Assembly: GCA_028282885.1 (NCBI GenBank)
Contig: JANQGX010000007.1
Span: 186,001-250,000 of the forward strand
Direction of reading: 5' to 3'
Origin: SAR324 cluster bacterium
GTDB lineage: Bacteria > SAR324 > XYD2-FULL-50-16
DNA: 64,000 bases
Under the pieces are notes generated by a model that worked only from the letters and a program-made list of their open reading frames with translations, was not told where the DNA came from and did no database searches. The translations under genes were made by a program, and so were the position numbers. Within the stretch, counting starts at the first letter, position 1; each line of letters begins with the position of its first letter. Below are positions 1 through 64,000 of the stretch, in pieces.

Positions 1-436
1 AGATAATGCAATGGGCCAACACTATACCGATCGTGGTACCGATAAGATGAAACCTGACAAACATACCGTAAGCAGCAAAACCGATGACAATAACAGGTAT
101 CATCATCGGGGACATAAGCATAATGTAGATAACTCTCTTTCCCGGAAGCCTGCCCCGTACCAGGGCTAGCGATGCCAATGTGCCAAGTACCACGGACAGC
201 ACCGCAGAAAACAGGGCAACCCTGAGACTCAGCAGGGTCGGCCCCAACCAGCGCGGATCGGTAAAAAACTGGAGAAACCACTTTAGGGTGAATCCCTTGG
301 GAGGAAGCACCAAATATCGGGTTTCGGAAATGGACATGGGGATGACCATCAGTGTTGGCAGAATTAGAAAAAAGAGAATCAGGGTCACAAATCCAATTAG
401 CAGAATACGCTTTTCCTGAGGTGCGGATGGGTTCAT
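1..436 (-). CDS. ABC transporter permease, PotC-like (partial, 3' end outside window)
   Basis: Inner-membrane permease of a spermidine/putrescine-type ABC importer. The minus strand is open from an ATG at 434-436 to the window edge and gives about 145 residues. The first hydrophobic helix (roughly residues 12-32) is followed by a short periplasmic stretch with FTLKWFLQFFTDPRW, then by further helices around the segment RLPGKRVIYIMLMSPMMIPV; this is the usual layout of the second (PotC-like) permease. It lies 46 bp downstream of a PotB-like permease and a solute-binding protein on the same strand, so it is the third gene of a transport operon. The ATPase is not in the window and may lie further left. 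Substrate is unknown; the family imports polyamines and related cations. Confidence 0.85.
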   Translation of the reverse strand, partial: MNPSAPQEKRILLIGFVTLILFFLILPTLMVIPMSISETRYLVLPPKGFTLKWFLQFFTDPRWLGPTLLSLRVALFSAVLSVVLGTLASLALVRGRLPGKRVIYIMLMSPMMIPVIVIGFAAYGMFVRFHLIGTTIGIVLAHCII

Positions 437-482
437 TACGCCTTTTTAATGGGGTTTGAATCGATAAGATGTCGAACTTCTG

Positions 483-1355
483 CTATTTATATATTTTGTC
501 CAAACCGACCAGTTTGTCGAAAATGGAAACGATCAGAATGGTTGACGCCAGCAATACCACAACAATCGCACCGGCGAACTCCCAATCCCCCAGGCGGTTA
601 ACCTGCTGGTCAATCAAGGTCGACATCATCAGGGTGCTCGGTCCACCCAGCAAGGCGGGTGTGATGTAGAAGCCCAGCGCAAGGATAAAGGTGATCATCA
701 CTCCGGCCCCGATTCCCGGAAGGCTCAAGGGAAAGGTAATCCTGATGAAGGCCTCCCTCGAATTGGCTCCCAGGTTTCGAGCCGCCTTGACCAATCTCGT
801 ATCAATATTGCGTAAAACCGAATAGATGGGAAGAATCATGAAGGGGAGCATGATATGTACCATGCCAACCAGTACTGCATACTCGTTATACAACAACCTG
901 ACGGGTCTCTCGATAAATCCCAGGTTGATCAGCACAAAGTTGACGAATCCCTTGGTCTGCAGCAGGGCAATCCAGGAGTAGGATCGGGCCAGGATACTTG
1001 TAAAAAACGGCAACATGATGCACAGCATCATCAAGGCGGTAATCCTGGGATTACGCACACTGGCCATCAGGTACGCCGTCGGGTATCCCAGAAGAAAGCA
1101 GAGAATCGTTGTCTCGGCCGCAATTCGGATGGTGCGGAAGAGAATAAATGTATAAAGGGGAGTCCGAAAGAAATGATTGTAATTCTCCAGACTTAGATGT
1201 CCGTCCCTGTATAAGCTCTCAGGGAACAGTTTTAGCAAAGGATAGAAATAAAAAATACAGAGTATAATAATAAGAGGGGCAACCAGCAGCATTGATTGCC
1301 CGAATGAGTACTCTTTAATCGATCCTTTCCGTGAAGCAGTCCTGATTTTCGACAC
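483..1355 (-). CDS. ABC transporter permease, PotB-like
   Basis: Inner-membrane permease of a spermidine/putrescine-type importer, about 290 residues with six predicted hydrophobic helices. The first helix contains SMLLVAPLIIILCIFYFYPLL, and the cytoplasmic EAA-like loop is visible near the C-terminal half as AARNLGANSREAFIRITFPL, which contacts the ATPase in this family. The start is uncertain: a GTG at 1355 has a good AGGGGA element about 8 bases upstream and is preferred, while an in-frame TTG at 1379 has none. It sits between the solute-binding protein (upstream) and a second permease (downstream), the normal pot-type order. It pairs with the PotC-like permease to form the channel. Confidence 0.9.
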   Translation of the reverse strand: MSKIRTASRKGSIKEYSFGQSMLLVAPLIIILCIFYFYPLLKLFPESLYRDGHLSLENYNHFFRTPLYTFILFRTIRIAAETTILCFLLGYPTAYLMASVRNPRITALMMLCIMLPFFTSILARSYSWIALLQTKGFVNFVLINLGFIERPVRLLYNEYAVLVGMVHIMLPFMILPIYSVLRNIDTRLVKAARNLGANSREAFIRITFPLSLPGIGAGVMITFILALGFYITPALLGGPSTLMMSTLIDQQVNRLGDWEFAGAIVVVLLASTILIVSIFDKLVGLDKIYK

Positions 1356-1457
1356 CTTGGAATCCCCTGTTAAGCACAAACATAAATGCGGATACCGATG
1401 TCAGCATCCACGCTGAAAAGTTGCAAATAATACGGATTGTCAAACAAGTCCGTCCTT

Positions 1458-2570
1458 CTACCTGGCGATCCAGTAGTTCCATTTCTCATCTACTTCATCC
1501 ATATGAGACGTGGTCCATTCCCCGTTTTTGACACTCAGGAGACTAAATACTTTCTTTAGGGTTTCCGGGTAAATCAACAAACCGCGCGCAATCTCATTGG
1601 GCAAATATTCAATCGATCTTATATTGGATCCGGTCATCTTGCGGACTTTTGTAAATTCCGCCTGCCTGTCGGATCTGCACATGAAGTTCAACAATTGCAT
1701 AGCTTCTTTCTTCATGGGAGTATTCTTGACCACAGAATTATAGTTCAGGTAATAAAATGCCTGGTTCCATTCCAAGGCGATTGGCGCTCCCTGCTCAATA
1801 GCTGCTTTTGCTCGGGCATCCGTGGAAACAGCCATTACCACCTCTTCATCTATCAGAGACTGCATAAGCTGGTCTCCGGAGGTAAACCAGACCGTAACAT
1901 GGGGTTTTATCTTATCCAGCATGCGAAAGGCACGCTTGTAATTGACAGGATAAAACTCGTCGGTACTGGCACCGTCTGCCATTTGGGCAATAGCCAGGTT
2001 ATCTACAGGTCCACCCCAGTTGTGCATTGCCCTGGGTCCCGGAAAATTCTTCACATCAAAGAAATCCTTCCAGCTTTTCGGACGTTTCTCGCCTTTAAAC
2101 TCATTGGTATTGTATACCAGAAGATATGCCTCTACATATGATCCAACTCCCCATTTTTTGATAGAGCCATCCACCAAATCGCCGACATTGGTAACGATCG
2201 AATAGTCGATCTTTTCGAGTAGACCCTTCTTGTAATAGTTGATCATGGCAAATTCATAGTCACCGGTGATCACATCCCATTCGATATTCCCGCTCTTCTG
2301 CATCGCCAGCATTTTGGCCTGAAGACCGCTTCCGGCTTCAACCGCCCTGATCTCGATTCCGGTCTCCTTGGTAAAGGGATCAAAATAGGCGATGCGATGC
2401 GCTTCAGTGTCAAGACCACCCCAGGTTGTTACAACAAGATAATCACGCTTGCCGGCCAGACACAAGCTGCTTGACAGAAAAACAAACAGGATTGCCAATA
2501 GCCCTGTTATATAATGACAAGACAATCCGGAGAATGGTTTGGTCGATCCTTTTGCCTGCTTCCTTTTCAT
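1458..2570 (-). CDS. ABC transporter substrate-binding protein, PotD-like
   Basis: Periplasmic solute-binding protein of the polyamine-type family, about 370 residues. The ATG at 2570 is chosen because a GGAG element lies 9 bases upstream and translation from it gives a basic start (MKRKQ), a hydrophobic segment (LLAILFVFLSSSLCLAG) and a mature start near KRDYLVVTTWGG. The open frame extends further upstream to 2681, but that part has no ribosome site and would bury the signal peptide. Family hallmarks are YLVVTTWGG near the mature N terminus and the PKSWKDFFDVKNFPG segment. It is the first gene of the operon with the two permeases. Ligand cannot be read from the sequence; the divergent beta-hydroxy acid cluster makes a quaternary or primary amine plausible, which is an inference. 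Confidence 0.9.
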   Translation of the reverse strand: MKRKQAKGSTKPFSGLSCHYITGLLAILFVFLSSSLCLAGKRDYLVVTTWGGLDTEAHRIAYFDPFTKETGIEIRAVEAGSGLQAKMLAMQKSGNIEWDVITGDYEFAMINYYKKGLLEKIDYSIVTNVGDLVDGSIKKWGVGSYVEAYLLVYNTNEFKGEKRPKSWKDFFDVKNFPGPRAMHNWGGPVDNLAIAQMADGASTDEFYPVNYKRAFRMLDKIKPHVTVWFTSGDQLMQSLIDEEVVMAVSTDARAKAAIEQGAPIALEWNQAFYYLNYNSVVKNTPMKKEAMQLLNFMCRSDRQAEFTKVRKMTGSNIRSIEYLPNEIARGLLIYPETLKKVFSLLSVKNGEWTTSHMDEVDEKWNYWIAR

Positions 2571-3089
2571 TGTAGTTACTCCTTTTTTTTTGACACGATT
2601 CAAATTCCTCCCCGAAAACTGCCGGAAAACGACAAACGAGGAGATTGAATAAAAAACAGAAGCCGGATGAACTAAAATCATCCGTTTCAGAGATTCATGT
2701 TAACTCCCTACCTGTAATCTCAAATAACAAGTAAATATTTTTTAGTCAAATAAATTTTGATGTAATCAATAATAGTTTTTCTTTTTTTAAAAACCGTCTG
2801 TAATTAGCCTTTAACCAGTAATTAATATATTTAATTTTATATCAGTTACTTATGTAATTTAAGAATTACTATTTTAATTATATGATTTCACCTTAACTCA
2901 CAATAACAAATAATATCGCTTGTCATTTTAAAATATATTATATAAACATTATACTTGTTATTTGAATAAAAAGAGAGACCTGTCACTTTCCTTCTCTCTG
3001 ACAAATGACACAAAACGGAATTTACAACCGGTTTTAATCGAGACGACTTGTAACGGCATATAAAGCGAGGGTGAAGTCGAAGGATCATC
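2571..3089. promoter_or_regulatory. AT-rich divergent intergenic region
   Basis: This 519-bp region separates the minus-strand ABC importer from the plus-strand catabolic cluster, so it should hold both promoters. The part from about 2725 to 2960 is strikingly AT-rich, with runs of T/A and repeated TTAAT-type words. No gene, RNA or clear operator palindrome was recognised. The shared position is consistent with joint control of uptake and breakdown of one substrate. Confidence 0.5.
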
Positions 3090-4493
3090 ATGGAAACTGA
3101 CAAGCGGAAAAGCATAGACAGGATTCTTAAGGCCGGATCGATTGCTGTTGTAGGGGCTTCTGCCGATACTCGAAAACTCGGATATATGACGCTGGAAACC
3201 TTGATATTTAGTGGTTATCAGGGAAACATCTACCCGGTAAATCCCAGGGGTGGAAGTATTCTGGATCACGATGTTTACACCCGTATTGAGGATCTTCCCG
3301 AAATTCCGGATTTGATGGTGGTGATTATCCCCGCGCAAGCTGTTCCCGGTTTGCTGAGAAAAGCAGCAGAATCAGGAATAGCAGCAGCGTTGATACTGAG
3401 TGCAGGGTTTGGAGATGCCGGACGACATGACCTGGATGAAGAGCTTCGATCCATTGTAGATTCAACGGGCATTAGAATTCTGGGACCCAATATCCAGGGA
3501 GTTGCCTATCTCCCCAACAAACTGTGCGCCATGTTTTTTCCGATCGTCAAAACACCCGGGCCATTGACTATCATCTCTCAAAGCGGCTCGGTAACGGCAG
3601 CATTAATGGAATGGGCGACAAATGAGGGGATCGGAATAAATGCTGCTGTCAACCTGGGAAACCAAATTGATCTCCGGGACGCGGATTATTTGAGCTATTT
3701 TGCGGACGACGACAGAACAGGTGTAATAGCCGTATATCTCGAAGGCATCAAGAACGGACGGGATTTCCTGAAAGCATTGCGATTGGTTGCTCCCAAAAAG
3801 CCTGTTGTTATACTGAAATCCGGACGTTCCCAGGCGGGAAGACTTTCGGCAGCTTCACACACCGGGGCTCTGGCAGTCAATCAGGCTATATTCGAGTCAG
3901 TTTGCAGACAGTATGGAATACAATCAGCGGAAAACCTGGAGAATCTATATTTATATGCCAAATCCCTGGCGTTATTAAAGCAACCGAACGGAAACCGCCT
4001 CCTCTCCATCTCATCTTCCGGCGGGTTGGGAACACTGACTGCTGACGAGGTGGAAAACCAAGGATTGGTCCTGCCGAAGCTTTCCCGGGAGTTCATTCAG
4101 GAGTTGGAGAAACTCGATCTTTCTCCCCTGGCAACCCTTTCCAATCCTCTGGATCTGGATGAACAGGAAGCTGCAATTTTCGAGGAAGTAGCAGTGGTCG
4201 CCGACAGATACAACCAGGCTGATATTATCCTGTTGAATTTCGGTGATCCAATTTGGGGAGGAACAAAGATGGTGCTGGAATTAAAAAGGAAACTGAACTC
4301 CGTTTTAGCTGTTGTTTACCTTGGTGGGGGAAATGAGGAAATCGAAGCCAGAAAAACCCTGCCAGCAGCCGGTATTCCGGTATTCAATTCTCCTGAGAGT
4401 GCGGTGAAAGGGATTGGAACCATTGTGCGTCGTGCGAATTACCTCGGGAAAATCAAATCAGGTTGCATAAAAGCAAAACCGGTTAACTACTGA
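3090..4493 (+). CDS. ADP-forming acyl-CoA synthetase, alpha-subunit type (CoA-binding)
   Basis: Product of 467 residues matching the alpha subunit of NDP-forming acetyl/acyl-CoA synthetases, which convert an acyl-CoA plus ADP and phosphate to the acid, CoA and ATP. The CoA-binding Rossmann domain begins at residue 16 (GSIAVVGAS), followed by succinyl-CoA-ligase-like domains; ISQSGSVTAA is at 162-171 and the phosphorylated histidine is His257 in SHTGAL. Length fits free-standing alpha subunits (about 460). The ATP-grasp beta subunit needed for nucleotide phosphorylation is not fused and not adjacent. The ATG at 3090 follows AAGGATC. First gene of the catabolic cluster; it may recover ATP from the CoA ester released downstream of the BKACE step (inference). 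Confidence 0.88.
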   Translation: METDKRKSIDRILKAGSIAVVGASADTRKLGYMTLETLIFSGYQGNIYPVNPRGGSILDHDVYTRIEDLPEIPDLMVVIIPAQAVPGLLRKAAESGIAAALILSAGFGDAGRHDLDEELRSIVDSTGIRILGPNIQGVAYLPNKLCAMFFPIVKTPGPLTIISQSGSVTAALMEWATNEGIGINAAVNLGNQIDLRDADYLSYFADDDRTGVIAVYLEGIKNGRDFLKALRLVAPKKPVVILKSGRSQAGRLSAASHTGALAVNQAIFESVCRQYGIQSAENLENLYLYAKSLALLKQPNGNRLLSISSSGGLGTLTADEVENQGLVLPKLSREFIQELEKLDLSPLATLSNPLDLDEQEAAIFEEVAVVADRYNQADIILLNFGDPIWGGTKMVLELKRKLNSVLAVVYLGGGNEEIEARKTLPAAGIPVFNSPESAVKGIGTIVRRANYLGKIKSGCIKAKPVNY

Positions 4494-4538
4494 TTTACGA
4501 TCATTGAGATTTCTACATAACCATTAAAATCGTACCAT

Positions 4539-5495
4539 ATGAAAACAATTGCCATTATCGGAACCGGTATCATCGGACGAAGCTGGATCAGGGTTTTCGC
4601 TCAAGGAGGATTCCGGGTTCATTTGTTCGACACTGATCTTTCAAGAATGCAGGAAGCTTTTCGCTGGTTCCGGGAAGACATAGAAAAAGATGTGGCAGAC
4701 GGGTTTCTTTCAGATGATGAAGCTCAAAAACAGCTAACAAATGTAAATCCCTGTCTGGAATTGACCGAAGCTGTTCAGAATGCCTGCTATATACAGGAAA
4801 GTGGTCCCGAGGATCTCAACGCCAAACAGACGATTTACCGTGCTTTGGAAACGGAGTCTCCGCCAACTGCAATAATCGGCAGCAGTACATCGGGTCTCGA
4901 TATAGAACCGGCTGTTCGAGAACTGGAAACTGCCGGTCGTTATCTCACCGCCCACCCCTGTAATCCCCCGCACCTGATTCCAGTTGTTGAACTGGTACCT
5001 ACCGGAAAAACGCTTCAGCAGACCATGGAGAAGGCCAAATCCATTCTGAAAGATGCCGGAATGATGCCGGTTTGCCTCAATCACTTTATTACCGATTTTC
5101 TGCTGAACCGGATTCAAAGCGCTGTGGTCCAGGAGGCGTTGTACCTGGTAAAAAGCGGGGTCGCCGATGTGGAAGCTGTCGACGCTGTGATACACAGCGG
5201 ATTGGGACTACGCTGGGCACTGCTTGGGAATTTCGGTGTAAACAATACCAATGCGGACGGCGGTATCCGGGAATACTATACCCGTTTTGGCGAGTCTTAC
5301 CGGGAAGGAATCGCCAGCCTTAAACATGAAGTTCCCTCTTTCAGTGAGTCGATGATATCAGACATCGCGGAGCAGGTTAACAGAATGGAGAAAGACGTCC
5401 CCGTAAATGAGATCTGTCGATGGCGTGATCGTATGATTCGCAGGATTCGCCAACTGAAAGAAGAAGATCCCCATCCCTCACTATTAGTGGAATAA
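4539..5495 (+). CDS. 3-hydroxyacyl-CoA dehydrogenase family oxidoreductase (L-carnitine / L-gulonate dehydrogenase-like)
   Basis: NAD-dependent dehydrogenase of 318 residues, oxidising a beta-hydroxy acid to the beta-keto acid. The nucleotide motif GTGIIG is at residues 8-13. The catalytic dyad of the family is intact: His139 in TAHPCNPPH and Glu151 in VVELVP, with Asn190 in FLLNRI. The AHPxNPxxxxPxVELV signature and the GLGLRWALLG stretch resemble lambda-crystallin/L-gulonate 3-dehydrogenase and bacterial L-carnitine dehydrogenase more than fatty-acid enzymes. It lies between the CoA synthetase subunit and a second dehydrogenase and upstream of a beta-keto acid cleavage enzyme, which is the logical next step. 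The exact substrate is not determinable; free acid or amine substrates are more likely than acyl-CoA. Confidence 0.88.
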   Translation: MKTIAIIGTGIIGRSWIRVFAQGGFRVHLFDTDLSRMQEAFRWFREDIEKDVADGFLSDDEAQKQLTNVNPCLELTEAVQNACYIQESGPEDLNAKQTIYRALETESPPTAIIGSSTSGLDIEPAVRELETAGRYLTAHPCNPPHLIPVVELVPTGKTLQQTMEKAKSILKDAGMMPVCLNHFITDFLLNRIQSAVVQEALYLVKSGVADVEAVDAVIHSGLGLRWALLGNFGVNNTNADGGIREYYTRFGESYREGIASLKHEVPSFSESMISDIAEQVNRMEKDVPVNEICRWRDRMIRRIRQLKEEDPHPSLLVE

Positions 5496-5507
5496 AAGGA
5501 GACTGGA

Positions 5508-6467
5508 ATGCGGAAACAGACAGAAAAACATGGATTGGAAAAAAAGGCAATAACCAGAATTGGTGTGATTGGCAGTGGCACTATGGGGATTCGTATTGCA
5601 TACCGTTGTCTTGTCAATAACATTACCTGCCATTTGTTTGATATCTCGGAAACGGTTTTATCACTTGCCAGGAAAAACATTAGAGATTTTTTAGAAGACG
5701 ATATCAAAAACGGCATCATTGATTCAGCAACTGCTGATCAAGCTATGGAGCAGTTACATATCTTCTCAAAGTTGGACCAATGTCTCGACGGAGTTCAACT
5801 GGTTATCGAAACGGTTCCGGAAAACCTGGAATTAAAAAAGAAAGTCTTCGGAGAATTAGACAGGCTCGCTTCCGGGGAAGTCATTCTGGCAACCAATTCG
5901 TCTTCAATTCCGTGTTCCCGAATTGCGGTCGCTACAAACAGGGCGGACAAGGTTATCAATTACAATTTTTCAGATCCCGTGGAAAATCCGCTGGTTGAAA
6001 TCATGAAGGGGAAGGACACCTCAAATGAAACGCTGGTTGCCTCCGTCGCTTTCATGAAATCACTGGGAATGGTACCGATTGTAACCCGCAGGGAAATCAT
6101 GGGATTTTCATATAACAGGATCTGGCGTGCAATTAAACGGGAAGCTCTTTTCCTTGTCGACCAGGGCTATGCCAGCCACGAAGATATTGACAGGGCCTGG
6201 ATGCTCGATTACGGACAACCTATCGGTCCTTTCGGCATAATGGATGCCATAGGATTGGATGTGGTGAGAGACATTGAAAATCAATATTTCCTGGAAAGCG
6301 GAGAAGAGCGGGACAGACCTCCAGGCCTGTTGGATGATATGATTTCGTCGGGAAACCTGGGGATGAAAAGCGGTTCCGGCTTCTATTCCTACCCTGAACC
6401 TGCTTATGAAAGCAAAGAGTGGTTAATGAAAACGGAAAACCGGACAGATGCAGCATTTGAATCTTAG
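5508..6467 (+). CDS. 3-hydroxyacyl-CoA dehydrogenase-like protein lacking the catalytic His
   Basis: Product of 319 residues with a 3-hydroxyacyl-CoA dehydrogenase fold. The Rossmann motif GSGTMG is at 22-27 and the family NSSS segment at 130-133. At the position of the catalytic histidine of the HFFNP motif the sequence reads YNFSDP, so His is replaced by Asn153; Glu164 (PLVEI) and Asn203 (SYNR) are kept. C-terminal part IGPFGIMDAIGLDVVRDI and NLGMKSGSGFYSY are typical of 3-hydroxybutyryl-CoA dehydrogenases. It starts 12 bp after the preceding dehydrogenase with a strong AAGGAG site, so the two are co-translated. It may use a different substrate chemistry, bind ligand without oxidising it, or act as a partner subunit; none is shown. 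Confidence 0.85.
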   Translation: MRKQTEKHGLEKKAITRIGVIGSGTMGIRIAYRCLVNNITCHLFDISETVLSLARKNIRDFLEDDIKNGIIDSATADQAMEQLHIFSKLDQCLDGVQLVIETVPENLELKKKVFGELDRLASGEVILATNSSSIPCSRIAVATNRADKVINYNFSDPVENPLVEIMKGKDTSNETLVASVAFMKSLGMVPIVTRREIMGFSYNRIWRAIKREALFLVDQGYASHEDIDRAWMLDYGQPIGPFGIMDAIGLDVVRDIENQYFLESGEERDRPPGLLDDMISSGNLGMKSGSGFYSYPEPAYESKEWLMKTENRTDAAFES

Positions 6468-6550
6468 CTGTGAATCAAAACATACACCATGATTTTCAAA
6501 GCAAAGCCTTTGGTGAATGCTTCTTTAAACCTTTCAAACAAGAGGAAATG

Positions 6551-7516
6551 ATGACAGATCAAAGCTGTTGGGATTATCGGGATCCTTATGCATGGATGAA
6601 ACGGGTTCAAAGCTCAACGCTACCACCCCTCATTGTCTGTTGCGCCATTACCGGCGGTGTGCAGGGGAAGGAAAGCAACCCTGCCCTGCCTGAAACTCCG
6701 GAAGAGCAAGTAGAGCAGACTCGGGAAGCTTACCAGGCAGGAGCCTCCGTAGTACACATACATGCCCGTGATCCGGAATGCTGGTATAATTGTTCGGGAG
6801 ATCCGAAACAGTATTATAAGGTAAACGGAATGATCAGGGAGGCCTGCCCGGACATAATCATCAACAACACCACCGGTGGTGGATTCGGAATGAGTCTGGA
6901 AGAACGAATCTGTGTTCTGGATGCCAATCCTGAAGTGGCCACGTTGAACATGGGACCGGACGTATCCAGAATCACCTTTAAAAAAAGAGAGGCCCCCCTT
7001 CCCCATCCCAGGGCTGAAACAACCATTGAAGAGTGCGTACCGATTGATTTCGCCGAGGTAACCCAATTTGCCAGGAAGATGAAAGAGAACGGGATTAAAC
7101 CCGAAATGGAGATTTATCAGCCGGGGATGTACTGGATGTTCGAAGATATCTGTGCGCAGGAGCTGATTAAACCGCCCTATCTCTTTCAGTTTGTACTTGG
7201 ATATCAATCCTCATCCTATCCGACTCCGCTAAACCTGATCGCTCTGATCAACGAATTGCCGGGTAACTCCATTTTCGAAGTGGCGGGTCTGGGCCCCTTT
7301 CAACCGGCCATGACTGCTATGTCTATTATCATGGGCGGACATGTCCGCGTCGGTCTGGAAGATAACGTCTATCGAAAACGGGGTCAATTGTACCAAAGCA
7401 ATGCCGAAGCAGTAGAGCAGGTGATTCGTGTTGCCCGCGACCTGAATCGGGAAATTGCCACACCGGCCCAAGCAAGGGAAATGTTAGGGATATCCGCAAC
7501 ACCAAGCAAATATTAA
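6551..7516 (+). CDS. Beta-keto acid cleavage enzyme (BKACE, DUF849 family)
   Basis: Zinc enzyme of the BKACE family, which condenses a beta-keto acid with acetyl-CoA and cleaves it to acetoacetate and a new CoA ester. With the start at 6551 it has 321 residues, the family size. The signature LIVCCAITGG is near residues 27-36, the two zinc-binding histidines are His69 and His71 in VVHIHARD, and GGGFG, LNMGP and EVAGLGPFQ segments follow. Two adjacent ATGs (6548 and 6551) lie behind GAGG; an upstream in-frame GTG at 6470 lacks a ribosome site. It follows two dehydrogenases of the hydroxyacyl family, so the cluster reads as hydroxy-acid oxidation then keto-acid cleavage. Characterised relatives act on 3-keto-5-aminohexanoate and dehydrocarnitine; the substrate here is unknown. 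Confidence 0.9.
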   Translation: MTDQSCWDYRDPYAWMKRVQSSTLPPLIVCCAITGGVQGKESNPALPETPEEQVEQTREAYQAGASVVHIHARDPECWYNCSGDPKQYYKVNGMIREACPDIIINNTTGGGFGMSLEERICVLDANPEVATLNMGPDVSRITFKKREAPLPHPRAETTIEECVPIDFAEVTQFARKMKENGIKPEMEIYQPGMYWMFEDICAQELIKPPYLFQFVLGYQSSSYPTPLNLIALINELPGNSIFEVAGLGPFQPAMTAMSIIMGGHVRVGLEDNVYRKRGQLYQSNAEAVEQVIRVARDLNREIATPAQAREMLGISATPSKY

Positions 7517-7576
7517 ACGATTCCGTTTCGGTCCCGGTACAGGTAATAAGATACAAAAAAAAACGAGGACAGACCA

Positions 7577-8020
7577 ATGATTTACGAACACGTGGGATTT
7601 ATCGTCAAAGACCTGGAGAAATCAATTGAATTCTACCAACAGGCTTTCGGTTTTGAGATTCTAAAGAAGACCGCTGTTAACGCCTACCTGTACCATGGCA
7701 ATGACATGCTTGAACTAATGCAGTGTGAGCAACCCGATAAAATGCAAAACAGTCTCCCCGCACCGGGAGAGTTGATGTGCGGTACTCCCGGATTGATTCA
7801 TATCGGTATCCGGGTGGACAAGCTGGAGGAAACCATGAAACGGGTTGAAAAGTGGGGCGGCGTTGTGATTGAACCTCCCGAGGTATTCAAACCAAGCTAT
7901 CTCTATACCGCCGATGTCAGTGACGAAAAACTCCAGCGGGCTATCGGCAGGGACACCAATATGCGAATTGCCGTCATGGCAGATCCTGACGGAGTATTGC
8001 TGGAACTGCTTGAACGTTAA
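7577..8020 (+). CDS. VOC/glyoxalase-fold protein
   Basis: Small metal-binding protein of 147 residues with the vicinal oxygen chelate fold. Two beta-alpha-beta units are visible: the first opens with YEHVGFIVKDLEKSIEFYQQAFGFE, which carries the first metal His, and the second with GLIHIGIRVDKLEETM, ending in VMADPDGVLLELLER with the typical DPDG turn and C-terminal Glu. The ATG at 7577 follows GAGGAC. It is 60 bp behind the BKACE gene and is probably the last gene of the cluster. Members include glyoxalase I, methylmalonyl-CoA epimerase and ring-cleaving dioxygenases; the sequence does not settle which, though an epimerase or lyase acting on a pathway intermediate would fit. Confidence 0.82.
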   Translation: MIYEHVGFIVKDLEKSIEFYQQAFGFEILKKTAVNAYLYHGNDMLELMQCEQPDKMQNSLPAPGELMCGTPGLIHIGIRVDKLEETMKRVEKWGGVVIEPPEVFKPSYLYTADVSDEKLQRAIGRDTNMRIAVMADPDGVLLELLER

Positions 8021-8602
8021 TCTGATATACCCTGGTACCCCCCTCTCTATCGTTTCCTGACAGGGTTAGCCATATTGAAGTTCCCGCTGTCGATCCTTCC
8101 CAACAATCGAAACACCAAATGCTAATGGTGGTAATCGTCATTGCAAACCTCTAATGGTGATGGGGGACTTATAACTCAAAACTCCGGGAAAAGCGTATTT
8201 CAGAAGGATTCTTCGTAACGAACCTCATGATCTAACAAGGCCATTTTCATTTTTTACCGCACACCAAACTTCTCATATTCAAATCCGGATTCTGCCAAAT
8301 CCCTCCAATTATCGTGTGGTCAAATGATGATCATACATTAAAACAGAACATCAGATACAAAAGGATTTGCCAGCTCTGCGGATTACAGGGTTAAGATAAG
8401 AAATTTTAACTCGTTCATGGCAGCAATCACTAAAACTCAACAAGTCGAATCAAAAACCGGTTTGCTGACATACGTCAGTAATCACCACCGCTACTATTCC
8501 TGAACCTTGAGATTTAAGAGAGAATTCCCTAACAGAATTGAGTTTTCAGATGACAAAAGTGAGTTATGATAATCAAACGACTTAGGAAACCAAGGTGCAG
8601 AA
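8021..8602. other. Intergenic region, no gene seen
   Basis: A 582-bp stretch between the VOC gene and the GNAT gene. No open frame with a ribosome site, no RNA gene and no clear terminator hairpin was found. The last 60 bases should hold the promoter of the GNAT gene. Composition resembles the flanks, so it may be decayed coding DNA, but no protein similarity is recognisable. Confidence 0.5.
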
Positions 8603-9451
8603 ATGTTAATTGAGAATCTGGAAAACACCGAGCTTGAAGAGATTCACAAGGCATTTATTGATGCCTTTTCCGAATACGAAATACAGATCGACATGCCAAT
8701 AGCCAAATTAGAGGAAATGCTTGTGGTCAGAAGTCTTCACAAGGGCTATTCCGTCTGCTGCAGAATCGATGACACTATCGCTGGATTTGCCCTCATTGGT
8801 TATCGCCTGCTAGAAGGTAAAAGAACCATTTATGATATTGCTACGGGTACGATAAAACAGTATCAGAACCAGGGAGTTGGCGGAATACTCATCCGTTCGC
8901 TGAAAGAAGCGATGGTCCGGGATCAACTGGATCGTTTTCAACTGGAAGTGTTGGAAAACAATATCGCAGCCCAAAAACTTTACGAGAAAAACGGTTTTGC
9001 TAAATCCAGAAAGCTGAAATGCTATTCAACAGAAAAAAACCAACTGCGTGAACCGGAAGTGACCTATGAAATTGCTGAGGACGATTCTTTGCTGCAAACC
9101 ATTCGGGAGGAGGACTATCTGGGTTATCAGCCGGCCTGGCAAAACTCTTTGTTGTCATATCAAAACCTGAAAACGAGATACAGGGTTGTGGTGTTGAAAG
9201 ACAAGACGGAAATAGCCGGTTATGGACTGGTACATAAAGAAAATGGAGATATTCTGCAACTGGGAATCAATCCTCGTTACCGAAACGAAAATATCGAGGG
9301 GCAACTCGTTGGCTTGTTAAAAGAAAAAACCACCGCTAATGAATTAAAAATCCTGAACATTGAAGCAGATTCGGTATTAAGTCATAAAATCGAGAAAATG
9401 GGCTTTGAAAATTTAATCAATCAATTCGAGATGGTTCTGTCCATGGCCTGA
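8603..9451 (+). CDS. GNAT family N-acetyltransferase with two GNAT-like halves
   Basis: Cytoplasmic acyltransferase of 282 residues. The N-terminal half is a clear GNAT domain: an acyl-CoA-binding loop is seen as YQNQGVGGILIRSL (about residues 92-105) and the following strand-helix as FQLEVLENNIAAQKLYEKNGF, the classic motif B. The C-terminal half repeats the pattern weakly (AGYGLVHKENGDILQLGINPRYR, then LNIEADSVLSHKIEKMGFE) and looks like a degenerate second GNAT domain. The ATG at 8603 follows AAGGTG. It stands alone between two gaps of more than 250 bp. Substrate is unknown; tandem GNATs act on small molecules, antibiotics or peptides. Confidence 0.85.
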   Translation: MLIENLENTELEEIHKAFIDAFSEYEIQIDMPIAKLEEMLVVRSLHKGYSVCCRIDDTIAGFALIGYRLLEGKRTIYDIATGTIKQYQNQGVGGILIRSLKEAMVRDQLDRFQLEVLENNIAAQKLYEKNGFAKSRKLKCYSTEKNQLREPEVTYEIAEDDSLLQTIREEDYLGYQPAWQNSLLSYQNLKTRYRVVVLKDKTEIAGYGLVHKENGDILQLGINPRYRNENIEGQLVGLLKEKTTANELKILNIEADSVLSHKIEKMGFENLINQFEMVLSMA

Positions 9452-9711
9452 AGTCATCTGTGTTCAACAAAGAGTCAGCACAAACACATCGGCTGACGTC
9501 ACACAACCTGGCAGGTTCTGGAAATCATCATGACGGAGTTAACAGGGGCGGACGCTCGCAGAATCCTTGATCCCGTCACCGGGTTTGAGTTGTTACAACC
9601 CTAGGGAAGAAATTGCCTGCAAACCGATCCGACCATACTGATGTGCAAAAAACCTTGCTCATTCCTGAATCGAATATATTGACAGGATAGAGAGCTTTTT
9701 TCCCCGCCTCT

Positions 9712-10014
9712 TCAGGTTCTATCCGGATACTTCTCAAAGGTATTCAATTCAAATTTAGCCTTTCCCGTAGCCATGAGTTCTGCCCAGCTCTTGTTGACAT
9801 CCTCCCAGTCGGGACTGCCCATGCATTGTTCATGATCTGCTTGTTTTTCCCATTCCAGAACGGTCAGCAATTGCTCTTTATCGTGGGACAGGTAGCCCTG
9901 CAGTGAGATGAATCCCGGCTGCTGTTTGAACACAGGTCGAGAGCGATCAGCGATATCCAGCACCATATCCTTTACCTCGCTGGTAAAAGACAGTTTAGTA
10001 ATGGCAATGAACAT
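9712..10014 (-). CDS. Antibiotic biosynthesis monooxygenase (ABM) domain protein
   Basis: A 100-residue protein with a single ABM/ferredoxin-like fold. The pattern is a first strand (MFIAITKLSF), a helix, the segment QPGFISLQGYLSHDKEQLLTVLEWEKQADHEQCMGS with the conserved WE-x-QAxHE-type turn, and a short C-terminal strand (KFELNTFEKYP). The ATG at 10014 follows AAGGAG, a strong site. It is 52 bp downstream of a PNPOx-like gene on the same strand and probably co-transcribed with it. ABM proteins are small dimeric oxygenases or haem/quinone-interacting proteins; many have no known role, so function is not assigned further. Confidence 0.85.
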   Translation of the reverse strand: MFIAITKLSFTSEVKDMVLDIADRSRPVFKQQPGFISLQGYLSHDKEQLLTVLEWEKQADHEQCMGSPDWEDVNKSWAELMATGKAKFELNTFEKYPDRT

Positions 10015-10066
10015 TGTATTCTCCTTGGTATTCCGGGTGAAGAGGAGTTAACAAATATTGGTCACA

Positions 10067-10513
10067 CTATAAGGTTAACCATTCACGGTTCCCGAATCCT
10101 TTCCGGTTGTCAATCCACCATCCTTCTTTTGGTTTGATTTCAAAAACACGAAAATCCATCTCAGGGTTAGAGGTCATCTCGGCCATAAAGGGAAATTTCT
10201 CAATAAACAGGCTCATCACCTTTTGAACCTTCTCTTCGTCAGTTACAGCTTCTGCTTCTCCGGCCATCTGAACGCCTTGAATCTGTGAAAAATCGCTGTA
10301 CTGTTCGGAAACAGTGAAAGCAACATTCCGGTTTTCCGCTATATTGGCTGCTTTTCTGGTTTTGCTGTCGGTCGAAAAATAGACTGTTGATCCCACGGAA
10401 ACATAAGATACATCATGTGCCATAGGAGTTCCCGATGCGCTGACTGTGGCTAGTGTCATGTGTGCGTGCTCGCTTAAATAGCGGTTCATATCTTTAGCTG
10501 CTTGTTCAGCCAT
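10067..10513 (-). CDS. Pyridoxamine 5'-phosphate oxidase-like FMN-binding protein
   Basis: Split-barrel flavin-binding protein of 148 residues. The N-terminal strand-turn MTLATVSASGTPMAHDVSYV and the following STVYFSTDSKTRKAANI are the usual FMN-phosphate contacts of PNPOx-like proteins; the C terminus has VFEIKPKEGWWIDNRKGFG. The ATG at 10513 has GGAG 7 bases upstream; the longer frame to 10582 has no such site. With the downstream ABM gene it forms a two-gene unit, and it is divergent from the acyltransferase gene. Family members bind FMN, F420, haem or biliverdin and act as small-molecule reductases or nitrosative/oxidative stress proteins; the cofactor here is not known. Confidence 0.87.
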   Translation of the reverse strand: MAEQAAKDMNRYLSEHAHMTLATVSASGTPMAHDVSYVSVGSTVYFSTDSKTRKAANIAENRNVAFTVSEQYSDFSQIQGVQMAGEAEAVTDEEKVQKVMSLFIEKFPFMAEMTSNPEMDFRVFEIKPKEGWWIDNRKGFGNREWLTL

Positions 10514-10768
10514 TTCATTTCTCCATTGAAAGTTGATTGATGATTTGTTGACTTCAAATGTAAGACGATTGGGAAGATTCAAAAACCGGCATTTATGACA
10601 ATATAACCGGTATAATGTGCCAAATTGATAGACCCTTCTTTTTGAGAACCAATCAACTTTTTTCTACCATTTATCATTGACAAAAACGTTCAAGATATCA
10701 TTTATGCATAATGATAAACTCAACAAGCGTTTTGCCATTCAAATTTGAATCAACCCACGGAGCATCTA

Positions 10769-12547
10769 ATGAACATTGGCAGAAAATATGAACTGGATTG
10801 GATTCGGATGTTTGCCATCTTGATTGTGTTTCTCTATCACAGCACCCGTTTTTTTAACCTGGGTGACTGGCACATGAAGAACATAGATACCTATGTCTGG
10901 ATGGAAATCTGGAATGTCTTTGTTACCCGGTGGATGATGCCGCTGTTTTTTATCATATCCGGAGCAAGTCTGTTTTATGCGCTGGGGAAATCAGGAGGTT
11001 GGAGGCATTTCTATTCTGACAAGTTTCTAAGACTGTTTATTCCGGTCTTGCTTGCCTCGGTGACCCATGCGGCCTTTCAGGTGTATATTGAAAGGATAAC
11101 CCACGGTCAATATTCGGGTTCGTTTATTTCCTTTATCCCTGAGTATTTTAACGGTGTTTATGTAGGAATCGGTAACTCGGGAGCCAGCAATTTTGCCAAT
11201 GTGGGAATGCATCTCTGGTATTTGGTGTTTCTGTTTATCTACAGCCTGATCTGCTATCGTCTCTTTGTCTGGTTTAAGGCAGGGGGAAAGCACCTCCTGG
11301 AGAGAATCACATCACTATCTGCTGTTCCCGGATTGATTTACGTCTGGTTTGCACTTCCCTTGATCATCCTGAAAGGTCTGGTGCCGGCTTCCATTCTTGA
11401 AGTTGGTAATGGCGGATGGGGATTCATTTATTATTTATGGTTTTTGATATCGGGTTTCATCATTTTCTCAAGCAACCGACTTCAGGACACAATCAAAAAA
11501 CAGCGCTGGATTTCCCTGTTTCTGGGACTGGTAATTTCCATGATACACCTTTATTTACTGTTTGGTGTCTCAAATCCGGTTCTCCAGGGCAGTAGTGGAA
11601 ACTGGACATCTGCCCTCCTCTCATATCTCAGCGCCTGGTGCTGGCTGTTTGCCCTACTCGGATTTGGAATGCAGCATTTCTCAATCAACAGACCATTCCT
11701 GCAACACACCAATGAAGCTGTATTGCCTTTTTTTATATTGCACCAGACTGTTCTCGTCTGTTTCGGATACTTTATATTGAAATGGGAGATTCATGATCTT
11801 CTGAAATGGGCCCTGGTATTTTCAAGCTCTTTCATTTTCGTTGTTGCAATATACAGTGCTGTGATTCGCAGAATCGATCTGTTTCGGTTTCTTTTCGGCA
11901 TGAAAACTGTCCAACCGGGTTACCGGTTTTTCGGCAAGGGAATAGTTTCGATAATCTTGTTGCTCGGTTGGATCGGTTTGAGTGTTTTCACCGCCATTAC
12001 TCACACGGGCATTGCAGACCGGCAACTGCAACCGCAAAAGCTGGAATTCAATTCCGGACAGGATATCGTTTTAGACGCAGATTCCATTACGAGACAATCA
12101 ACAACAGGATTACAGATCATCGATGATAAGGATGCTTCCATCGGCCGCGCCATCGAGTTCACTGCCGGAACCAACCAGAGCGTGAAGGCGGACCCGGATG
12201 TCTACATCGATTATCAATTTTCAGCACCAGCGGGAAGCTATTATCTCTGGATTAGAGGAAAAAGCGAAACTGATAGTGAACTGACGGATTCCATCTGGCT
12301 GCAGACGGACAACCAGTTGGGAACTTCACTGGGGAGCGCCCATTTGGGGAACTGGAATTCGTTTCAAACCGTGGGAGTGTATTCCTGGGCTGGTGATGTC
12401 TACCTGCCGTACCTGATTAACCTGAAGCATAGCGGGAATCACGTCATCCGAGTTCAACCCCGACAGGTACCTCACAGGATCGACCAGATTCTGTTGAGCA
12501 AATCTCAGTCCCGAATTCCGGATAGCGGAGATCCCGTGCACCGATGA
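10769..12547 (+). CDS. Acyltransferase-3 family membrane protein with C-terminal beta-sandwich-like domain
   Basis: Integral membrane O-acyltransferase of about 592 residues. The N-terminal part (residues 1 to about 405) has some ten hydrophobic helices; the family hallmark is at the start, YELDWIRMFAILIVFLYHS, with the proposed catalytic His, followed by WMMPLFFIISGASLFYAL. The last 165 residues leave the membrane and look like an all-beta module with alternating hydrophobics (YIDYQFSAPAGSYYLWIRGK, IRVQPRQVPHRIDQILL), resembling carbohydrate-binding or discoidin-like sandwiches. The ATG at 10769 follows GGAG; an in-frame TTG at 10745 is upstream. Such enzymes acetylate or succinylate surface glycans. 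The stop overlaps the start of a damaged channel gene (ATGA). Confidence 0.87.
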   Translation: MNIGRKYELDWIRMFAILIVFLYHSTRFFNLGDWHMKNIDTYVWMEIWNVFVTRWMMPLFFIISGASLFYALGKSGGWRHFYSDKFLRLFIPVLLASVTHAAFQVYIERITHGQYSGSFISFIPEYFNGVYVGIGNSGASNFANVGMHLWYLVFLFIYSLICYRLFVWFKAGGKHLLERITSLSAVPGLIYVWFALPLIILKGLVPASILEVGNGGWGFIYYLWFLISGFIIFSSNRLQDTIKKQRWISLFLGLVISMIHLYLLFGVSNPVLQGSSGNWTSALLSYLSAWCWLFALLGFGMQHFSINRPFLQHTNEAVLPFFILHQTVLVCFGYFILKWEIHDLLKWALVFSSSFIFVVAIYSAVIRRIDLFRFLFGMKTVQPGYRFFGKGIVSIILLLGWIGLSVFTAITHTGIADRQLQPQKLEFNSGQDIVLDADSITRQSTTGLQIIDDKDASIGRAIEFTAGTNQSVKADPDVYIDYQFSAPAGSYYLWIRGKSETDSELTDSIWLQTDNQLGTSLGSAHLGNWNSFQTVGVYSWAGDVYLPYLINLKHSGNHVIRVQPRQVPHRIDQILLSKSQSRIPDSGDPVHR

Positions 12548-12869
12548 TCAAGCGAATGAGGGCCGTTCGATTGAATGGCCCGGAGGCTGATAGAGAGAAA
12601 ATAAAAATATACCTTGTGATTTTTGCTTTTCTATTGCTTATGGGGATTACCGGTTTCATACTGTTGGAGGAGATTTCCTTTACTAACGCATTTTACTTCA
12701 CCATTATAACCATGGCGACTGTCGGTTATGGCGACATCTATCCCACACAGCGATTGGAAAGCTTCTGGCCCTGAATGATCGCAAACATCCGGAGTTCGAT
12801 GTGGTCAGGATCTATTCACTTCTTACACTGGATTGGGCCAGGTATGTTGAGTATTTGAAAGACAGCTAG
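12544..12869 (+). pseudogene. Two-helix potassium channel gene, frameshifted and shortened
   Basis: From the ATG at 12544 the frame gives one hydrophobic helix (IYLVIFAFLLLMGITGFILL) and a perfect potassium selectivity filter, ITMATVGYGDIYPT, then ends at a TGA at 12772 after seven unrelated residues. In the +2 frame directly over the same bases the reading TAIGKLLAL, the normal continuation of the filter region, is found, followed by a charged tail ending at TAG 12867-12869. The second transmembrane helix and the cytoplasmic RCK/TrkA-N domain are absent. I read this as one base lost near 12745 plus a larger deletion. The ATG overlaps the stop of the acyltransferase gene, so it was probably co-translated with it. 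A sequencing error could explain the frameshift but not the missing helix. Confidence 0.65.
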
Positions 12870-12942
12870 AGCTATCTTTTTTCGCTGGCAATGAGAGTGA
12901 ATCCCTTCGATCCGAATGCAAATGCGATTGTTGAATAGGTAA

Positions 12943-14232
12943 ATGACCATGAACACTGATCCGACTAAGATGCAACCCTTTGAAATCTGCTCCATCAGAC
13001 CCCCCACGGAGAATTACAGCCTGACCTTCAGGCTGACCAGAAATTGCTACTGGAACAGATGCGCCTTTTGCCCGGTTTACAAATTCGGTGCTCGTTTTTC
13101 CCGTCGCAGTATGGAAGAGGTTATGAACGATATTGCACATGCGCGAATGCTGTATGATCTCATGTCGGAACGGAATATTCTGGAACACACAGCTCATGAC
13201 GAAGCATATCAAAAAGTGCAACATCTTGCTGATGAAATAATCTCTCTCAACCCGACTCTAAAGCTGGAACATCAAGAGGGCAATCCGCGTCAAGATCTGG
13301 ACCCGAAGCTGGAATGGTTCTTATCCTGGTTCAAGGACAAACCGGGTATTAAAGACAGTCTTGAAAATCTCCTCATCTGGCACATGTCGGGTGGCGAAAC
13401 CTGTTTTCTGGGTGATGCGGATTCGTTGATTCTTAAACCCGACTTTTTGGGCAGTGTCATAAAGGTTGCAAAAGAAAGCTTCCCAACCCTGCAAAGATAT
13501 ACTGTTTACGGCCGAACGCGTTCGGCGGCTCGATCCAGAAAGCTCAGTGAGTTGCAGGCCTATCGTAACGCGGGTCTTCATCGGGTTCATTTCGGTCTGG
13601 AAAGTGGTTCGGATGCCGTTTTGAAATTGGTCAAAAAAGGAGAAACCCGAACCGATCATATCGAAGGAGGGCTCAAGACCCGCGACGCAGGGCTTTCAGT
13701 TTCTTTTTACCTAATGCCGGGATTGGGAGGCGTCGACCTGTCCGGTGAGCATGCGCTGCAAACGGCAGATGTGATTAACAGGGTCTCTCCCGACTTCCTG
13801 CGCCTACGATCCCTACAGATTTTTCCCCAAACACCCCTGGAAGAGCGTCGAAACAAGGGACAGTTCGTCGAACTTAATGAGCATCAATTGGTTTCCGAGA
13901 TTCGACTGTTGATTGATTCCATAAACACCCCAACCCAATTGTACAGTGACAGTGCTGTTAACCTGGTGCAGGTCAATGGATTGCTGCCGGAAGAAAAACC
14001 TGAAATGCTGGCAAAACTGGATGAGTTTCTTAACCTTTCGCAAAGAGAGCAATTGATCTACAGTTTCAAAAACAGAATATCAGCTTTTTTAGGCCAGTAC
14101 GGAGGATTAACACAGGATATATATCAAATGATCGCTCCCTTTTTGCACGGACAGGATCTGGATTACGGAGCAATGTCCAACCGGAATTTGAAAGATTCGA
14201 TACGATTAATCAGGTCAAAACTCATGCCTTGA
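12943..14232 (+). CDS. Radical SAM protein with CX4CX2C cluster motif
   Basis: Radical S-adenosylmethionine enzyme of 429 residues. The cluster motif is NCYWNRCAFC near residues 34-43, so the spacing is CX4CX2C instead of the standard CX3CX2C. Other elements of the Elp3/MiaB-like barrel are visible: MSGGETCFLGD, YTVYGRTRSA, the strand HRVHFGLESGSDAVL and the following helix VKKGE. The C-terminal 120 residues are helical and unassigned. An internal insertion of about 90 residues between the cluster motif and the MSGGE strand is rich in acidic residues. It is followed 45 bp downstream by a SAM-dependent methyltransferase gene on the same strand, suggesting joint modification chemistry (inference). 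Either of two close ATGs (12943, 12949) could be used. Confidence 0.85.
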   Translation: MTMNTDPTKMQPFEICSIRPPTENYSLTFRLTRNCYWNRCAFCPVYKFGARFSRRSMEEVMNDIAHARMLYDLMSERNILEHTAHDEAYQKVQHLADEIISLNPTLKLEHQEGNPRQDLDPKLEWFLSWFKDKPGIKDSLENLLIWHMSGGETCFLGDADSLILKPDFLGSVIKVAKESFPTLQRYTVYGRTRSAARSRKLSELQAYRNAGLHRVHFGLESGSDAVLKLVKKGETRTDHIEGGLKTRDAGLSVSFYLMPGLGGVDLSGEHALQTADVINRVSPDFLRLRSLQIFPQTPLEERRNKGQFVELNEHQLVSEIRLLIDSINTPTQLYSDSAVNLVQVNGLLPEEKPEMLAKLDEFLNLSQREQLIYSFKNRISAFLGQYGGLTQDIYQMIAPFLHGQDLDYGAMSNRNLKDSIRLIRSKLMP

Positions 14233-14277
14233 AGCCAGTTGCTGTGCAATTGAATCCATCTGTAGCCAGGAGAAATC

Positions 14278-14961
14278 ATGAATCAATATTATGCTAAATC
14301 ACTTTCAGGCGAGCAATTACAGCAATGCTACGACATAGCCCCACCTGCCGTTAAGCAGTTTTTAAAGGACGAAATTGATTTTATTGCCGAACTCCTTTCC
14401 CCTACGGACGTTGTATTGGAACTGGGAAGTGGATACGGCAGGGTTATCCGAGAACTGTCTCCCTTCGCCGGAAAACTAACGGGAATCGATAACGCAGCCG
14501 GTAATATCAAAATGTCCACCGAATATCTGGCGGGAGTGGGCAATTGCCAGTGCATATTCATGGACGCAGGCCAATTGGAATTTGAAAGCCAGAGTTTTGA
14601 CGTTGTTCTTTGTATTCAAAACGGCATATCGGCGCTGAAAATCGATGCTGAAAAGTTGATATCAGATGTTTTGGAGGTACTGAAACCGGGTGGTAAAATC
14701 CTGCTGTCCAGTTATTCCTCAAAATTCTGGGAGGACCGACTTCATTGGTTCCGCCTGCAATCCCGGCACGGTCTTCTTGGAGAGATAGACGAAGATGCTA
14801 CCGGAAATGGTGTAATCGTCTGTAAGGATGGTTTTAAAGCGACCACCTTTACCGAATATGATTTCAAGCAATTGGGAAAACGTCTTGACCTGATTTACAC
14901 AATTCAGGAAGTCAGCAATTCGGTGGTGTTTTGTGAATATACACGTAGAGTTAGAAGCTGA
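14278..14961 (+). CDS. Class I SAM-dependent methyltransferase
   Basis: Cytoplasmic methyltransferase of 227 residues. Motif I, the SAM-binding glycine loop, is VVLELGSGYGRVIREL (about 43-58); the acidic end of strand two is in LTGIDNAAGNIKMS; motif II and III regions are CIFMDAGQLEFESQSFDVVLCIQ and VLKPGGKILLSSYS. The ATG at 14278 follows AGGAG. It lies 45 bp behind a radical SAM gene and is probably transcribed with it. The methyl acceptor is unknown; the sequence most resembles the broad Methyltransf_11/25 group acting on small molecules. Confidence 0.87.
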   Translation: MNQYYAKSLSGEQLQQCYDIAPPAVKQFLKDEIDFIAELLSPTDVVLELGSGYGRVIRELSPFAGKLTGIDNAAGNIKMSTEYLAGVGNCQCIFMDAGQLEFESQSFDVVLCIQNGISALKIDAEKLISDVLEVLKPGGKILLSSYSSKFWEDRLHWFRLQSRHGLLGEIDEDATGNGVIVCKDGFKATTFTEYDFKQLGKRLDLIYTIQEVSNSVVFCEYTRRVRS

Positions 14962-15030
14962 CTAACAGGATAGAAACAGCACCAACCTTATCAAGCCAAA
15001 TCAGTTGGTAATGGAAGGTCGGACAAGCTT

Positions 15031-15738
15031 TTACTTTTTCAATCCCAGGTAGGCTTCAACCAATCCTTTATCCTTTTTTGCATCTTCCGCGGATCCCTGC
15101 CAGACATCTACTCCCGATTCCAATACACATACTTGATCCGCAACTTCAAAAGCACGAGCGGTATTCTGTTCCACCAGCAGGATGGTGACACCATCTTTCT
15201 TTAGTTTCTCAATGGCCAGGTAGCACAAGTCAATAACTTTTGGCATCAAACCCAATGATAGTTCGTCGATAATCAGCAGTTTCGGATTCGGCATCAATGC
15301 CCTGCCGATGGCAAGCATTTGTTGTTCACCCCCGGAAAGTGATCCGGCCTGTTGAGAGACACGTTCCGCAAGTCTTGGAAAAAGCTGGAACACCTTTTCC
15401 TTGTTATCCTTGAACTGAGTAGTGGGAAGCGAATAACAACCAACAGCCAGGTTTTCTTCCACTGTCATATCGGAAAACAATCGCCTCCCCTCCGGAGCCA
15501 CAGTGATACCCAGCTTCACCCTGTCCCTGGCCGGAACTGCCGCCAGATTCTGTCCTTCAAACAGAATTCTCCCCGATTTAACCTCCACATGGCCGGCAAT
15601 GGACATGATGGTGGATGATTTACCGGCACCATTCGCCCCGATCATTGCGAAAACAACCCCTTCGGGAACAAAAACCGACAGCTCGTTGACCACAGACAAT
15701 GAACCGTAACCGCAACTCATTTCTTCCAAACGCAACAT
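15031..15738 (-). CDS. livF: Branched-chain amino acid-type ABC transporter ATPase LivF
   Basis: ATPase of 235 residues with all expected motifs: Walker A GANGAGKS near residue 34, Q-loop region VAPEGRRLFSDMTVEENL, signature LSGGEQQ, Walker B LLIIDELSLGL and the switch His replaced in LLVEQN as usual for LivF. It is the last gene of a five-gene minus-strand operon (binding protein, LivH, LivM, LivG, LivF) and starts 11 bp downstream of livG. It energises import together with LivG at the inner membrane. The substrate of such systems ranges from branched-chain amino acids to urea, amides and short-chain acids, so the name refers to the family. Confidence 0.93.
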   Translation of the reverse strand: MLRLEEMSCGYGSLSVVNELSVFVPEGVVFAMIGANGAGKSSTIMSIAGHVEVKSGRILFEGQNLAAVPARDRVKLGITVAPEGRRLFSDMTVEENLAVGCYSLPTTQFKDNKEKVFQLFPRLAERVSQQAGSLSGGEQQMLAIGRALMPNPKLLIIDELSLGLMPKVIDLCYLAIEKLKKDGVTILLVEQNTARAFEVADQVCVLESGVDVWQGSAEDAKKDKGLVEAYLGLKK

Positions 15739-15749
15739 AGATCCTCCCT

Positions 15750-16481
15750 TTATCCCAAATATGCCGATTGGACGTCTGCATCATTCATGACCATATGAGG
15801 CTCTCCTTCGCCGATTTTTCTCCCGTTGTCGATCACGACCAATCGGTGGCAAATTCGTATCACTTCACTCAGGTTATGCTCAATCAAGATAATTGTCTGT
15901 CCTTTCCGATTGAGTTCCCAAAGCGTATCCGAAAGCTGCACCGCTTCAACTTGATTTAGTCCGGCAAGAGGTTCATCCAACAGCAGCAGCTTCGGTTTCA
16001 AAGCTAAGGCACGGGCCAGTTCCAGGCGTTTCAAATAACCGAGGGGCAGATTGGATGGACTGGATGAAGCAACTTCTTCGATTCCTACCATATTCAATAA
16101 ACGTTTGGCTTCCTCGTTTTCGGGAGATCGATTAACTTTGAACAGTGAGGCAATTGGGTTTTTTGTTTTGTGATATCCTGCCACAAATGCCACATTTTCC
16201 AAAACCGTCATGGAGCGAAAAGGGCTGACTATTTGCTGAGAAAGTCCAATCCCCAAACGGATGCGTTGATAAGAAGGAAGCTTGTTCAATATCCGATCTT
16301 CAAGCCTGACAGTACCGAGGCTGGGAGTTACCGAACCGGTGATAACCCGCATGAGGGTTGTTTTCCCTGCGCCGTTTGGACCAATCAAGCCCAGCAGTTC
16401 TCCCTTTTTCAGAACAAATGAAACCTGGTCGACAGCTCTTACCCCGCCGAAATCAACGGTGATGTCGTTAATCTGCAGCAT
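15750..16481 (-). CDS. livG: Branched-chain amino acid-type ABC transporter ATPase LivG
   Basis: ATPase of 243 residues, partner of LivF. Walker A is GPNGAGKTTLMRVITG near residue 34; Walker B LLLLDEPLAGLNQ and the switch region IILIEHNL are present. The signature region reads LPLGYLKRLELARALA, a LivG-type variant of LSGGQ. The ATG at 16481 has a GGAAGG element 5 bases upstream and overlaps the end of livM by 14 bp, which supports translational coupling; a TTG at 16505 is a poorer alternative. The family-specific insertion around NRSPENEEAKRLLNMVGIEE is present. Confidence 0.93.
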   Translation of the reverse strand: MLQINDITVDFGGVRAVDQVSFVLKKGELLGLIGPNGAGKTTLMRVITGSVTPSLGTVRLEDRILNKLPSYQRIRLGIGLSQQIVSPFRSMTVLENVAFVAGYHKTKNPIASLFKVNRSPENEEAKRLLNMVGIEEVASSSPSNLPLGYLKRLELARALALKPKLLLLDEPLAGLNQVEAVQLSDTLWELNRKGQTIILIEHNLSEVIRICHRLVVIDNGRKIGEGEPHMVMNDADVQSAYLG

Positions 16482-17337
16482 GGAGACCTTCCTTTGAATT
16501 GACAAGCCGTCCCTTTAAATCCGCAACAATTCCACTGAGTCCCTGCGGACTGAATAACATAACAATGCACAACAAGGTACCGTACACCAGAAGCTTATAG
16601 TCATCTATGAACTGGAACCAGAGAGGGAAAACACTCAGCACGGCGGCGGCGGTTATCACCCCCCAGACCGATCCGGTTCCGCCGATCACCACCATTGATA
16701 ATACCGTAATGGATTCGATAAATCCAAAGCTCTCGGGATCAATAAATTTCACGTTATGCGCGTATAAAGCACCGGCAAGTCCTGCAAAGGCAGTACCTAG
16801 TGCAAATGCTATCAATTTAAAGCTTGCTACATTTACACCGACTATACTCGCCGTATCTTCATCCTCCGCAACCGCATCAAATGTATAACCCATCCATGAA
16901 CGCTTGAGATAAAGACTGAATATGGCGAGAATGACTACAAGCAGAATCACAAACACCATATATCCCAACTTTCCCCAGCCCGGGTCAGGAATCATGGCGA
17001 TGCCCATTTCACCGCCGAGCACCTCCTGTTTTCTGACAACACCGGTAAATAAAAAGGAAACGCCCATGGTCGTGATGGCTAAAAAATCATGCCTCACCCG
17101 CAGGCTGGAAAACCCGACAATAATCCCGATCAAACAGGACAGAGCCATTGCTCCCGGCAAGGACAGCAGAAATGGAACTCCGGATTTGGTCAGGATAGAC
17201 GACGTGTAAGCCCCAACCCCGATAAATGCTGCATGCCCCAAACTGATTTGACCACAAAATCCCAGGATCATGTTCAGACTGAGCGCCCCGATGATACTGA
17301 TCCCCACGATGGTCAACAGACTAATTTCATATTCCAT
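16468..17337 (-). CDS. livM: Branched-chain amino acid-type ABC transporter permease LivM
   Basis: Inner-membrane permease of 289 residues with eight or so hydrophobic helices. Characteristic LivM sequences are LSLNMILGFCGQISLGHAAFIGVGAY near residues 19-44, FDAVAEDEDTASIVGVNVASFKLIAFALG and VIGGTGSVWGVITAAAV. It starts 3 bp after the stop of livH and overlaps livG, so the whole transporter is tightly coupled. With LivH it forms the translocation pore. Confidence 0.93.
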   Translation of the reverse strand: MEYEISLLTIVGISIIGALSLNMILGFCGQISLGHAAFIGVGAYTSSILTKSGVPFLLSLPGAMALSCLIGIIVGFSSLRVRHDFLAITTMGVSFLFTGVVRKQEVLGGEMGIAMIPDPGWGKLGYMVFVILLVVILAIFSLYLKRSWMGYTFDAVAEDEDTASIVGVNVASFKLIAFALGTAFAGLAGALYAHNVKFIDPESFGFIESITVLSMVVIGGTGSVWGVITAAAVLSVFPLWFQFIDDYKLLVYGTLLCIVMLFSPQGLSGIVADLKGRLVNSKEGLHAAD

Positions 17338-17340
17338 TAT

Positions 17341-18201
17341 TCACCCTTTGGAAAACAGTCCCTGTGGTTTTAACATCAAAACAACAATCAAAAACGCAAA
17401 GGCAATAGAGTCCCGATCCAGGATGTTGCCCAGGTAAATCGTACCAACTGCTTCCGCTATGCCGATGGCCAGTGAAGCGATCAAGGTTCCCCTGACGTTA
17501 CCCAGCCCTCCCAGCACAATAATTGCCAATGCCTTGTAGCTTGGAACACTTCCCATGGTGGGTTCAACCAGGTTGTTTAACAATGCCACCATTGAACCGG
17601 CAGCGGCAGCCATCATTGAACCGATGAAGAAGTTCAGATAGCGAACCTTGATAACATCCACTCCAAATGATTCTGCCATTTCCGGGTCGGTAACCGTAGC
17701 TCGCCAGGCTATTCCGATCCGACTGTATTTGGTGAACAGGGAAAGCCCCGCAATCAAGCCAATGGCCAGGACTATTGAGGCGATTTCACATTGTCTGAGA
17801 TAAATACCCAAAAAAACGACTGTGTCCTGGAGAGGGGGAGCTGAAAAAGTGAGCCCGTAAGCTCCAAAAATAATGCGGAAGATCTCTTCCATGGCAATGA
17901 ACAGCCCAATCGAAGCGATCAGTGCCACAAAAGGCGCTTTATCAAGCAGGGGCTGGTAGAAGATACGATAAACCACCATACCAATAATCCCGACAATTAT
18001 CATGGAACATGTCAGGGCCAGACCAAAACTGCCGCTTGCATTGGTAATCAGAATCGCGCAATACCCTCCCAATGCGTATAAACCGGCATGGGCTACATGA
18101 AGAATACGCAGCAGCCCATATACAAGGGTAAGCCCAATGGCAATTAGTGCGTAAATTCCTCCTTGAATCAGCCCCTGGACCAGTAATTCAAAAATAAACA
18201 T
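17341..18201 (-). CDS. livH: Branched-chain amino acid-type ABC transporter permease LivH
   Basis: Inner-membrane permease of 286 residues. The LivH pattern is clear: LVQGLIQGGIYALIAIGLTL at the N terminus, GLLRILHVAHAGLYALGGY, the cytoplasmic loop WRATVTDPEMAESFGVDVIKVRYL and VLGGLGNVRGTLIASLAIGI. The gene begins 61 bp downstream of the periplasmic binding protein gene and is followed directly by livM. The N-terminal HVAHAG replaces the common NFAHGE, a mild deviation that may reflect a non-amino-acid substrate. Confidence 0.93.
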   Translation of the reverse strand: MFIFELLVQGLIQGGIYALIAIGLTLVYGLLRILHVAHAGLYALGGYCAILITNASGSFGLALTCSMIIVGIIGMVVYRIFYQPLLDKAPFVALIASIGLFIAMEEIFRIIFGAYGLTFSAPPLQDTVVFLGIYLRQCEIASIVLAIGLIAGLSLFTKYSRIGIAWRATVTDPEMAESFGVDVIKVRYLNFFIGSMMAAAAGSMVALLNNLVEPTMGSVPSYKALAIIVLGGLGNVRGTLIASLAIGIAEAVGTIYLGNILDRDSIAFAFLIVVLMLKPQGLFSKG

Positions 18202-18262
18202 TATTCAGGTGTTTTTAATAGTGAATTCAATGGTTGATCAACCCAATAGCCAGGCAATCATC

Positions 18263-19417
18263 CTACTTAGTGGGTGGTGCCAGTAAAACAGGATCGTGAA
18301 TGATTGAATGTCTGCGAAAATCTCCATCCCGCACTACCTGTACCTGGACATCCTTTATGACTTCTCCCAGGGCATTGAATGAAATGATTCCGGTTGAAGC
18401 AGGAACTTCGGATTTCGCGATGGCATCACGAATGGCTTTTCTGTCCGGACTTCCGGCTTTTGCAATAGCAACCGCCGCAACTTTCACTGCAGTATGAGCT
18501 GAAGCGGCAACCATATCCACTTTATGGTTAAACTTCTTTTCAAATTGCATTATAAAATCCTTCGCTTCCGGATCATCAGAATCACGATCCAGAGAGGTGG
18601 TAATAATAATCCCTTCCGCGGATTTTCCGGCGATTTTAATAAAGGTATCGGAATCATACCCTTCCTGACCGATGATTGGAACAGTAACCCCGGCTGCACG
18701 CAGTTGGCTGACTAGCGGCCCGGCCGTAAAGAAATAACCGGTGGCATAAATCACATCGGGACGGTCTGCCCGAACACGGGCGACAATAGCTCCAAATTGT
18801 CGGTCTTTGATGGAGTACTGGTATTCGTTCAGAATTTTTACCCCAAAATCACCAGCTTTCTCTTTGAATCCTGCCGCAAGCGATTTGCCGAAATCGTTGT
18901 TTAAAGTGATCAGAACCGCTTTCTTTTTTCCAAGTGATTGTCCCACCAGTTTGGCCCCGGCTCGACCCTGCACCTCACCGACAAAAGAGGTTCTGAAAAC
19001 GTATTCACCAGCCCTGGTGATATCCGGGTGTATCGCATAGGCTGCGATATATGGAACCTTGGCTGATTGATATACTCCTGCGGCAGCCCGGGATGCACCA
19101 GAATAACTGCCGGAAACACCAACAACCACCTTATCTTTTTCAATCAGTTTGGTTGCTATCGGAACCGAATGCTTTGGCGATGCCTGATCATCGTAAACCA
19201 CCAACTCAATCATTTTCCCCAGAACTCCTCCGGCATCATTAACCTGCTCAGCCGCCAATTTCGCGCCGTTTAGAGCAGATTTACCATCCGACGCAGCAAA
19301 GCCGGTAAGAGGAACATTGATTCCGATTTTGATTGTATCCGCAGCAAAGAGGGTTAGAGCAAAACAGGAAGTCACAAACACCGAAAACAGACAAGATATG
19401 ATTGATTTGATTTTCAT
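18263..19417 (-). CDS. Periplasmic substrate-binding protein of the Liv-type ABC transporter
   Basis: Leu/Ile/Val-binding-protein-like periplasmic receptor of 384 residues. A signal peptide (residues 1 to about 25, SCLFSVFVTSCFALTLFA) is followed by DTIKIGINVPLTGFAASDGKSALNGAKLAAEQVNDAGG, the standard type I fold start. Later landmarks are VVGVSGSYSGASRAAAGVY, NDFGKSLAAGFKEKAGDFG, DVIYATGYFFTAGPLVSQLRAAG and IIGQEGYDSDTF. The ATG at 19417 follows GAAGGGAAA. It is the first gene of the liv-type operon. Binding-pocket residues cannot be assigned to a ligand by eye. Confidence 0.92.
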   Translation of the reverse strand: MKIKSIISCLFSVFVTSCFALTLFAADTIKIGINVPLTGFAASDGKSALNGAKLAAEQVNDAGGVLGKMIELVVYDDQASPKHSVPIATKLIEKDKVVVGVSGSYSGASRAAAGVYQSAKVPYIAAYAIHPDITRAGEYVFRTSFVGEVQGRAGAKLVGQSLGKKKAVLITLNNDFGKSLAAGFKEKAGDFGVKILNEYQYSIKDRQFGAIVARVRADRPDVIYATGYFFTAGPLVSQLRAAGVTVPIIGQEGYDSDTFIKIAGKSAEGIIITTSLDRDSDDPEAKDFIMQFEKKFNHKVDMVAASAHTAVKVAAVAIAKAGSPDRKAIRDAIAKSEVPASTGIISFNALGEVIKDVQVQVVRDGDFRRHSIIHDPVLLAPPTK

Positions 19418-19762
19418 TTTGATTTCCCTTCATTTAAAGTTTTGAAATCCGTCAACAACAAGAGACTTACTGCCATTGATGAAACAAAAACTCCGCAGTG
19501 CAATTCCTCAACCCGGTATCAACAGTCTCCTTTTTAATGAGAATGTTTTGTGAGGAGCAATAGTATCAACTCTTTACAACCTTTTTACGGGAGATCCTAA
19601 TTTTATTACTTGAATGGTAGGATTTTTCCTTGAACGGAACATCATCTTGTCGCTGAATGACTCCAAAGTCTTATATTTTCAGCCTGATATGATAATGAAC
19701 AGAGAATCTGAAAGGCTTACGGGATTTCCTTTATGGTGCTGTTTGAGGTGATATTGAGTCGG
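19418..19762. promoter_or_regulatory. Intergenic region upstream of the liv-type operon
   Basis: This 345-bp region lies between the 3' end of the LytTR regulator gene and the start of the liv-type operon, both on the minus strand, so it should hold the terminator of the former and the promoter of the latter. No strong hairpin with a T-run, operator palindrome or open frame was found. Confidence 0.4.
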
Positions 19763-20917
19763 TTATTTTTGGGGGATATAGAGTTGCGCCAGGAGTTTTC
19801 TTTTCGAACGGCTGATGGATAACTTCTCATTGTTGTTTCCCTTCATTTCGACCATAAAGGGCTCTTTACCCAGGCTGGCACTCTCTATCATATTGGGATT
19901 GATCAGGCTGGAACGATTGACCCTGAAAAAGAAGCCGGGATACTGCTCTTCGATATCCTTCAGGTTACCGTATGAAGTCCAGGACCGCCATTGGCTGTTT
20001 TGTATGTAGTAAAGATTAAAATAGTGTTCTTCTATGACGATATGCGAGATCTGATTGAGGGTAATCATCTGCTTTCGTTTATTCTCTTCAATTGTAAACG
20101 TTAACTCGGTGTCAATCTTACCGGTATAGGAAAGCAGGGCGAAATTCTGTTTCTCGATGATATCCATCTTCTCAAGCAAGGCGGATCTCAGTTTGTCCAG
20201 ATTGCCGGCCAATGTGCTGATTTCATCTTTTGTCTTCAGAATTTCCGCGTCATGAGAGGGTTCCTCCTCATCGTCGTCTTCTGTATCATCCACATCCAGG
20301 TTGAAATTTTCTACGGCCAGATTCAGTTGTTTCAATGGTCTCCCCACCAGAAAATAGCTGAACACCAGGAAAATACCCCACAAAGCGAGTGATTTAATCA
20401 CCGCATTAATCAATATTAGTGTGAAGCTATGCTTGATACGATTGATAACGACCGATGAACTGGAATAGATGGTTAGATTACCCAGGTACTTACCCCTTTG
20501 GGTACGCATCAGGAAGTCGATGCCGAACGGTTTTTCGGAGAGTATACTTTTTTTGTTATCAACCTCTCCCGATTCGTTGACCTCGATGGGGATATCATTT
20601 TCGCTTAGCACGATGCCCATAACTATTTCCGGAGATTCCTCCTCAACCACCCGGACCCCTGTTACAATGGATGTCTTCAACATACTGCTCATTACCAATC
20701 GGATATGTTCTTCATTCAATCCCCATAAAGCCTCGGATAGGATGGGATTGAAAGTTTCGTGGATTTTTTTAATTTCCTCGGTAATCTGGCTTTGGACATG
20801 ATTGTATTCAATAATGAGATGCGTCAGAGTGACAATCACGGCAACCAAAAGATAAAGCGAAAATGATCGTTTAAGAAGCCTAACAATGATTGAATTGGTT
20901 TCAAGTAAATCGGGCAT
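19763..20917 (-). CDS. Membrane-bound LytTR-type transcription regulator with periplasmic sensor
   Basis: One-component regulator of 384 residues. Hydrophobic helices at about 17-37 and 164-191 flank a periplasmic sensor domain of some 125 residues. A HAMP-like stretch follows (VGRPLKQLNLAVENFNL), then an acidic spacer (DVDDTEDDDEEE, about 208-219), a predicted coiled coil (about 226-258), and a C-terminal LytTR DNA-binding domain (about 283-380) with ISHIVIEEHYFNLYYIQ and FFRVNRSSLINPNMI. No histidine kinase or receiver domain is present, so signal and DNA binding would be in one membrane protein. The upstream neighbour on the same strand is a periplasmic solute-binding protein (97 bp away), which may present the ligand to it (inference). 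Confidence 0.85.
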   Translation of the reverse strand: MPDLLETNSIIVRLLKRSFSLYLLVAVIVTLTHLIIEYNHVQSQITEEIKKIHETFNPILSEALWGLNEEHIRLVMSSMLKTSIVTGVRVVEEESPEIVMGIVLSENDIPIEVNESGEVDNKKSILSEKPFGIDFLMRTQRGKYLGNLTIYSSSSVVINRIKHSFTLILINAVIKSLALWGIFLVFSYFLVGRPLKQLNLAVENFNLDVDDTEDDDEEEPSHDAEILKTKDEISTLAGNLDKLRSALLEKMDIIEKQNFALLSYTGKIDTELTFTIEENKRKQMITLNQISHIVIEEHYFNLYYIQNSQWRSWTSYGNLKDIEEQYPGFFFRVNRSSLINPNMIESASLGKEPFMVEMKGNNNEKLSISRSKRKLLAQLYIPQK

Positions 20918-21014
20918 GTCGGAGCTTATTAGAGTATTGAAATTTCGATAAAATTACGGCATTGTCCAGGCCGGAGTAAAAACTTTCGGTCCCCGGGCAA
21001 ATCATCTGCACATA

Positions 21015-21794
21015 TCAGAGATCTTTGGGATCTATATATTTTCCCAGGAATTCTTTGTAGTAGGTACGCCTTCCTCCAACTCTTTCAAATGCAATATCAT
21101 ATTTGTCACCTAAACCTGATGCTGATTTTCTGGAAAAAACGGTGTATATCGGGATCTTGGGCTCGGGTAAATAGACCAGTTTTATCTTGTCCAGGCTATC
21201 GTACTGTTTTGCCGCATAAATAATCGGAGGGGCCTCAACAACATACATGGCGTCGATACGCCTTTTCAGCAATTTTCGGATGTTTTGTGTGATCCAGTCC
21301 TTATGTGAGATATTACTCAGGTGAATACGTTTGTCTTTCATAAAAGGAGAAAGATAGCCTTGATGGTTGTAGCCTACATCCAAGTCAAGAATATCATCAA
21401 CTGTATATACCTGGTTAAGCGGATGACACCTGAGTAGAGCCAGAACGGGGCGCGAATCATATAACGATGATTGGGGGTATTGTGCAATCCGGGATCTTTC
21501 CGCATTTTTCGCAAATATGATACTGGCATCAATTTGCCCCTTCTTAAGCATTCGCAGTTGCCTCGGTACCGGTATTGGCTCAATCTCCCAGATAAAACTG
21601 ACACCCATCTCCTGCGCAATCCGCTGATTCAGAAAATCGAATGCAGCGCCTGACACCTCTTCAGTTTCATAATCATAAATGATATGCGGTGGCACCACAA
21701 AATATGAAATCGTAAACGATTTTGAAAAAAGACTATTGGGAGCAAATAAAAGTATAATTACGGACAAGAATCCCGGAAGTAAGATAGGTCTCAT
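21015..21794 (-). CDS. Periplasmic family-3 solute-binding protein, no transporter nearby
   Basis: Product of about 259 residues. From the ATG at 21794 a signal peptide is seen (LLPGFLSVIILLFAPNSLFS) and the mature part has the type II periplasmic fold of amino-acid-binding or sensor proteins: FTISYFVVPPHIIYDYETEEVSGAAFDFLNQRIAQEMG, then LKKGQIDASIIFAKNAERS and RRIDAMYVVEAPPIIYAA. No ABC permease or ATPase gene adjoins it. The next gene on the strand is the LytTR membrane regulator, so a role as a signalling co-receptor is plausible but inferred. An in-frame ATG at 21830 would add 12 residues before the signal. Confidence 0.82.
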   Translation of the reverse strand: MRPILLPGFLSVIILLFAPNSLFSKSFTISYFVVPPHIIYDYETEEVSGAAFDFLNQRIAQEMGVSFIWEIEPIPVPRQLRMLKKGQIDASIIFAKNAERSRIAQYPQSSLYDSRPVLALLRCHPLNQVYTVDDILDLDVGYNHQGYLSPFMKDKRIHLSNISHKDWITQNIRKLLKRRIDAMYVVEAPPIIYAAKQYDSLDKIKLVYLPEPKIPIYTVFSRKSASGLGDKYDIAFERVGGRRTYYKEFLGKYIDPKDL

Positions 21795-22269
21795 GGAAGT
21801 TTGAGGAATGAGAAATTTCACCTGTCCCAATCAATACGCTGACAGTATCCTGGATGACGTTTGGTATTGAGATTACAAAAAAAAAAGAAAATCAGCATTA
21901 CATTTCGAGTCAATTCCTCAGGAGACATGAATTCAGCACTTTCTTCCTCCAACTTGAGGAGGTGGAGTGGATAGGCAATAGCTTTCAGGTGTTTGGCACT
22001 GAACCGGGTACCGAAATATGTGAATGTCGTATCCGGCCGCGTTTTTTAGATTTGATTTTTGATCAGGAGAAAGTGGATAGATTTCATCAATCTTTTTTTC
22101 AATGAAACCTATTACCGGGGGGAGGCTGGCAGATCTCACCCATCGTCAAAAAAGAACCTTTGAGGAGTCCTGGTAAATTGACTATTAATACTGTGGAACT
22201 GATCGCATCTGCCGATGAGCCAAGCTGATCAGTTTAAAAAATCCCGAAATCTGTGTGATTTATCTAACT
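21795..22269. other. Intergenic region, no convincing gene
   Basis: A 475-bp stretch between the solute-binding protein gene and the TIGR04076-like gene. Short open frames exist on both strands (for example 21854-22105 plus, 83 codons) but none shows a good ribosome site or recognisable sequence. It contains the promoter for the minus-strand solute-binding protein. I see no RNA or repeat. Confidence 0.45.
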
Positions 22270-22752
22270 TTATCCTGTCACCCTTTCCAGTTTGAACACT
22301 ACCGGACGGATACCATCAGTACAGCAGGCAATTGTCTGACCTTTCTTTTTCATCCATCCTTCGTAATCTCCGTTTGACATCAACGTATTGATATCCATAT
22401 ATATGTCATGCCAGGCGTGTTCGCAAAAACCGGCAGGCTTATTGCCGTCTCCAAAATGATCGTAGACATATTGATGACCTTCCTTAAACACCGGACATGC
22501 CTCCACGGGATGAAGGCAGTATTCATCTGCCAGATCCTTGTGCAGGGTTGTTTTTAATACTGTTATCTGACATTTCATAATCCTGTTTCCCTGTTTTGAG
22601 ATTGAATCGTTAAGAGCCGGGGTGCTTTGCGTTGAACTACTTTGAGCGCTTTTTCCCTGTTTCGTGGCAGCCGATAGCCGAACGAAAAAAGAGATCGGAA
22701 CAATAGCCAACAGGGTTTTAAGAGCAAATCGCCTACCTTGATTGATTCCCAT
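22270..22752 (-). CDS. TIGR04076-like cysteine-rich protein with possible Tat export signal
   Basis: Product of 160 residues. Residues 1-30 look like an export signal with a twin arginine, GRRFALKTLLAIVPISFF, followed by a Ser/Thr/Gln-rich linker to about residue 58. The last 100 residues match the TIGR04076 family: MKCQITVLKTTLHKDLADEY, CPVFKEGHQYVY, GFCEHAWHDIY and CCTDGIRPVVFKLERV, with conserved cysteines that could bind metal. TIGR04076 proteins are usually near 90 residues and unexported, and an internal ATG begins the family domain, so two forms might be made. It is followed upstream by an 82-codon gene and an AraC regulator on the same strand. Function unknown. Confidence 0.75.
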   Translation of the reverse strand: MGINQGRRFALKTLLAIVPISFFVRLSAATKQGKSAQSSSTQSTPALNDSISKQGNRIMKCQITVLKTTLHKDLADEYCLHPVEACPVFKEGHQYVYDHFGDGNKPAGFCEHAWHDIYMDINTLMSNGDYEGWMKKKGQTIACCTDGIRPVVFKLERVTG

Positions 22753-22783
22753 ATCGTGCTCACAAAATTGGTATAAAAAAGTT

Positions 22784-23032
22784 TTACTGTTTCACCTGAT
22801 AATCCGGGCTCAACCAGTACTGATTACGAAGTCTTGCTGCTTTCCAGCGTCCCTGTTTGAACCAGAAGGTAAACAACAACCCCTTGAAAACCATTAACAG
22901 ACCAATAGCCTTCCGGACACCGCTGACTCCCAGGCTGACCTTGTAGACCAAAGTGACAATGCCCCGATTTATGGAGAGCGATGTCAAGTCATCGATATGA
23001 ATCTTTTTGTTGGCTTGTAGTTGATTAGCCAT
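22784..23032 (-). CDS. Small conserved-looking protein, function unknown
   Basis: An 82-residue frame from an ATG at 23032 with a modest AGAGC site. It has one moderately hydrophobic stretch (VRKAIGLLMVFKGLLFTFWF, about residues 39-58) and a basic C terminus. It is placed 31 bp upstream of the TIGR04076-like gene and 207 bp downstream of the AraC regulator, all on one strand, which argues for a real gene. I do not recognise the family. It could be a small membrane protein or a chance frame. Confidence 0.5.
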   Translation of the reverse strand: MANQLQANKKIHIDDLTSLSINRGIVTLVYKVSLGVSGVRKAIGLLMVFKGLLFTFWFKQGRWKAARLRNQYWLSPDYQVKQ

Positions 23033-23239
23033 AATAGCTCTGGGTTTTTCGTACTATCGATTCACGGAATCAACCCAGATTCTTTATTTCATGATGAATG
23101 ACCAAATCAACTCATCATAGAATTTGATGAAACATTTTTGGAACTTGGTGAATTATCGAACGATGGGGGACGAACGGAATTTTTAAACGCTTGTCGTTGT
23201 GTAATGTGAAAGAACTAAAGCAATTGAGTCGGTATCGAT

Positions 23240-24271
23240 CTATCCGATGGTAATAGATCGTCGGTAAGCGGCAGGGCGGACACCGAATACTTTTGAGAAT
23301 CTCCTGATGAAATGGCTGGTATCGCTGAACCCGGTTTCATGCGCTATCTCTGTGATGGACAGCTCTGTGTTCAACAACAATAACTTTGCCCTTTCCAGGC
23401 GATAAAAACGAAGATATTCAAAAACAGTTTTACCAAAGGTTTGACGAAATCCCTGGTTAAGTCTTGTATGGGTTAGATTAACTGTTTTCGCCAGTTCAAA
23501 TATCGTTGGGGGTGATTGAAACGTCTGGACCAAAACATCTTTTGCCATTTGGACTTTGTCTATCTCCCTGCGGGATAACGATTTGGAATGAAATGATGGC
23601 TTCGATGATAAATTTTCAAGATGAAGAGCCAGCATCTCCATCGCCTTCGCTTCCAGGAAGAGATTACGGGATATGCCCGTCAAAGAGCTCGAAAGTACCT
23701 GCATAACGACATCCCGAAGGTGATCTTTTACTTCGGAAAAGTAGAAGAAATGATTTCCCGTTGAACAGTCTATTAAGTCCAGGAATGTTTTTGGCAGCGA
23801 ATCTTCCTGGCTGCCCAGATAATCACTCAACATACGGGGATCGATATACAAGCCCACTGAAACAAGGGGATGATCGCCAAAAACCTGATGTCCAGTCGAT
23901 TTAGGGGAGTAAGTGATCAATGAGGTTCCGGAATTCACCTTGATGATTTTTTCCGAACCCTTGTCATTTTTCATATGGCATTGTGATAATCCCGAGAGAA
24001 CAACCCCTAACTCCAAAGGTGAATTGTCTATATCAAACCGATAGACAGGTTCTGGATTGGTGAGATTTTCAATAAACAAGCTCATGCCGGGTCGAATGGT
24101 GATCTCCTCTCGATGAAACCAGGCAGCTTCCTCCGACCACTCCAAGATCGGTTGATGGAAACCATTCCCATTTTGCCTGAGGGAGCCTTCGCCACTATCT
24201 TCAGATTCTGAAATATCATGCAGATCGATTTTCACTTCCACGGTAAATCCAGGCTCCCGGCTATTCAACAA
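23240..24271 (-). CDS. AraC family transcriptional regulator
   Basis: DNA-binding regulator of up to 343 residues. The C-terminal hundred residues carry two helix-turn-helix motifs: the first around PPTIFELAKTVNLTHTRLNQ and the second around LSITEIAHETGFSDTSHFIR, ending in RRFSKVFGVRPAAYRRS, the AraC signature. The N-terminal part (about 50-230) is a ligand-binding domain with LGVVLSGLSQCHM and STGHQVFGDHPLVSVGLYIDP, resembling PchR-type regulators. The start is uncertain: the longest frame begins at a TTG (24271); a GTG at 24241 is possible. Likely targets are its own gene and the two small genes downstream, which is a guess from position. Confidence 0.88.
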   Translation of the reverse strand: MLNSREPGFTVEVKIDLHDISESEDSGEGSLRQNGNGFHQPILEWSEEAAWFHREEITIRPGMSLFIENLTNPEPVYRFDIDNSPLELGVVLSGLSQCHMKNDKGSEKIIKVNSGTSLITYSPKSTGHQVFGDHPLVSVGLYIDPRMLSDYLGSQEDSLPKTFLDLIDCSTGNHFFYFSEVKDHLRDVVMQVLSSSLTGISRNLFLEAKAMEMLALHLENLSSKPSFHSKSLSRREIDKVQMAKDVLVQTFQSPPTIFELAKTVNLTHTRLNQGFRQTFGKTVFEYLRFYRLERAKLLLLNTELSITEIAHETGFSDTSHFIRRFSKVFGVRPAAYRRSITIG

Positions 24272-24456
24272 TGATCAATATATCGTTCGATAGCTTAATG
24301 ATTAATGAAGGATTATATCATACATGGATGTTAACCCATCACCCTGCCGTAATCAATTCCGGTAAAATATCAAGTGGGGGAATAACGGATTACAACTAAA
24401 GATGTTGCAGCCGATAAATCACTTCAAAATCAAATTTCTTAGCTTGATATCCGATA

Positions 24457-25167
24457 CTAACGAAACTTCTTCATGGTTCTGAAAATTCGATCGAGGTAGG
24501 CTTCTGTGCTGTGGGAACCGCATTTTTTCAGACCATCCAACCGAAAACCGGATCTGGCAAATTGTCGTCCTTTCCCTACTCCACAGAGATGAATAATGGA
24601 TGCAAGTTTCTGTTTGTTTCTCAAACTCGTATCGGCACTATTGGTATTCTTGAGAATTGCCCCTACATAGTGAGTCAATCGGGCGGAGGTCATCTCTATG
24701 GCGTGAGATGGCCAGAGCCTGGAATAAAACATATTGAACCAGCATGAATTGGGATTCAGGATGGGCCCGTCCAAAGCCACTTCATGTGAATGGATGCAAA
24801 ATCTCTTTGCGTCTTTGAAGGTTGGCTTTGTGTATTGGTAAAGGCCGGCCGAAGTCGAGGCGGGGGCATAGATGCGAAACGGGTCTGTGGTCAGTCTCCA
24901 TTTCCATTCAGGGATAATAACCGGATTACCGGCACTTTCCACCTGGGCGAGGGCAGCCAGGTATTTTGGAGTCGTGATTGGGGTCGAATGTTTTTCAAAT
25001 AGGTGTTTGTAATTCTGCCAGGTAGAAGCGGATGACTTGTATTGGCCGGATACAAAAAGGTTCAACAGGATCAACGGGTTATTGACCACCTGGTAAATCC
25101 AGTTGACACCAAACAGTACCCCCACAAATATAATGAACAGCGAAATAATCCTGATTTTCCTTTTCAT
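24457..25167 (-). CDS. Membrane-anchored lytic transglycosylase-like (SLT domain) protein
   Basis: Product of about 236 residues. A basic start and one hydrophobic helix (RIISLFIIFVGVLFGVNWIY) suggest anchoring in the inner membrane with a periplasmic domain. The SLT-type catalytic Glu is probably in YLAALAQVESAGNP, followed by the AGLYQYTKPTF segment that matches the G-x-x-Q-x-x-P/T-T motif of transglycosylases and by SARLTHYVGAIL. It may cut peptidoglycan. The in-frame TTG at 25227 would add 20 residues before the helix. It stands alone between the AraC gene and the nuo operon. Confidence 0.78.
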   Translation of the reverse strand: MKRKIRIISLFIIFVGVLFGVNWIYQVVNNPLILLNLFVSGQYKSSASTWQNYKHLFEKHSTPITTPKYLAALAQVESAGNPVIIPEWKWRLTTDPFRIYAPASTSAGLYQYTKPTFKDAKRFCIHSHEVALDGPILNPNSCWFNMFYSRLWPSHAIEMTSARLTHYVGAILKNTNSADTSLRNKQKLASIIHLCGVGKGRQFARSGFRLDGLKKCGSHSTEAYLDRIFRTMKKFR

Positions 25168-25407
25168 GCCGGACAGCAGGTTTTTCTCTCCAAACCGGAC
25201 TTGTTTTGAAATATCAATTGAAAACAACAGCAGTTTATCATATCAGACTATCTAAAGAAAGGAGTCTTGGAGAGGGATGTCACATTGCTATCAGGATCTG
25301 ACAGCCATCATGGGGATACGTTCCTGTCCCTCACAAGGAGAAAAGGTATGAGAAACAGAGAACGGATTTATATGAGTTGAAACAAGGAGTTCAACGGGCA
25401 GCAACAG

Positions 25408-26844
25408 CTACATCAGAAGCTTTACCTTGTCCACCCAGTTAAGGAGGGGCTGCCAATAAACACCAAAGATAATAATCGGGATTGAAACCACTGTAACAAA
25501 AGCGACCGGTCCGCCTGCCACCCGAACACTGGTTGTAGAGCGATCTTCCCCGTCTATGATCATGACCTTAATCACATTGACATAGTAATAGAGAGCGATG
25601 ACGGTGTTGATCCCCGCCACGACGGCCAGAAGATATAGCTGTTTTTCAATGACAACCTTGAAGAGATAAAACTTGGCAATAAACCCGGCAAATGGGGGAA
25701 TTCCGGCCAGGCTGAACAAGCAGACGGTAAATCCGATAACGACCACCGGGACTCTCTTGATCAAGCCTGAGTATGAGGAAATCCTGAAATCATTGCTCTC
25801 ACTTGACAAATAGATCACTGCCATGAACGCCCCAAGATTCATCAGGAGATAGACTGGTATATAAAAGAAAACGGCATTCCTGCCATCCTGGTTCAATACC
25901 GCTATACCCATTAAAATAAACCCGGCATGGGAGATTGAGGAGTAAGCCAGCAATCTCTTGATATCACTTTGTCGGAGAGCCGCCAGGTTGCCGATGGTCA
26001 TGGTTAACATGGCCAAGATTGATAAAATCAATGTCAGGGTTTCTGCCTGAAGAGAAACATGAAAGGAGAAAAAACGAATCAGGAGAGCCAGACCGGCAAC
26101 CTTGGGAGCCGTTGAGAGAAAGGCGGTTATGGGAGTCGGGGCAGCCTGATAAGCGTCCGGACACCAGAAATGAAAAGGAACTGCTGCAATCTTGAAAACC
26201 ATTCCTGCCAGTGTCATCAGAATTGCCATCAGGTAAACCGGACTGTCGTATATAGTGTTGCTACCTAAAATGCTCCAGAGATCTTCGAATTCGAGCGTGC
26301 CGGTAATGCCGAAAATCAACGACATACCGTACAGCATGATCCCCGCTGCAAATGAACCAAAAAGGATGTATTTTAATGCCGCTTCTCTGGACACGGGATT
26401 TTTTGCATTCAGGGCAACAAGCACATAGGATGGAATAGACACCAGCTCGATTGCCAAAGCAGCCATCAGAAGATGGGTTGACGTTGTCATAAACATCATA
26501 CCCAGGCAAACAGCCGAAAGCAGACCAAACACCTCCCAGGTGATTTCCTGTTTAATCTCCCCATTATACTGCATCATGATGACGGTGACAGCTATCACAA
26601 TGAAAAAGACCTGGTTTAACATCCGGCTGAAACTATCCACCTGTATTAAGTCAAAAAACAGTGATTGGGTACCCGATCCGGATAACTCAAATATGAAAGC
26701 ACCAATCAAAAACAGGTAAAAAAAGGGTACCGGAGAGATTTGATTGAGCCGTGGCACCACCTTTCCCAGGAAAAAGAAGAGTATGGCCACCCCCATCAGT
26801 ACATGAGCCGGAATATAGGACAGATAAGGTAATGTGTTGATCAT
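25408..26844 (-). CDS. nuoN: NADH-quinone oxidoreductase subunit N
   Basis: Proton-pumping antiporter-like subunit of complex I, 478 residues and about 14 hydrophobic helices. Family marks are LLMAALAIELVSIPSYVLVAL with the key Glu, the broken-helix Lys region IAAVPFHFWCPDAYQAAPTPITAFLSTAPK and LLAYSSISHAGFILMG. It is the last gene of the nuoABCDHIJKLMN operon and lies 82 bp after nuoM. Acts in the inner membrane. Confidence 0.95.
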   Translation of the reverse strand: MINTLPYLSYIPAHVLMGVAILFFFLGKVVPRLNQISPVPFFYLFLIGAFIFELSGSGTQSLFFDLIQVDSFSRMLNQVFFIVIAVTVIMMQYNGEIKQEITWEVFGLLSAVCLGMMFMTTSTHLLMAALAIELVSIPSYVLVALNAKNPVSREAALKYILFGSFAAGIMLYGMSLIFGITGTLEFEDLWSILGSNTIYDSPVYLMAILMTLAGMVFKIAAVPFHFWCPDAYQAAPTPITAFLSTAPKVAGLALLIRFFSFHVSLQAETLTLILSILAMLTMTIGNLAALRQSDIKRLLAYSSISHAGFILMGIAVLNQDGRNAVFFYIPVYLLMNLGAFMAVIYLSSESNDFRISSYSGLIKRVPVVVIGFTVCLFSLAGIPPFAGFIAKFYLFKVVIEKQLYLLAVVAGINTVIALYYYVNVIKVMIIDGEDRSTTSVRVAGGPVAFVTVVSIPIIIFGVYWQPLLNWVDKVKLLM

Positions 26845-26926
26845 ATCAAGTCTGCATGCAGTTTTGTGAACAAACGTAATCCTTTTTGAAAAAGCCTTCC
26901 CTGTATCAGGGTAAATAATTTACTTC

Positions 26927-28435
26927 TTAACCACCCAGAACCCTGCTGAGATAGTTCAGAGAAGTTTCAAAATAGCTGATAATTGAGTTCGGCATTATTC
27001 CCAGGTAAATCACTATCAGAAGTAAAGGAATCACTGAAGCCAACTCCACAAAATTCATATCCGTCAGCTCCTTGTACTTGGTGTTTAGTTTCCCGAAGAA
27101 AACCCTCTGGTACGCCCAGAGCATATAAGCGGCACCAAAAATAATCCCCAAACCGGATATGATGGTCGCGGTTTTATAAACCTTGAAAGCGCCGGTCAGA
27201 ATCAGGAACTCGGAAATAAAACCACTCAAACCGGGCAGGCCGATGGCAGCCATAAATGCTACACTGGTGATAGCAGCATAGACCGGTGTGACGGAAGCCA
27301 ATCCTCCGAAGCCTGCAATCTGCCTGTGATGAGCTCTGTCATAAACAACCCCGACCAGGAGAAAGAGCATAGCTGTTATGGTACCGTGATTAAACATCTG
27401 CAGTACTGCTCCGTTGATTCCCTGTGTTGTGGCAGCTCCGATTCCCAGGATCACGAATCCCATGTGACTGACCGAGGAGTAGGCGATCATCTTCTTGAAA
27501 TCGGACTGGGCCAATGCGCACAAAGCACCGTAAACAATATTCACCACGGCCAGGAAAATCAGAAAATCCCTGAACCATTCGAAAATATCCGGAAAAAGTG
27601 GGAAGTTCATTCGTAAGAATCCGTACGTCCCCATCTTCAACAATACTCCCGCCAAAATAACGGAGATGGCGGTTGGGGCCTCCACATGAGCATCCGGTAG
27701 CCAGGTGTGAAAGGGGAAAATCGGTACCTTGATGGCAAATCCAATGAACAGGGCAACAAACACCACCTTGGTAAAAGGCAAACCGAATATGGGCGGACCC
27801 GTGAATTCCTGGCCTGCTTCTACTCTGCTCAACAGTTCAATCATGTCAAAGGTTCGTTCCCCGCCCGGTGCAAAATACCAGATAGCGATAATCGCCAATA
27901 ACATTCCCACACTACCGGCCAGGGTATAGAGGAAGAACTTGATGGCTGCATAAATCCTCCCGGGACCGCCCCAGATACCAATCAGAAAATACATGGGGAA
28001 TAACATCACTTCCCAGAAGAGGTAGAAGAGAATCAAATCCAGTGCGGCAAATACTCCCAGCATAGCCGTTTCCAGAAGCAGAAACATAGCAAAATACCCT
28101 CTTTGATGAACATTGATTCTCCAGGAAGCCAAGGTAGCCATGATGCCGATAATCAGAGTCAGCAACACCATGGAGATGGATATTCCGTCAACTCCAAGAT
28201 AGTATTCAATCCCCAGGCTCGGTATCCATTCCGCCCTTTCCACGAATTGCATTTCGCCGATCGTGGTTACCCCTTTCAATGATTTATCAAAATTGATGAA
28301 GATCGGAAGAGCGACGATAAAATCGACAATCACCGCAGTCAAGGCAACCCATTTGGCCTTCTCCCGGGGTACCAACCATAAAAAAGGGACTCCAATCAGT
28401 GGAATAAAGATAATCCAAGACAATATATGACTCAT
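26927..28435 (-). CDS. nuoM: NADH-quinone oxidoreductase subunit M
   Basis: Antiporter-like membrane subunit of complex I, 502 residues. Diagnostic segments are YLFWEVMLFPMYFLIGIWGG with the conserved Glu, VPIFPFHTWLPDAHVEAPTAISVILAGVLLKMGTYG with the pumping Lys/His region, and KKMIAYSSVSHMGFVILG. It sits between nuoL (61 bp upstream) and nuoN in the complex I operon and contributes one of the proton channels. Confidence 0.95.
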   Translation of the reverse strand: MSHILSWIIFIPLIGVPFLWLVPREKAKWVALTAVIVDFIVALPIFINFDKSLKGVTTIGEMQFVERAEWIPSLGIEYYLGVDGISISMVLLTLIIGIMATLASWRINVHQRGYFAMFLLLETAMLGVFAALDLILFYLFWEVMLFPMYFLIGIWGGPGRIYAAIKFFLYTLAGSVGMLLAIIAIWYFAPGGERTFDMIELLSRVEAGQEFTGPPIFGLPFTKVVFVALFIGFAIKVPIFPFHTWLPDAHVEAPTAISVILAGVLLKMGTYGFLRMNFPLFPDIFEWFRDFLIFLAVVNIVYGALCALAQSDFKKMIAYSSVSHMGFVILGIGAATTQGINGAVLQMFNHGTITAMLFLLVGVVYDRAHHRQIAGFGGLASVTPVYAAITSVAFMAAIGLPGLSGFISEFLILTGAFKVYKTATIISGLGIIFGAAYMLWAYQRVFFGKLNTKYKELTDMNFVELASVIPLLLIVIYLGIMPNSIISYFETSLNYLSRVLGG

Positions 28436-28496
28436 TACGACCTCAATGCTGTTTTAGTTCAATCAAAATTGGAAAACACATCAACCGCTAAAACCA

Positions 28497-30590
28497 TTAC
28501 GTCAGGAAAAAAATCACAACAAACGCAACCATCAAAAACAGTATCAGGGAACTGCCGATCACGGTCTGAATTCTACCCGACTGCAAAAGCCCAACTCCTT
28601 TGCCGCCGGTCTGTGCTGTCCAAGCAGTTCCATTAACCGCTCCATCGACAATCTCATTGTCAAAAATACCGATAAACTTGCCCACGGCACGCCCCAGAAA
28701 GCCGGCCAGATTGACCAGGCCATCTACAACCATAGCATCAAAAGCCCCCAGGAACAGAAATAACTTCCTGATAGGACCGATCACAACTGCTTCATACAAT
28801 TCGTCCACATAATACTTGTTCTCCAGGATCTTAAAAATCCATTGCAACGTTAGTATCTGCATCAGTGCCAGACGTTTCTCCGGTTTTTTGATATAAAAAT
28901 AGTAGGCAATATAGGCTGTCAGCAGGGTCCAAAGAACCGAAGCAATCATCAACCCCCATTCCATGGCGGTATGATCCTCATACTCTCCAACATGAGCGGA
29001 TGCACTAGTGATGAGTTCATAATTCTCCATGGGTTTACCCTGGATATCATGCACCACCGGATCGAGAAATCCCGTGAAATTGCTGTGACCACCCAGAAAA
29101 TGAGGCACATTTAAAAAGCCAATGGTCAAGGCAGCAACAGCCAAAATTGCAATCGGCACAACAGTACGCTTGGGCTGCTCTTCACAATGTTCCCAGGTAT
29201 GTTTGTCAGCTCTTGTCTCGCCAAAGAAGGTCATGAATACCAATCGCCACATGTAGAAAGAGGTAATACCGGCTGTAAGAAATCCTACCAGCCAAAGTAG
29301 CGGTGAACCCTGGATGAAAGCTTTCCAGAGAATCTCATCCTTACTGAAGAATCCGGAGGTAAGGGGAAATCCCATAATAGCCATTGTCGCAGCAATGAAA
29401 GATAATCCTGTAATCGGCATTTTCTTAAGCAGGCCTCCCATCTCCCTCATGTCCTGTTTATGATGCAGCGCAACGATCACAGATCCGGAACCCATAAACA
29501 GGGCTGCTTTGAATGCGGCATGGGTTAACAGATGAAAGATCCCGGCACTGAAAGCACCAACACCCATTGCCAGAAACATATAGCCCAACTGACTAACCGT
29601 CGAATAAGCCAGAACCTTCTTGATATCAAACTGTGCCATTCCGATCGTCGCAGAGATGAGACAAGTCAGGGCGGCAACAACGGCTACAAAACCAAGAATA
29701 TAGGGAGCCAGTGTGTAGAGGAAATACATTCTTCCCATCATGTATACACCGGCTGTAACCATGGTGGCAGCATGTATCAAGGCACTCACAGGGGTTGGTC
29801 CTGCCATGGCATCAGGCAGCCAGACATAAAGCGGAATCTGTGCCGATTTCCCCATGGCACCAATAAAGAAACACAATCCGACCACCTCCAGTAGAGGGAA
29901 TCCGATGACATGCTGTTTGGACAGCTCTTCAATTCCCGACTGCAGATCGTGAAAGGAGAGGGTGACAGTACCAAACAACTGATAGCTGTAAAGAACCACC
30001 AGAAAAATACCTGCCAAAAATCCCAAGTCTCCTATCCTGTTGGTGATAAAAGCTTTTTTACCGGCTATGGCATTTGCCTCTTCATCAAACCAGAAACCGA
30101 TCAGAAGATATGAACAGAGTCCGACTCCTTCCCAACCAAGAAACATAATGATCAGATTGTCACCCAAAACCAGCATGAGCATGGCAGCAACAAATAGATT
30201 CATATAGGAGAAGAATCGCCAGAAGGATCGGTCATCATGCATGTAACCCATCCCGTAAATGTGGATCAGGGATCCAATTCCTGTGATTATCAGCAACATC
30301 ATAGCCGAAAGGGGATCATACCGGAATGACCAGGCGATGTTAAGATCGGCCACGGAGAACCAGTCCATCATTTCAATCCGGATTAATCGGTCTGCCGGAT
30401 CGAGGCCCAACAATACGAAAAACGATGTGAATGCTAAAACCGCCGCCAGTATTGGAGCAGCACAGCCAACGATTCCGGTGATATCCTCACCAAATCTTTT
30501 ATAGATCCGTTTTCCAAACAATCCCAGGATAACCGCTCCCATCAAAGGCAGAATCGGTACCCAGGGAATCACAGAAGTTATATAGTTCAT
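28497..30590 (-). CDS. nuoL: NADH-quinone oxidoreductase subunit L
   Basis: Distal antiporter-like subunit of complex I, 697 residues, the expected length including the long lateral helix at the C terminus. Key segments: MFLGWEGVGLCSYLLIGFWF, IPLYVWLPDAMAGPTPVSALIHAATMVTAGVYM and VLAYSTVSQLGYMFLAMGVG. The gene starts 74 bp after nuoK. It pumps protons at the far end of the membrane arm. Confidence 0.96.
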   Translation of the reverse strand: MNYITSVIPWVPILPLMGAVILGLFGKRIYKRFGEDITGIVGCAAPILAAVLAFTSFFVLLGLDPADRLIRIEMMDWFSVADLNIAWSFRYDPLSAMMLLIITGIGSLIHIYGMGYMHDDRSFWRFFSYMNLFVAAMLMLVLGDNLIIMFLGWEGVGLCSYLLIGFWFDEEANAIAGKKAFITNRIGDLGFLAGIFLVVLYSYQLFGTVTLSFHDLQSGIEELSKQHVIGFPLLEVVGLCFFIGAMGKSAQIPLYVWLPDAMAGPTPVSALIHAATMVTAGVYMMGRMYFLYTLAPYILGFVAVVAALTCLISATIGMAQFDIKKVLAYSTVSQLGYMFLAMGVGAFSAGIFHLLTHAAFKAALFMGSGSVIVALHHKQDMREMGGLLKKMPITGLSFIAATMAIMGFPLTSGFFSKDEILWKAFIQGSPLLWLVGFLTAGITSFYMWRLVFMTFFGETRADKHTWEHCEEQPKRTVVPIAILAVAALTIGFLNVPHFLGGHSNFTGFLDPVVHDIQGKPMENYELITSASAHVGEYEDHTAMEWGLMIASVLWTLLTAYIAYYFYIKKPEKRLALMQILTLQWIFKILENKYYVDELYEAVVIGPIRKLFLFLGAFDAMVVDGLVNLAGFLGRAVGKFIGIFDNEIVDGAVNGTAWTAQTGGKGVGLLQSGRIQTVIGSSLILFLMVAFVVIFFLT

Positions 30591-30664
30591 TATCGGTTTC
30601 TTGGTTAATAATCTTTGCCTAATCCATTTGAAGGTTTATGTTTGTAAAGCATGCCAAAGGATTG

Positions 30665-30976
30665 TCATCCGTTTAGCTGTGTCAACCTGTCCGCCCTGAT
30701 TTCCTTAAACTCCCTGTAAACAGTCAGTGCAATCGCCAGGGCGACCACCGCTTCCGCTGCAGCCATTAGAATAATAAATACCGCAAAAATCTGCCCTTCC
30801 ATGCGGGATGCGGGAGATACGGAGAATCTGGAAAATGCAACAAAATTCAAAGCTGCCGCATTTAATACCAGCTCAACCCCCATCAGTATGGCGATACTGT
30901 TTCGCCTGGAAATAAAGGCAATTATCCCAAGAGTGAACAGGGCCGCAGATACTGCCAGATAACCTTCCAGATTCAT
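30665..30976 (-). CDS. nuoK: NADH-quinone oxidoreductase subunit K
   Basis: Small membrane subunit of complex I, 103 residues and three hydrophobic helices. The conserved glutamates of the central proton path are in ILMGVELVLNAAALNFVAF and MAAAEAVVALAIAL. Its ATG overlaps the stop of nuoJ (ATGA), showing translational coupling. Confidence 0.95.
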   Translation of the reverse strand: MNLEGYLAVSAALFTLGIIAFISRRNSIAILMGVELVLNAAALNFVAFSRFSVSPASRMEGQIFAVFIILMAAAEAVVALAIALTVYREFKEIRADRLTQLNG

Positions 30977-31476
30977 GTTCGATCTCCTTTGATAACCAGT
31001 ACCAGTGCTCCTATCAATGCTGAAAGCAACAAAAACGAAATCACCTCAAACGGAAGCACATACTCTTTCAACAACATTCTGCCTAGTAGGCGTGTTGTTG
31101 GTTCCATTTTATCAGGTGTTATGACACCCCAGTTGGCTGAACGAATAACACCGTAAAGCAACAGAAATAAGGCGATGGCACCAACAGCAGTCAGAATCCC
31201 CTGGAATGAAAGGTTACTTTTTACCGGATTGGCAACATCGGTAGTCAGCATGGTACCGAAAATCAACAAAACATTAACCCCACCAGCGTAAACCAGGATT
31301 TGAACAATGGCGATGAAATCACCCCCCAGTAAGACATAAAAACCGGCAACCCCGAATAATACAAAGAACAACGCAAATGCCGATCTCAACAGGTTGGCGG
31401 AGAAAGTGACAACCAACCCCACTCCCAAAACCAGGATGGTAAACAGGTAAAAGAACAATAGTGGTAATTCAATCAT
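30973..31476 (-). CDS. nuoJ: NADH-quinone oxidoreductase subunit J
   Basis: Membrane subunit of complex I, 167 residues and five hydrophobic helices. The start at 31476 (MIELPLLFFYLFT) is chosen by length and hydrophobic N terminus; the frame is open further upstream only because it runs through the Lys/Ala-rich tail of nuoI. The conserved YVLLGGDFIAIVQILVYAGGVNVLLIF stretch, containing the pi-bulge helix, is present. It overlaps nuoI by 8 bp and nuoK by 4 bp. Confidence 0.94.
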   Translation of the reverse strand: MIELPLLFFYLFTILVLGVGLVVTFSANLLRSAFALFFVLFGVAGFYVLLGGDFIAIVQILVYAGGVNVLLIFGTMLTTDVANPVKSNLSFQGILTAVGAIALFLLLYGVIRSANWGVITPDKMEPTTRLLGRMLLKEYVLPFEVISFLLLSALIGALVLVIKGDRT

Positions 31477-32098
31477 CGGTCTTTTCCTCCTTTTGCTTCT
31501 CTTTGGCAGCTTTTGCTTTTGCCGCCTTTTTGGCAGCCGCCTCCTTTTCGATCTCCTCTCCCCTTGCCATTGCCGCTCTCTTTTCTTCTTCCGGAACAAA
31601 AGCAATCACCAGATCATCAAGGTTGTGACGATTCATTTCAAAAATATTGGTATGCTGGATGGCCCGCGTTGGACAGGCAATAACACAGAGTCCGCAGAAC
31701 ATACATTTGCCGATATTGATATCAAAACGGGTGCTGGCCCGTGTCTTTAAAGCCTCTTTCTGCGTAAACCGGTTAAGAACAGTGTTGCCGCTGTTATCCG
31801 TGAGTTTTGTCTTGTCGCACTTTACGGTATCGATAACAATACATTCAATTGGACAGGCTTTGACACATAAGCCGCAAGACGTGCATGTTTCGAGGTTCAC
31901 GCCGAGTACACCTCGATAATTCTCCGGCATTCCCATCAGCGTACTTTTATAACTGCGCTGAATGGTCTCATTGCTGGAAATATCGGTTTCCGGATACTGA
32001 ACCGTCACCGGTCTGACCAGCATGGAGGCCATGGTCACACTGAGACCTTCAAATACCGACTGAAACCCGTTTTTTATGTTTTTGAAATATCCACCCAT
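31469..32098 (-). CDS. nuoI: NADH-quinone oxidoreductase subunit I (two 4Fe-4S ferredoxin-type)
   Basis: Peripheral-arm subunit carrying clusters N6a and N6b, 209 residues. The two motifs are CTSCGLCVKACP and CMFCGLCVIACP, separated by a longer linker than usual (TVKCDKTKLTDNSGNTVLNR). The C terminus carries an unusual tail of about 45 residues made almost only of Ala, Lys and Glu (RAAMARGEEIEKEAAAKKAA onward), likely a charged helix. It sits between nuoH and nuoJ. Because no NuoEFG genes are present, this subunit may receive electrons directly from ferredoxin or another low-potential donor (inference). Confidence 0.94.
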   Translation of the reverse strand: MGGYFKNIKNGFQSVFEGLSVTMASMLVRPVTVQYPETDISSNETIQRSYKSTLMGMPENYRGVLGVNLETCTSCGLCVKACPIECIVIDTVKCDKTKLTDNSGNTVLNRFTQKEALKTRASTRFDINIGKCMFCGLCVIACPTRAIQHTNIFEMNRHNLDDLVIAFVPEEEKRAAMARGEEIEKEAAAKKAAKAKAAKEKQKEEKTDD

Positions 32099-32110
32099 AT
32101 CAACATGCCC

Positions 32111-33286
32111 TCATTTCCCTGCCTCCGCAGGCAGGGGTGAATTCACCGAAGTTTTCTGTTCTTTAATATTGACCGATACACGTTTGATAAACAGGTATAG
32201 CAAGACCAGAAAGGTCAGAAAAATCAGTACAGCCATCGCAAGCTGAACCAATGGTAGCTTCCAAGTCAACAGCATCCAGAGAGCCTGACCAAAGAATGCA
32301 AGGAAGGCTGCCGGCAGCAGGTACTTCCAGGAAAGCTTCATCAACTGGTCAATTCGAAATCTGGGCAAGGTCCAGCGTATCCAGATAATCAGGAATACTA
32401 CCAGACCGGTTTTCAGGAAGAAAACCAGCAGACTGACCACCCAAAGCCCGGAAATCATGCCGGGGAGGTTTCCCCCACCCAGATAAACAACAGTTGTCAA
32501 GGCTCCCACCACAAACAGGTTTGCCCACTCGCTGAGGAAGAACACTGCGTAACGAAATCCCGTATACTCGGTACAATAGCCGGACACCAGTTCTGATTCC
32601 GCTTCGGGCAGATCAAAAGGAATCCGGTTTGCCTCGGCCAGCGAACCGACAAAAAAGATAAAAAATGACAATACGGTAAAAGGGCTCTTGAACAGCATCC
32701 AGTCCCAGGGCAACCAACCTTGACTCGCCATAATGCCCTGCATAGACAGTGTTCCGGATATCAGGATGGGAACCAGCAATCCCAACCCCACTGGAATCTC
32801 ATAACTGACAATCTGGGCTGCTGCTCGCATACCGCCTAGCAACGACCATTTGTTATTCGAACTCCAACCGGCCATTAATACTCCAATAACCACCAGGGAG
32901 GTGATGGAGATAAAATAGAAGAGCCCTACATTTAGATCTGCGATAATGATTCCCGATCCCCAGGGTAAAACCACCAGGGTACAAAAGACACCAATCAGGC
33001 AGAAATAGGGAGCCAGACGAAATAGTACCCGGTCGGCACCATCGGGAACAAGATCCTCCTTGAAAACCAGTTTCACACCATCGGCTATCCATTGCAGAAA
33101 TCCCTGCGGTCCCACCCGGTTCGGTCCCAACCTGGACTGCATAAATCCGGAGAGCCTGCGTTCTACCCATGTCAGGACCCCACCGACAGTTACAAAAAAC
33201 AGCAAGACAATCAGCGCTTTCAGGATCGCACCAAGAATTTGTGCTGTTGCCTCTTCTAATCCCAATCCCAATAGTATGCTTTCCAT
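32111..33286 (-). CDS. nuoH: NADH-quinone oxidoreductase subunit H
   Basis: Membrane subunit that forms the quinone chamber, about 391 residues. Recognised segments: VLTWVERRLSGFMQSRLGPNRVGPQGFLQWIADGVKL near the N terminus, FIFFVGSLAEANRIPFDLPEAESELVSGYCTEYTGFRYAVFFLSEW, and WTLPRFRIDQLMKLSWKYLLP. The ATG at 33286 follows GGAAGAG; the open frame runs to 33334 but that would overlap nuoD. It is 22 bp downstream of nuoD. Length is somewhat above the common 330, with the extra residues mainly in the C-terminal region. Confidence 0.95.
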   Translation of the reverse strand: MESILLGLGLEEATAQILGAILKALIVLLFFVTVGGVLTWVERRLSGFMQSRLGPNRVGPQGFLQWIADGVKLVFKEDLVPDGADRVLFRLAPYFCLIGVFCTLVVLPWGSGIIIADLNVGLFYFISITSLVVIGVLMAGWSSNNKWSLLGGMRAAAQIVSYEIPVGLGLLVPILISGTLSMQGIMASQGWLPWDWMLFKSPFTVLSFFIFFVGSLAEANRIPFDLPEAESELVSGYCTEYTGFRYAVFFLSEWANLFVVGALTTVVYLGGGNLPGMISGLWVVSLLVFFLKTGLVVFLIIWIRWTLPRFRIDQLMKLSWKYLLPAAFLAFFGQALWMLLTWKLPLVQLAMAVLIFLTFLVLLYLFIKRVSVNIKEQKTSVNSPLPAEAGK

Positions 33287-33308
33287 GCTCTCTTCCCAGT
33301 CAATACCG

Positions 33309-34430
33309 TTATCGATCCAGTTCCGGGGCCACAACGTCCAGTGAACCTATGATAGCCACCAGGTCGGCAATAAATACGCCTTTTGCGATTTCCGGAATAA
33401 TAGACATGGCCGTAAAGGAACCAGTCCTGATTTTCAGGCGATTAGGAGAAGTCTTCCCGTCGCTGTATATAAAATACCCTGTATCACCCCTTGGCGTTTC
33501 AGTTCTGAAATAGATATGTCCTTTGGGTGGTTTGATTACGTTTTTTACCACCGCCTTATGTTCACCGCCCGGAATTCGCTGCAAACACTGCCGAATGATC
33601 TTGATTGATTCCCGAATCTCCTTGACCCGAACCAGATACCTGTCATAACAGTCTCCCAGTGTTCCCTCATAGCCTTCACCAACAGGGACATCAAAATCGA
33701 GTTCAGGATAGATTGAATAGGGTTCCGCCACCCTTACATCAAATTTAACCCCTGAACCTCGCAGGTTAGGTCCGACAAGATTGTACTGCATGGCCATTTC
33801 CGGAGGCACGACCGCAACATTGGCAAAGCGCTTGATAAATATCTGATTGTAACTGATCAGTCGGTTGATCTGCTCGACGACAACTTCAAAATGGTCCAGA
33901 AACTCAAGCGTCTTCTCCTTGAATCCGGGAGGAAGGTCATAATTGACACCTCCAATGCAGATATAGTTATAGGTCAGCCGTGCGCCGCAGATCATCTCCA
34001 GCAGATCGTTGATATGCTCTCTCTCACGAAGCAAATGAACAAAGGGGGTAAATGCCCCCATATCCATGTTGGCAGCTCCAATGGCAATCGCGTGACTGGA
34101 GATTCTGTTCAACTCGGATACGATCACCCGGATATACTCAGCCCGCTGGGGAATTTCGAGACCCATCAGCTTCTCCACGGCCATGCTATAGGAGAGGTTT
34201 GCATTCATGGCACAAACATAATCCACACGGTCGGTGAAAGGAACAAATCCCTGCCAGGAAACGGATTCGGCTAATTTCTCAATTCCGCGATGAAGATAAC
34301 CGATGTCCGGGTCACATTCATGAATGATCTCACCATCTGTTTTGATAATGAACCGGATCACACCATGGGTGGACGGATGTTGCGGCCCCATGTTGATGGT
34401 CAAATAATCTGTTTTTAGCGCAGCACTCAT
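33309..34430 (-). CDS. nuoD: NADH-quinone oxidoreductase subunit D
   Basis: 49-kDa-type subunit of 373 residues lining the quinone site, homologous to the [NiFe]-hydrogenase large subunit. Marks: NMGPQHPSTHGVIRFIIKTDGE, DIGYLHRGIEKLAE, ELNRISSHAIAIGAANMDMGAFTPF, PRGDTGYFIYSDG and the C terminus IIGSLDVVAPELDR. It is a separate gene, not fused to nuoC, whose stop lies 3 bp upstream. The ATG follows AAGGGAAA. Confidence 0.96.
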   Translation of the reverse strand: MSAALKTDYLTINMGPQHPSTHGVIRFIIKTDGEIIHECDPDIGYLHRGIEKLAESVSWQGFVPFTDRVDYVCAMNANLSYSMAVEKLMGLEIPQRAEYIRVIVSELNRISSHAIAIGAANMDMGAFTPFVHLLREREHINDLLEMICGARLTYNYICIGGVNYDLPPGFKEKTLEFLDHFEVVVEQINRLISYNQIFIKRFANVAVVPPEMAMQYNLVGPNLRGSGVKFDVRVAEPYSIYPELDFDVPVGEGYEGTLGDCYDRYLVRVKEIRESIKIIRQCLQRIPGGEHKAVVKNVIKPPKGHIYFRTETPRGDTGYFIYSDGKTSPNRLKIRTGSFTAMSIIPEIAKGVFIADLVAIIGSLDVVAPELDR

Positions 34431-34433
34431 TCT

Positions 34434-35012
34434 CTATTTCCCTTTGGGTTGAAAACTTCGGGTTATTTCTGAAGGTGTGTTGTCAATACTCTGGTAAGCG
34501 GTAGGATTCACATAGTCTTTTCTCAATGGGTATCCTTCCCAATCTTCCGGCATCATAATTCTTCTCAGATCCGGGTGACCCTCAAACTGTATTCCCAACA
34601 GGTCGTAGGTTTCCCTTTCCAGCCAATCCGCGCCTTTCCAGATAGAGGTAACGCTGTCGATTACCGGATTACCGATCGGAATGCTTGATTCAATCACAAC
34701 CCGATGATAATGGGTGTAGGAGTAGAGATGCCAAAACAGTCTTAACTCCTCATGACTGTGCGATTCATCTTGATCTTTTGGTGCATCAAAATAGAGATGC
34801 CAGAATAGTTTGGAATCTTCGGTTTCGTGAAACGCAGTCTGGTTCATCAATATTTCAAATTTTAACTCCTCATCCTCTTTCAAAAACCTCATGGCTTCCA
34901 GCAGAAAGTCGGATCGAACATAGATGGAAGGGGTTGGTCCCTCAACCTCCTGAAAGCTGGCCACCACGTTTGTCTTTTCCTTGAGCAATTCGTAAATTCC
35001 AATTGTGTTCAC
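34434..35012 (-). CDS. nuoC: NADH-quinone oxidoreductase subunit C
   Basis: 30-kDa-type subunit of the peripheral arm, 192 residues. The typical C-terminal signature is [38 protein letters not shown]. The start codon is GTG at 35012 with GGAG 6 bases upstream. It lies 71 bp after nuoB and is followed almost directly by nuoD. Confidence 0.94.
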
Positions 35013-35083
35013 GGTCTACTCCATCGGTAGATTTTTTCTGGTCGCAACACCTGATTTGTCAGAGTACCCATTTCCGGCAACAT

Positions 35084-35569
35084 CTATTTCTTCCTCAGGT
35101 ATTTCTCTTTCTTAACTTTGTTTTGAAGTTCGATCAGGGCGGAAAGCAAAGCTTCCGGTCTGGGAGGGCAACCGGGAAGATACACATCAACCGGTATTAC
35201 TCTGTCTACTCCGTGCAACACGGAATAACTGGCTTGAAACAGCCCACCGGAATTAGCACAACTCCCCATGGAAATGACGTATCTGGGTTCAGCCATCTGG
35301 TCGTAGAGAACCTTAACTCTGCTTGCCATTTTCAATGTTATGGTCCCGGCGACAAGCATCAGATCCGCTTGCCTGGGAACCGCACGCGGAGCCGAACCAA
35401 ATCTTTCCAGATCGGCTCTTGGACCGCCGGTTTGCATCAATTCGATCCCACAACAGGCAGTTGAAAACAGCAAATACCAGAGCGAATTGGCTCGCGCCAG
35501 ATTGATAAGATGATCTATGGATGTCAGGACGAATCCGTCCGACTCGAAACTGTTATGCAGTGTTTTCAT
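35084..35569 (-). CDS. nuoB: NADH-quinone oxidoreductase subunit B (cluster N2)
   Basis: PSST-type subunit of 161 residues that binds the terminal cluster N2 next to quinone. The four cysteines are in [13 protein letters not shown] (tandem Cys pair), MGSCANSGG and [12 protein letters not shown]. The ATG overlaps the stop of nuoA (ATGA), so the two are coupled. The [21 protein letters not shown] stretch is canonical. Confidence 0.96.
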
Positions 35570-35994
35570 GTTATATCTAAATTCTTCCCTGAGCTATCTA
35601 TAGCTTTTTCATCCGAGATGCCTTTCACCCAATCCAAACCTCCCTGGTTCCAGGCGTACACAAAACCAACCATTAATATCAAAATAAACAGAGCTATTTC
35701 CACCAATGCCAAAATTCCCCAGCCTTCCTCCATCAACTCTTTGAAGACCACGGTCACGGGGTACATAAACGCTATCTCAACATCGAAGATGACGAATACA
35801 AAAGCAACCAGGTAAAAACGCATGTTGAATTGGGAAAAACCACCTCCGACAGGTGTTTCGCCACATTCATATACGGCACTTTTGCCAGCACTCGGATTGT
35901 TGGGGCGAAGGAATCTTCCGACCAGCAACGTAACCGCAACAAAAACAACCGCAATAACGAGGAAAATGATGATGTTTGAAAACTCAAATAACAT
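35566..35994 (-). CDS. nuoA: NADH-quinone oxidoreductase subunit A
   Basis: Small membrane subunit of complex I, 142 residues and three hydrophobic helices. The conserved loop [41 protein letters not shown] is intact. It is the first gene of the operon; the promoter must lie between 35995 and the terminator hairpin at 36211-36259. Eleven subunits follow in the standard order but nuoE, nuoF and nuoG are missing between D and H. Confidence 0.95.
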
Positions 35995-36210
35995 GGTGCT
36001 ATCCTTGGCAATTAGGATGTTCTTTCACAACCTGTCAACGAGTTGTTATTTTGGAGGGAGATTCGACAAGTTGTGATCAATATTTTTGAACATACTTATC
36101 AAAACCATTTATCAAAACGCACTGATCTTAATCAGTTTTTTCAGACTTACTAGCAAATCACCTTGTTTTACAAAATGTTGTAGTTTAATAATTCTCTAAC
36201 AATGCAATAA

Positions 36211-36259
36211 CCAAAAACAGGTTTTTCATTCAAATTATTTGAATGAAAAACCTGTTTGG
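36211..36259 (-). terminator. Rho-independent terminator of malic enzyme gene
   Basis: A long inverted repeat with a stem of about 19 bp (AACAGGTTTTTCATTCAAA and its complement) and a TTA loop. On the minus strand it begins about 19 bases after the malic enzyme stop and the stem is followed by GTTTTTGG. It separates maeA from nuoA and is nearly symmetrical, so it may also act on plus-strand transcripts. Confidence 0.8.
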
Positions 36260-36277
36260 TAAAATATTGCTTAAATA

Positions 36278-37990
36278 TTAAACTCTTCTGTAAGGGTGAT
36301 AAACCGGCTTCCATACTTTTGATTGCAAGATATCATGCAGATTCTCCTCCCTGATTCTCAGATCGGGATTCGACTTTATCAGGAATTTTAGAATCTCTGT
36401 CGAAGTACGCAAACCAACCTTTTGCAGATCCCTGACGCGAGGATAGATAATCCCCTCATCGAGATCACTTTTGCCGACGCAGTCAGCCAAGGCATATGCT
36501 GCTGTTGTAAACGTTTCATCGGAGATGACGCGGGAATTTGCAATAAGACTTGCCAACCCCACACCAGGGAAGATAAAGGAATTGCTCGCTACACCAATGT
36601 GACGTTTTTCATTGTTATACTCGAATTCTGGTGACATGCTACCGCTTGCAACAATTGCTTTTCCCTCGCTCCACTTGTACAGGTCCTCCGGAAGCGCCTC
36701 ACTTTCAACTGCAGGATTTGTTAAAGGGAAAATTACGGGGCGATCGGTATTTTTCAGCATGGCCGTAACATGCTCCTGGGCAAACACTCCCTTCTGCCCG
36801 GACATACCAATCAAAACGGTCGTTTTGGAACCTTCGATAACATCAAGCAATGTTGGCATTCCGTCCGCTGAACTGACCTTCTTAACCAGTGAAGGATCGC
36901 TGGCATACGGTTTCTTATACTCATCCAATTCCTCTCTATTGGAAAGAATACACCCCTTGGAATCAAACAGACAGATTTTAGCCAACGCCTCATCCCTGGA
37001 AAGTCCCTTGTTCATCAACTCAATCAACAATTGTCTGGCAAGTCCAACCCCTCCGGATCCCGCACCGCAAATGGTGAAATGCTGCTTCTCAAAACTCTCT
37101 TCCTTGATCTTCAGCGCGTTCAATATACCTGCCAGCACTACAGCACCGGTTCCCTGTATATCATCGTTAAACGAAGGGATCACATCCCGATACTTTTCAA
37201 ACATTTTAAAAGCCCGATGGTTGGCAAAATCTTCCCACTGCAGGATAGCTTTGGGAAAGGCGAGGCGGATCGAATTCACGAATTTTTCCAGAAATTTATC
37301 GTATTCCTCCCCTTTGATTCTTTTATGCCCAACTCCCAGATAAAGCGGGTCTGCCAGCAGTTCTTCATTGTCGGTACCGATATCAATGGCTATTGGCAGA
37401 CAAAATGATGGGTGAATCCCGGACCCCAGGGTATATAGCGATAATTTTGCTATGGGTATCGCCATTCCTCCAACACCGGTATCATGCATTCCCAAAATTC
37501 CCTGACTATCAGTCACAACAATAATCTGGACATTTCTTGAAGGGAAGTGATGGGTCATATCCAGGATATGATCAACATTTTCATTGGTAATGTACAGTCC
37601 CCTGGCCCGTTGATAGTGATGACTGAATTGCTTACAGGCAGTTACAACCGTCGGGATGTAAATTATGGGCAGCATCTCTTCGATATGCTCCTCCAAAAGA
37701 CTGTAATAAAGCGTCTCGTTACGGTCTTGCAGGGAACGCAAATAAATATATCTGTCAATATCCGTTTTCGCGGCATTGTAGCCTTCATAGACCCGGATCT
37801 TTTGATCCTCCAATGTTTGATAATTTGGGGGAATTAACCCTGTCAAATGCATCTCTTCCCTCTCTTCCTTGGTAAACGCAGTCCCTTTGTTCAGGGTCCG
37901 ATCGCTGACCAACTCCAATCCATCTATGGCAACAGGCGTGAATGGCCTCCCTTTGTGATCCCGCCATTTTTGATATTTTTCTATTGACAT
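36278..37990 (-). CDS. maeA: NAD-dependent malic enzyme
   Basis: Oxidative decarboxylation of malate to pyruvate with NAD(P) reduction in the cytoplasm. At 570 residues it is the long, about 63-kDa form like E. coli MaeA (SfcA). Landmarks are IYIPTVVTACKQFSHHY, RGLYITNENVDHI, ILGMHDTGVGGMAIPIAKLSLYT, the metal-binding QWEDFANHRAF and FNDDIQGTGAVVLAGI, and the dinucleotide loop ICGAGSGGVGLARQL. The ATG at 37990 follows GGGTGGA. It is a single-gene unit ending at a clear terminator. It can supply pyruvate and NADH during growth on C4 acids. Confidence 0.96.
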   Translation of the reverse strand: MSIEKYQKWRDHKGRPFTPVAIDGLELVSDRTLNKGTAFTKEEREEMHLTGLIPPNYQTLEDQKIRVYEGYNAAKTDIDRYIYLRSLQDRNETLYYSLLEEHIEEMLPIIYIPTVVTACKQFSHHYQRARGLYITNENVDHILDMTHHFPSRNVQIIVVTDSQGILGMHDTGVGGMAIPIAKLSLYTLGSGIHPSFCLPIAIDIGTDNEELLADPLYLGVGHKRIKGEEYDKFLEKFVNSIRLAFPKAILQWEDFANHRAFKMFEKYRDVIPSFNDDIQGTGAVVLAGILNALKIKEESFEKQHFTICGAGSGGVGLARQLLIELMNKGLSRDEALAKICLFDSKGCILSNREELDEYKKPYASDPSLVKKVSSADGMPTLLDVIEGSKTTVLIGMSGQKGVFAQEHVTAMLKNTDRPVIFPLTNPAVESEALPEDLYKWSEGKAIVASGSMSPEFEYNNEKRHIGVASNSFIFPGVGLASLIANSRVISDETFTTAAYALADCVGKSDLDEGIIYPRVRDLQKVGLRTSTEILKFLIKSNPDLRIREENLHDILQSKVWKPVYHPYRRV

Positions 37991-38478
37991 AATCCACCCA
38001 CAATTTGAATTTGAAATTAGCTGAGAGCCCGTGTTGCCCCAGCATATGCCTTGAACAGTTAATTTCTTCTACCATAAAGATTTATGATTGGCAAATCGTT
38101 TTCAAGACGGTAAAACATGGGGTAGAACTGCAGTATAGCCGAATGTAGACGAAAAAACAGGAATCATCAAATCCATGTTGGTAAAGACTCTCAGGGAGGG
38201 CTTTCGCAACAAAAAAATGATCGATAATTTTCGGGCGTAAAAATTGGTTTGGGCGAGAGAGTAATAAGGTTGAGATTTCAACAAAACCTGACGGTTTGAT
38301 TGAAATTAAGAATCATCCAAGGCTCTCCCAAGGGGTGAACTCAGTCCTAACCCAATATCACCGGATATACCACCCATCTCAAGTTTGCGGAAAAACCCTG
38401 CTCGGCGTATTTCGGTTGCTGATGTGAAGTTCGAGAGGAGTAGGCAATATAGTGCAACGGATGTTGCATCGCAATGAT
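37991..38478. other. Intergenic region between hypD and maeA
   Basis: A 488-bp region containing the end of the minus-strand hyp operon and the promoter of maeA. A weak hairpin, AAACC-TGAC-GGTTT at 38284-38297, could end hyp transcription. No gene with a ribosome site was seen. Confidence 0.4.
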
Positions 38479-39588
38479 CTATAACTCAACATCAAATCCG
38501 CCATGATACCAAGTGTGACAAGTTCCCTCAATGGAAACCATGCAGGGACCATAGGGATCTTCGGGGGAGCATTTTGTCTTGAACATTTTACACTCCGTTG
38601 GCAGGATCTCTCCCAGCATAATTCGGTGACATTGGCATCCGGGAGGCGTGGGCCTGGACTCATATGGGGGGGTGCATTCATACCTGTTTTCTGCATCGAG
38701 AAACTGGTACTGCTCCTTAAGCGCATACGCCGTTCCATCAACGGAATCAATACCTCTCCAGATTCCGGGCACCAGATCGAATACTTCGTTCATCATCGAC
38801 AAGACAGCCTTATTACCCCCGTCGTTAACCACTCGGCTATAGGCATTCTTAACCCTGACATCACCTGATTCAATGGACTTCAAAACCCGGAGAATTGCAG
38901 AAAGAATATCGACCGGCGTAAATCCCGCCACAACACAAGGCAGTTTAAATTCGTCTTCCATGTATTTGTAGGGTTCCACCCCTGTTATTGTTGCTGCGTG
39001 ACCTGCCAGCAGGAATCCCTGAATGGATTTCCTGTCGTGCACCTCCATTAACAGTTTAAATACGGGCGGGATATAACGATTTGCAATCAGAAACGAAAGA
39101 TTCTGAGGCACCCCGTGTTTGATCAGTCCGGCGATCCCGGCTGTTGTTGTCTCGAATCCTACCGAGAAAAACACAAAAGCCTCATTGGGATTCTCTTTTG
39201 CAATTTTTAATGCCTCAAGCGGTCCATAAACCATTTTTACTGAACCGCCGTTTTTCCTGGCATCTGCAAGTGACTCTTTGGTCGCGGGGACCCGCAACAT
39301 ATCACCGAAGGTCAAGACAGTAATATCACTCATGTATGAAAGGGTAACCGCCAGGTCAATGGATTCCACGGGGCAGATGCAAACAGGACATCCGGGGCCG
39401 GGTATTATCGTTACGGACTCGGGAAGCAATTGCCGGATCCCGTATTTCATGATTTCATGCTCATGAGTTCCACAAACGTGCATCAGTTTAACAGGCCCCA
39501 ATCGTGAGGCAACTTCCTTTATTTTTGTAGCCAAACCTTGAACCAGTTCCCGATCCTCATACTTCTTTAAGGTTTCAGTTAAATCCAT
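38479..39588 (-). CDS. hypD: Hydrogenase maturation protein HypD
   Basis: Iron-sulfur scaffold that, with HypC, builds the Fe(CN)2CO unit of [NiFe] hydrogenase. About 369 residues from the ATG at 39588. Conserved motifs: LMHVCGTHEHEI, IIPGPGCPVCICP, FFSVGFETTTAGIA, and C-terminal cysteines for the 4Fe-4S cluster (CQCHRIMLGEILPTECKMF). A GTG at 39630 would add 14 residues that do not fit the family start. It is the last gene of the hyp operon and lies 180 bp downstream of hypF. The C terminus has a short extra tail (CMVSIEGTCHTWYHGG). Confidence 0.95.
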   Translation of the reverse strand: MDLTETLKKYEDRELVQGLATKIKEVASRLGPVKLMHVCGTHEHEIMKYGIRQLLPESVTIIPGPGCPVCICPVESIDLAVTLSYMSDITVLTFGDMLRVPATKESLADARKNGGSVKMVYGPLEALKIAKENPNEAFVFFSVGFETTTAGIAGLIKHGVPQNLSFLIANRYIPPVFKLLMEVHDRKSIQGFLLAGHAATITGVEPYKYMEDEFKLPCVVAGFTPVDILSAILRVLKSIESGDVRVKNAYSRVVNDGGNKAVLSMMNEVFDLVPGIWRGIDSVDGTAYALKEQYQFLDAENRYECTPPYESRPTPPGCQCHRIMLGEILPTECKMFKTKCSPEDPYGPCMVSIEGTCHTWYHGGFDVEL

Positions 39589-39768
39589 TGTCTGAGTTAG
39601 ATATGATGTTTTATTAAACGACAGCGTCACGACCCTGTCACGTTTGCAGAAGAACTGCTGTTTTGATTCAGTTGCAGAGTTACATGACCTCCCTCGATGT
39701 CTTGCGGATGCAATAATTCAATTCCGACTGGGCTGTGTATACCGGAAACTGGGAATTGGAGGTCTATA

Positions 39769-42039
39769 TCACATTCCGGTTTTATGCCCCTTTCCTGAAT
39801 AAAGCTGTCCCAGGGCAATTCCCCCGTCATTGGGCGGTACTCGTTGATGCCAATAGGGAGTGAATCCCGCCACTTTTAGTTTGGATATCGTTTGTTCCGT
39901 CAAATACCGATTCTGAAAACAGCCCCCGGTCAGCACAACTCTGTTTTCACCGACTCGCTCAGCTACAGCAAGAATCATTTCCGCCATGGTATTGTGAAAC
40001 TTTGCAGATATCAATTTGGGCTGGTGCCCCTCAGCCGTATCTTTGATAATCTCCCTGACCATAGGCAGCCAGTCCAACTCATCAGAATAACTGAACGGAT
40101 AGGAATTCGCCTGATCCGATCCTTTCAGGGCGAATTCTAACTCCATGGCTCCCTGCCCTTCGAAGCTGACCACCTGCCTAAGTCCGATAAGAGAAGCAAC
40201 CGCATCAAATAACCTGCCCGCGCTGGAGGTGAGAGGTGAATTGAAGCCGGAATTCAACATTTGTAACAGAATTTTCAGTTCGTTTTCATCGAACGATGAA
40301 AGTGTGGGGATCCCTTCCATCGTCGTTATCTCGCTGCCAAGCATCTCGAATAGAACCCCCAGGGCTGATCTTCTGGGTTCCCTGACAGCCTGGTTCGATC
40401 CTGGTAATCTAAATCGACGAAGCCAGGCAACTCTCTCCATGTCAGCCTGATTTCCCAGGAAGAACTCTCCGCCCCAGATGGTATTATCGGGACCTGCACC
40501 GGTTCCATCCCAGGCGACACCGAGCACCCGACCATTCAACTGATTTTCAGCCATACAGGAAGCCACATGGGCATGATGGTGTTGAACGGTCTTCAGAGGA
40601 AGATCCAGTTCCCGGGCGTATTGTGATGACATGTATCCATCATGTAGATCGCAATAAACGACCTCCGGTTTTGTTTCATAAAGGCGTTCCAGGCTGTCGA
40701 CAGATTTTTGAAATGCATCATAGGATTGCGCTGTTTCAAGATCGCCATGATGTTGGCTGATCATGATATTTGCACCCACTTGCAACGCCACCGTATTTTT
40801 CTGATGCGCGCCCACCGCAAGCGCAGGTTTGCTCTCACTCGTCATCATCACCGGAAGAGGGGCATAGCCCCGCGCTCTTCTTAGCAACATTTCCCGACCT
40901 GCAACAATTCGGGCAACGGAATCATCCACCGGTCTCAGCACAGGTCTGTTATGTAACAGAAAAAGATCCGCAATGCCCTTCAGACGGTCCAGTGCTTCGG
41001 TTTCATCAATACAGATCGGTTCATCCGAAAGATTCCCGCTGGTCGCGACCACTGGAACTGCCACTTCCTGAAGCAACAGATGATGAAGCGGTGTGTAAGG
41101 CAACATGACTCCGAGAGTTGGATTGCCCGGTGCGACCGATTTGCTGATTCCGTCCGATTTGGGATCAGGTTTGCGATCCAGTAATACTATAGGCGCTTCC
41201 GGAGAGAGCAACAATCGTTGCTCCAGTGAGGATAATTCGCAATAGTCCCGCACCTCTTCAATTGTCGCCACCATTATGGCAAACGGTTTTTCATTCCTTT
41301 TTTTGCGTTGTCGCAGCAGGTCTACAGATTTGGACAATCCGGCATGAACCATCAGGTGAAAGCCCCCCAATCCTTTCACCGCGGCGATTTTACCATTGCG
41401 GAGACAATCAGCCGTCATTTTTATGGCTTCGTGATTCTCTGCCAGTAAATCACCCTCGGGATTGCAAGAATATACCCGGGGTCCGCAGACAGGACAGGCA
41501 TTTGGTTGTGCATGAAACCTGCGATCATTGGGATCTTCATACTCCCGCTGACAGTCCGTGCACATCGGAAAATCCTTCATGGAGGTAAAAGGTCTGTCAT
41601 AGGGTAACGCCCCGATAATGGTGTATCGTGGTCCGCAAAGCGTACAATTCGTAAATGGATACCGGTAACGACGGTTGGCAGGATCAAATACCTCTTCCAG
41701 GCATTGGGGACAGGTGGCAATATCGGGCAACACCAAAACCGTTTTTTCTCCCCGGTCACTACTTTTTCGGATTTCGAATATCTTGAATCCGGCTGGATCA
41801 AGATAACTGGATTCAAGACTTTGGATGAAAGCATGTTGCGGCTTTTCCTTTTCCAGGCGCAGCAAAAATTCACCCAGAATCGGAAGGGAACCATCCGCTT
41901 CGATGAATACTCCCTGGGAGGAATTGATGATCCATCCTTTTAATCCCAGGGATTTTGCAAGGTTAAAGACAAAGGGTCTGAATCCGACTCCCTGCACAGC
42001 TCCTTTGATAACAACTCTTAACCGTTGCTGTTTTTTCAT
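39769..42039 (-). CDS. hypF: Carbamoyltransferase HypF
   Basis: Makes thiocyanate on HypE from carbamoyl phosphate, supplying the CN ligands of the hydrogenase iron. About 756 residues. Domains in order: acylphosphatase (VVIKGAVQGVGFRPFVF, near 8-24), two zinc fingers (CPQCLEEVFDPANRRYRYPFTNCTLCG region and CTDCQREYEDP ... CPVCGP), YrdC-like domain (GKIAAVKGLGGFHLMVHA), and the Kae1-like/carbamoyltransferase C-terminal domain (HHHAHVASCM, VLTGGCFQN). The ATG at 42039 is chosen at the acylphosphatase start, 10 bp after hypB; the frame is open to 42186 inside hypB. Confidence 0.95.
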   Translation of the reverse strand: MKKQQRLRVVIKGAVQGVGFRPFVFNLAKSLGLKGWIINSSQGVFIEADGSLPILGEFLLRLEKEKPQHAFIQSLESSYLDPAGFKIFEIRKSSDRGEKTVLVLPDIATCPQCLEEVFDPANRRYRYPFTNCTLCGPRYTIIGALPYDRPFTSMKDFPMCTDCQREYEDPNDRRFHAQPNACPVCGPRVYSCNPEGDLLAENHEAIKMTADCLRNGKIAAVKGLGGFHLMVHAGLSKSVDLLRQRKKRNEKPFAIMVATIEEVRDYCELSSLEQRLLLSPEAPIVLLDRKPDPKSDGISKSVAPGNPTLGVMLPYTPLHHLLLQEVAVPVVATSGNLSDEPICIDETEALDRLKGIADLFLLHNRPVLRPVDDSVARIVAGREMLLRRARGYAPLPVMMTSESKPALAVGAHQKNTVALQVGANIMISQHHGDLETAQSYDAFQKSVDSLERLYETKPEVVYCDLHDGYMSSQYARELDLPLKTVQHHHAHVASCMAENQLNGRVLGVAWDGTGAGPDNTIWGGEFFLGNQADMERVAWLRRFRLPGSNQAVREPRRSALGVLFEMLGSEITTMEGIPTLSSFDENELKILLQMLNSGFNSPLTSSAGRLFDAVASLIGLRQVVSFEGQGAMELEFALKGSDQANSYPFSYSDELDWLPMVREIIKDTAEGHQPKLISAKFHNTMAEMILAVAERVGENRVVLTGGCFQNRYLTEQTISKLKVAGFTPYWHQRVPPNDGGIALGQLYSGKGHKTGM

Positions 42040-42049
42040 CGGGAACTGG

Positions 42050-42859
42050 CTACAATTGTAAATCCGCCTTTTGACAGAACCAATCGAAAAATGCTTTAAA
42101 TCCTTCTCCTGTCTTGGCGGAAACCGGAAAGATTGTGATTTGGGGATTGACCTGTTTTGCCAGTCGAACACAGTTTTCAAGGTCAAAGTCGAGGTAGGGA
42201 ATCAGATCCGTTTTATTAATCAATAATACATCTGCAGCTAAAATCAGGTCCGGATATTTAACCGGTTTATCTTCCCCCTCCGGGCTGCTGACGATGGCGA
42301 CCTTCAGATCTTCTCCGAGATCATACGCAGTAGGACAAACCATGTTTCCGACATTTTCTATGACCAGTAACCGACTCTCTCCCAGATCAACCTTATGTAA
42401 AGCCCGATGAATCATTTCCGCATCAAGGTGGCAGGCAGCTCCGGTATTGATCTGCAGGGCTTTGGCCCCGGCGTCAACAATTCGACGGGAATCATTGTCT
42501 GTCTGCTGGTCTCCCTCAATGACGAATATCGGTAGTTTTGCTCCATATTCTCTAATCATGCACTCAAGCAAAGCTGTTTTACCGGACCCGGGAGCGCTGA
42601 TCCAGTTCATACTGAAGACACCTAGTGACCTGAGATGTTGCCGATTATGTTCGGCAATATGATCATTTTTTTCCAGGATATTTTGCTTAATGGCAATTTC
42701 ACGCGCATCTCCATCAGAATGGCTGTTATCATGTTCGTGATGATGATGGTGATCTCCTTGATGATCATGACGATGGTGATGTTTGTGTTCCTTGGCGTCG
42801 ATGGGATCACCATCAATTGTAACACCTTCAGTTTCGGAACATCCGCATTCTAAGCACAT
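42050..42859 (-). CDS. hypB: Hydrogenase nickel incorporation GTPase HypB
   Basis: Nickel-storing GTPase that inserts Ni with HypA; 269 residues. The N-terminal CxxCGC metal motif is MCLECGCSE, followed by a His-rich nickel-binding stretch at about 25-48 (HKHHHRHDH, DHHHHHEHDNSHSDG). GTPase motifs: SAPGSGKTALLE (P-loop), VIEGDQQTDND, and INKTDL. The ATG at 42859 overlaps the hypA stop (TAATG). The frame is open upstream to 42925 but only inside hypA. Confidence 0.95.
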   Translation of the reverse strand: MCLECGCSETEGVTIDGDPIDAKEHKHHHRHDHQGDHHHHHEHDNSHSDGDAREIAIKQNILEKNDHIAEHNRQHLRSLGVFSMNWISAPGSGKTALLECMIREYGAKLPIFVIEGDQQTDNDSRRIVDAGAKALQINTGAACHLDAEMIHRALHKVDLGESRLLVIENVGNMVCPTAYDLGEDLKVAIVSSPEGEDKPVKYPDLILAADVLLINKTDLIPYLDFDLENCVRLAKQVNPQITIFPVSAKTGEGFKAFFDWFCQKADLQL

Positions 42860-43194
42860 TATTTCACCTCTATTGATTTGATGTTTAACTCCTGGCCTGA
42901 TATGGCCCTGGCAAAGTTTCCGCATTTACTACAAATCAGGAACTCCTTGCTTTCGAATAAGCATCCGCAGGAGAGGCATTCGCCTTTCAATGGAACGTAT
43001 TCTATATCGAGAACAGCGTTTTCAGCTATGGTTTCCCGTGACACCATATCAAAAGCGAACTCAAGAGCATCCACCACAACACCGGATTTTGCCCCCACCT
43101 CCAAAGATATTCTGCTGACAGACTTGGCCTGTTCTTCTTCCGCCGTCTTTAAAACAATGTCCATTATACTCATCATCAATGACACCTCGTGCAC
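42859..43194 (-). CDS. hypA: Hydrogenase nickel incorporation protein HypA
   Basis: Small nickel/zinc metallochaperone, 111 residues. The Ni site is the N-terminal MHEVSL, and the structural zinc site is made by CLSCGCLF and CSKCGNF. It is translationally coupled to hypB. A 208-bp gap separates it from hypE upstream and holds a GC-rich palindrome. Confidence 0.95.
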   Translation of the reverse strand: MHEVSLMMSIMDIVLKTAEEEQAKSVSRISLEVGAKSGVVVDALEFAFDMVSRETIAENAVLDIEYVPLKGECLSCGCLFESKEFLICSKCGNFARAISGQELNIKSIEVK

Positions 43195-43302
43195 GGATTC
43201 TCCCTTCTGTTAACTGATATTGACTGTGGCTGTCTAAATAATCCTAATGACGAAAGTATCAAAGTTGTAGACTTCTAACCCCTTCACAACAGGGGAGAGC
43301 GG

Positions 43303-43317
43303 CCCGGAAATTCCGGG
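43303..43317. repeat. GC-rich palindrome between hypE and hypA
   Basis: Perfect inverted repeat CCCGGAA-A-TTCCGGG in the 208-bp gap downstream of hypE. There is no T-run after it on the minus strand, so it is not a typical terminator; it could be an intercistronic stem-loop or an operator for an internal hypA promoter. Confidence 0.45.
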
Positions 43318-43402
43318 ATAAACTCCCAAAATTCAGAACAGATAAAAAAAACATATGCCCCGATTGTTACGGCAATTAGCAACGGTTCTCCGGAATCCTT
43401 CG

Positions 43403-44428
43403 TTAACAGATCCTGGGCAGTTGTTCGCCGCTGGGCATATCCACAATCCGTTTCGTTCCAATAACGGTCTCCATCACCACTTTCCCGGGGTGCTTTGACA
43501 CGACGTTTCCGATGATACTGCTTTTTACTCCTTCCTGAAATCCTTTCATAACTTCCAACACCCTGACAGCGTCCTGCTCGGGTACAAACACAAGCACCTT
43601 TCCCTCGTTGGCAATATATAACGGATCCAGCCCCAATATAGAACTTAATGATTTCACCTGATCATCAAGGGGAATCCTCTCTTCAAAGAGCTCGATTCCC
43701 ACACCAGCGGAAACTGTTATTTCATTGATTGTTGCACCCAAACCTCCCCGGGTCGGATCCCGGAGGACGTGAATATCCACCCCTGTATCCAGAATCGCTC
43801 CGATCATTCTATTTAACGCAGCGCAATCCGTAACCACACTTGACTCAAACTCCAATCCTTCCCGTTTGGTCATCACGGCAGTTCCGTGGTCCGCAATATT
43901 GCCGTTGATAATGATCACATCACCGGCAGTCGCTCTGGTCGGAGAGATATTGACCCCTTCCCTAACCAATCCAACGCCTGAGGTATTGATAAAAATGCCG
44001 TCCGCACTGCCGTTTTCCACCACTTTGGTGTCACCGGTAACAAGCATCACCCCAGCCTTGTCCGCAGCTTTTTTCATCGAATTGACAATCGCCCCGAGTT
44101 GATCCAGTGGGAACCCCTCTTCCAGTATGAAACCTGCAGACAGGTATTGAGGATCTGCTCCGCACATGGCCACATCGTTAACGGTTCCGTTGACTGCCAG
44201 GTCACCGATGTTTCCGCCCGGAAAAAAGAGGGGATTAACGGTAAATGTATCCGTTGAAAAGGCAATTTTCGAGTTACCCATGGTCAGAATGGCCCCATCA
44301 TGTGCCTCATCAAGAAATCGGTTGCCAAAAGCGGGAAGAAAGACCTCCTGGTAAAGCTCCTGAGACTGCTTTCCTCCACTACCGTGCCCCAGTTTGATTT
44401 TCAGTTCTCCCTGATTCCGATCTGTCAT
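43403..44428 (-). CDS. hypE: Hydrogenase expression/formation protein HypE
   Basis: ATP-dependent dehydratase that turns its C-terminal thiocarboxamide into thiocyanate. 341 residues. The AIR-synthase-like fold begins with KLGHGSGGKQSQEL; ILTMGNSKIAFSTDTFTVNPLFFPGGNIGDLAVNGTVNDVAMCGA gives the ATP and metal site; the protein ends in PRIC, the essential C-terminal cysteine. It starts 16 bp after hypC. Confidence 0.96.
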   Translation of the reverse strand: MTDRNQGELKIKLGHGSGGKQSQELYQEVFLPAFGNRFLDEAHDGAILTMGNSKIAFSTDTFTVNPLFFPGGNIGDLAVNGTVNDVAMCGADPQYLSAGFILEEGFPLDQLGAIVNSMKKAADKAGVMLVTGDTKVVENGSADGIFINTSGVGLVREGVNISPTRATAGDVIIINGNIADHGTAVMTKREGLEFESSVVTDCAALNRMIGAILDTGVDIHVLRDPTRGGLGATINEITVSAGVGIELFEERIPLDDQVKSLSSILGLDPLYIANEGKVLVFVPEQDAVRVLEVMKGFQEGVKSSIIGNVVSKHPGKVVMETVIGTKRIVDMPSGEQLPRIC

Positions 44429-44444
44429 TGGTCACATACTCCTG

Positions 44445-44693
44445 CTACCATTTCATATAGGCTTCATCGCCTTCAGCCAGCTCCCTGATAAGTTTCAGGT
44501 TCTCCAGAGCCTCCTGTTTATCAAGCACATTTATCGCAAAACCGGCGTGGACGATTACATAATCGCCGATCTGCACGTCTGGTACCCATTCGATACAAAC
44601 CTCCTTGAAGATTCCGTTGAAGTCAACCTTTGCCATCTTCATGGGACCCTGATCGTTTATCTCCTCGATCTTACCAGGCACAGCTAAACACAT
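44445..44693 (-). CDS. hypC: Hydrogenase assembly chaperone HypC
   Basis: Small chaperone of 82 residues that carries the Fe(CN)2CO group between HypD and the hydrogenase large subunit. The N terminus MCLAVPGKIEEI has the essential Cys2, and GDYVIVHAGFAINVLD is the typical core. It is the first gene of the hypCEABFD operon, divergent from the hydrogenase structural operon. Confidence 0.95.
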   Translation of the reverse strand: MCLAVPGKIEEINDQGPMKMAKVDFNGIFKEVCIEWVPDVQIGDYVIVHAGFAINVLDKQEALENLKLIRELAEGDEAYMKW

Positions 44694-45234
44694 GAAGCCT
44701 CCTGTCAGCTACAATTATCACGATGTTGCAATTCTATGCAGTTTTCCCAAAGATAGGGTTTAACCAGCAAAATGTCAAAGAACTTAAACCTTTGAATCCC
44801 CCTTTTCAAGTCAAAAATGACAAAGCCCTCTTTTCACATATAAAACCAATACTGCTTTTCGCTTCTCATCACAATAAACATGGTGTTTAAACAAGATTTA
44901 AAACGGAAAAAACCAGGCTGATGCTCACTTCGCAACAAACACTATTATATTACCTGCGTTTTTTATATATCAGATGTGCTACTTTTTTCAAATACGTGTT
45001 ACTATTTCTATAAAATTAATTAAAAAATATCAATAAGTTAGAACTTAATTTTTTTCCGATATGGGCTGATGCCGCTTAAGATCTGGAAAACCCGGAGTTT
45101 TTGCTTTACAAATTTTTCTGATCATGTAAGATTTGCCCACCAACCTTAATTCGCTTTAATGTCTTAATATCTTTGTTTATAAGGTGGCAATACCGCACCT
45201 TTTTTTATTTCCAATTTTTGGGAGGGAGATACAT
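44694..45234. promoter_or_regulatory. Divergent promoter region, hyp and hydrogenase operons
   Basis: A 541-bp region between hypC (minus) and hybO (plus). The segment from about 44940 to 45060 is AT-rich and likely holds the hybO promoter. No sigma-54 type -24/-12 pair with correct spacing was found by eye. The GGGAGGGAG at about 45219-45228 is the ribosome site of hybO. Confidence 0.5.
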
Positions 45235-46323
45235 ATGATCCGAGGTAAAAACTTATTTGTTGAAAAAGAGGTCGGAAGGAGAGACTTTCTGAAGCTTTCA
45301 ACAAAGGTAGCTACAGTGCTGGGGCTTTCACCGGTTTTTATACCAAAGATATCTCACGCTATGCAGGCTAAAGAGAAGCCTGCAGTTATCTGGCTGCATT
45401 TCCAGGAATGCACGGGGTGTACAGAATCTCTGTTAAGGGCGGAAGGTCCGGACCTCGCGTCTGTGATTCTGGACGTGATTTCCCTGGAGTATCATGAAAC
45501 ATTGTTTGCAGCAGCCGGTCATCAGATCGAAGAGCAGTTAAAGCATGCAATGGAGAAATACGCTGGCAATTATGTCCTGGTTGTTGAAGGCTCGATTCCC
45601 GAGAAAGATGGTGGTGTCTACTGTCAGATCGGCGGTAAAACCGCTATTGAAATGCTGGAAGAAGCAGCAGCGGGTTGCGCAGCCATTATCGCCATTGGTT
45701 CCTGTGCCGCCTGGGGCGGAATACCATCAGCAGGCCCCAATCCGACGGGGGCGAAGGGAGTCGGTCATTTTATCAAAGACAAGCCCATTGTATCGGTTCC
45801 GGGTTGTCCACCAAGCCCGTACAATTTCCTCTCCACGGTTGTTCACTACCTTCTTTTTAAGAAGCTGCCAACGCTGGACAAGGAAGGCAGACCCATGTTT
45901 GCCTACGGTAGGTTGATTCATGAGCAGTGCGAAAGACGAGCTCATTTCGACGCCGGACGATTCGCCAGTGAGTATGGGGATGAAGGCCATCGCAAGGGAT
46001 ATTGTCTTTACAAACTTGGTTGTAAAGGTCCAAGCACCTTTGGTAATTGTCCTGAAATCGGCTTCAACAGGGAAAAAACCTGGCCCGTCAGCATCGGTCA
46101 TCCTTGTTTCGGATGTATCGAAAAAGGTGTCGGTTACACGGTTTCAATTCATGATCTTTCGGAAGTCTTAACTCCAAATCCACCGCAAAATTACGCACAG
46201 ATAGTGGAAACAGGTGACAAACCGGGCAGCATGTGGGCTGCTGGTGTTGCCGGTGCAGCCGTTGGTGCGGTTGGAGCTGCTGTCATCTCAAAAGCTAAAA
46301 AACTGCCTGGTGAGGAGGAGTAG
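45235..46323 (+). CDS. hybO: Periplasmic [NiFe] hydrogenase small subunit HybO
   Basis: Fe-S subunit of a membrane-bound uptake hydrogenase, 362 residues. Tat signal GRRDFLKLS at about 14-22 exports the folded dimer. Proximal cluster ligands are ECTGCTES (Cys59, Cys62), IGSCAAWGG and VPGCPPSPYNF; distal and medial ligands lie in HEQCERRAHFD, YCLYKLGCKGPSTFGNCPE and GHPCFGCIEKG. The positions of the two extra cysteines of oxygen-tolerant enzymes are Gly in both ECTGC and SCAAWGG, so it should be the standard oxygen-sensitive type. A C-terminal hydrophobic helix (AGVAGAAVGAVGAAVI) anchors it. The ATG at 45235 has a strong GGAGGGAG site. Confidence 0.94.
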   Translation: MIRGKNLFVEKEVGRRDFLKLSTKVATVLGLSPVFIPKISHAMQAKEKPAVIWLHFQECTGCTESLLRAEGPDLASVILDVISLEYHETLFAAAGHQIEEQLKHAMEKYAGNYVLVVEGSIPEKDGGVYCQIGGKTAIEMLEEAAAGCAAIIAIGSCAAWGGIPSAGPNPTGAKGVGHFIKDKPIVSVPGCPPSPYNFLSTVVHYLLFKKLPTLDKEGRPMFAYGRLIHEQCERRAHFDAGRFASEYGDEGHRKGYCLYKLGCKGPSTFGNCPEIGFNREKTWPVSIGHPCFGCIEKGVGYTVSIHDLSEVLTPNPPQNYAQIVETGDKPGSMWAAGVAGAAVGAVGAAVISKAKKLPGEEE

Positions 46324-46326
46324 ACT

Positions 46327-47202
46327 ATGACAATCAAACGACGAAGCTTTCTGAAAGGCCTCGCCGGTACCGGAGCAGGATTGAGCATGGCTCCCCTGTT
46401 AACCGGTAAAGCTGAGGCCCGGGAAGTAAGAAGAGTTCAGGATGACCACGTCGGCATGCTATACGATGCGACCAAGTGTATCGGATGCAAAGCCTGTGAG
46501 ACAGCCTGCAAGACTGCAAATAAACTTGAGCTTGAGCTCGATCCAACCGGGACGTTTGACGCACCAAGGGATCTTTCCACCAATGCTTTCAACATCATCA
46601 AAATGTACAACGGCCCTGAGGGGATGTCGTACGTCAAAAGGCAGTGCATGCATTGTGTGGATCCCAATTGTGTTTCCGGTTGCCCGACCAGCGCTCTGAA
46701 CAAGGAGCCAAACGGAATCGTTAGCTACGACAAGGATGCCTGCTGTGGCTGTCGCTACTGTCAGATGAACTGTCCGTACAATATTCCGAAGTTTGAGTTC
46801 AACGACTGGTATGGCGAAATCAAAAAGTGTGAACTGTGTCGCGAAACCAACCTTGTCACCAGCGGACAACCGGCCTGCACCGAAGCTTGCCCGGCAGGGG
46901 CTGTGATTTTCGGCAAAGTGAAAGACCTGCTGGTTGAAGCCAAAAGCAGGGTTCAGAAATCGCCCAGTCTCTATCTCAACCATGTTTATGGTGAAAAGGA
47001 TGGCGGCGGTACGTCAGTTCTTTATTTATCCAAGGTACCTTTTGATAAGCTGGGATTACCGAATCTTCCGGAATACTCTCAGGCGTATGCCCAGGAAAGT
47101 GTACAACACAGATTGTACCAGTATCTGGCTCTGCCGGGTATTTTGTATGTGATTCTGGCGGGTATTGCATTCAAAAACCGTTCTGGACATAAGGAGGACT
47201 GA
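46327..47202 (+). CDS. hybA: Hydrogenase 4Fe-4S electron-transfer subunit HybA
   Basis: Periplasmic iron-sulfur subunit linking the hydrogenase to its membrane partner; 291 residues. Tat signal KRRSFLKGL at 4-12. Four ferredoxin-like Cys motifs occur: CIGCKACETACK, CMHCVDPNCVSGCP, CCGCRYCQMNCPYNIP and CELCRETN...CTEACP, the DmsB/HybA pattern. A C-terminal transmembrane helix (LALPGILYVILAGIAF) follows. It begins 3 bp after hybO and shares one base with hybB. Confidence 0.94.
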   Translation: MTIKRRSFLKGLAGTGAGLSMAPLLTGKAEAREVRRVQDDHVGMLYDATKCIGCKACETACKTANKLELELDPTGTFDAPRDLSTNAFNIIKMYNGPEGMSYVKRQCMHCVDPNCVSGCPTSALNKEPNGIVSYDKDACCGCRYCQMNCPYNIPKFEFNDWYGEIKKCELCRETNLVTSGQPACTEACPAGAVIFGKVKDLLVEAKSRVQKSPSLYLNHVYGEKDGGGTSVLYLSKVPFDKLGLPNLPEYSQAYAQESVQHRLYQYLALPGILYVILAGIAFKNRSGHKED

Positions 47203-48347
47203 TGGATCATGAAAAAGCTTTAGGTGGAAAGATCTTTACAGGTCCTGTCGCCTTTTTACTGCTACTGTTCCTTGTCTGCGCTTACTTCCTGGTCATCAGG
47301 TACATCAATGGGATCGGAACTGTCTCGAACTTGACAGACCATCAGTCCTGGGGTGTCTGGAAGGTTGTCGGCGTACTCGTCGGAGCAGCTTTTGTGAACG
47401 GGGGATATGTCACGGCGTTTCTCGTTTATATCGTCAACAAAGGGCAATACCACCGCTTTGTGAGGCAGGCTGTTCTGTTTTCACTGCTCGGGTATTCGTT
47501 CGCTGCAACATCCCTGGTTTATGACACAGGTCGTTATGTAAACCTGCTTAATTTCTTCATTCCGAAGTATATGCAACCCAATTCAGCCCTGTTTGAAGTA
47601 GGGATTTGTATCACGGCATATATTGTCATTCTTGCCATTGAGTTTTTACCGGGTCTCCTGGAAAAGTTCATGCCCGAAGGTGAGAAGTCGGACAATCTAG
47701 CTGCAAATCTCCATGCCTTCCTGAACAAGGTGCTGTTTTTGACGGTAGCATTTGGTGTTCTTCTGCCAACCATGCATCAATCCGGATTGGGTGCACTTGC
47801 CTTCCTGATGGGACAAAAGATCAGTCCATTGTGGCAGACCCCTTGGGTGTCTTTCCTCTATGTGACCTCTTCCGTCTTCATGGGACTGTGCATCGTAGTG
47901 ATTATAGACATTCTGTATCATCCAAAGAGCCTTAAGAACCAGGAGTACCTGGGACTGCTCAAGACCCTTTTGAAGATCGGTGTCTATGTTGCGATTTTCT
48001 GGATTGTTTTCCGTTTCGTGGAAGTGATCCGCAATGGAGGTGCTAGTAACCTCTTTGATGTTGGATTTGAATTCATCTTCTTCTGGGCTGAAATGATCCT
48101 GATCGTCATTGGCATGATAATGATCAGAAAAACAAATGCCAGAAGTCTGTTTTCAGGAGCAGCATTAATGCTTACCGGTGGACTGTTATACAGAATCAAC
48201 ACTTATCTCGTCGGCTTTGAGGGAGCTCCCGGTGTTACCTACTTCCCTTCAGTCCCCGAACTGATGATATCCATCGGCATGTTAGCGCTTCAAATTGCTA
48301 TTTTCATTACATTTGTTAAAATCTTTCCGATCATTAGCCAAGAGTAG
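47202..48347 (+). CDS. hybB: Hydrogenase membrane subunit HybB (NrfD-like)
   Basis: Integral membrane quinone-reducing subunit, 381 residues with about ten hydrophobic helices, of the NrfD/PsrC family. Segments WGVWKVVGVLVGAAFVNGGYVTAFLVY and LPTMHQSGLGALAFLMGQKISPLWQTPWVSFLYVTSS are typical of HybB. The ATG overlaps the hybA stop (TGATG). With HybA it passes electrons from H2 to the quinone pool. Confidence 0.94.
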   Translation: MDHEKALGGKIFTGPVAFLLLLFLVCAYFLVIRYINGIGTVSNLTDHQSWGVWKVVGVLVGAAFVNGGYVTAFLVYIVNKGQYHRFVRQAVLFSLLGYSFAATSLVYDTGRYVNLLNFFIPKYMQPNSALFEVGICITAYIVILAIEFLPGLLEKFMPEGEKSDNLAANLHAFLNKVLFLTVAFGVLLPTMHQSGLGALAFLMGQKISPLWQTPWVSFLYVTSSVFMGLCIVVIIDILYHPKSLKNQEYLGLLKTLLKIGVYVAIFWIVFRFVEVIRNGGASNLFDVGFEFIFFWAEMILIVIGMIMIRKTNARSLFSGAALMLTGGLLYRINTYLVGFEGAPGVTYFPSVPELMISIGMLALQIAIFITFVKIFPIISQE

Positions 48348-48361
48348 CAGGAGAATATACT

Positions 48362-50065
48362 ATGGGAAAAATTGTTACAATAGATCCTATCACTCGTATT
48401 GAGGGACATCTAAGAATCGACATTGAAGTGGCAAATGGTAAAGTTACCAATGCCTGGTCATCCGGACAAATGTTCCGGGGAATAGAACTGATCCTCCAGG
48501 GCAGGGACCCCAGAGAGGCCTGGATGTTTACACAGCGATTTTGTGGCGTATGCACGACAGTTCACGCCATTGCTTCCGTCAGGGCAGTTGAGAACGCCCT
48601 GAAACTGGATATTCCTCTGAATGCCCAGTTGATCAGGAACATGATTATGTCGGCTCATGCCATTCATGATCACATCGTTCATTTCTATCATCTTGCTGCC
48701 CTGGATTGGGTTGATATCGTGTCGGCCACCAAGGCAAACGTACAAGCAGCGGCAAACCTGGCTCAAAGCCTTTCACCATGGTATCGTAATTCGGTTCATG
48801 AGTTCAGGGCAGTCCAGGAGAAAGTAAAGGCCATTGCCGGAACCAAGCAGTGGGGAATCTTCTCCAACGGATATTGGGGCCACAAAGCGATGAAGCTGAA
48901 GCCTGAAGTCAACCTCATCGCCGTTGTACATTATCTACAGGCACTGGAATACCAGAGAAAGATCAACGATGCCGTTGGTTTGCTCGGTGGTAAAACACCT
49001 CATATCCAGAATCTGGCTGTTGGCGGGGTTGCCAACGCTATTAATCTGGATGACGAAACGGCTCTCAACATGACCCGTCTGTTGAAAGTTAAGAACTTCT
49101 TTGATGAGGTTCGCGATTTCGTCAATCAGGTATACCTGATCGACGTTGCAGCAGTCGGATCATTCTACCTCGATTGGGCCGGTCATGGAGCTGGAGTAAC
49201 CAACTATCTCTCTGTTCCGGAGTTCCCGATTGATGAGAAGGGAACCCAGTTTGATGCCAAGGGTGGTGTCATCTTCGGTGGAAATCTTTCCAAAACCAAA
49301 GCCATCACCTCCTTCAACGATCCTTATTTCGAGGATAATGTCAAGGAATCCATTGCCCGAGCATGGTATGACGGAGACTGGTCAAAGCATCCCTACGAAG
49401 AGACCACTGATCCCAAGTACACCAAGTTTGACTATGATGGGAAATACTCATACGTCAAGGCTCCGAGATTCCAGGGCAAACCGATGCAGGTTGGCCCTTT
49501 GGCGCAAGTCCTGGGAGCTTATGCTTTGGGTGATGAAAGAACCAAGAAGTATGTTCACCTTGCGGTTGATACCATTAAGTCGGTCAGCAAAAAGAGTGTT
49601 CCGCTTAGCGCCCTCAATTCAACGCTGGGTAGAATTGCAGCCAGAGCCGTTCGCTGTGCCGTAATCAATGACATGGCTCTCAAGCACTGGAACATGCTGG
49701 TGAACAACTTGGGTAAAGGTGACACCGAGTATTTCAACAAGCCGGTATTCCCGAAGGGAGAAATCCAGGGATTTGGTTTCCATGAAGCGCCGAGGGGAAC
49801 CCTGTCTCATTGGGTTGTTATCGAAGATGGCAAGATTAAAAACTACCAGGCAGTTGTTCCTTCAACATGGAATGCGGGACCAAGGGATGCAGACGGCAAC
49901 CGCGGACCATACGAAGAGAGCCTGGTTGGGAATCCCATTGCCAATATCGAGAAGCCTTTGGAAGCCTTGAGAACGGTTCACAGTTTTGATCCCTGTCTTG
50001 CCTGTGCCATTCATGCCTTCGATCCCGATGGAAAAGAGATGGGGGTTATAGAAGTTAATGTCTAG
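48362..50065 (+). CDS. hybC: [NiFe] hydrogenase large subunit HybC
   Basis: Catalytic subunit, 567 residues. N-terminal L1 motif for Ni: TQRFCGVCTTVHAIASV; C-terminal L2 motif: FDPCLACAIHAF. Cleavage after the His of CAIH by the endopeptidase would remove a 16-residue tail ending in EVNV. The start ITRIEGHLRIDIEVANG is canonical for group 1 periplasmic enzymes. It lies 14 bp behind hybB and overlaps the protease gene hybD by 8 bp. Oxidises H2 in the periplasm. Confidence 0.96.
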   Translation: MGKIVTIDPITRIEGHLRIDIEVANGKVTNAWSSGQMFRGIELILQGRDPREAWMFTQRFCGVCTTVHAIASVRAVENALKLDIPLNAQLIRNMIMSAHAIHDHIVHFYHLAALDWVDIVSATKANVQAAANLAQSLSPWYRNSVHEFRAVQEKVKAIAGTKQWGIFSNGYWGHKAMKLKPEVNLIAVVHYLQALEYQRKINDAVGLLGGKTPHIQNLAVGGVANAINLDDETALNMTRLLKVKNFFDEVRDFVNQVYLIDVAAVGSFYLDWAGHGAGVTNYLSVPEFPIDEKGTQFDAKGGVIFGGNLSKTKAITSFNDPYFEDNVKESIARAWYDGDWSKHPYEETTDPKYTKFDYDGKYSYVKAPRFQGKPMQVGPLAQVLGAYALGDERTKKYVHLAVDTIKSVSKKSVPLSALNSTLGRIAARAVRCAVINDMALKHWNMLVNNLGKGDTEYFNKPVFPKGEIQGFGFHEAPRGTLSHWVVIEDGKIKNYQAVVPSTWNAGPRDADGNRGPYEESLVGNPIANIEKPLEALRTVHSFDPCLACAIHAFDPDGKEMGVIEVNV

Positions 50066-50579
50066 TCAAGGTATTGTCATTCTCGGAATCGGCAATGTCC
50101 TGCAAAGAGACGATGGTATTGGGATTAAGATAATAAAATATCTCGAATCCCGGTACCGCTTCACTGATGAAGTGGAACTCGTCGACGGCGGAACAACCGG
50201 TGCAGGATTGGATCGATCCATTGTCAACAAAGAGTGGGTCATCGTTATTGACTCACTTGCCGTTGAAGGCACACCCGGTGAGGTCAGGGTGCTTTCAGGA
50301 GAACAATTCATCAACCGACCCGGAGTAACCAAGTGGTCGCCCCACCAAGTCGGATTCCTCGATCTGATTCAATTGATGACCCTTGAAGGTACCGGTCCTG
50401 AAAAGCTGGATCTGATAGGCATCATTCCTGCGGATATCGACCATGGTATTGAGATAACCAAAGAGGTGGACGAGGCGATTGAGCCAGCAACCAACGAGTT
50501 GCTGAAGCTGCTCCGGGACGCCAATGTGTTTCCCAGCAAGCTCGATCCGACATTAAAGCCAGATTACTGGTGGACATAG
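50058..50579 (+). CDS. hybD: Hydrogenase maturation endopeptidase HybD
   Basis: Cuts the C-terminal tail from the large subunit once nickel is inserted; 173 residues. The family start ILGIGNVLQRDDGIGIKIIKYL carries the first metal ligand as Asp in place of the common Glu; the second acid is in VIDSLAVEGTPGEV and the His in SPHQVGFLDLI. The overlapping start with hybC ties its production to its substrate. The last 20 residues are an extra tail. Confidence 0.93.
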   Translation: MSSQGIVILGIGNVLQRDDGIGIKIIKYLESRYRFTDEVELVDGGTTGAGLDRSIVNKEWVIVIDSLAVEGTPGEVRVLSGEQFINRPGVTKWSPHQVGFLDLIQLMTLEGTGPEKLDLIGIIPADIDHGIEITKEVDEAIEPATNELLKLLRDANVFPSKLDPTLKPDYWWT

Positions 50580-50584
50580 CAATA

Positions 50585-50604
50585 GCGGGAGCAACGACTC
50601 CCGC
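50585..50604 (+). terminator. Stem-loop after hybD
   Basis: Seven-base-pair GC-rich stem GCGGGAG/CTCCCGC with a CAACGA loop, 6 bases after the hybD stop. It lacks a T-run, so it may be a weak or factor-dependent terminator or an mRNA 3'-end stabiliser for the hydrogenase operon. Confidence 0.5.
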
Positions 50605-50799
50605 ATCATCCCCCTAAATTGCTCCCCGAAAATTCCACAAATATATCACTCTCTTCAATCCTGTCACCAAAGCTCCTTGCAATGGTTCCCGACTGAAATA
50701 GCGAGTTGTTTTTTCCAAGATGCTTTGATAGATTCAATGAAAGGTGTGAGCACCTGAAGAATAAAAATTCAATCCAATCAGGCATTCGACAGGAAAACT

Positions 50800-52008
50800 A
50801 TGATAAGTGTAAGTGAGGCGTTAAAACTGATCCTTGAAGGTAGTTCAGCTCTGCCATCCCAGATTATACCCGTTGAAAACGCTCAATCATTCGCTTTGGT
50901 AAATGATGTTAAATCCGACCGACCGCTACCACCTTTTGACAGGGTCGCCATGGACGGATTTGCTGTCAAATCCGAAGATTTTACCAGTGAAACGATGGAG
51001 TTCAAAATTGCAGGCCAGGTGCAAACCGGTGTATCCAGCAAACTGGTCGTTGGCCCGGGGGAAGCCATCCGCATCATGACGGGTGCGCCCTGCCCCGAAG
51101 GGGCCGATGCGGTGGTTAAGATAGAAAATGCCACCATCAAGGGCAAGACTGTCGTACTTAAAGAAGAGAATATGAAGCCCGGGTTGAATATCGCTACCAA
51201 GGGCGAGGACACGGAAGCGGGCAAAACATTAATTAGGGCCGGAACTCCGCTGACCACTGCCGGAATTGCCGTTTGCGCATCTGTCGGACTTCCCAAAGTG
51301 GAGGTCTATCAAAAACCCAAGATTAAGATTATCTCAACAGGTACCGAGATAATCTCACCATCAGAATCACCTTTGGCCCATCAGATCCGCGACTGCAACT
51401 CTTTTTCGTTGAGGTCCATGAGTCGATCTAATATCCTGGAAAGTCGGTTTTTAGGAATCGGAGAAGATGACAAAAAGGTATTGGCAGCCATGATCCGGGA
51501 AGGACTTGAGTCGGAAATCCTCTTACTTTCCGGCGGAGTTTCCATGGGTGAGTTTGATCACATTCCCCAACTTTTATCTGAAAACGGGGTGAAAAATCTT
51601 TTTCACCATGTCAGGGTAAAACCGGGAAAGCCTATTTGGTTCGGAAAGACGGAAAAAGGCACTTATGTCTTCGGACTACCCGGTAATCCGGTATCTGTGC
51701 AAACCTGTTATCGAATTTTCGTTGAACCGTTAATTAGAAAACTCTCCGGCTACGCAAATCCCCGTCACCGTTTTATCAAGCTTCCTCTTTCAGAGCAGGT
51801 AAACTCAAAGAGCAACCGGGATCATTACATGCCGGGAAAACTGGTTATTACGGAGAAAGAAACTCTGCTCGAACCAATCCATATCCGGGGCAGCGGTGAT
51901 TTTTCAAACTTCGAACCCAGCCAGGGCCTGTTTCTCTTTCCTGCTGAAGAGAAACAACTGGAGGCCGGCACTCCTGTAGATTTTCTCCCCTGGAGAGAAA
52001 TCTGGTAA
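50800..52008 (+). CDS. moeA: Molybdopterin molybdenumtransferase MoeA
   Basis: Inserts molybdate into adenylylated molybdopterin; 402 residues in the usual MoeA length. Segments: RPLPPFDRVAMDGFAVKSEDF at about 41-61, GAPCPEGADAVVKIEN, the MogA-like domain with IISTGTEI and SGGVSMGEFDHIPQLL, and GLPGNPVSVQTCYRIF. The ATG at 50800 follows AGGAAAA. It stands 220 bp behind the hydrogenase operon, probably with its own promoter. It serves molybdenum or tungsten enzymes encoded elsewhere. Confidence 0.94.
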   Translation: MISVSEALKLILEGSSALPSQIIPVENAQSFALVNDVKSDRPLPPFDRVAMDGFAVKSEDFTSETMEFKIAGQVQTGVSSKLVVGPGEAIRIMTGAPCPEGADAVVKIENATIKGKTVVLKEENMKPGLNIATKGEDTEAGKTLIRAGTPLTTAGIAVCASVGLPKVEVYQKPKIKIISTGTEIISPSESPLAHQIRDCNSFSLRSMSRSNILESRFLGIGEDDKKVLAAMIREGLESEILLLSGGVSMGEFDHIPQLLSENGVKNLFHHVRVKPGKPIWFGKTEKGTYVFGLPGNPVSVQTCYRIFVEPLIRKLSGYANPRHRFIKLPLSEQVNSKSNRDHYMPGKLVITEKETLLEPIHIRGSGDFSNFEPSQGLFLFPAEEKQLEAGTPVDFLPWREIW

Positions 52009-52311
52009 ACTTTTTTCGATTCTTATGAACAGGCCGTATATCCTTTCAAAACGATAAATATTCAACCTGCGGTCAAATAAAAAGGGGCCGTTAATTCTCT
52101 TTCACATTGCATCATGTAGAAGTGTGGCCCCAAGACTAACTGATCGAAAAAGAGGAATCCATAAAGGCCTTTGTCTTCAATAGAGTCCGGGAACTTCACT
52201 GCAAGGTGTTTCAGCCCATTCACCTGACTCAAAAGCCCCTTAAATATAAACTGTGTTTACACAAGCAATAAAACAGATATTAACCTACTTAAATGCTCAT
52301 ATCTTTTAATA
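52009..52311. other. Intergenic region with a GC-rich inverted repeat
   Basis: A 303-bp gap. GGGGCC at 52084-52089 pairs with GGCCCC at 52126-52131 and encloses 36 bases, which could form a long hairpin in the moeA transcript end. No T-run and no gene are seen. The last part should hold the promoter of the DUF1007 gene. Confidence 0.35.
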
Positions 52312-52899
52312 ATGACTTGTCGTAAATTCACAGTCTGGTTTTTGTTTCTCCTGATTACTCCCAACCTGCTTGCCCATCCCCATTTGTTCATCGAAAATCA
52401 TGTTACGATAGTCTTCGATCAAAACGGGCTTGCCGGATTTCAATACCGTTGGGTCTTTGATGAGATTTCGGGTGCCAGCTACATTATGGACTACGACAGC
52501 GATCAGGATGGGAGCTTTTCCGGGAAAGAGTTGGCTATTCTGAAAAGTGAAGCATTCGATAATTTAAGAGACTACAATTATATGAGCCATGTGGAAATTA
52601 ATGGCAAAACATTTGTTGTGAAGTACACCACTGATTTCCTGGCTTCGATTGAAGACAACAAGCTGGTTTACCAGTTTTTTGTCCCATGTCATGTCAAAGC
52701 TATTTCATCTTCAAAAAAAATCATACTGAGCGTTTACGATGACAGCTTCTTTGTTGATTTTTCTTTGCGAAGGGATACGTTTGGTTTTGTCAACAACGCT
52801 TCTTTCCAGGTGAAACACAGAATCTTTCAAAATACTCAAAAGTCCTATTACTTCGACCAGCTACACCCGATAGAAATTGAGCTGATCTTCAGCAAATAG
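52312..52899 (+). CDS. DUF1007 family periplasmic protein
   Basis: Exported protein of 195 residues. A signal peptide is visible (FTVWFLFLLITPNLLA) followed at once by HPHLFIENHVTIVFDQNGL, the family start with a His-x-His that could bind metal. A segment DYDSDQDGSFSGKELAIL looks like an EF-hand calcium loop. DUF1007 proteins are frequent partners of NicO/RcnA nickel-cobalt transporters, and here the transporter gene is convergent, ending 45 bp away. With the hydrogenase nearby, a role in nickel handling is likely but inferred. The ATG at 52312 has no strong ribosome site. Confidence 0.82.
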   Translation: MTCRKFTVWFLFLLITPNLLAHPHLFIENHVTIVFDQNGLAGFQYRWVFDEISGASYIMDYDSDQDGSFSGKELAILKSEAFDNLRDYNYMSHVEINGKTFVVKYTTDFLASIEDNKLVYQFFVPCHVKAISSSKKIILSVYDDSFFVDFSLRRDTFGFVNNASFQVKHRIFQNTQKSYYFDQLHPIEIELIFSK

Positions 52900-52943
52900 C
52901 CGAAAATCTTTTGCGATGAATCGCCTGGCAGGGGGTGAACAAC

Positions 52944-53852
52944 CTAAACTAACATTACCAGCGAAATGAAAATAATCAATATTGCCCCGGTTTGTGATAA
53001 GCTCAAAAAAGCAATTCGATAAAGCCCGGGCTTTCTGTTGACAAGTTTCAGCACCTGACTTTGTGCCACTATGGTTCCAATCGCAAAAATACTCAGGGTT
53101 AACCCCATCCCGAGCGCAACAAAGAAAATCGCAATCAAACCCGCGATTAAAAGTTGATTGCTTAAACAGAAAATAATGATAGTTGCAGTTCCCGGACATG
53201 GTACTATCCCGATCGCAATTGCCGTTATCAGCAGATTCCTCCCGTTTTTCCCCGTACCATGTCCGCCCTCAGAGATACCATGCTTTAGATGCCGATATTC
53301 GTGATAGTTATGAAATAGCAAATAAACACCAATGATCAGAATGATTGAAAAACTGATCTTTTGGGTCACCCCGACAGCGTCATTCAGAATGCTCATTCGC
53401 GCTCGTTCAAGAAAAAACCAGATAACCAGTGTTATCAACGCACCGGACAGGGCGTGAACCAGCATTACGGTGTACCCGAATACAAGTCCCTTGGTAATTT
53501 TTCGCTTACCGGATAAGAAATAAGACACGGTAATCGTTTTGCCGTGGCCGGGGCCCAGCGCATGAACCAACCCATACAGAAAAGAAAAGCAGAGCAGAAT
53601 GAGAAAAGCGCTTCCGAAACCTTCTTTCTTGATCTCCCGGACAAATTTGGCAATTCTGGTCCTAATCACTCTCTGCCATTGGGTGGTTTTAGTGATAACC
53701 GCATCAAAAACCGAAATCCCCTTAACGGATTGTTGTGAGGTGACGGAGGATTTAGAAGAGGATTTCCCAAAAGGATTTTGGGCATAAACCGGAGATAAAG
53801 CCAGAATCAGCAACCCGGCAACCACCACGATCCGGCAAATCAGATTTTTCAT
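52944..53852 (-). CDS. NicO/RcnA-type nickel/cobalt transporter
   Basis: Inner-membrane Ni/Co transporter of about 302 residues. A signal-like N terminus (CRIVVVAGLLILALSPVYA) is followed by a Ser-rich linker, then six or seven helices. The hallmark is LVHALGPGHGKTITVSYFL, with the metal His/Asp-like site H-x4-G-H-G-K; a cytoplasmic His-containing loop (YHEYRHLKHG) and IAIGIVPCPGTATIIIFCL follow. The ATG at 53852 is chosen at the signal start; the frame is open to 53897. Convergent with the DUF1007 gene and next to hydrogenase genes, so import of nickel is plausible, although RcnA relatives export. Confidence 0.85.
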   Translation of the reverse strand: MKNLICRIVVVAGLLILALSPVYAQNPFGKSSSKSSVTSQQSVKGISVFDAVITKTTQWQRVIRTRIAKFVREIKKEGFGSAFLILLCFSFLYGLVHALGPGHGKTITVSYFLSGKRKITKGLVFGYTVMLVHALSGALITLVIWFFLERARMSILNDAVGVTQKISFSIILIIGVYLLFHNYHEYRHLKHGISEGGHGTGKNGRNLLITAIAIGIVPCPGTATIIIFCLSNQLLIAGLIAIFFVALGMGLTLSIFAIGTIVAQSQVLKLVNRKPGLYRIAFLSLSQTGAILIIFISLVMLV

Positions 53853-53970
53853 GTTTAATTCACCATCAGCACAATTAAATAATAGAGTTGATAACAAGAA
53901 TGTACATCAACGGGTTATTCTGATCAATGCCCTTCAGGCGGATGCATTAACTATATTGTTCGGCTGTGGG

Positions 53971-53982
53971 CGCTTATAAGCG
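53971..53982. repeat. 12-bp palindrome upstream of the NicO-type gene
   Basis: Perfect palindrome CGCTTATAAGCG about 120 bp upstream of the transporter ATG. It could be an operator of the transporter promoter; a role is not established. Confidence 0.3.
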
Positions 53983-54095
53983 GATCGCAGCTCCCCAGGG
54001 GATTTGTCAAACCGTATTTCCAACTGCTCCAACCACCGCTCCGGATATACCCAAATAAAAAAGTTGACTGATTGATCTAGCGAAAGTAAGGTTAT

Positions 54096-54110
54096 TAATA
54101 ACGATTATCA
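54096..54110. promoter_or_regulatory. Fur/PerR-type operator upstream of perR-like gene
   Basis: TAATAAC-G-ATTATCA is a 7-1-7 inverted repeat close to the Fur/PerR consensus (TGATAAT-N-ATTATCA), 43 bp upstream of the regulator ATG. It suggests autoregulation. A matching half-site pattern occurs in front of the catalase gene. Confidence 0.55.
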
Positions 54111-54152
54111 ATAAAGAATTAAAATCGAGTTTTGAATTCGTAAATCGACGAC

Positions 54153-54581
54153 ATGGATCGGTACGACTATCTGGTCAACAGACTCAAAGAGCTCAATCAT
54201 CGAATCACGCCTCAAAGACTGGCCATATTGAAGATTCTTACTTCAAGCGACAGTCATCCGAGTGCGGAAATGATTTATGATCAGATCAAAGCCGAGTTTC
54301 CTTTTACCAGCTTTGCCACTGTTTATAAAACCATCGCATTAATCAAAGAATTGGGAGAAGTTTTGGAGCTTGAATTCAGTAACGACAGCAATCGATACGA
54401 CGGCCGTAGGCCTTATTCTCATCCTCATTTGATTTGCACTTCCTGCAAGAAAATACTCGATCCCGATCTTGACTCGGTTAATCATCTCCAAAAGGAGATT
54501 GTCAAAGAAACCGGCTTTACGGTGACTAATCACCGGCTGGATTTCTTCGGAATCTGTCCTGAATGCCAGAAAAACAGGTAG
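54153..54581 (+). CDS. perR: Fur family regulator, PerR-like
   Basis: Metal-dependent repressor of 142 residues. The winged helix contains ITPQRLAILKIL and PFTSFATVYKTIALI (recognition helix). Structural zinc is held by CTSC (95-98) and CPEC (135-138). Residues typical of the PerR regulatory metal site are present: His35, Asp83, His90 and His92 (RYDGRRPYSHPHLIC) and an acidic residue in ILDPDLD. PerR senses peroxide by oxidation of these histidines when iron is bound. The catalase gene follows 359 bp downstream on the same strand, and both are preceded by Fur-type boxes, which supports a peroxide-stress role over iron control. Confidence 0.85.
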   Translation: MDRYDYLVNRLKELNHRITPQRLAILKILTSSDSHPSAEMIYDQIKAEFPFTSFATVYKTIALIKELGEVLELEFSNDSNRYDGRRPYSHPHLICTSCKKILDPDLDSVNHLQKEIVKETGFTVTNHRLDFFGICPECQKNR

Positions 54582-54605
54582 GGTTAAAAAAATTTGCCTT
54601 ATTAT

Positions 54606-54620
54606 TGATAATGATTTTCT
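54606..54620. promoter_or_regulatory. Fur/PerR-type operator upstream of catalase
   Basis: TGATAAT-G-ATTTTCT keeps one perfect half-site and five of seven bases of the other. It lies 25 bases after the perR stop. An AT palindrome, ATAATT-AC-AATTAT, is at 54625-54638 just downstream. The rest of the 359-bp gap to katA shows no supported gene. Confidence 0.5.
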
Positions 54621-54940
54621 TTTTATAATTACAATTATTTTCTTTAGATAATATTTATTATTAAAAACACCCTCTTTTTAAGCAGCACACATTCGATTTT
54701 TGTGAAGATATTATTGCTTAAACATGTTTAACGATTCAGACAACTCATGTTTACCTCGCATTTCGTTGTGCTGCTGTTTGAATTTCTCTTCACTTGCCGT
54801 TTTGCCGGCAACAACTTCAACCCCTATCCCTGGACAAGAACAGCCCGCAACGTGGGAACTGCTGAATTGTTCAGGTTCGCTGTTTCTTTCCCGGATTTTT
54901 GTTTAAACCTGGTTTTTTGAATAAGACAAGGAGATAGAAG

Positions 54941-56392
54941 ATGAAGAAGAAATTGACCAATAATGCAGGAGCACCGGTTGCTGATAATCAGAATGTAGCT
55001 ACAGCCGGTAAACGCGGCCCTATGCTACTTCAAGACGCCTGGTTTCTGGAAAAGCTGGCCCATTTTGACAGAGAGGTCATCCCTGAAAGAAGGATGCATG
55101 CGAAAGGTTCGGGAGCATACGGAACCTTTACTGTCACCCATGATATAAGCCGTTATACAAGAGCCAAAATCTTTTCAAAGGTCGGCAAGAAAACCGATCT
55201 GTTTCTCCGTTTTTCGACTGTTGCCGGTGAAAGAGGGGCCGCAGATGCAGAGAGGGATATTCGTGGCTTTGCAGTAAAGTTCTATACCGAAGAAGGAAAC
55301 TGGGATCTGGTTGGTAACAACACTCCGGTTTTTTTCCTGCGTGATCCTTTAAAATTCCCCGATCTGAATCATGCAGTTAAAAGAGATCCCAAAACCAACC
55401 TGAGGAGTGCTCGTAACAACTGGGATTTCTGGACTTCACTGCCGGAGGCTCTGCATCAGGTGACCATCACCATGAGTGATCGCGGTATACCTTATTCCTA
55501 TCGGCACATGCATGGATTTGGCAGTCACACATTTAGTTTGATAAACGCCGAAAACGAGCGATTCTGGGTTAAGTTTCATTTTCACTCCGAACAGGGAATC
55601 AAAAACCTGACGGATGAGGAGGCAGAAACCCTGATCGGTAAAGACCGCGAAAGCCATCAAAAGGACCTTTTTGACAGCATAGAAAAAGGTGATTTCCCCC
55701 GGTGGCGCATGAAAATCCAGGTTATGCCTGAGAAAGAGGCTGCCAATTGTTCCTTTAATCCTTTCGACCTGACGAAAGTCTGGTATCATAGTGACTATCC
55801 ATTAATCGATGTTGGGATTCTGGAATTGAACCGAAACCCGAAAAATTATTTTGCCGAAGTGGAACAGTCGGCATTTAATCCGGCCAGTGTGGTCCCCGGA
55901 ATCGGTTTTTCACCAGACAAGATGCTGCAGGGACGTCTGTTTTCTTATGGAGATGCCCAGCGTTATCGGCTGGGAGTCAATCACCATTTGATACCGGTGA
56001 ATAAGGCCCGTTGCCCGTTCCACAGTTATCACCGCGATGGCGCAATGCGGGTTGATGATAATCACGGAGGCACCTTGGGATATGAACCGAACAGTTATGA
56101 GGAATGGCAGGAACAACCCGATTTTTCAGAACCGCCTCTTGACCTGGATGGGGCTGCAGACCGCTGGAATCATCGGGAGGACGAGGACAACTATTCCCAG
56201 CCCGGCAAACTGTTCGGAATAATGAGTGATTCCCAAAAACAGGCCCTGTTTGAGAATACCGCTCGCGCTATGGGAGATGCTCCCAGGGAAATCAAGGTAC
56301 GACATATCTCCAACTGCATGAAAGCGGATCCGGACTATGGAAAAGGTGTCGCAGAAGCCATCGGGATAGATTTGTCCGAAATACCGGATTAG
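54941..56392 (+). CDS. katA: Catalase (monofunctional haem)
   Basis: Small-subunit haem catalase of 483 residues, dismutating hydrogen peroxide in the cytoplasm. Recognised parts: [45 protein letters not shown] with the catalytic His, [43 protein letters not shown] with the distal Asn, and [19 protein letters not shown] with the proximal Tyr (F-S-Y-x-D-x-Q-R-Y-R). The ATG follows AAGGAG. It lies downstream of the PerR-like gene and probably is its target. Common in anaerobes exposed to air. Confidence 0.96.
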
Positions 56393-56932
56393 CTGAAATA
56401 CCAATTTGAAATCCCGGGATTCAGAGTGGAGAAAATCCTTATATTTTTTCTTGCAGCTTTCGCTGTATCGATCAGAATCACCAATTCGGAAACAATGGTT
56501 GGTTTTGTGTTGCGACGTTTTTTCAGGGTTCTGCATAGAAATTCCGGTAATGCCAGAACAAGGATGACACCTGTTGCACTGATAGTAGAGGAAAAAAGCA
56601 ACCAAAAAGGAAGGATAACTTATGACGACTGGAGGTAGCGGACACCGACCAAGGTTAGCGCCAGTATTGCAACCATCCGGAAAAACCCGGTTAGTTAAAA
56701 AGGCCAACTGTGGCTCTCTTAAACAGTGAAGGACCAAAAGATAAGGGTTTCTTCCCCGGGTTGGACCGTGGGAGTAGTAACTGCGAGAACTCAGCTAACC
56801 CGAAAATTGTGGTGCAATTCTGCGAGGCATTGCAATCTGCAGGTTATGTATGTCCTTGGAGAGGAACATGGCATGAATCATACCCGGAGAAGGCCACTGG
56901 GACCTCCCCCGGGTTGATTGTTGATGGATGGT
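56393..56932. other. Intergenic region between katA and the Hdr operon, no gene seen
   Basis: This 540-bp convergent region holds the 3' ends of katA (plus) and the Hdr operon (minus). Open frames on both strands lack ribosome sites and any recognisable sequence. No strong terminator hairpin with a T-run was found. Confidence 0.45.
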
Positions 56933-58234
56933 TTAATCCAGTCCGAAGTCTTCCAGATCAGGTCCTAAATGGCCCCTTTCATTTTCACCCAGAATTCCCA
57001 TGGAGAGACAGATCAGTGTCCAGAAATGGATACAGTGATAGTTGCCACCATAGTGTTCCTGAAGATCATGAATCTGGGAATGACAGTTGTGACAGGGCGT
57101 AATGACATAATCTGCACCAGTCGCCATAACCTGATCAAACTTTATCTTACCATAGGTCCGTCGTTCCTCTTTGCGGCCCGATTGGAGGAATCCGCCACCC
57201 CCACCACAACAGTAGTTGTTGGAGAGGTTGGGACTCATATCGATGAAGTTCTCTTCACCCACCAGTTTCTTCAGCACGTAGCGCATATCTTCACCTGCTT
57301 TGTCGCCGTAGGTTTTTCTGACGAGCTGACAGGGATCCTGCAGGGTGAATTTGATACCTAAATCCTTATTCCAGTCCGAGCTGACCGGAAGTTTACCTTC
57401 TCTGATCCATTTGGCATATTCCAAACGAATATCGGAGATCTCAAAGCTATGAGGGATATTGAATTTTTGCAGTCCAACCTGGAATGCGAATAGTTCGTGT
57501 CCTCACTCGGTGTTGAGCCAGACTTTGCAGCCTAACTCTTCAACCGCCTGGGCTTTGATTCGGATATTCTCCTCCCAAGCTTCATTATCGGCCAGGAAAA
57601 GGCAGTAGTTTTCAGCAGCCCATCCTTTATCACTGTAGGTCCAGTCGGCTCCAACAGTGTGCAGGATTTTCCAGAGAGGCACCATCTCGTCCTCTTCCAT
57701 TTGGGGCTCACGGGAGTTCTGATTGACGAAATAGTAAGCACCTTTCTTGTTCATCGGCGCCTGCAGATTTTCAAATCCTTCCTGTTCCTCCCTTACTTCT
57801 TCCAAGAGTTCTTCAACGGTTTCCGAAAACATCTCACCCGTCAGGCCCATAGCGCTTCTACTGTCAACGCTGTTTGCCTTGTCACAGGAGGCCCTGATCC
57901 CCTTGGGTCTTTCGTCCCTGGGCCAGGCAGCACGCATGTTGAAGACCAGTTGGGGAATATTGATATTCATCGGGCAGACATACATACATCTTGTACACAT
58001 CGTACAAGCCCAGGCCCATGGGGTAGTGGTCAACTCTTCATCCATCCCCAGCACTGCCATACGCAGCACCTTTCTCGGGTCCAGACCATCTATACCCGTT
58101 GCGGGACATCCGGAGGCGCAAGCACCGCAGGTCAGACAGGCGTCAAGATTTCCCTCCTCGGGAAGAATCTTCTTCACCTTATCCAGAAACCTGCTGGTCC
58201 TTTTCCCGGATATTTTGATTGCTTCTTCAGTCAT
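56933..58234 (-). CDS. Selenocysteine-containing Hdr/DsrK-like iron-sulfur oxidoreductase
   Basis: The reading frame of 433 residues contains one in-frame TGA (57503-57505, codon 244), read here as selenocysteine. Upstream are two ferredoxin motifs, CLTCGACASGCP (Cys33-43) and CTMCTRCMYVCP (Cys77-87). The TGA falls in LNTE-U-GHELFAF, where HdrD/DsrK/TmcB-like proteins have Cys in an E-C-G-H motif of the first CCG domain. Downstream is a full CCG domain: DPCQL (302), YCCGGGGG (342-343) and TPCHNC (381, 384). Homology therefore continues across the TGA in the same frame, and a SECIS-like hairpin follows it. The protein fuses the HdrC and HdrB roles and would reduce a disulfide or pass electrons to a thiol carrier. 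Last gene of the Hdr/Flx operon. Confidence 0.85.
57469..57487 (-). promoter_or_regulatory. SECIS-like hairpin of the Hdr/DsrK-like selenoprotein
   Basis: On the minus strand GCA-T-TCCA-GGT-TGGA-C-TGC folds into a 3+4 bp stem with a T/C internal mismatch and a three-base GGT loop. It begins 15 bases after the TGA, and the loop lies about 23 bases after it. Distance, short stem and G in the first loop positions fit the bacterial SECIS pattern. Confidence 0.65.
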
Positions 58235-58267
58235 TGATTCTATCCTATTTAAGAATTTGAGACTTGA

Positions 58268-59104
58268 TTACTCAAAAGGGAGGTTATTCAATTCTTCCAG
58301 GGTGAAAACCGGCCCGTCCTTACATACAAACTTTTCGCCTATGTTGCATCGACCGCAGATACCAATTCCGCATTTCATTCTTTTCTCCAGGGAGTTGATA
58401 ATATGGTCGTGAGCATAACCCAGTTTGTCCAGAACCGGCTGGGTAAAGCGAATCATAATCGGTGGTCCGCAAACGATGGCATATGTATTTTCGTCAGCCG
58501 GGGGTGCCTTTTCTTCAGTAATGGTGGGAACAAATCCAACGTTATATTTCCAGTCAGGATCATCGGTTGCGTCCACGGTGATATGCATTTTGATATCTCC
58601 GGCCGCTTCCCAGGCCTTCAATTCCTCCTGATACAGCAGTAGCCCCGGTGATCTGGCTCCATAAATTACATTGATCTCACCAAATTTATCTCGGTTTTCC
58701 AGCATATAAACGATGGAAGACCTCAGGGTGGTAAAGGCAAAACCACCCCCAATAATAACAACATTTTTACCTTCCAGCTCTTTCCAGGGATACCAGTTTC
58801 CCAGGGGTCCGCGAATCCCCATGATATCACCAACCTGCATGTTGTGAAGGTATTTGGTTACAAGCCCGGTTTTATTTACGGTAAACTTTACGAATCCTTT
58901 CTCAGTCGGAGAAGAGGCGATGCCGATAGGGATCTCGCCTTTTCCTGTTACAGACAGTTCCGCGAATTGACCTGCCTTGTAAGAGAACTTCTCTTCGTCT
59001 TCAGGATTCAAAAAGACAAACTTGAATGTTTTTAGATTCTTATCCTCGGTCTCGGTTATGATCTCGTCAATTCGGACGGGATAGGGCAGATATGGATTTT
59101 GCAC
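58268..59104 (-). CDS. flxA: FAD/NAD(P)-binding oxidoreductase subunit, FlxA-like
   Basis: Ferredoxin-NADP reductase-like subunit of 278 residues, related to HydG/AsrB gamma subunits and FlxA. FAD-binding part: FSYKAGQFAELSVTGKGEIPIGIASSP. NAD(P) part: VVIIGGGFAFTTLRSSIVYML and YAIVCGPPIMIRFTQPVL. The C-terminal [2Fe-2S] site is RMKCGIGICGRCNIGEKFVCKDG. It is positioned 33 bp upstream of the Hdr-like selenoprotein and 13 bp after an Fe-S subunit gene. In Flx-Hdr complexes it is the NADH entry site. Confidence 0.88.
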   Translation of the reverse strand: MQNPYLPYPVRIDEIITETEDKNLKTFKFVFLNPEDEEKFSYKAGQFAELSVTGKGEIPIGIASSPTEKGFVKFTVNKTGLVTKYLHNMQVGDIMGIRGPLGNWYPWKELEGKNVVIIGGGFAFTTLRSSIVYMLENRDKFGEINVIYGARSPGLLLYQEELKAWEAAGDIKMHITVDATDDPDWKYNVGFVPTITEEKAPPADENTYAIVCGPPIMIRFTQPVLDKLGYAHDHIINSLEKRMKCGIGICGRCNIGEKFVCKDGPVFTLEELNNLPFE

Positions 59105-59117
59105 TGGATTTCTCCTT

Positions 59118-60167
59118 TTACGATTCCGATTTAAGCGGCTTATAATTATTCATGGTTTCACAGACGTCTCTGATATCTATGTTCACAGGACACAAATCAA
59201 TACATCGACCGCATCCGACGCATTGGACATCTGAATCATACTTGTCTGGATAATATTTCAGCTTATGCATAAACCGTTGTCTGACGCGCATTTCCTTAAC
59301 GGGTCTCGGGTTATGCCCGGAGCCTTCTAGAGTAAACAGCGGATACATGCAACTATCCCAGTTACGCATCCGCTTGCCTTCAGTGCCTTTTACCTCATCC
59401 TGGATATCGAAACACCAGCAGGTTGGGCAGCTATAAGTACAGGTTCCACAATTCAGGCAGGCAAAGGCGATATCTTCCCAGATAGGGGCGGAGAACAAAT
59501 CATTGGCATTTTTGCCCTTCAACTGATCACTGTTGATTTTAGCGGTGATCTTCTTTTCCGCAGCGTCACGTCTCTCATCAAAAACATTCTCATCCGCGTC
59601 GGTATCCCAACCTGCTGCCTTGGCCAGTGCTTCACCTTTTTCCGTGATCACTTTGGCAAGAATAACCTCCCCTTCTCTGGAGAGCAGTACATCCAGACCG
59701 TTTTCGCTGTACGGACCGCCGCCTACGGAAGTACAAAAACAGGTTGGAGAAGGATTATCGCAGGCCAGCCCGACAAAGGTACTTTGCTCATAGGGTCTGA
59801 CCCAGAACGGATCCGGATATTCCGGATTATCAAAATTACGTTTTACCAACTGGAAAGAAGCCGCATCGCATGGGCGAAGCCCTATAACAGCTTGAGGCTG
59901 ACCATTGAGGTCGACTTCCTTCATGATGTGATGATCCTCTTTGGACTCATCCAGAGTATAGTTGAACATCACCTGGGTTTGAGGATAGACAGTCGACTTG
60001 GCAGAAAGCCTCGTGTTGCCAAGATCCATAACCGGGAGCTGTCCCTGGGCCAGTTCCTTGAACTCAAAACCGTCTTTATCAGCGACAGGACCAAACAAGC
60101 GAAATTCGGACTGCAGCTTTTCCAACCCTTGTCCCCAGGCTTCCTTTTTAATTTTTATGATCTTCAT
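59118..60167 (-). CDS. 4Fe-4S dicluster subunit, AsrA/HydB/FlxB-like
   Basis: Cytoplasmic Fe-S protein of about 349 residues, resembling the beta subunits of sulfhydrogenases and AsrA. N-terminal part has the family segment VIGLRPCDAASFQLVKRNF and CDNPSPTCFCTSVGGGPYS. Two C-terminal ferredoxin motifs are CLNCGTCTYSCPTCWCFD and CVGCGRCIDLCPVNIDIRD. The ATG at 60167 (MKIIKIKKEAWGQGL) is preferred over the in-frame TTG at 60221, which abuts the stop of the upstream gene without a ribosome site. It works with the FlxA-like subunit in passing electrons from NADH to the Hdr proteins (inference from context). Confidence 0.85.
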   Translation of the reverse strand: MKIIKIKKEAWGQGLEKLQSEFRLFGPVADKDGFEFKELAQGQLPVMDLGNTRLSAKSTVYPQTQVMFNYTLDESKEDHHIMKEVDLNGQPQAVIGLRPCDAASFQLVKRNFDNPEYPDPFWVRPYEQSTFVGLACDNPSPTCFCTSVGGGPYSENGLDVLLSREGEVILAKVITEKGEALAKAAGWDTDADENVFDERRDAAEKKITAKINSDQLKGKNANDLFSAPIWEDIAFACLNCGTCTYSCPTCWCFDIQDEVKGTEGKRMRNWDSCMYPLFTLEGSGHNPRPVKEMRVRQRFMHKLKYYPDKYDSDVQCVGCGRCIDLCPVNIDIRDVCETMNNYKPLKSES

Positions 60168-60221
60168 TTCTGTTTGACCTTTCAAAATAGGTTCTTCCTG
60201 AAATTTGTAAACTAAAGCCAA

Positions 60222-61169
60222 TTATTTTACAAATGCATCAGGATCACTGGGATTGAATGAATCCAGGGGTGGGCGCTGCTCTGTGTTGAGACCCGCCTGC
60301 CATTCAAAATTCTCTAAACAATCTTTTTCCAACTTCTTGGTAAAGGCTCGCATGTTTATGCCCATCGGACAAACGGTCTCACAGGAACCGCAATCCGTAC
60401 ATCGGCCAGCACAGTGATAAGCTCGCAGGAAGTGAAATCCACGGGTATCTGTAGCATTGGTGCTCTTCCCCAGCCATTGGGGTTGTGATTCATCCACAAA
60501 ACAGGTGGGGCAATAGCACAATGGGCAGGCGTTCCGGCAGGCATAACAGCGTATACAATTTGAAAGCAGATCTTCAAAATATTGCCATCTGTCATCGCTG
60601 TCCATCTCTTCCACTTCGCGAACATCGGCGTAGCGATCAACGTCCTGGTTAATATCCACTTTCTCCGCAACCATTTCGTCATAGACAACAGGATTGGGAT
60701 GGATACAGACCTCACAATTTTTCCGAAGAACCTCTTTTTTATCAAAAGTTTGTTCCGAACCCGCTCCCTTTACGATTACTTTGTCTGCTTCTTCGATGAC
60801 TTCTATAATATCAAAATCAACAGAATTTGAGACCTTCCTCTTATCGATCATTCCGGTACAAGGAACGCCAATAATGGTCAATTGCTCTCTTTTGATCTTG
60901 TTTTCAATGATATGGGTATTGATATTCCTGGAATCGCAGCCTTTGGCAATAATTCCAATTCGTTCCTTACGGTCGGTCAGGTATGATGCCAGGTTGACAC
61001 CGCAATTGCTGTCCCAAACCAGTTTGTCGGCATCACCCGGATTTTTGACCATACAGGGTTCATTTGACATTGGCAGGCTTCCCTTGCGGAACCCGATGAC
61101 CATGTCTACCTTGTCCTCTCTCAGGAGCTGTGCAGACAGCTCTCTGATCTTTTCAGCATATGTTAACAT
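60222..61169 (-). CDS. 4Fe-4S dicluster protein with FrhB-like N-terminal part, FlxC-like
   Basis: Product of 315 residues. The N-terminal half (YAEKIRELSAQLLREDKVDMVIGFRKGS, GIIAKGCDSRNINTHIIE, TIIGVPCTGMID) resembles the beta subunit of F420-reducing hydrogenase/dehydrogenase families. A middle CEVCIHPNPVVYDE segment is followed by two cluster motifs, CIRCYACRNACPLCYCPTCFVDE and CTDCGSCETVCPMGINMRA. It begins 10 bp after the FlxD selenoprotein gene. Such a protein is typical of HdrA-MvhD clusters in sulfate reducers and their relatives. Exact redox partner is unknown. Confidence 0.83.
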   Translation of the reverse strand: MLTYAEKIRELSAQLLREDKVDMVIGFRKGSLPMSNEPCMVKNPGDADKLVWDSNCGVNLASYLTDRKERIGIIAKGCDSRNINTHIIENKIKREQLTIIGVPCTGMIDKRKVSNSVDFDIIEVIEEADKVIVKGAGSEQTFDKKEVLRKNCEVCIHPNPVVYDEMVAEKVDINQDVDRYADVREVEEMDSDDRWQYFEDLLSNCIRCYACRNACPLCYCPTCFVDESQPQWLGKSTNATDTRGFHFLRAYHCAGRCTDCGSCETVCPMGINMRAFTKKLEKDCLENFEWQAGLNTEQRPPLDSFNPSDPDAFVK

Positions 61170-61179
61170 GTGAGTTCCT

Positions 61180-61599
61180 CTATCCGGCTTTTACAAATTT
61201 CTTGGCAGGTCCCAGTGCCTTGACGGATTCTGTGACTTGCGTGACAACGTCAATAAACTTGGTCGCTTCCGCAGATGAAATCCAGGAAAAATGTAAGCGA
61301 TCCTTTTCGATTCCCATGTGCTCCATCAGGTTCCCTAAGAGTAAGAACTTCCGACGAGCAAAATAATTACCTTCCAGGTAATGGCAGTCTCCGGGGTGTC
61401 AACCAGAGATCCAGACACCGTCCGCGCCATTCATAAATGAGGCTAAGACAAACTTCGGTGACATTCTTCCTGTGCAAGGAATCCGCACAACCCGTATATT
61501 TGCCGGGTACTGCATCCGGCTAACACCAGCAAGATCCGCTGCTCCGTAACTACACCAGTTACAGAGAAATGTTATGATTTTTGGTTCCCAATCTGACAT
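61180..61599 (-). CDS. flxD: Selenocysteine-containing MvhD/FlxD-type subunit
   Basis: Full frame of 139 residues with one in-frame TGA at 61399-61401 (codon 67). Before it: WEPKIITFLCNWCSYGAADLAG with Cys13 and Cys16, and RIPCTGRMSP with Cys42. The TGA sits in GVWISG-U-HPGDCHYLEGN, exactly where the family has Cys in G-C-H-P-G-D-C-H. The homologous sequence goes on to a normal TAG at 61180-61182. MvhD-like subunits carry a [2Fe-2S] cluster and bring electrons to HdrA; selenocysteine at this place is known in VhuD of methanogens. The ATG at 61599 has GGAG 8 bases upstream. A SECIS-like hairpin follows the TGA. Confidence 0.9.
61366..61382 (-). promoter_or_regulatory. SECIS-like hairpin of the FlxD selenoprotein
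   Basis: On the minus strand ATTACC-TGGAA-GGTAAT forms a perfect 6-bp stem with a five-base loop, 16 bases after the TGA. The loop has G at its second position, as in bacterial SECIS elements. The stem is coding sequence for YLEGN. Confidence 0.65.
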
Positions 61600-61634
61600 A
61601 GTAGATTCTCCTTCACTTTGAGAAATACAGGGTT

Positions 61635-61658
61635 GAGGCCCATGAATGACTGGGCCCC
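61635..61658 (-). repeat. Stem-loop between hdrA and flxD
   Basis: GAGGCCCA and TGGGCCCC enclose an eight-base loop in the 90-bp gap between the hdrA stop and the flxD ATG. One A/C mismatch interrupts the stem. There is no T-run on the minus strand. It may shape relative expression of hdrA and flxD by RNA processing or attenuation. Confidence 0.45.
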
Positions 61659-61689
61659 AATCTCCAAATTAGTCTGTGGACGATTTAAA

Positions 61690-64000
61690 TTAAGCCACAT
61701 CGACCATCGCGAAAATCTGGTCATTATCATATCCATTCAACCGTATCGCACCTGATCGACAGGATGATACACAAAGGCCGCAGCCCTTGCATAATGCGGA
61801 ATTAATTTCGGATTTACCGGCAAATCGTCCTTCCTCTATTAAGGACGGTGCGGAATATGGACAGACTGACGTACAGATACCACAGCCACTGCAAGACATG
61901 GGATCGATGGCTGCTATTTCACCATTAGTGGTAATGGTTCCCTGGGCCAACAAGGTTATGGCCCTGGAAGCAGCCGCCTGACCCTGTGCAACCGCTTCGT
62001 CAATTGGTTTTGGATAATGTGCAAGTCCGCAGAGGAAAACACCATCTGTTGCGAACTCGGACGGACCGAGCTTTGCGTGACGTTCGATAAAGAAGCTGTC
62101 ATCGTTCATCGGTACCTTGAACATCTGGGCGAGTTGATCATCCCTGTTCGGGAGAATCGCCGAGGCCAGCGTCAGCAGATCGGCTTCAATCTCGATGTTC
62201 TTACCCAGAACGTGATCCTTCACCGTAATCGAAACCTTGCCATCTTTAAGAGCAACTGCCGGTTTGTCATTCAGCGAGTAGCGAATGAAGACAACACCCG
62301 CTTTTCTGGCTTCAATATACTTCCGTTCACGTTCTCCGTAGGTTCTGATATCCCTGTAAAGGATAAACACCCTGGCTTCCGGATTCCGCTTCTTCAGTTC
62401 CAAGGCGCTTTCGACTGAGTGTGTACAACAAACCCTGGAACAATAGGGACGTTCCGGTTCCCTTGAGCCTACGCACTGAATAAAGACGGCGCAATCCACA
62501 TCATCCAGGGAAGCGTCGTTGTTGAGCATCTTCTGATCCAACTCCAGACTGGTCACAATCTTGGGATCGTCGCCATAGCAGTATTCCGCGGGCTTGTATT
62601 CCTGACCACCTGTTGCGAGAGTTGCCACACCGTGCTCAATTACCTCCTCTTCATTACCGGAGGTAATCGTCGTCTGGAAGTTGCCAACAAATCCCTCCAC
62701 ATTGGAAACCGCACTGTTGAGATGAATGGTGATGTTTTCTTCAGATTGCACCTGCCCCATCAAATCCGACAGCATATCCGGGATATTCTCACCTTTCCAT
62801 GTCTTATAAAGGCTGTGGGCATTTCCGCCCAATTTGTCAGCTTTCTCGATGAGGTGTGTCTGGTATCCCTGGCGAGCCAGACTCAATGCGGAAGACATTC
62901 CGGACAATCCTCCACCAACGACCATTGCCGTCGGATTGACTGCCAGTTCGGCTTCCTTGAGTGGCATTTTCAGTCCAATTTTGGCCACAGCCATGCGGAC
63001 CAGATCTTTGGCCTTCTGAGTAGCCAGTTCCGGATTTTCCTTATGTACCCATGAGGCGTGGTTCCGAATATTCACCATTTCAAAGAGGTACTTGTTAAGT
63101 CCCGCGTTGATAAGGGTTTCCTGGAACAGGGGCTCGTGGGTTTTCGGAGTACAGGCGGCAACGATGATTCTGTTGAGATTATACTCCTTGATAATCTCGG
63201 TCATGGTAGCCTGGGTGTCCTGGGAGCAGGAATAGAGGTTGTCAGTTACATACTCGACATGAGGCAGTTCCCTGACATAATCAAGAACCTCGGGAATATT
63301 CACTGTCCCGGATATGTTAATACCACAGTGACAGATGAAGGCACCAATCCTGGGACGTTCCCCGATAATGTTCCTTTCCGGAACGATCTCACGGGTTTGT
63401 GTCAGGGTGTTTCGAGCTGCAACCAGGTTCTGTCCTGCAGCGGCAGCGGCCGCGCTTGCATCAACAACAGCCTGGGGAATATCCTTGGGACCCTGGAAGG
63501 AACCGGATACGTAAACACCGGGTTGTGATGTTGCAACAGGAGTCAGGCTGTCGGTCTGACAGAAATTCCCCGGTGTCATTTCGATATTGAACTTCTCGGC
63601 CAGCTCTTTCAGACCCGGGGACGTTTCCAAACCGATTGACAGGACAACCATGTCAAAGGTGTCAACAACCAGTTCACCATCTTCCCGAACATAACGAATC
63701 TCAAGATCACCGGTATCACCCACAGGATCAATCGTATGAACCCTGGATCGAATGAAGTTGATGCCGTGCTTGTTTTTGGCGTCATCGTAATATTTCTCGA
63801 AGTCCTTACCAAAAGTCCGCATATCCATGTAGAAGATGGATGCGTCAAGCTCGCTGTCATGTTCTTTGGCGATAACGGCTTCCTTGATGGCGTACATACA
63901 GCAGACCGAAGAACAGTAGTCATTATCACAATTGTTGGTCTCCCTGGAACCCACACACTGGAACCAGGCAATCTTCTTGGGTTCCTTATGATCGGAAGGT
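61690..64000 (-). CDS. hdrA: Tandem HdrA (heterodisulfide reductase subunit A), partial at window edge
   Basis: Flavin/Fe-S subunit of Hdr complexes where electron bifurcation occurs. The frame is open to the window edge, giving 769 residues of the C-terminal portion. The first part is the second half of one HdrA unit (QCVGSR, YCSSVCCMYAIKEAVIAKEH, ... YVSGSFQGPKDIPQAVVDA). A complete second HdrA follows: IGAFICHCGINISGTV, YLFEMVNIRNHASWVH, the FAD loop AMVVGGGLSGMSSALSL, again QCVGSREPERPYCSRVCCTH, and two terminal ferredoxin motifs CSGCGICTSVCP and CKGCGLCVSSC. The last has Arg where Pro is usual. The gene heads the visible part of the operon; its start and any genes before it are outside. 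Confidence 0.9.
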   Translation of the reverse strand, partial: PSDHKEPKKIAWFQCVGSRETNNCDNDYCSSVCCMYAIKEAVIAKEHDSELDASIFYMDMRTFGKDFEKYYDDAKNKHGINFIRSRVHTIDPVGDTGDLEIRYVREDGELVVDTFDMVVLSIGLETSPGLKELAEKFNIEMTPGNFCQTDSLTPVATSQPGVYVSGSFQGPKDIPQAVVDASAAAAAAGQNLVAARNTLTQTREIVPERNIIGERPRIGAFICHCGINISGTVNIPEVLDYVRELPHVEYVTDNLYSCSQDTQATMTEIIKEYNLNRIIVAACTPKTHEPLFQETLINAGLNKYLFEMVNIRNHASWVHKENPELATQKAKDLVRMAVAKIGLKMPLKEAELAVNPTAMVVGGGLSGMSSALSLARQGYQTHLIEKADKLGGNAHSLYKTWKGENIPDMLSDLMGQVQSEENITIHLNSAVSNVEGFVGNFQTTITSGNEEEVIEHGVATLATGGQEYKPAEYCYGDDPKIVTSLELDQKMLNNDASLDDVDCAVFIQCVGSREPERPYCSRVCCTHSVESALELKKRNPEARVFILYRDIRTYGERERKYIEARKAGVVFIRYSLNDKPAVALKDGKVSITVKDHVLGKNIEIEADLLTLASAILPNRDDQLAQMFKVPMNDDSFFIERHAKLGPSEFATDGVFLCGLAHYPKPIDEAVAQGQAAASRAITLLAQGTITTNGEIAAIDPMSCSGCGICTSVCPYSAPSLIEEGRFAGKSEINSALCKGCGLCVSSCRSGAIRLNGYDNDQIFAMVDVA

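What the first reader, a model, noticed from the sequence alone, without database searches (positions are those of the whole stretch)
56933..58234. Hdr/DsrK-like selenoprotein: in-frame TGA at codon 244 in the E-U-G-H motif
Seen: an in-frame TGA (57503-57505) interrupts one continuous Hdr-type protein. The two ferredoxin motifs precede it and a complete CCG domain follows in the same frame. The TGA sits at LNTE-U-GHE, where relatives of HdrD, DsrK and TmcB have a Cys. A hairpin with a GGT loop begins 15 bases later. Known: Fe-S oxidoreductases of this class (GlpC/Hdr-like) are among reported bacterial selenoproteins. A standard gene caller would split this into two genes or a pseudogene. A selenol at this place should change the redox potential of the disulfide-active site.
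Basis: partly seen in the sequence, partly recalled or inferred. Interest (0 to 1): 0.8.

Follow-up and report, generated by a model that had tools for sequence, protein, structure and literature searches.

The report
Selenocysteine heterodisulfide-reductase-like subunit in SAR324
What looks like a stop codon in the middle of this gene is predicted to be read as selenocysteine, giving a full-length iron-sulfur protein of a selenoprotein family already in print, here in the genome of a bacterium grouped with the SAR324 phylum, where it likely serves as the disulfide-reducing end of an electron-splitting enzyme complex.

Summary
Confirmed; a new member of a known selenoprotein family. On the minus strand, 58234-56933, one 433-codon HdrD-like (HdrC-HdrB fusion) frame is interrupted only by TGA at codon 244. 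TGA stands at the aligned codon in all 80 best loci of named genomes (of 350), while the 120 best gene-called relatives have Cys. A hairpin 16-34 bases downstream is kept by paired base changes in Sec genes and mostly absent from Cys paralogues. The genome has selA, selB, selC and selD. The gene ends an operon hdrA-mvhD-flxC-flxB-flxA-hdrD in which hdrA and mvhD also carry in-frame TGA; a diverged second set lies beyond the window edge, eight such TGA codons in about 22.5 kb. In print the family is 'Fe-S oxidoreductase (GlpC)' with a UGH motif, and HdrD4 of Desulfobacterium autotrophicum. Added here: a SAR324-group host, FlxABC partners, and a placement of the Sec at the first position of a decayed CxxC motif, near a His that caps a noncubane cluster in EtfD. 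Catalysis is inferred; DsrC, encoded in the genome, is the best partner guess.

The parts
56933..58234 (-). hdrD-like selenoprotein gene (HdrC-HdrB fusion), 433 codons with TGA read as Sec
57503..57505 (-). in-frame TGA, codon 244 (Sec), motif NTE-U-GH
57469..57487 (-). SECIS-like hairpin, loop GGT at 57477-57479
57962..58147 (-). two 4Fe-4S motifs, residues 30-91 (HdrC-like part)
   Evidence: Pfam Fer4_8; PDB HdrC matches
57071..57346 (-). complete CCG domain 2, residues 297-388, Cys 302, 342, 343, 381, 384
   Evidence: Pfam CCG; conservation
58268..59104 (-). flxA-like gene (FAD/NAD-binding oxidoreductase, AsrB/HydG-like)
   Evidence: the Flx name is my reading
59118..60221 (-). flxB-like gene (AsrA/ShyB-like 4Fe-4S protein)
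   Evidence: the Flx name is my reading
60222..61169 (-). flxC-like gene (4Fe-4S protein)
   Evidence: the Flx name is my reading
61180..61599 (-). mvhD-like gene, 139 codons, second in-frame TGA at 61401-61399 in SG-U-HPGDCHY, followed by a hairpin
   Evidence: the name comes from the motif and position, no family search was run on it
61690..63999 (-). hdrA-like gene, 3' part; the rest and its in-frame TGA (CAM-U-IISP) lie beyond the window edge at G000:C58:251949

Best explanation
The TGA at codon 244 is predicted to be decoded as selenocysteine, giving a full-length HdrD-type iron-sulfur subunit that would form the disulfide-reducing end of a FlxABC-MvhD-HdrA electron-bifurcating complex. 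Shown: the conserved TGA, the conserved hairpin, the complete Sec machinery, the gene cluster with two more in-frame TGA codons, and a confident model whose fold matches EtfD and HdrB. Inferred: electrons from NAD(P)H enter through FlxA and are split at HdrA; one branch runs through the 4Fe-4S clusters of this subunit to its one remaining noncubane cluster in CCG domain 2. Sec244 takes the first place of the CxxC motif of the decayed CCG domain 1 and H246 the third, where EtfD has the His that completes its noncubane cluster; the selenol would face that cluster across the pocket and attack or hold the disulfide. DsrC, whose two C-terminal Cys are present in this genome's copy, is the best candidate partner.
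Against: No protein data. No distances could be taken from the model, which has Cys in place of Sec and no clusters. In EtfD the His-capped cluster is called non-catalytic, which speaks against disulfide chemistry at this cluster. The hairpin of the window is one of the weakest of 82 (-7.0 kcal/mol), two Cys paralogues reach -6.6 and -7.5, and the outermost pair is standard in only 42 of 90. Many Sec relatives have no FlxABC nearby (FlxA in 4 of 80 loci), so the complex is not general to the family. hdrD and dsrC are on different contigs.
Confidence: 0.6

Rival explanations
1. A selenoprotein, but the Sec is a cluster ligand or electron-relay residue in a non-catalytic subunit, as the matching part of EtfD is thought to be, and no disulfide is reduced here.
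For: Best fold match is EtfD, whose His583 makes the noncubane cluster non-catalytic (PMC13083937 section 9); H246 is in 120 of 120 listed relatives.
Against: EtfD binds its first cluster with four Cys; here CCG domain 1 keeps no such set, since the Cys at 211 and 236 do not show the EtfD spacing (inference), and the EtfD-like protein of this genome has Asp at the site.
Confidence: 0.3
2. The TGA is a true stop: two separate proteins or a pseudogene.
For: A standard ORF list splits the gene into 243 and 163 residues.
Against: Both halves and the TGA are conserved together in 80 of 80 best named loci, with a hairpin that varies by paired changes.
Confidence: 0.02
3. TGA is reassigned throughout this genome, or is a sequencing error.
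For: None found.
Against: TGA stands only at known Sec sites in this cluster, with tRNA-Sec and SelB present; an error is excluded by the other genomes.
Confidence: 0.01
4. The selenoprotein is real, but the contig is a contaminant of the assembly and the host is a sulfate reducer and not a SAR324-group bacterium.
For: Contamination is estimated at 4.69% here and 6-7% in the three kin genomes that have the gene; only 4 of 52 genomes of the class have it.
Against: Four assemblies of the same family group share it, and their Sec forms make one branch with SH-aLRT 100.
Confidence: 0.07

Closest known systems
'Fe-S oxidoreductase (GlpC)' selenoprotein family, motif UGH (PMC1794560, PMC13188914, PMC9312934, PMC5029168, PMC8318568; passages seen)
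   Same: In-frame TGA in a UGH motif of a GlpC/HdrD-like Fe-S protein, beside Sec-containing hdrA and frhD/mvhD genes, with Cys homologues.
   Different: The printed Deltaproteobacterial operon is glpC-hdrA-frhD-frhG-frhA; here flxC-flxB-flxA stand in place of frhG-frhA, and the host is grouped with SAR324.
HdrD4 of Desulfobacterium autotrophicum HRM2 (PMC2702500; passages seen)
   Same: Soluble HdrC-HdrB fusion named as a selenoprotein.
   Different: Its sequence was not compared here; its neighbours in print are other than FlxABC as far as the passages show.
Mycobacterial EtfD, 9ojn (PMC13083937; passages and section 9 seen)
   Different: EtfD has a membrane part, four Cys for a linear 3Fe-4S cluster, and no Sec.
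HdrB/HdrC of methanogens (5odc)
   Same: Ferredoxin part matches HdrC by sequence, two-CCG fold matches HdrB.
   Different: One polypeptide; only one of the two CCG domains keeps its Cys set.
FlxABCD-HdrABC (PMC6687939, PMC4287179; passages seen)
   Same: FlxA, FlxB, FlxC, an MvhD-like protein and HdrA in one cluster.
   Different: HdrB and HdrC are replaced by the fused Sec protein; HdrA and MvhD carry Sec.

Membership tests
Fe-S oxidoreductase (GlpC, UGH) selenoproteins | in-frame TGA in a UGH motif with Cys homologues | tested here: met
Fe-S oxidoreductase (GlpC, UGH) selenoproteins | SECIS-like hairpin after the TGA | tested here: met
   weak in the window itself
Fe-S oxidoreductase (GlpC, UGH) selenoproteins | selA, selB, selC, selD in the genome | tested here: met
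Fe-S oxidoreductase (GlpC, UGH) selenoproteins | selenium in the protein | not testable with these tools
   needs 75Se labelling or mass spectrometry
DsrK (NF045796) | curated cut-off 400 bits | tested here: not met
   99.9 bits
TmcB (NF045724) | curated cut-off 735 bits | tested here: not met
   140.1 bits
HmcF (NF045711) | curated cut-off 750 bits | tested here: not met
   171.4 bits
GlpC of glycerol-3-phosphate dehydrogenase (TIGR03379) | curated cut-off 279.9 bits | tested here: not met
   31.4 bits
HdrB-type protein with two complete CCG domains | Cys ligand set in both CCG domains | tested here: not met
   one CCG stretch in Pfam; the set is complete in domain 2 only
HdrB-type protein with two complete CCG domains | noncubane 4Fe-4S cluster in CCG domain 2 | not testable with these tools
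   the five Cys are in 120, 120, 119, 120 and 120 of 120 relatives; the cluster itself needs spectroscopy
FlxABCD-HdrABC complex | FlxA, FlxB, FlxC, MvhD-like and HdrA genes together | tested here: met
   names partly by my reading
FlxABCD-HdrABC complex | separate HdrB and HdrC subunits in the cluster | tested here: not met
   no ORF of that kind between C58:242500 and 266208 (frames of 110 codons or more); no HdrB over the cut-off in the genome

The most novel reading that the evidence does not exclude
A three-selenocysteine, NADH-driven bifurcating complex: HdrA, MvhD and an HdrD whose selenol has taken over the place of a whole lost noncubane cluster, so that one selenium and one iron-sulfur cluster do the disulfide chemistry that two noncubane clusters do in HdrB, with DsrC as the partner, in a tandem pair of diverged gene sets in SAR324.
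Probability: 0.25. Interest if true: 0.65.

Novelty: new member of a known kind. Interest (0 to 1): 0.4.

Why it matters
The family has been listed as a selenoprotein since 2006; the passages I read give no role for its selenium, and the 2026 review says that how it works with its neighbours remains unclear (PMC13188914, passage). The placement proposed here makes the role testable: Sec and Cys forms coexist in 18 of 43 genomes examined, which gives natural pairs to compare. It also shows an annotation trap: a standard ORF list splits this gene and gives no whole mvhD, so selenium-dependent electron bifurcation is likely undercounted in metagenomes.

Tried and rejected
Rfam over the window gave no match at gathering score. 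PDB sequence searches with sub-profiles did not align CCG domain 1 to any shown chain, so the place of the Sec rests on hhalign with this genome's EtfD-like protein, on the helix start in the model and on the printed EtfD ligands. hhalign with the GlcF-like protein of L174 covered CCG domain 2 only. Class and phylum searches gave the same 52 genomes. My first neighbour scan used HdrA in a wrong frame; it was redone, and only the redo is used for counts. In one search L024 was misread because it is held in the other orientation (read correctly), and the script failed at its last step after the table was printed. In one search a filter on TGA density hid the mvhD genes; one search found them. 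One search printed 10 motif hits; two (C58:267531 and 269925) were dropped because other stop codons stand close by in the same frame. In one search my pattern failed for 18 of 118 loci, all Sec; these were dropped before the tree of 125 rows. That tree needs at least 8 changes between Sec and Cys (3 forced by well-supported branches; 36.0 on average for shuffled labels); it is drawn with a midpoint root, so the direction of change and a transfer into SAR324 stay open. Literature: 'SAR324' with 'selenocysteine' listed one paper, which names SAR324 organisms in a table of which I saw a passage; 'FlxABCD', 'HdrABC', 'selenocysteine' listed two and 'selenocysteine', 'noncubane' eight, of which I read passages of PMC6687939 only; the passages did not describe this gene cluster. 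The library holds open papers only; the comparative paper on Hdr/Flox that I recalled is not held.

Full report
Observation. On the minus strand, 58234 to 56933, one frame of 433 codons holds a single TGA at codon 244 (57505-57503), in LNTE-U-GHE, and ends in TAA. A standard ORF list splits it into 243 and 163 residues. Pfam finds 4Fe-4S motifs at residues 30-91 and one CCG domain at 297-388. The finding is correct in place, frame and motif.

Conservation. Of 2573 database proteins at E up to 1e-30 the best 120 are listed. All 120 have Glu at 243, Cys at 244 and His at 246. These are gene-called proteins, in which Sec forms are cut short, so Cys is what one expects there. One is named 'oxidoreductase, selenocysteine-containing' by a source (P0096), but stands with C in the sequence held. 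At DNA level the 80 best loci of named genomes, of 350 that encode a relative, all have TGA at the aligned codon. Four of the 80 are the SAR324-group loci also found. In the 43 genomes reached through 43 of these loci, 108 matches at E up to 1e-100 comprise 89 with one TGA and 19 without; 18 of the 43 genomes have both kinds. These genomes were chosen for a Sec locus, so this is no estimate of frequency.

SECIS. A hairpin lies 16-34 bases after the TGA. In the same 23-base stretch the mean free energy is -10.8 kcal/mol in 82 Sec sequences and -10.3 in 18 further ones, but -3.7 in 19 Cys paralogues. The ranges touch: two Cys paralogues reach -6.6 and -7.5 (L155, L154), while the window and L026 have -7.0 and L048 and L024 about -5.9 and -5.8. 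On 90 distinct Sec sequences (of 100) eight pairs are formed in 91.4% of cells; slid partners give 10.4-41.0%, shuffled partners 84.4% on average and 86.4% at most of 500; the Cys paralogues give 45.4%. Shuffling does not remove relatedness. The pair that closes the loop is G-C in 63, T-A in 21, A-T in 1 (the sequence shared by the window and L026), G-T in 2, T-G in 1 and broken in 2; it joins the second base of codon 252 (Arg 67, Leu 22, Gln 1) with the third base of codon 253. Codon 252 is Trp in 13 of 19 Cys paralogues and in none of the 90 Sec sequences, so the hairpin seems to dictate the protein there. The outermost pair is standard in 42 of 90.

Machinery. The genome holds tRNA-Sec (62.2 bits), SelB (368.2), SelA (528.2) and SelD (373.7, itself with one TGA), each over its cut-off. 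SelB at E up to 1e-60 is in 48 of 52 genomes of the class, while the HdrD-like protein at E up to 1e-40 is in 4 of 52.

Host. The kin genome G047 has its match at the same place on a contig of the same length as a record titled 'SAR324 cluster bacterium'. The records of G045 and G046 are titled only 'bacterium'. The SAR324 name rests on that title and on the grouping of the 52 genomes. Six Sec sequences of this group form one branch with SH-aLRT 100. Contamination estimates are 4.69% for this genome and 6-7% for the three kin.

Gene cluster. In order of reading: hdrA (TGA in CAM-U-IISP), mvhD (TGA in SG-U-HPGDC), flxC, flxB, flxA, hdrD (TGA). Upstream, beyond the window edge, lies a second set: hdrA(U), mvhD(U), hdrA(U), mvhD(U), flxC, flxB, flxA, hdrD(U). 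That makes eight TGA codons at Sec motifs between C58:243505 and 266013 (two more motif hits dropped). The sets are diverged: FlxA 88%, FlxB 60%, FlxC 61%, HdrD 76% identical. Near the Sec gene, FlxA and FlxB relatives at 40% or more are in 4 of 80 loci, all of the SAR324 group; FlxC is in 4 of 80 (three of these and L102); HdrA is in 36 and MvhD in 37 of 80. Many stretches held are short, so these are lower bounds.

Function. FlxABCD-HdrABC is described as an NADH-dependent, ferredoxin-reducing disulfide reductase with DsrC proposed as its partner in Desulfovibrio vulgaris (PMC6687939, passages). This genome encodes DsrA (551.5 bits), a neighbouring DsrB-like protein and DsrC (142.9 bits) whose end, KQACKIAGLPKPTGCV, has two Cys; that both Cys act in DsrC is recalled. 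A DsrC-linked role is possible and untested. SAR324 members with Dsr genes of reductive, oxidative or mixed kind are in print (PMC10591310, PMC11406059, passages); I did not type this genome's Dsr.

What is known. 'Fe-S oxidoreductase (GlpC)' is a selenoprotein family in PMC1794560 (5 members; operon glpC-hdrA-frhD-frhG-frhA in Syntrophobacter) and in PMC13188914 (motif UGH); PMC5029168 gives 31 and 47 for it in a table whose headings I did not see; PMC8318568 lists a Sec-containing Fe-S oxidoreductase in a marine deltaproteobacterial genome; PMC2702500 names HdrD4 as a selenoprotein (passages). The present gene is a new member. The Flx setting, the SAR324-group host and the structural reading of the Sec position are what this work adds.

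Noticed in passing
G000:C58:243505-266013 (window 57505 and on beyond the edge at 64000): Eight in-frame TGA codons at Sec motifs of HdrD, MvhD and HdrA genes in a tandem, diverged pair of gene sets.
   Followed up: partly
G000:C35:9490-12293 (L180, L182, L183): dsrC, dsrA and a dsrB-like gene together; DsrC has both C-terminal Cys. Reductive or oxidative type not determined.
   Followed up: partly
L016 (G000:C17:35052-35969): SelD is itself interrupted by one TGA, so it is likely a selenoprotein.
   Followed up: no
L156-L163: A second, distant Sec branch with the motif NTEUGHS and a hairpin around ATCCTGGAAGGAT; seven of these eight loci were in the tree and form one branch.
   Followed up: partly
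P0004: A database protein of 532 residues named 'Fe-S oxidoreductase' that ends exactly at LNTE, as if cut at the Sec codon, after what looks like a fused second piece.
   Followed up: no
L175 (G000:C92): EtfD-like membrane protein, beside what reads as an etfB gene, whose first CCG domain has lost its Cys but keeps the His (VTADPHAY).
   Followed up: partly
window 54153-56392: What read to me as a Fur/PerR-like regulator and a catalase, next to the oxygen-sensitive-looking cluster (named by eye, no family search).
   Followed up: no
window 47202-50579: A [NiFe] hydrogenase set, large subunit nearest hydrogenase 2; its end has Cys in DPCLAC, not Sec.
   Followed up: no
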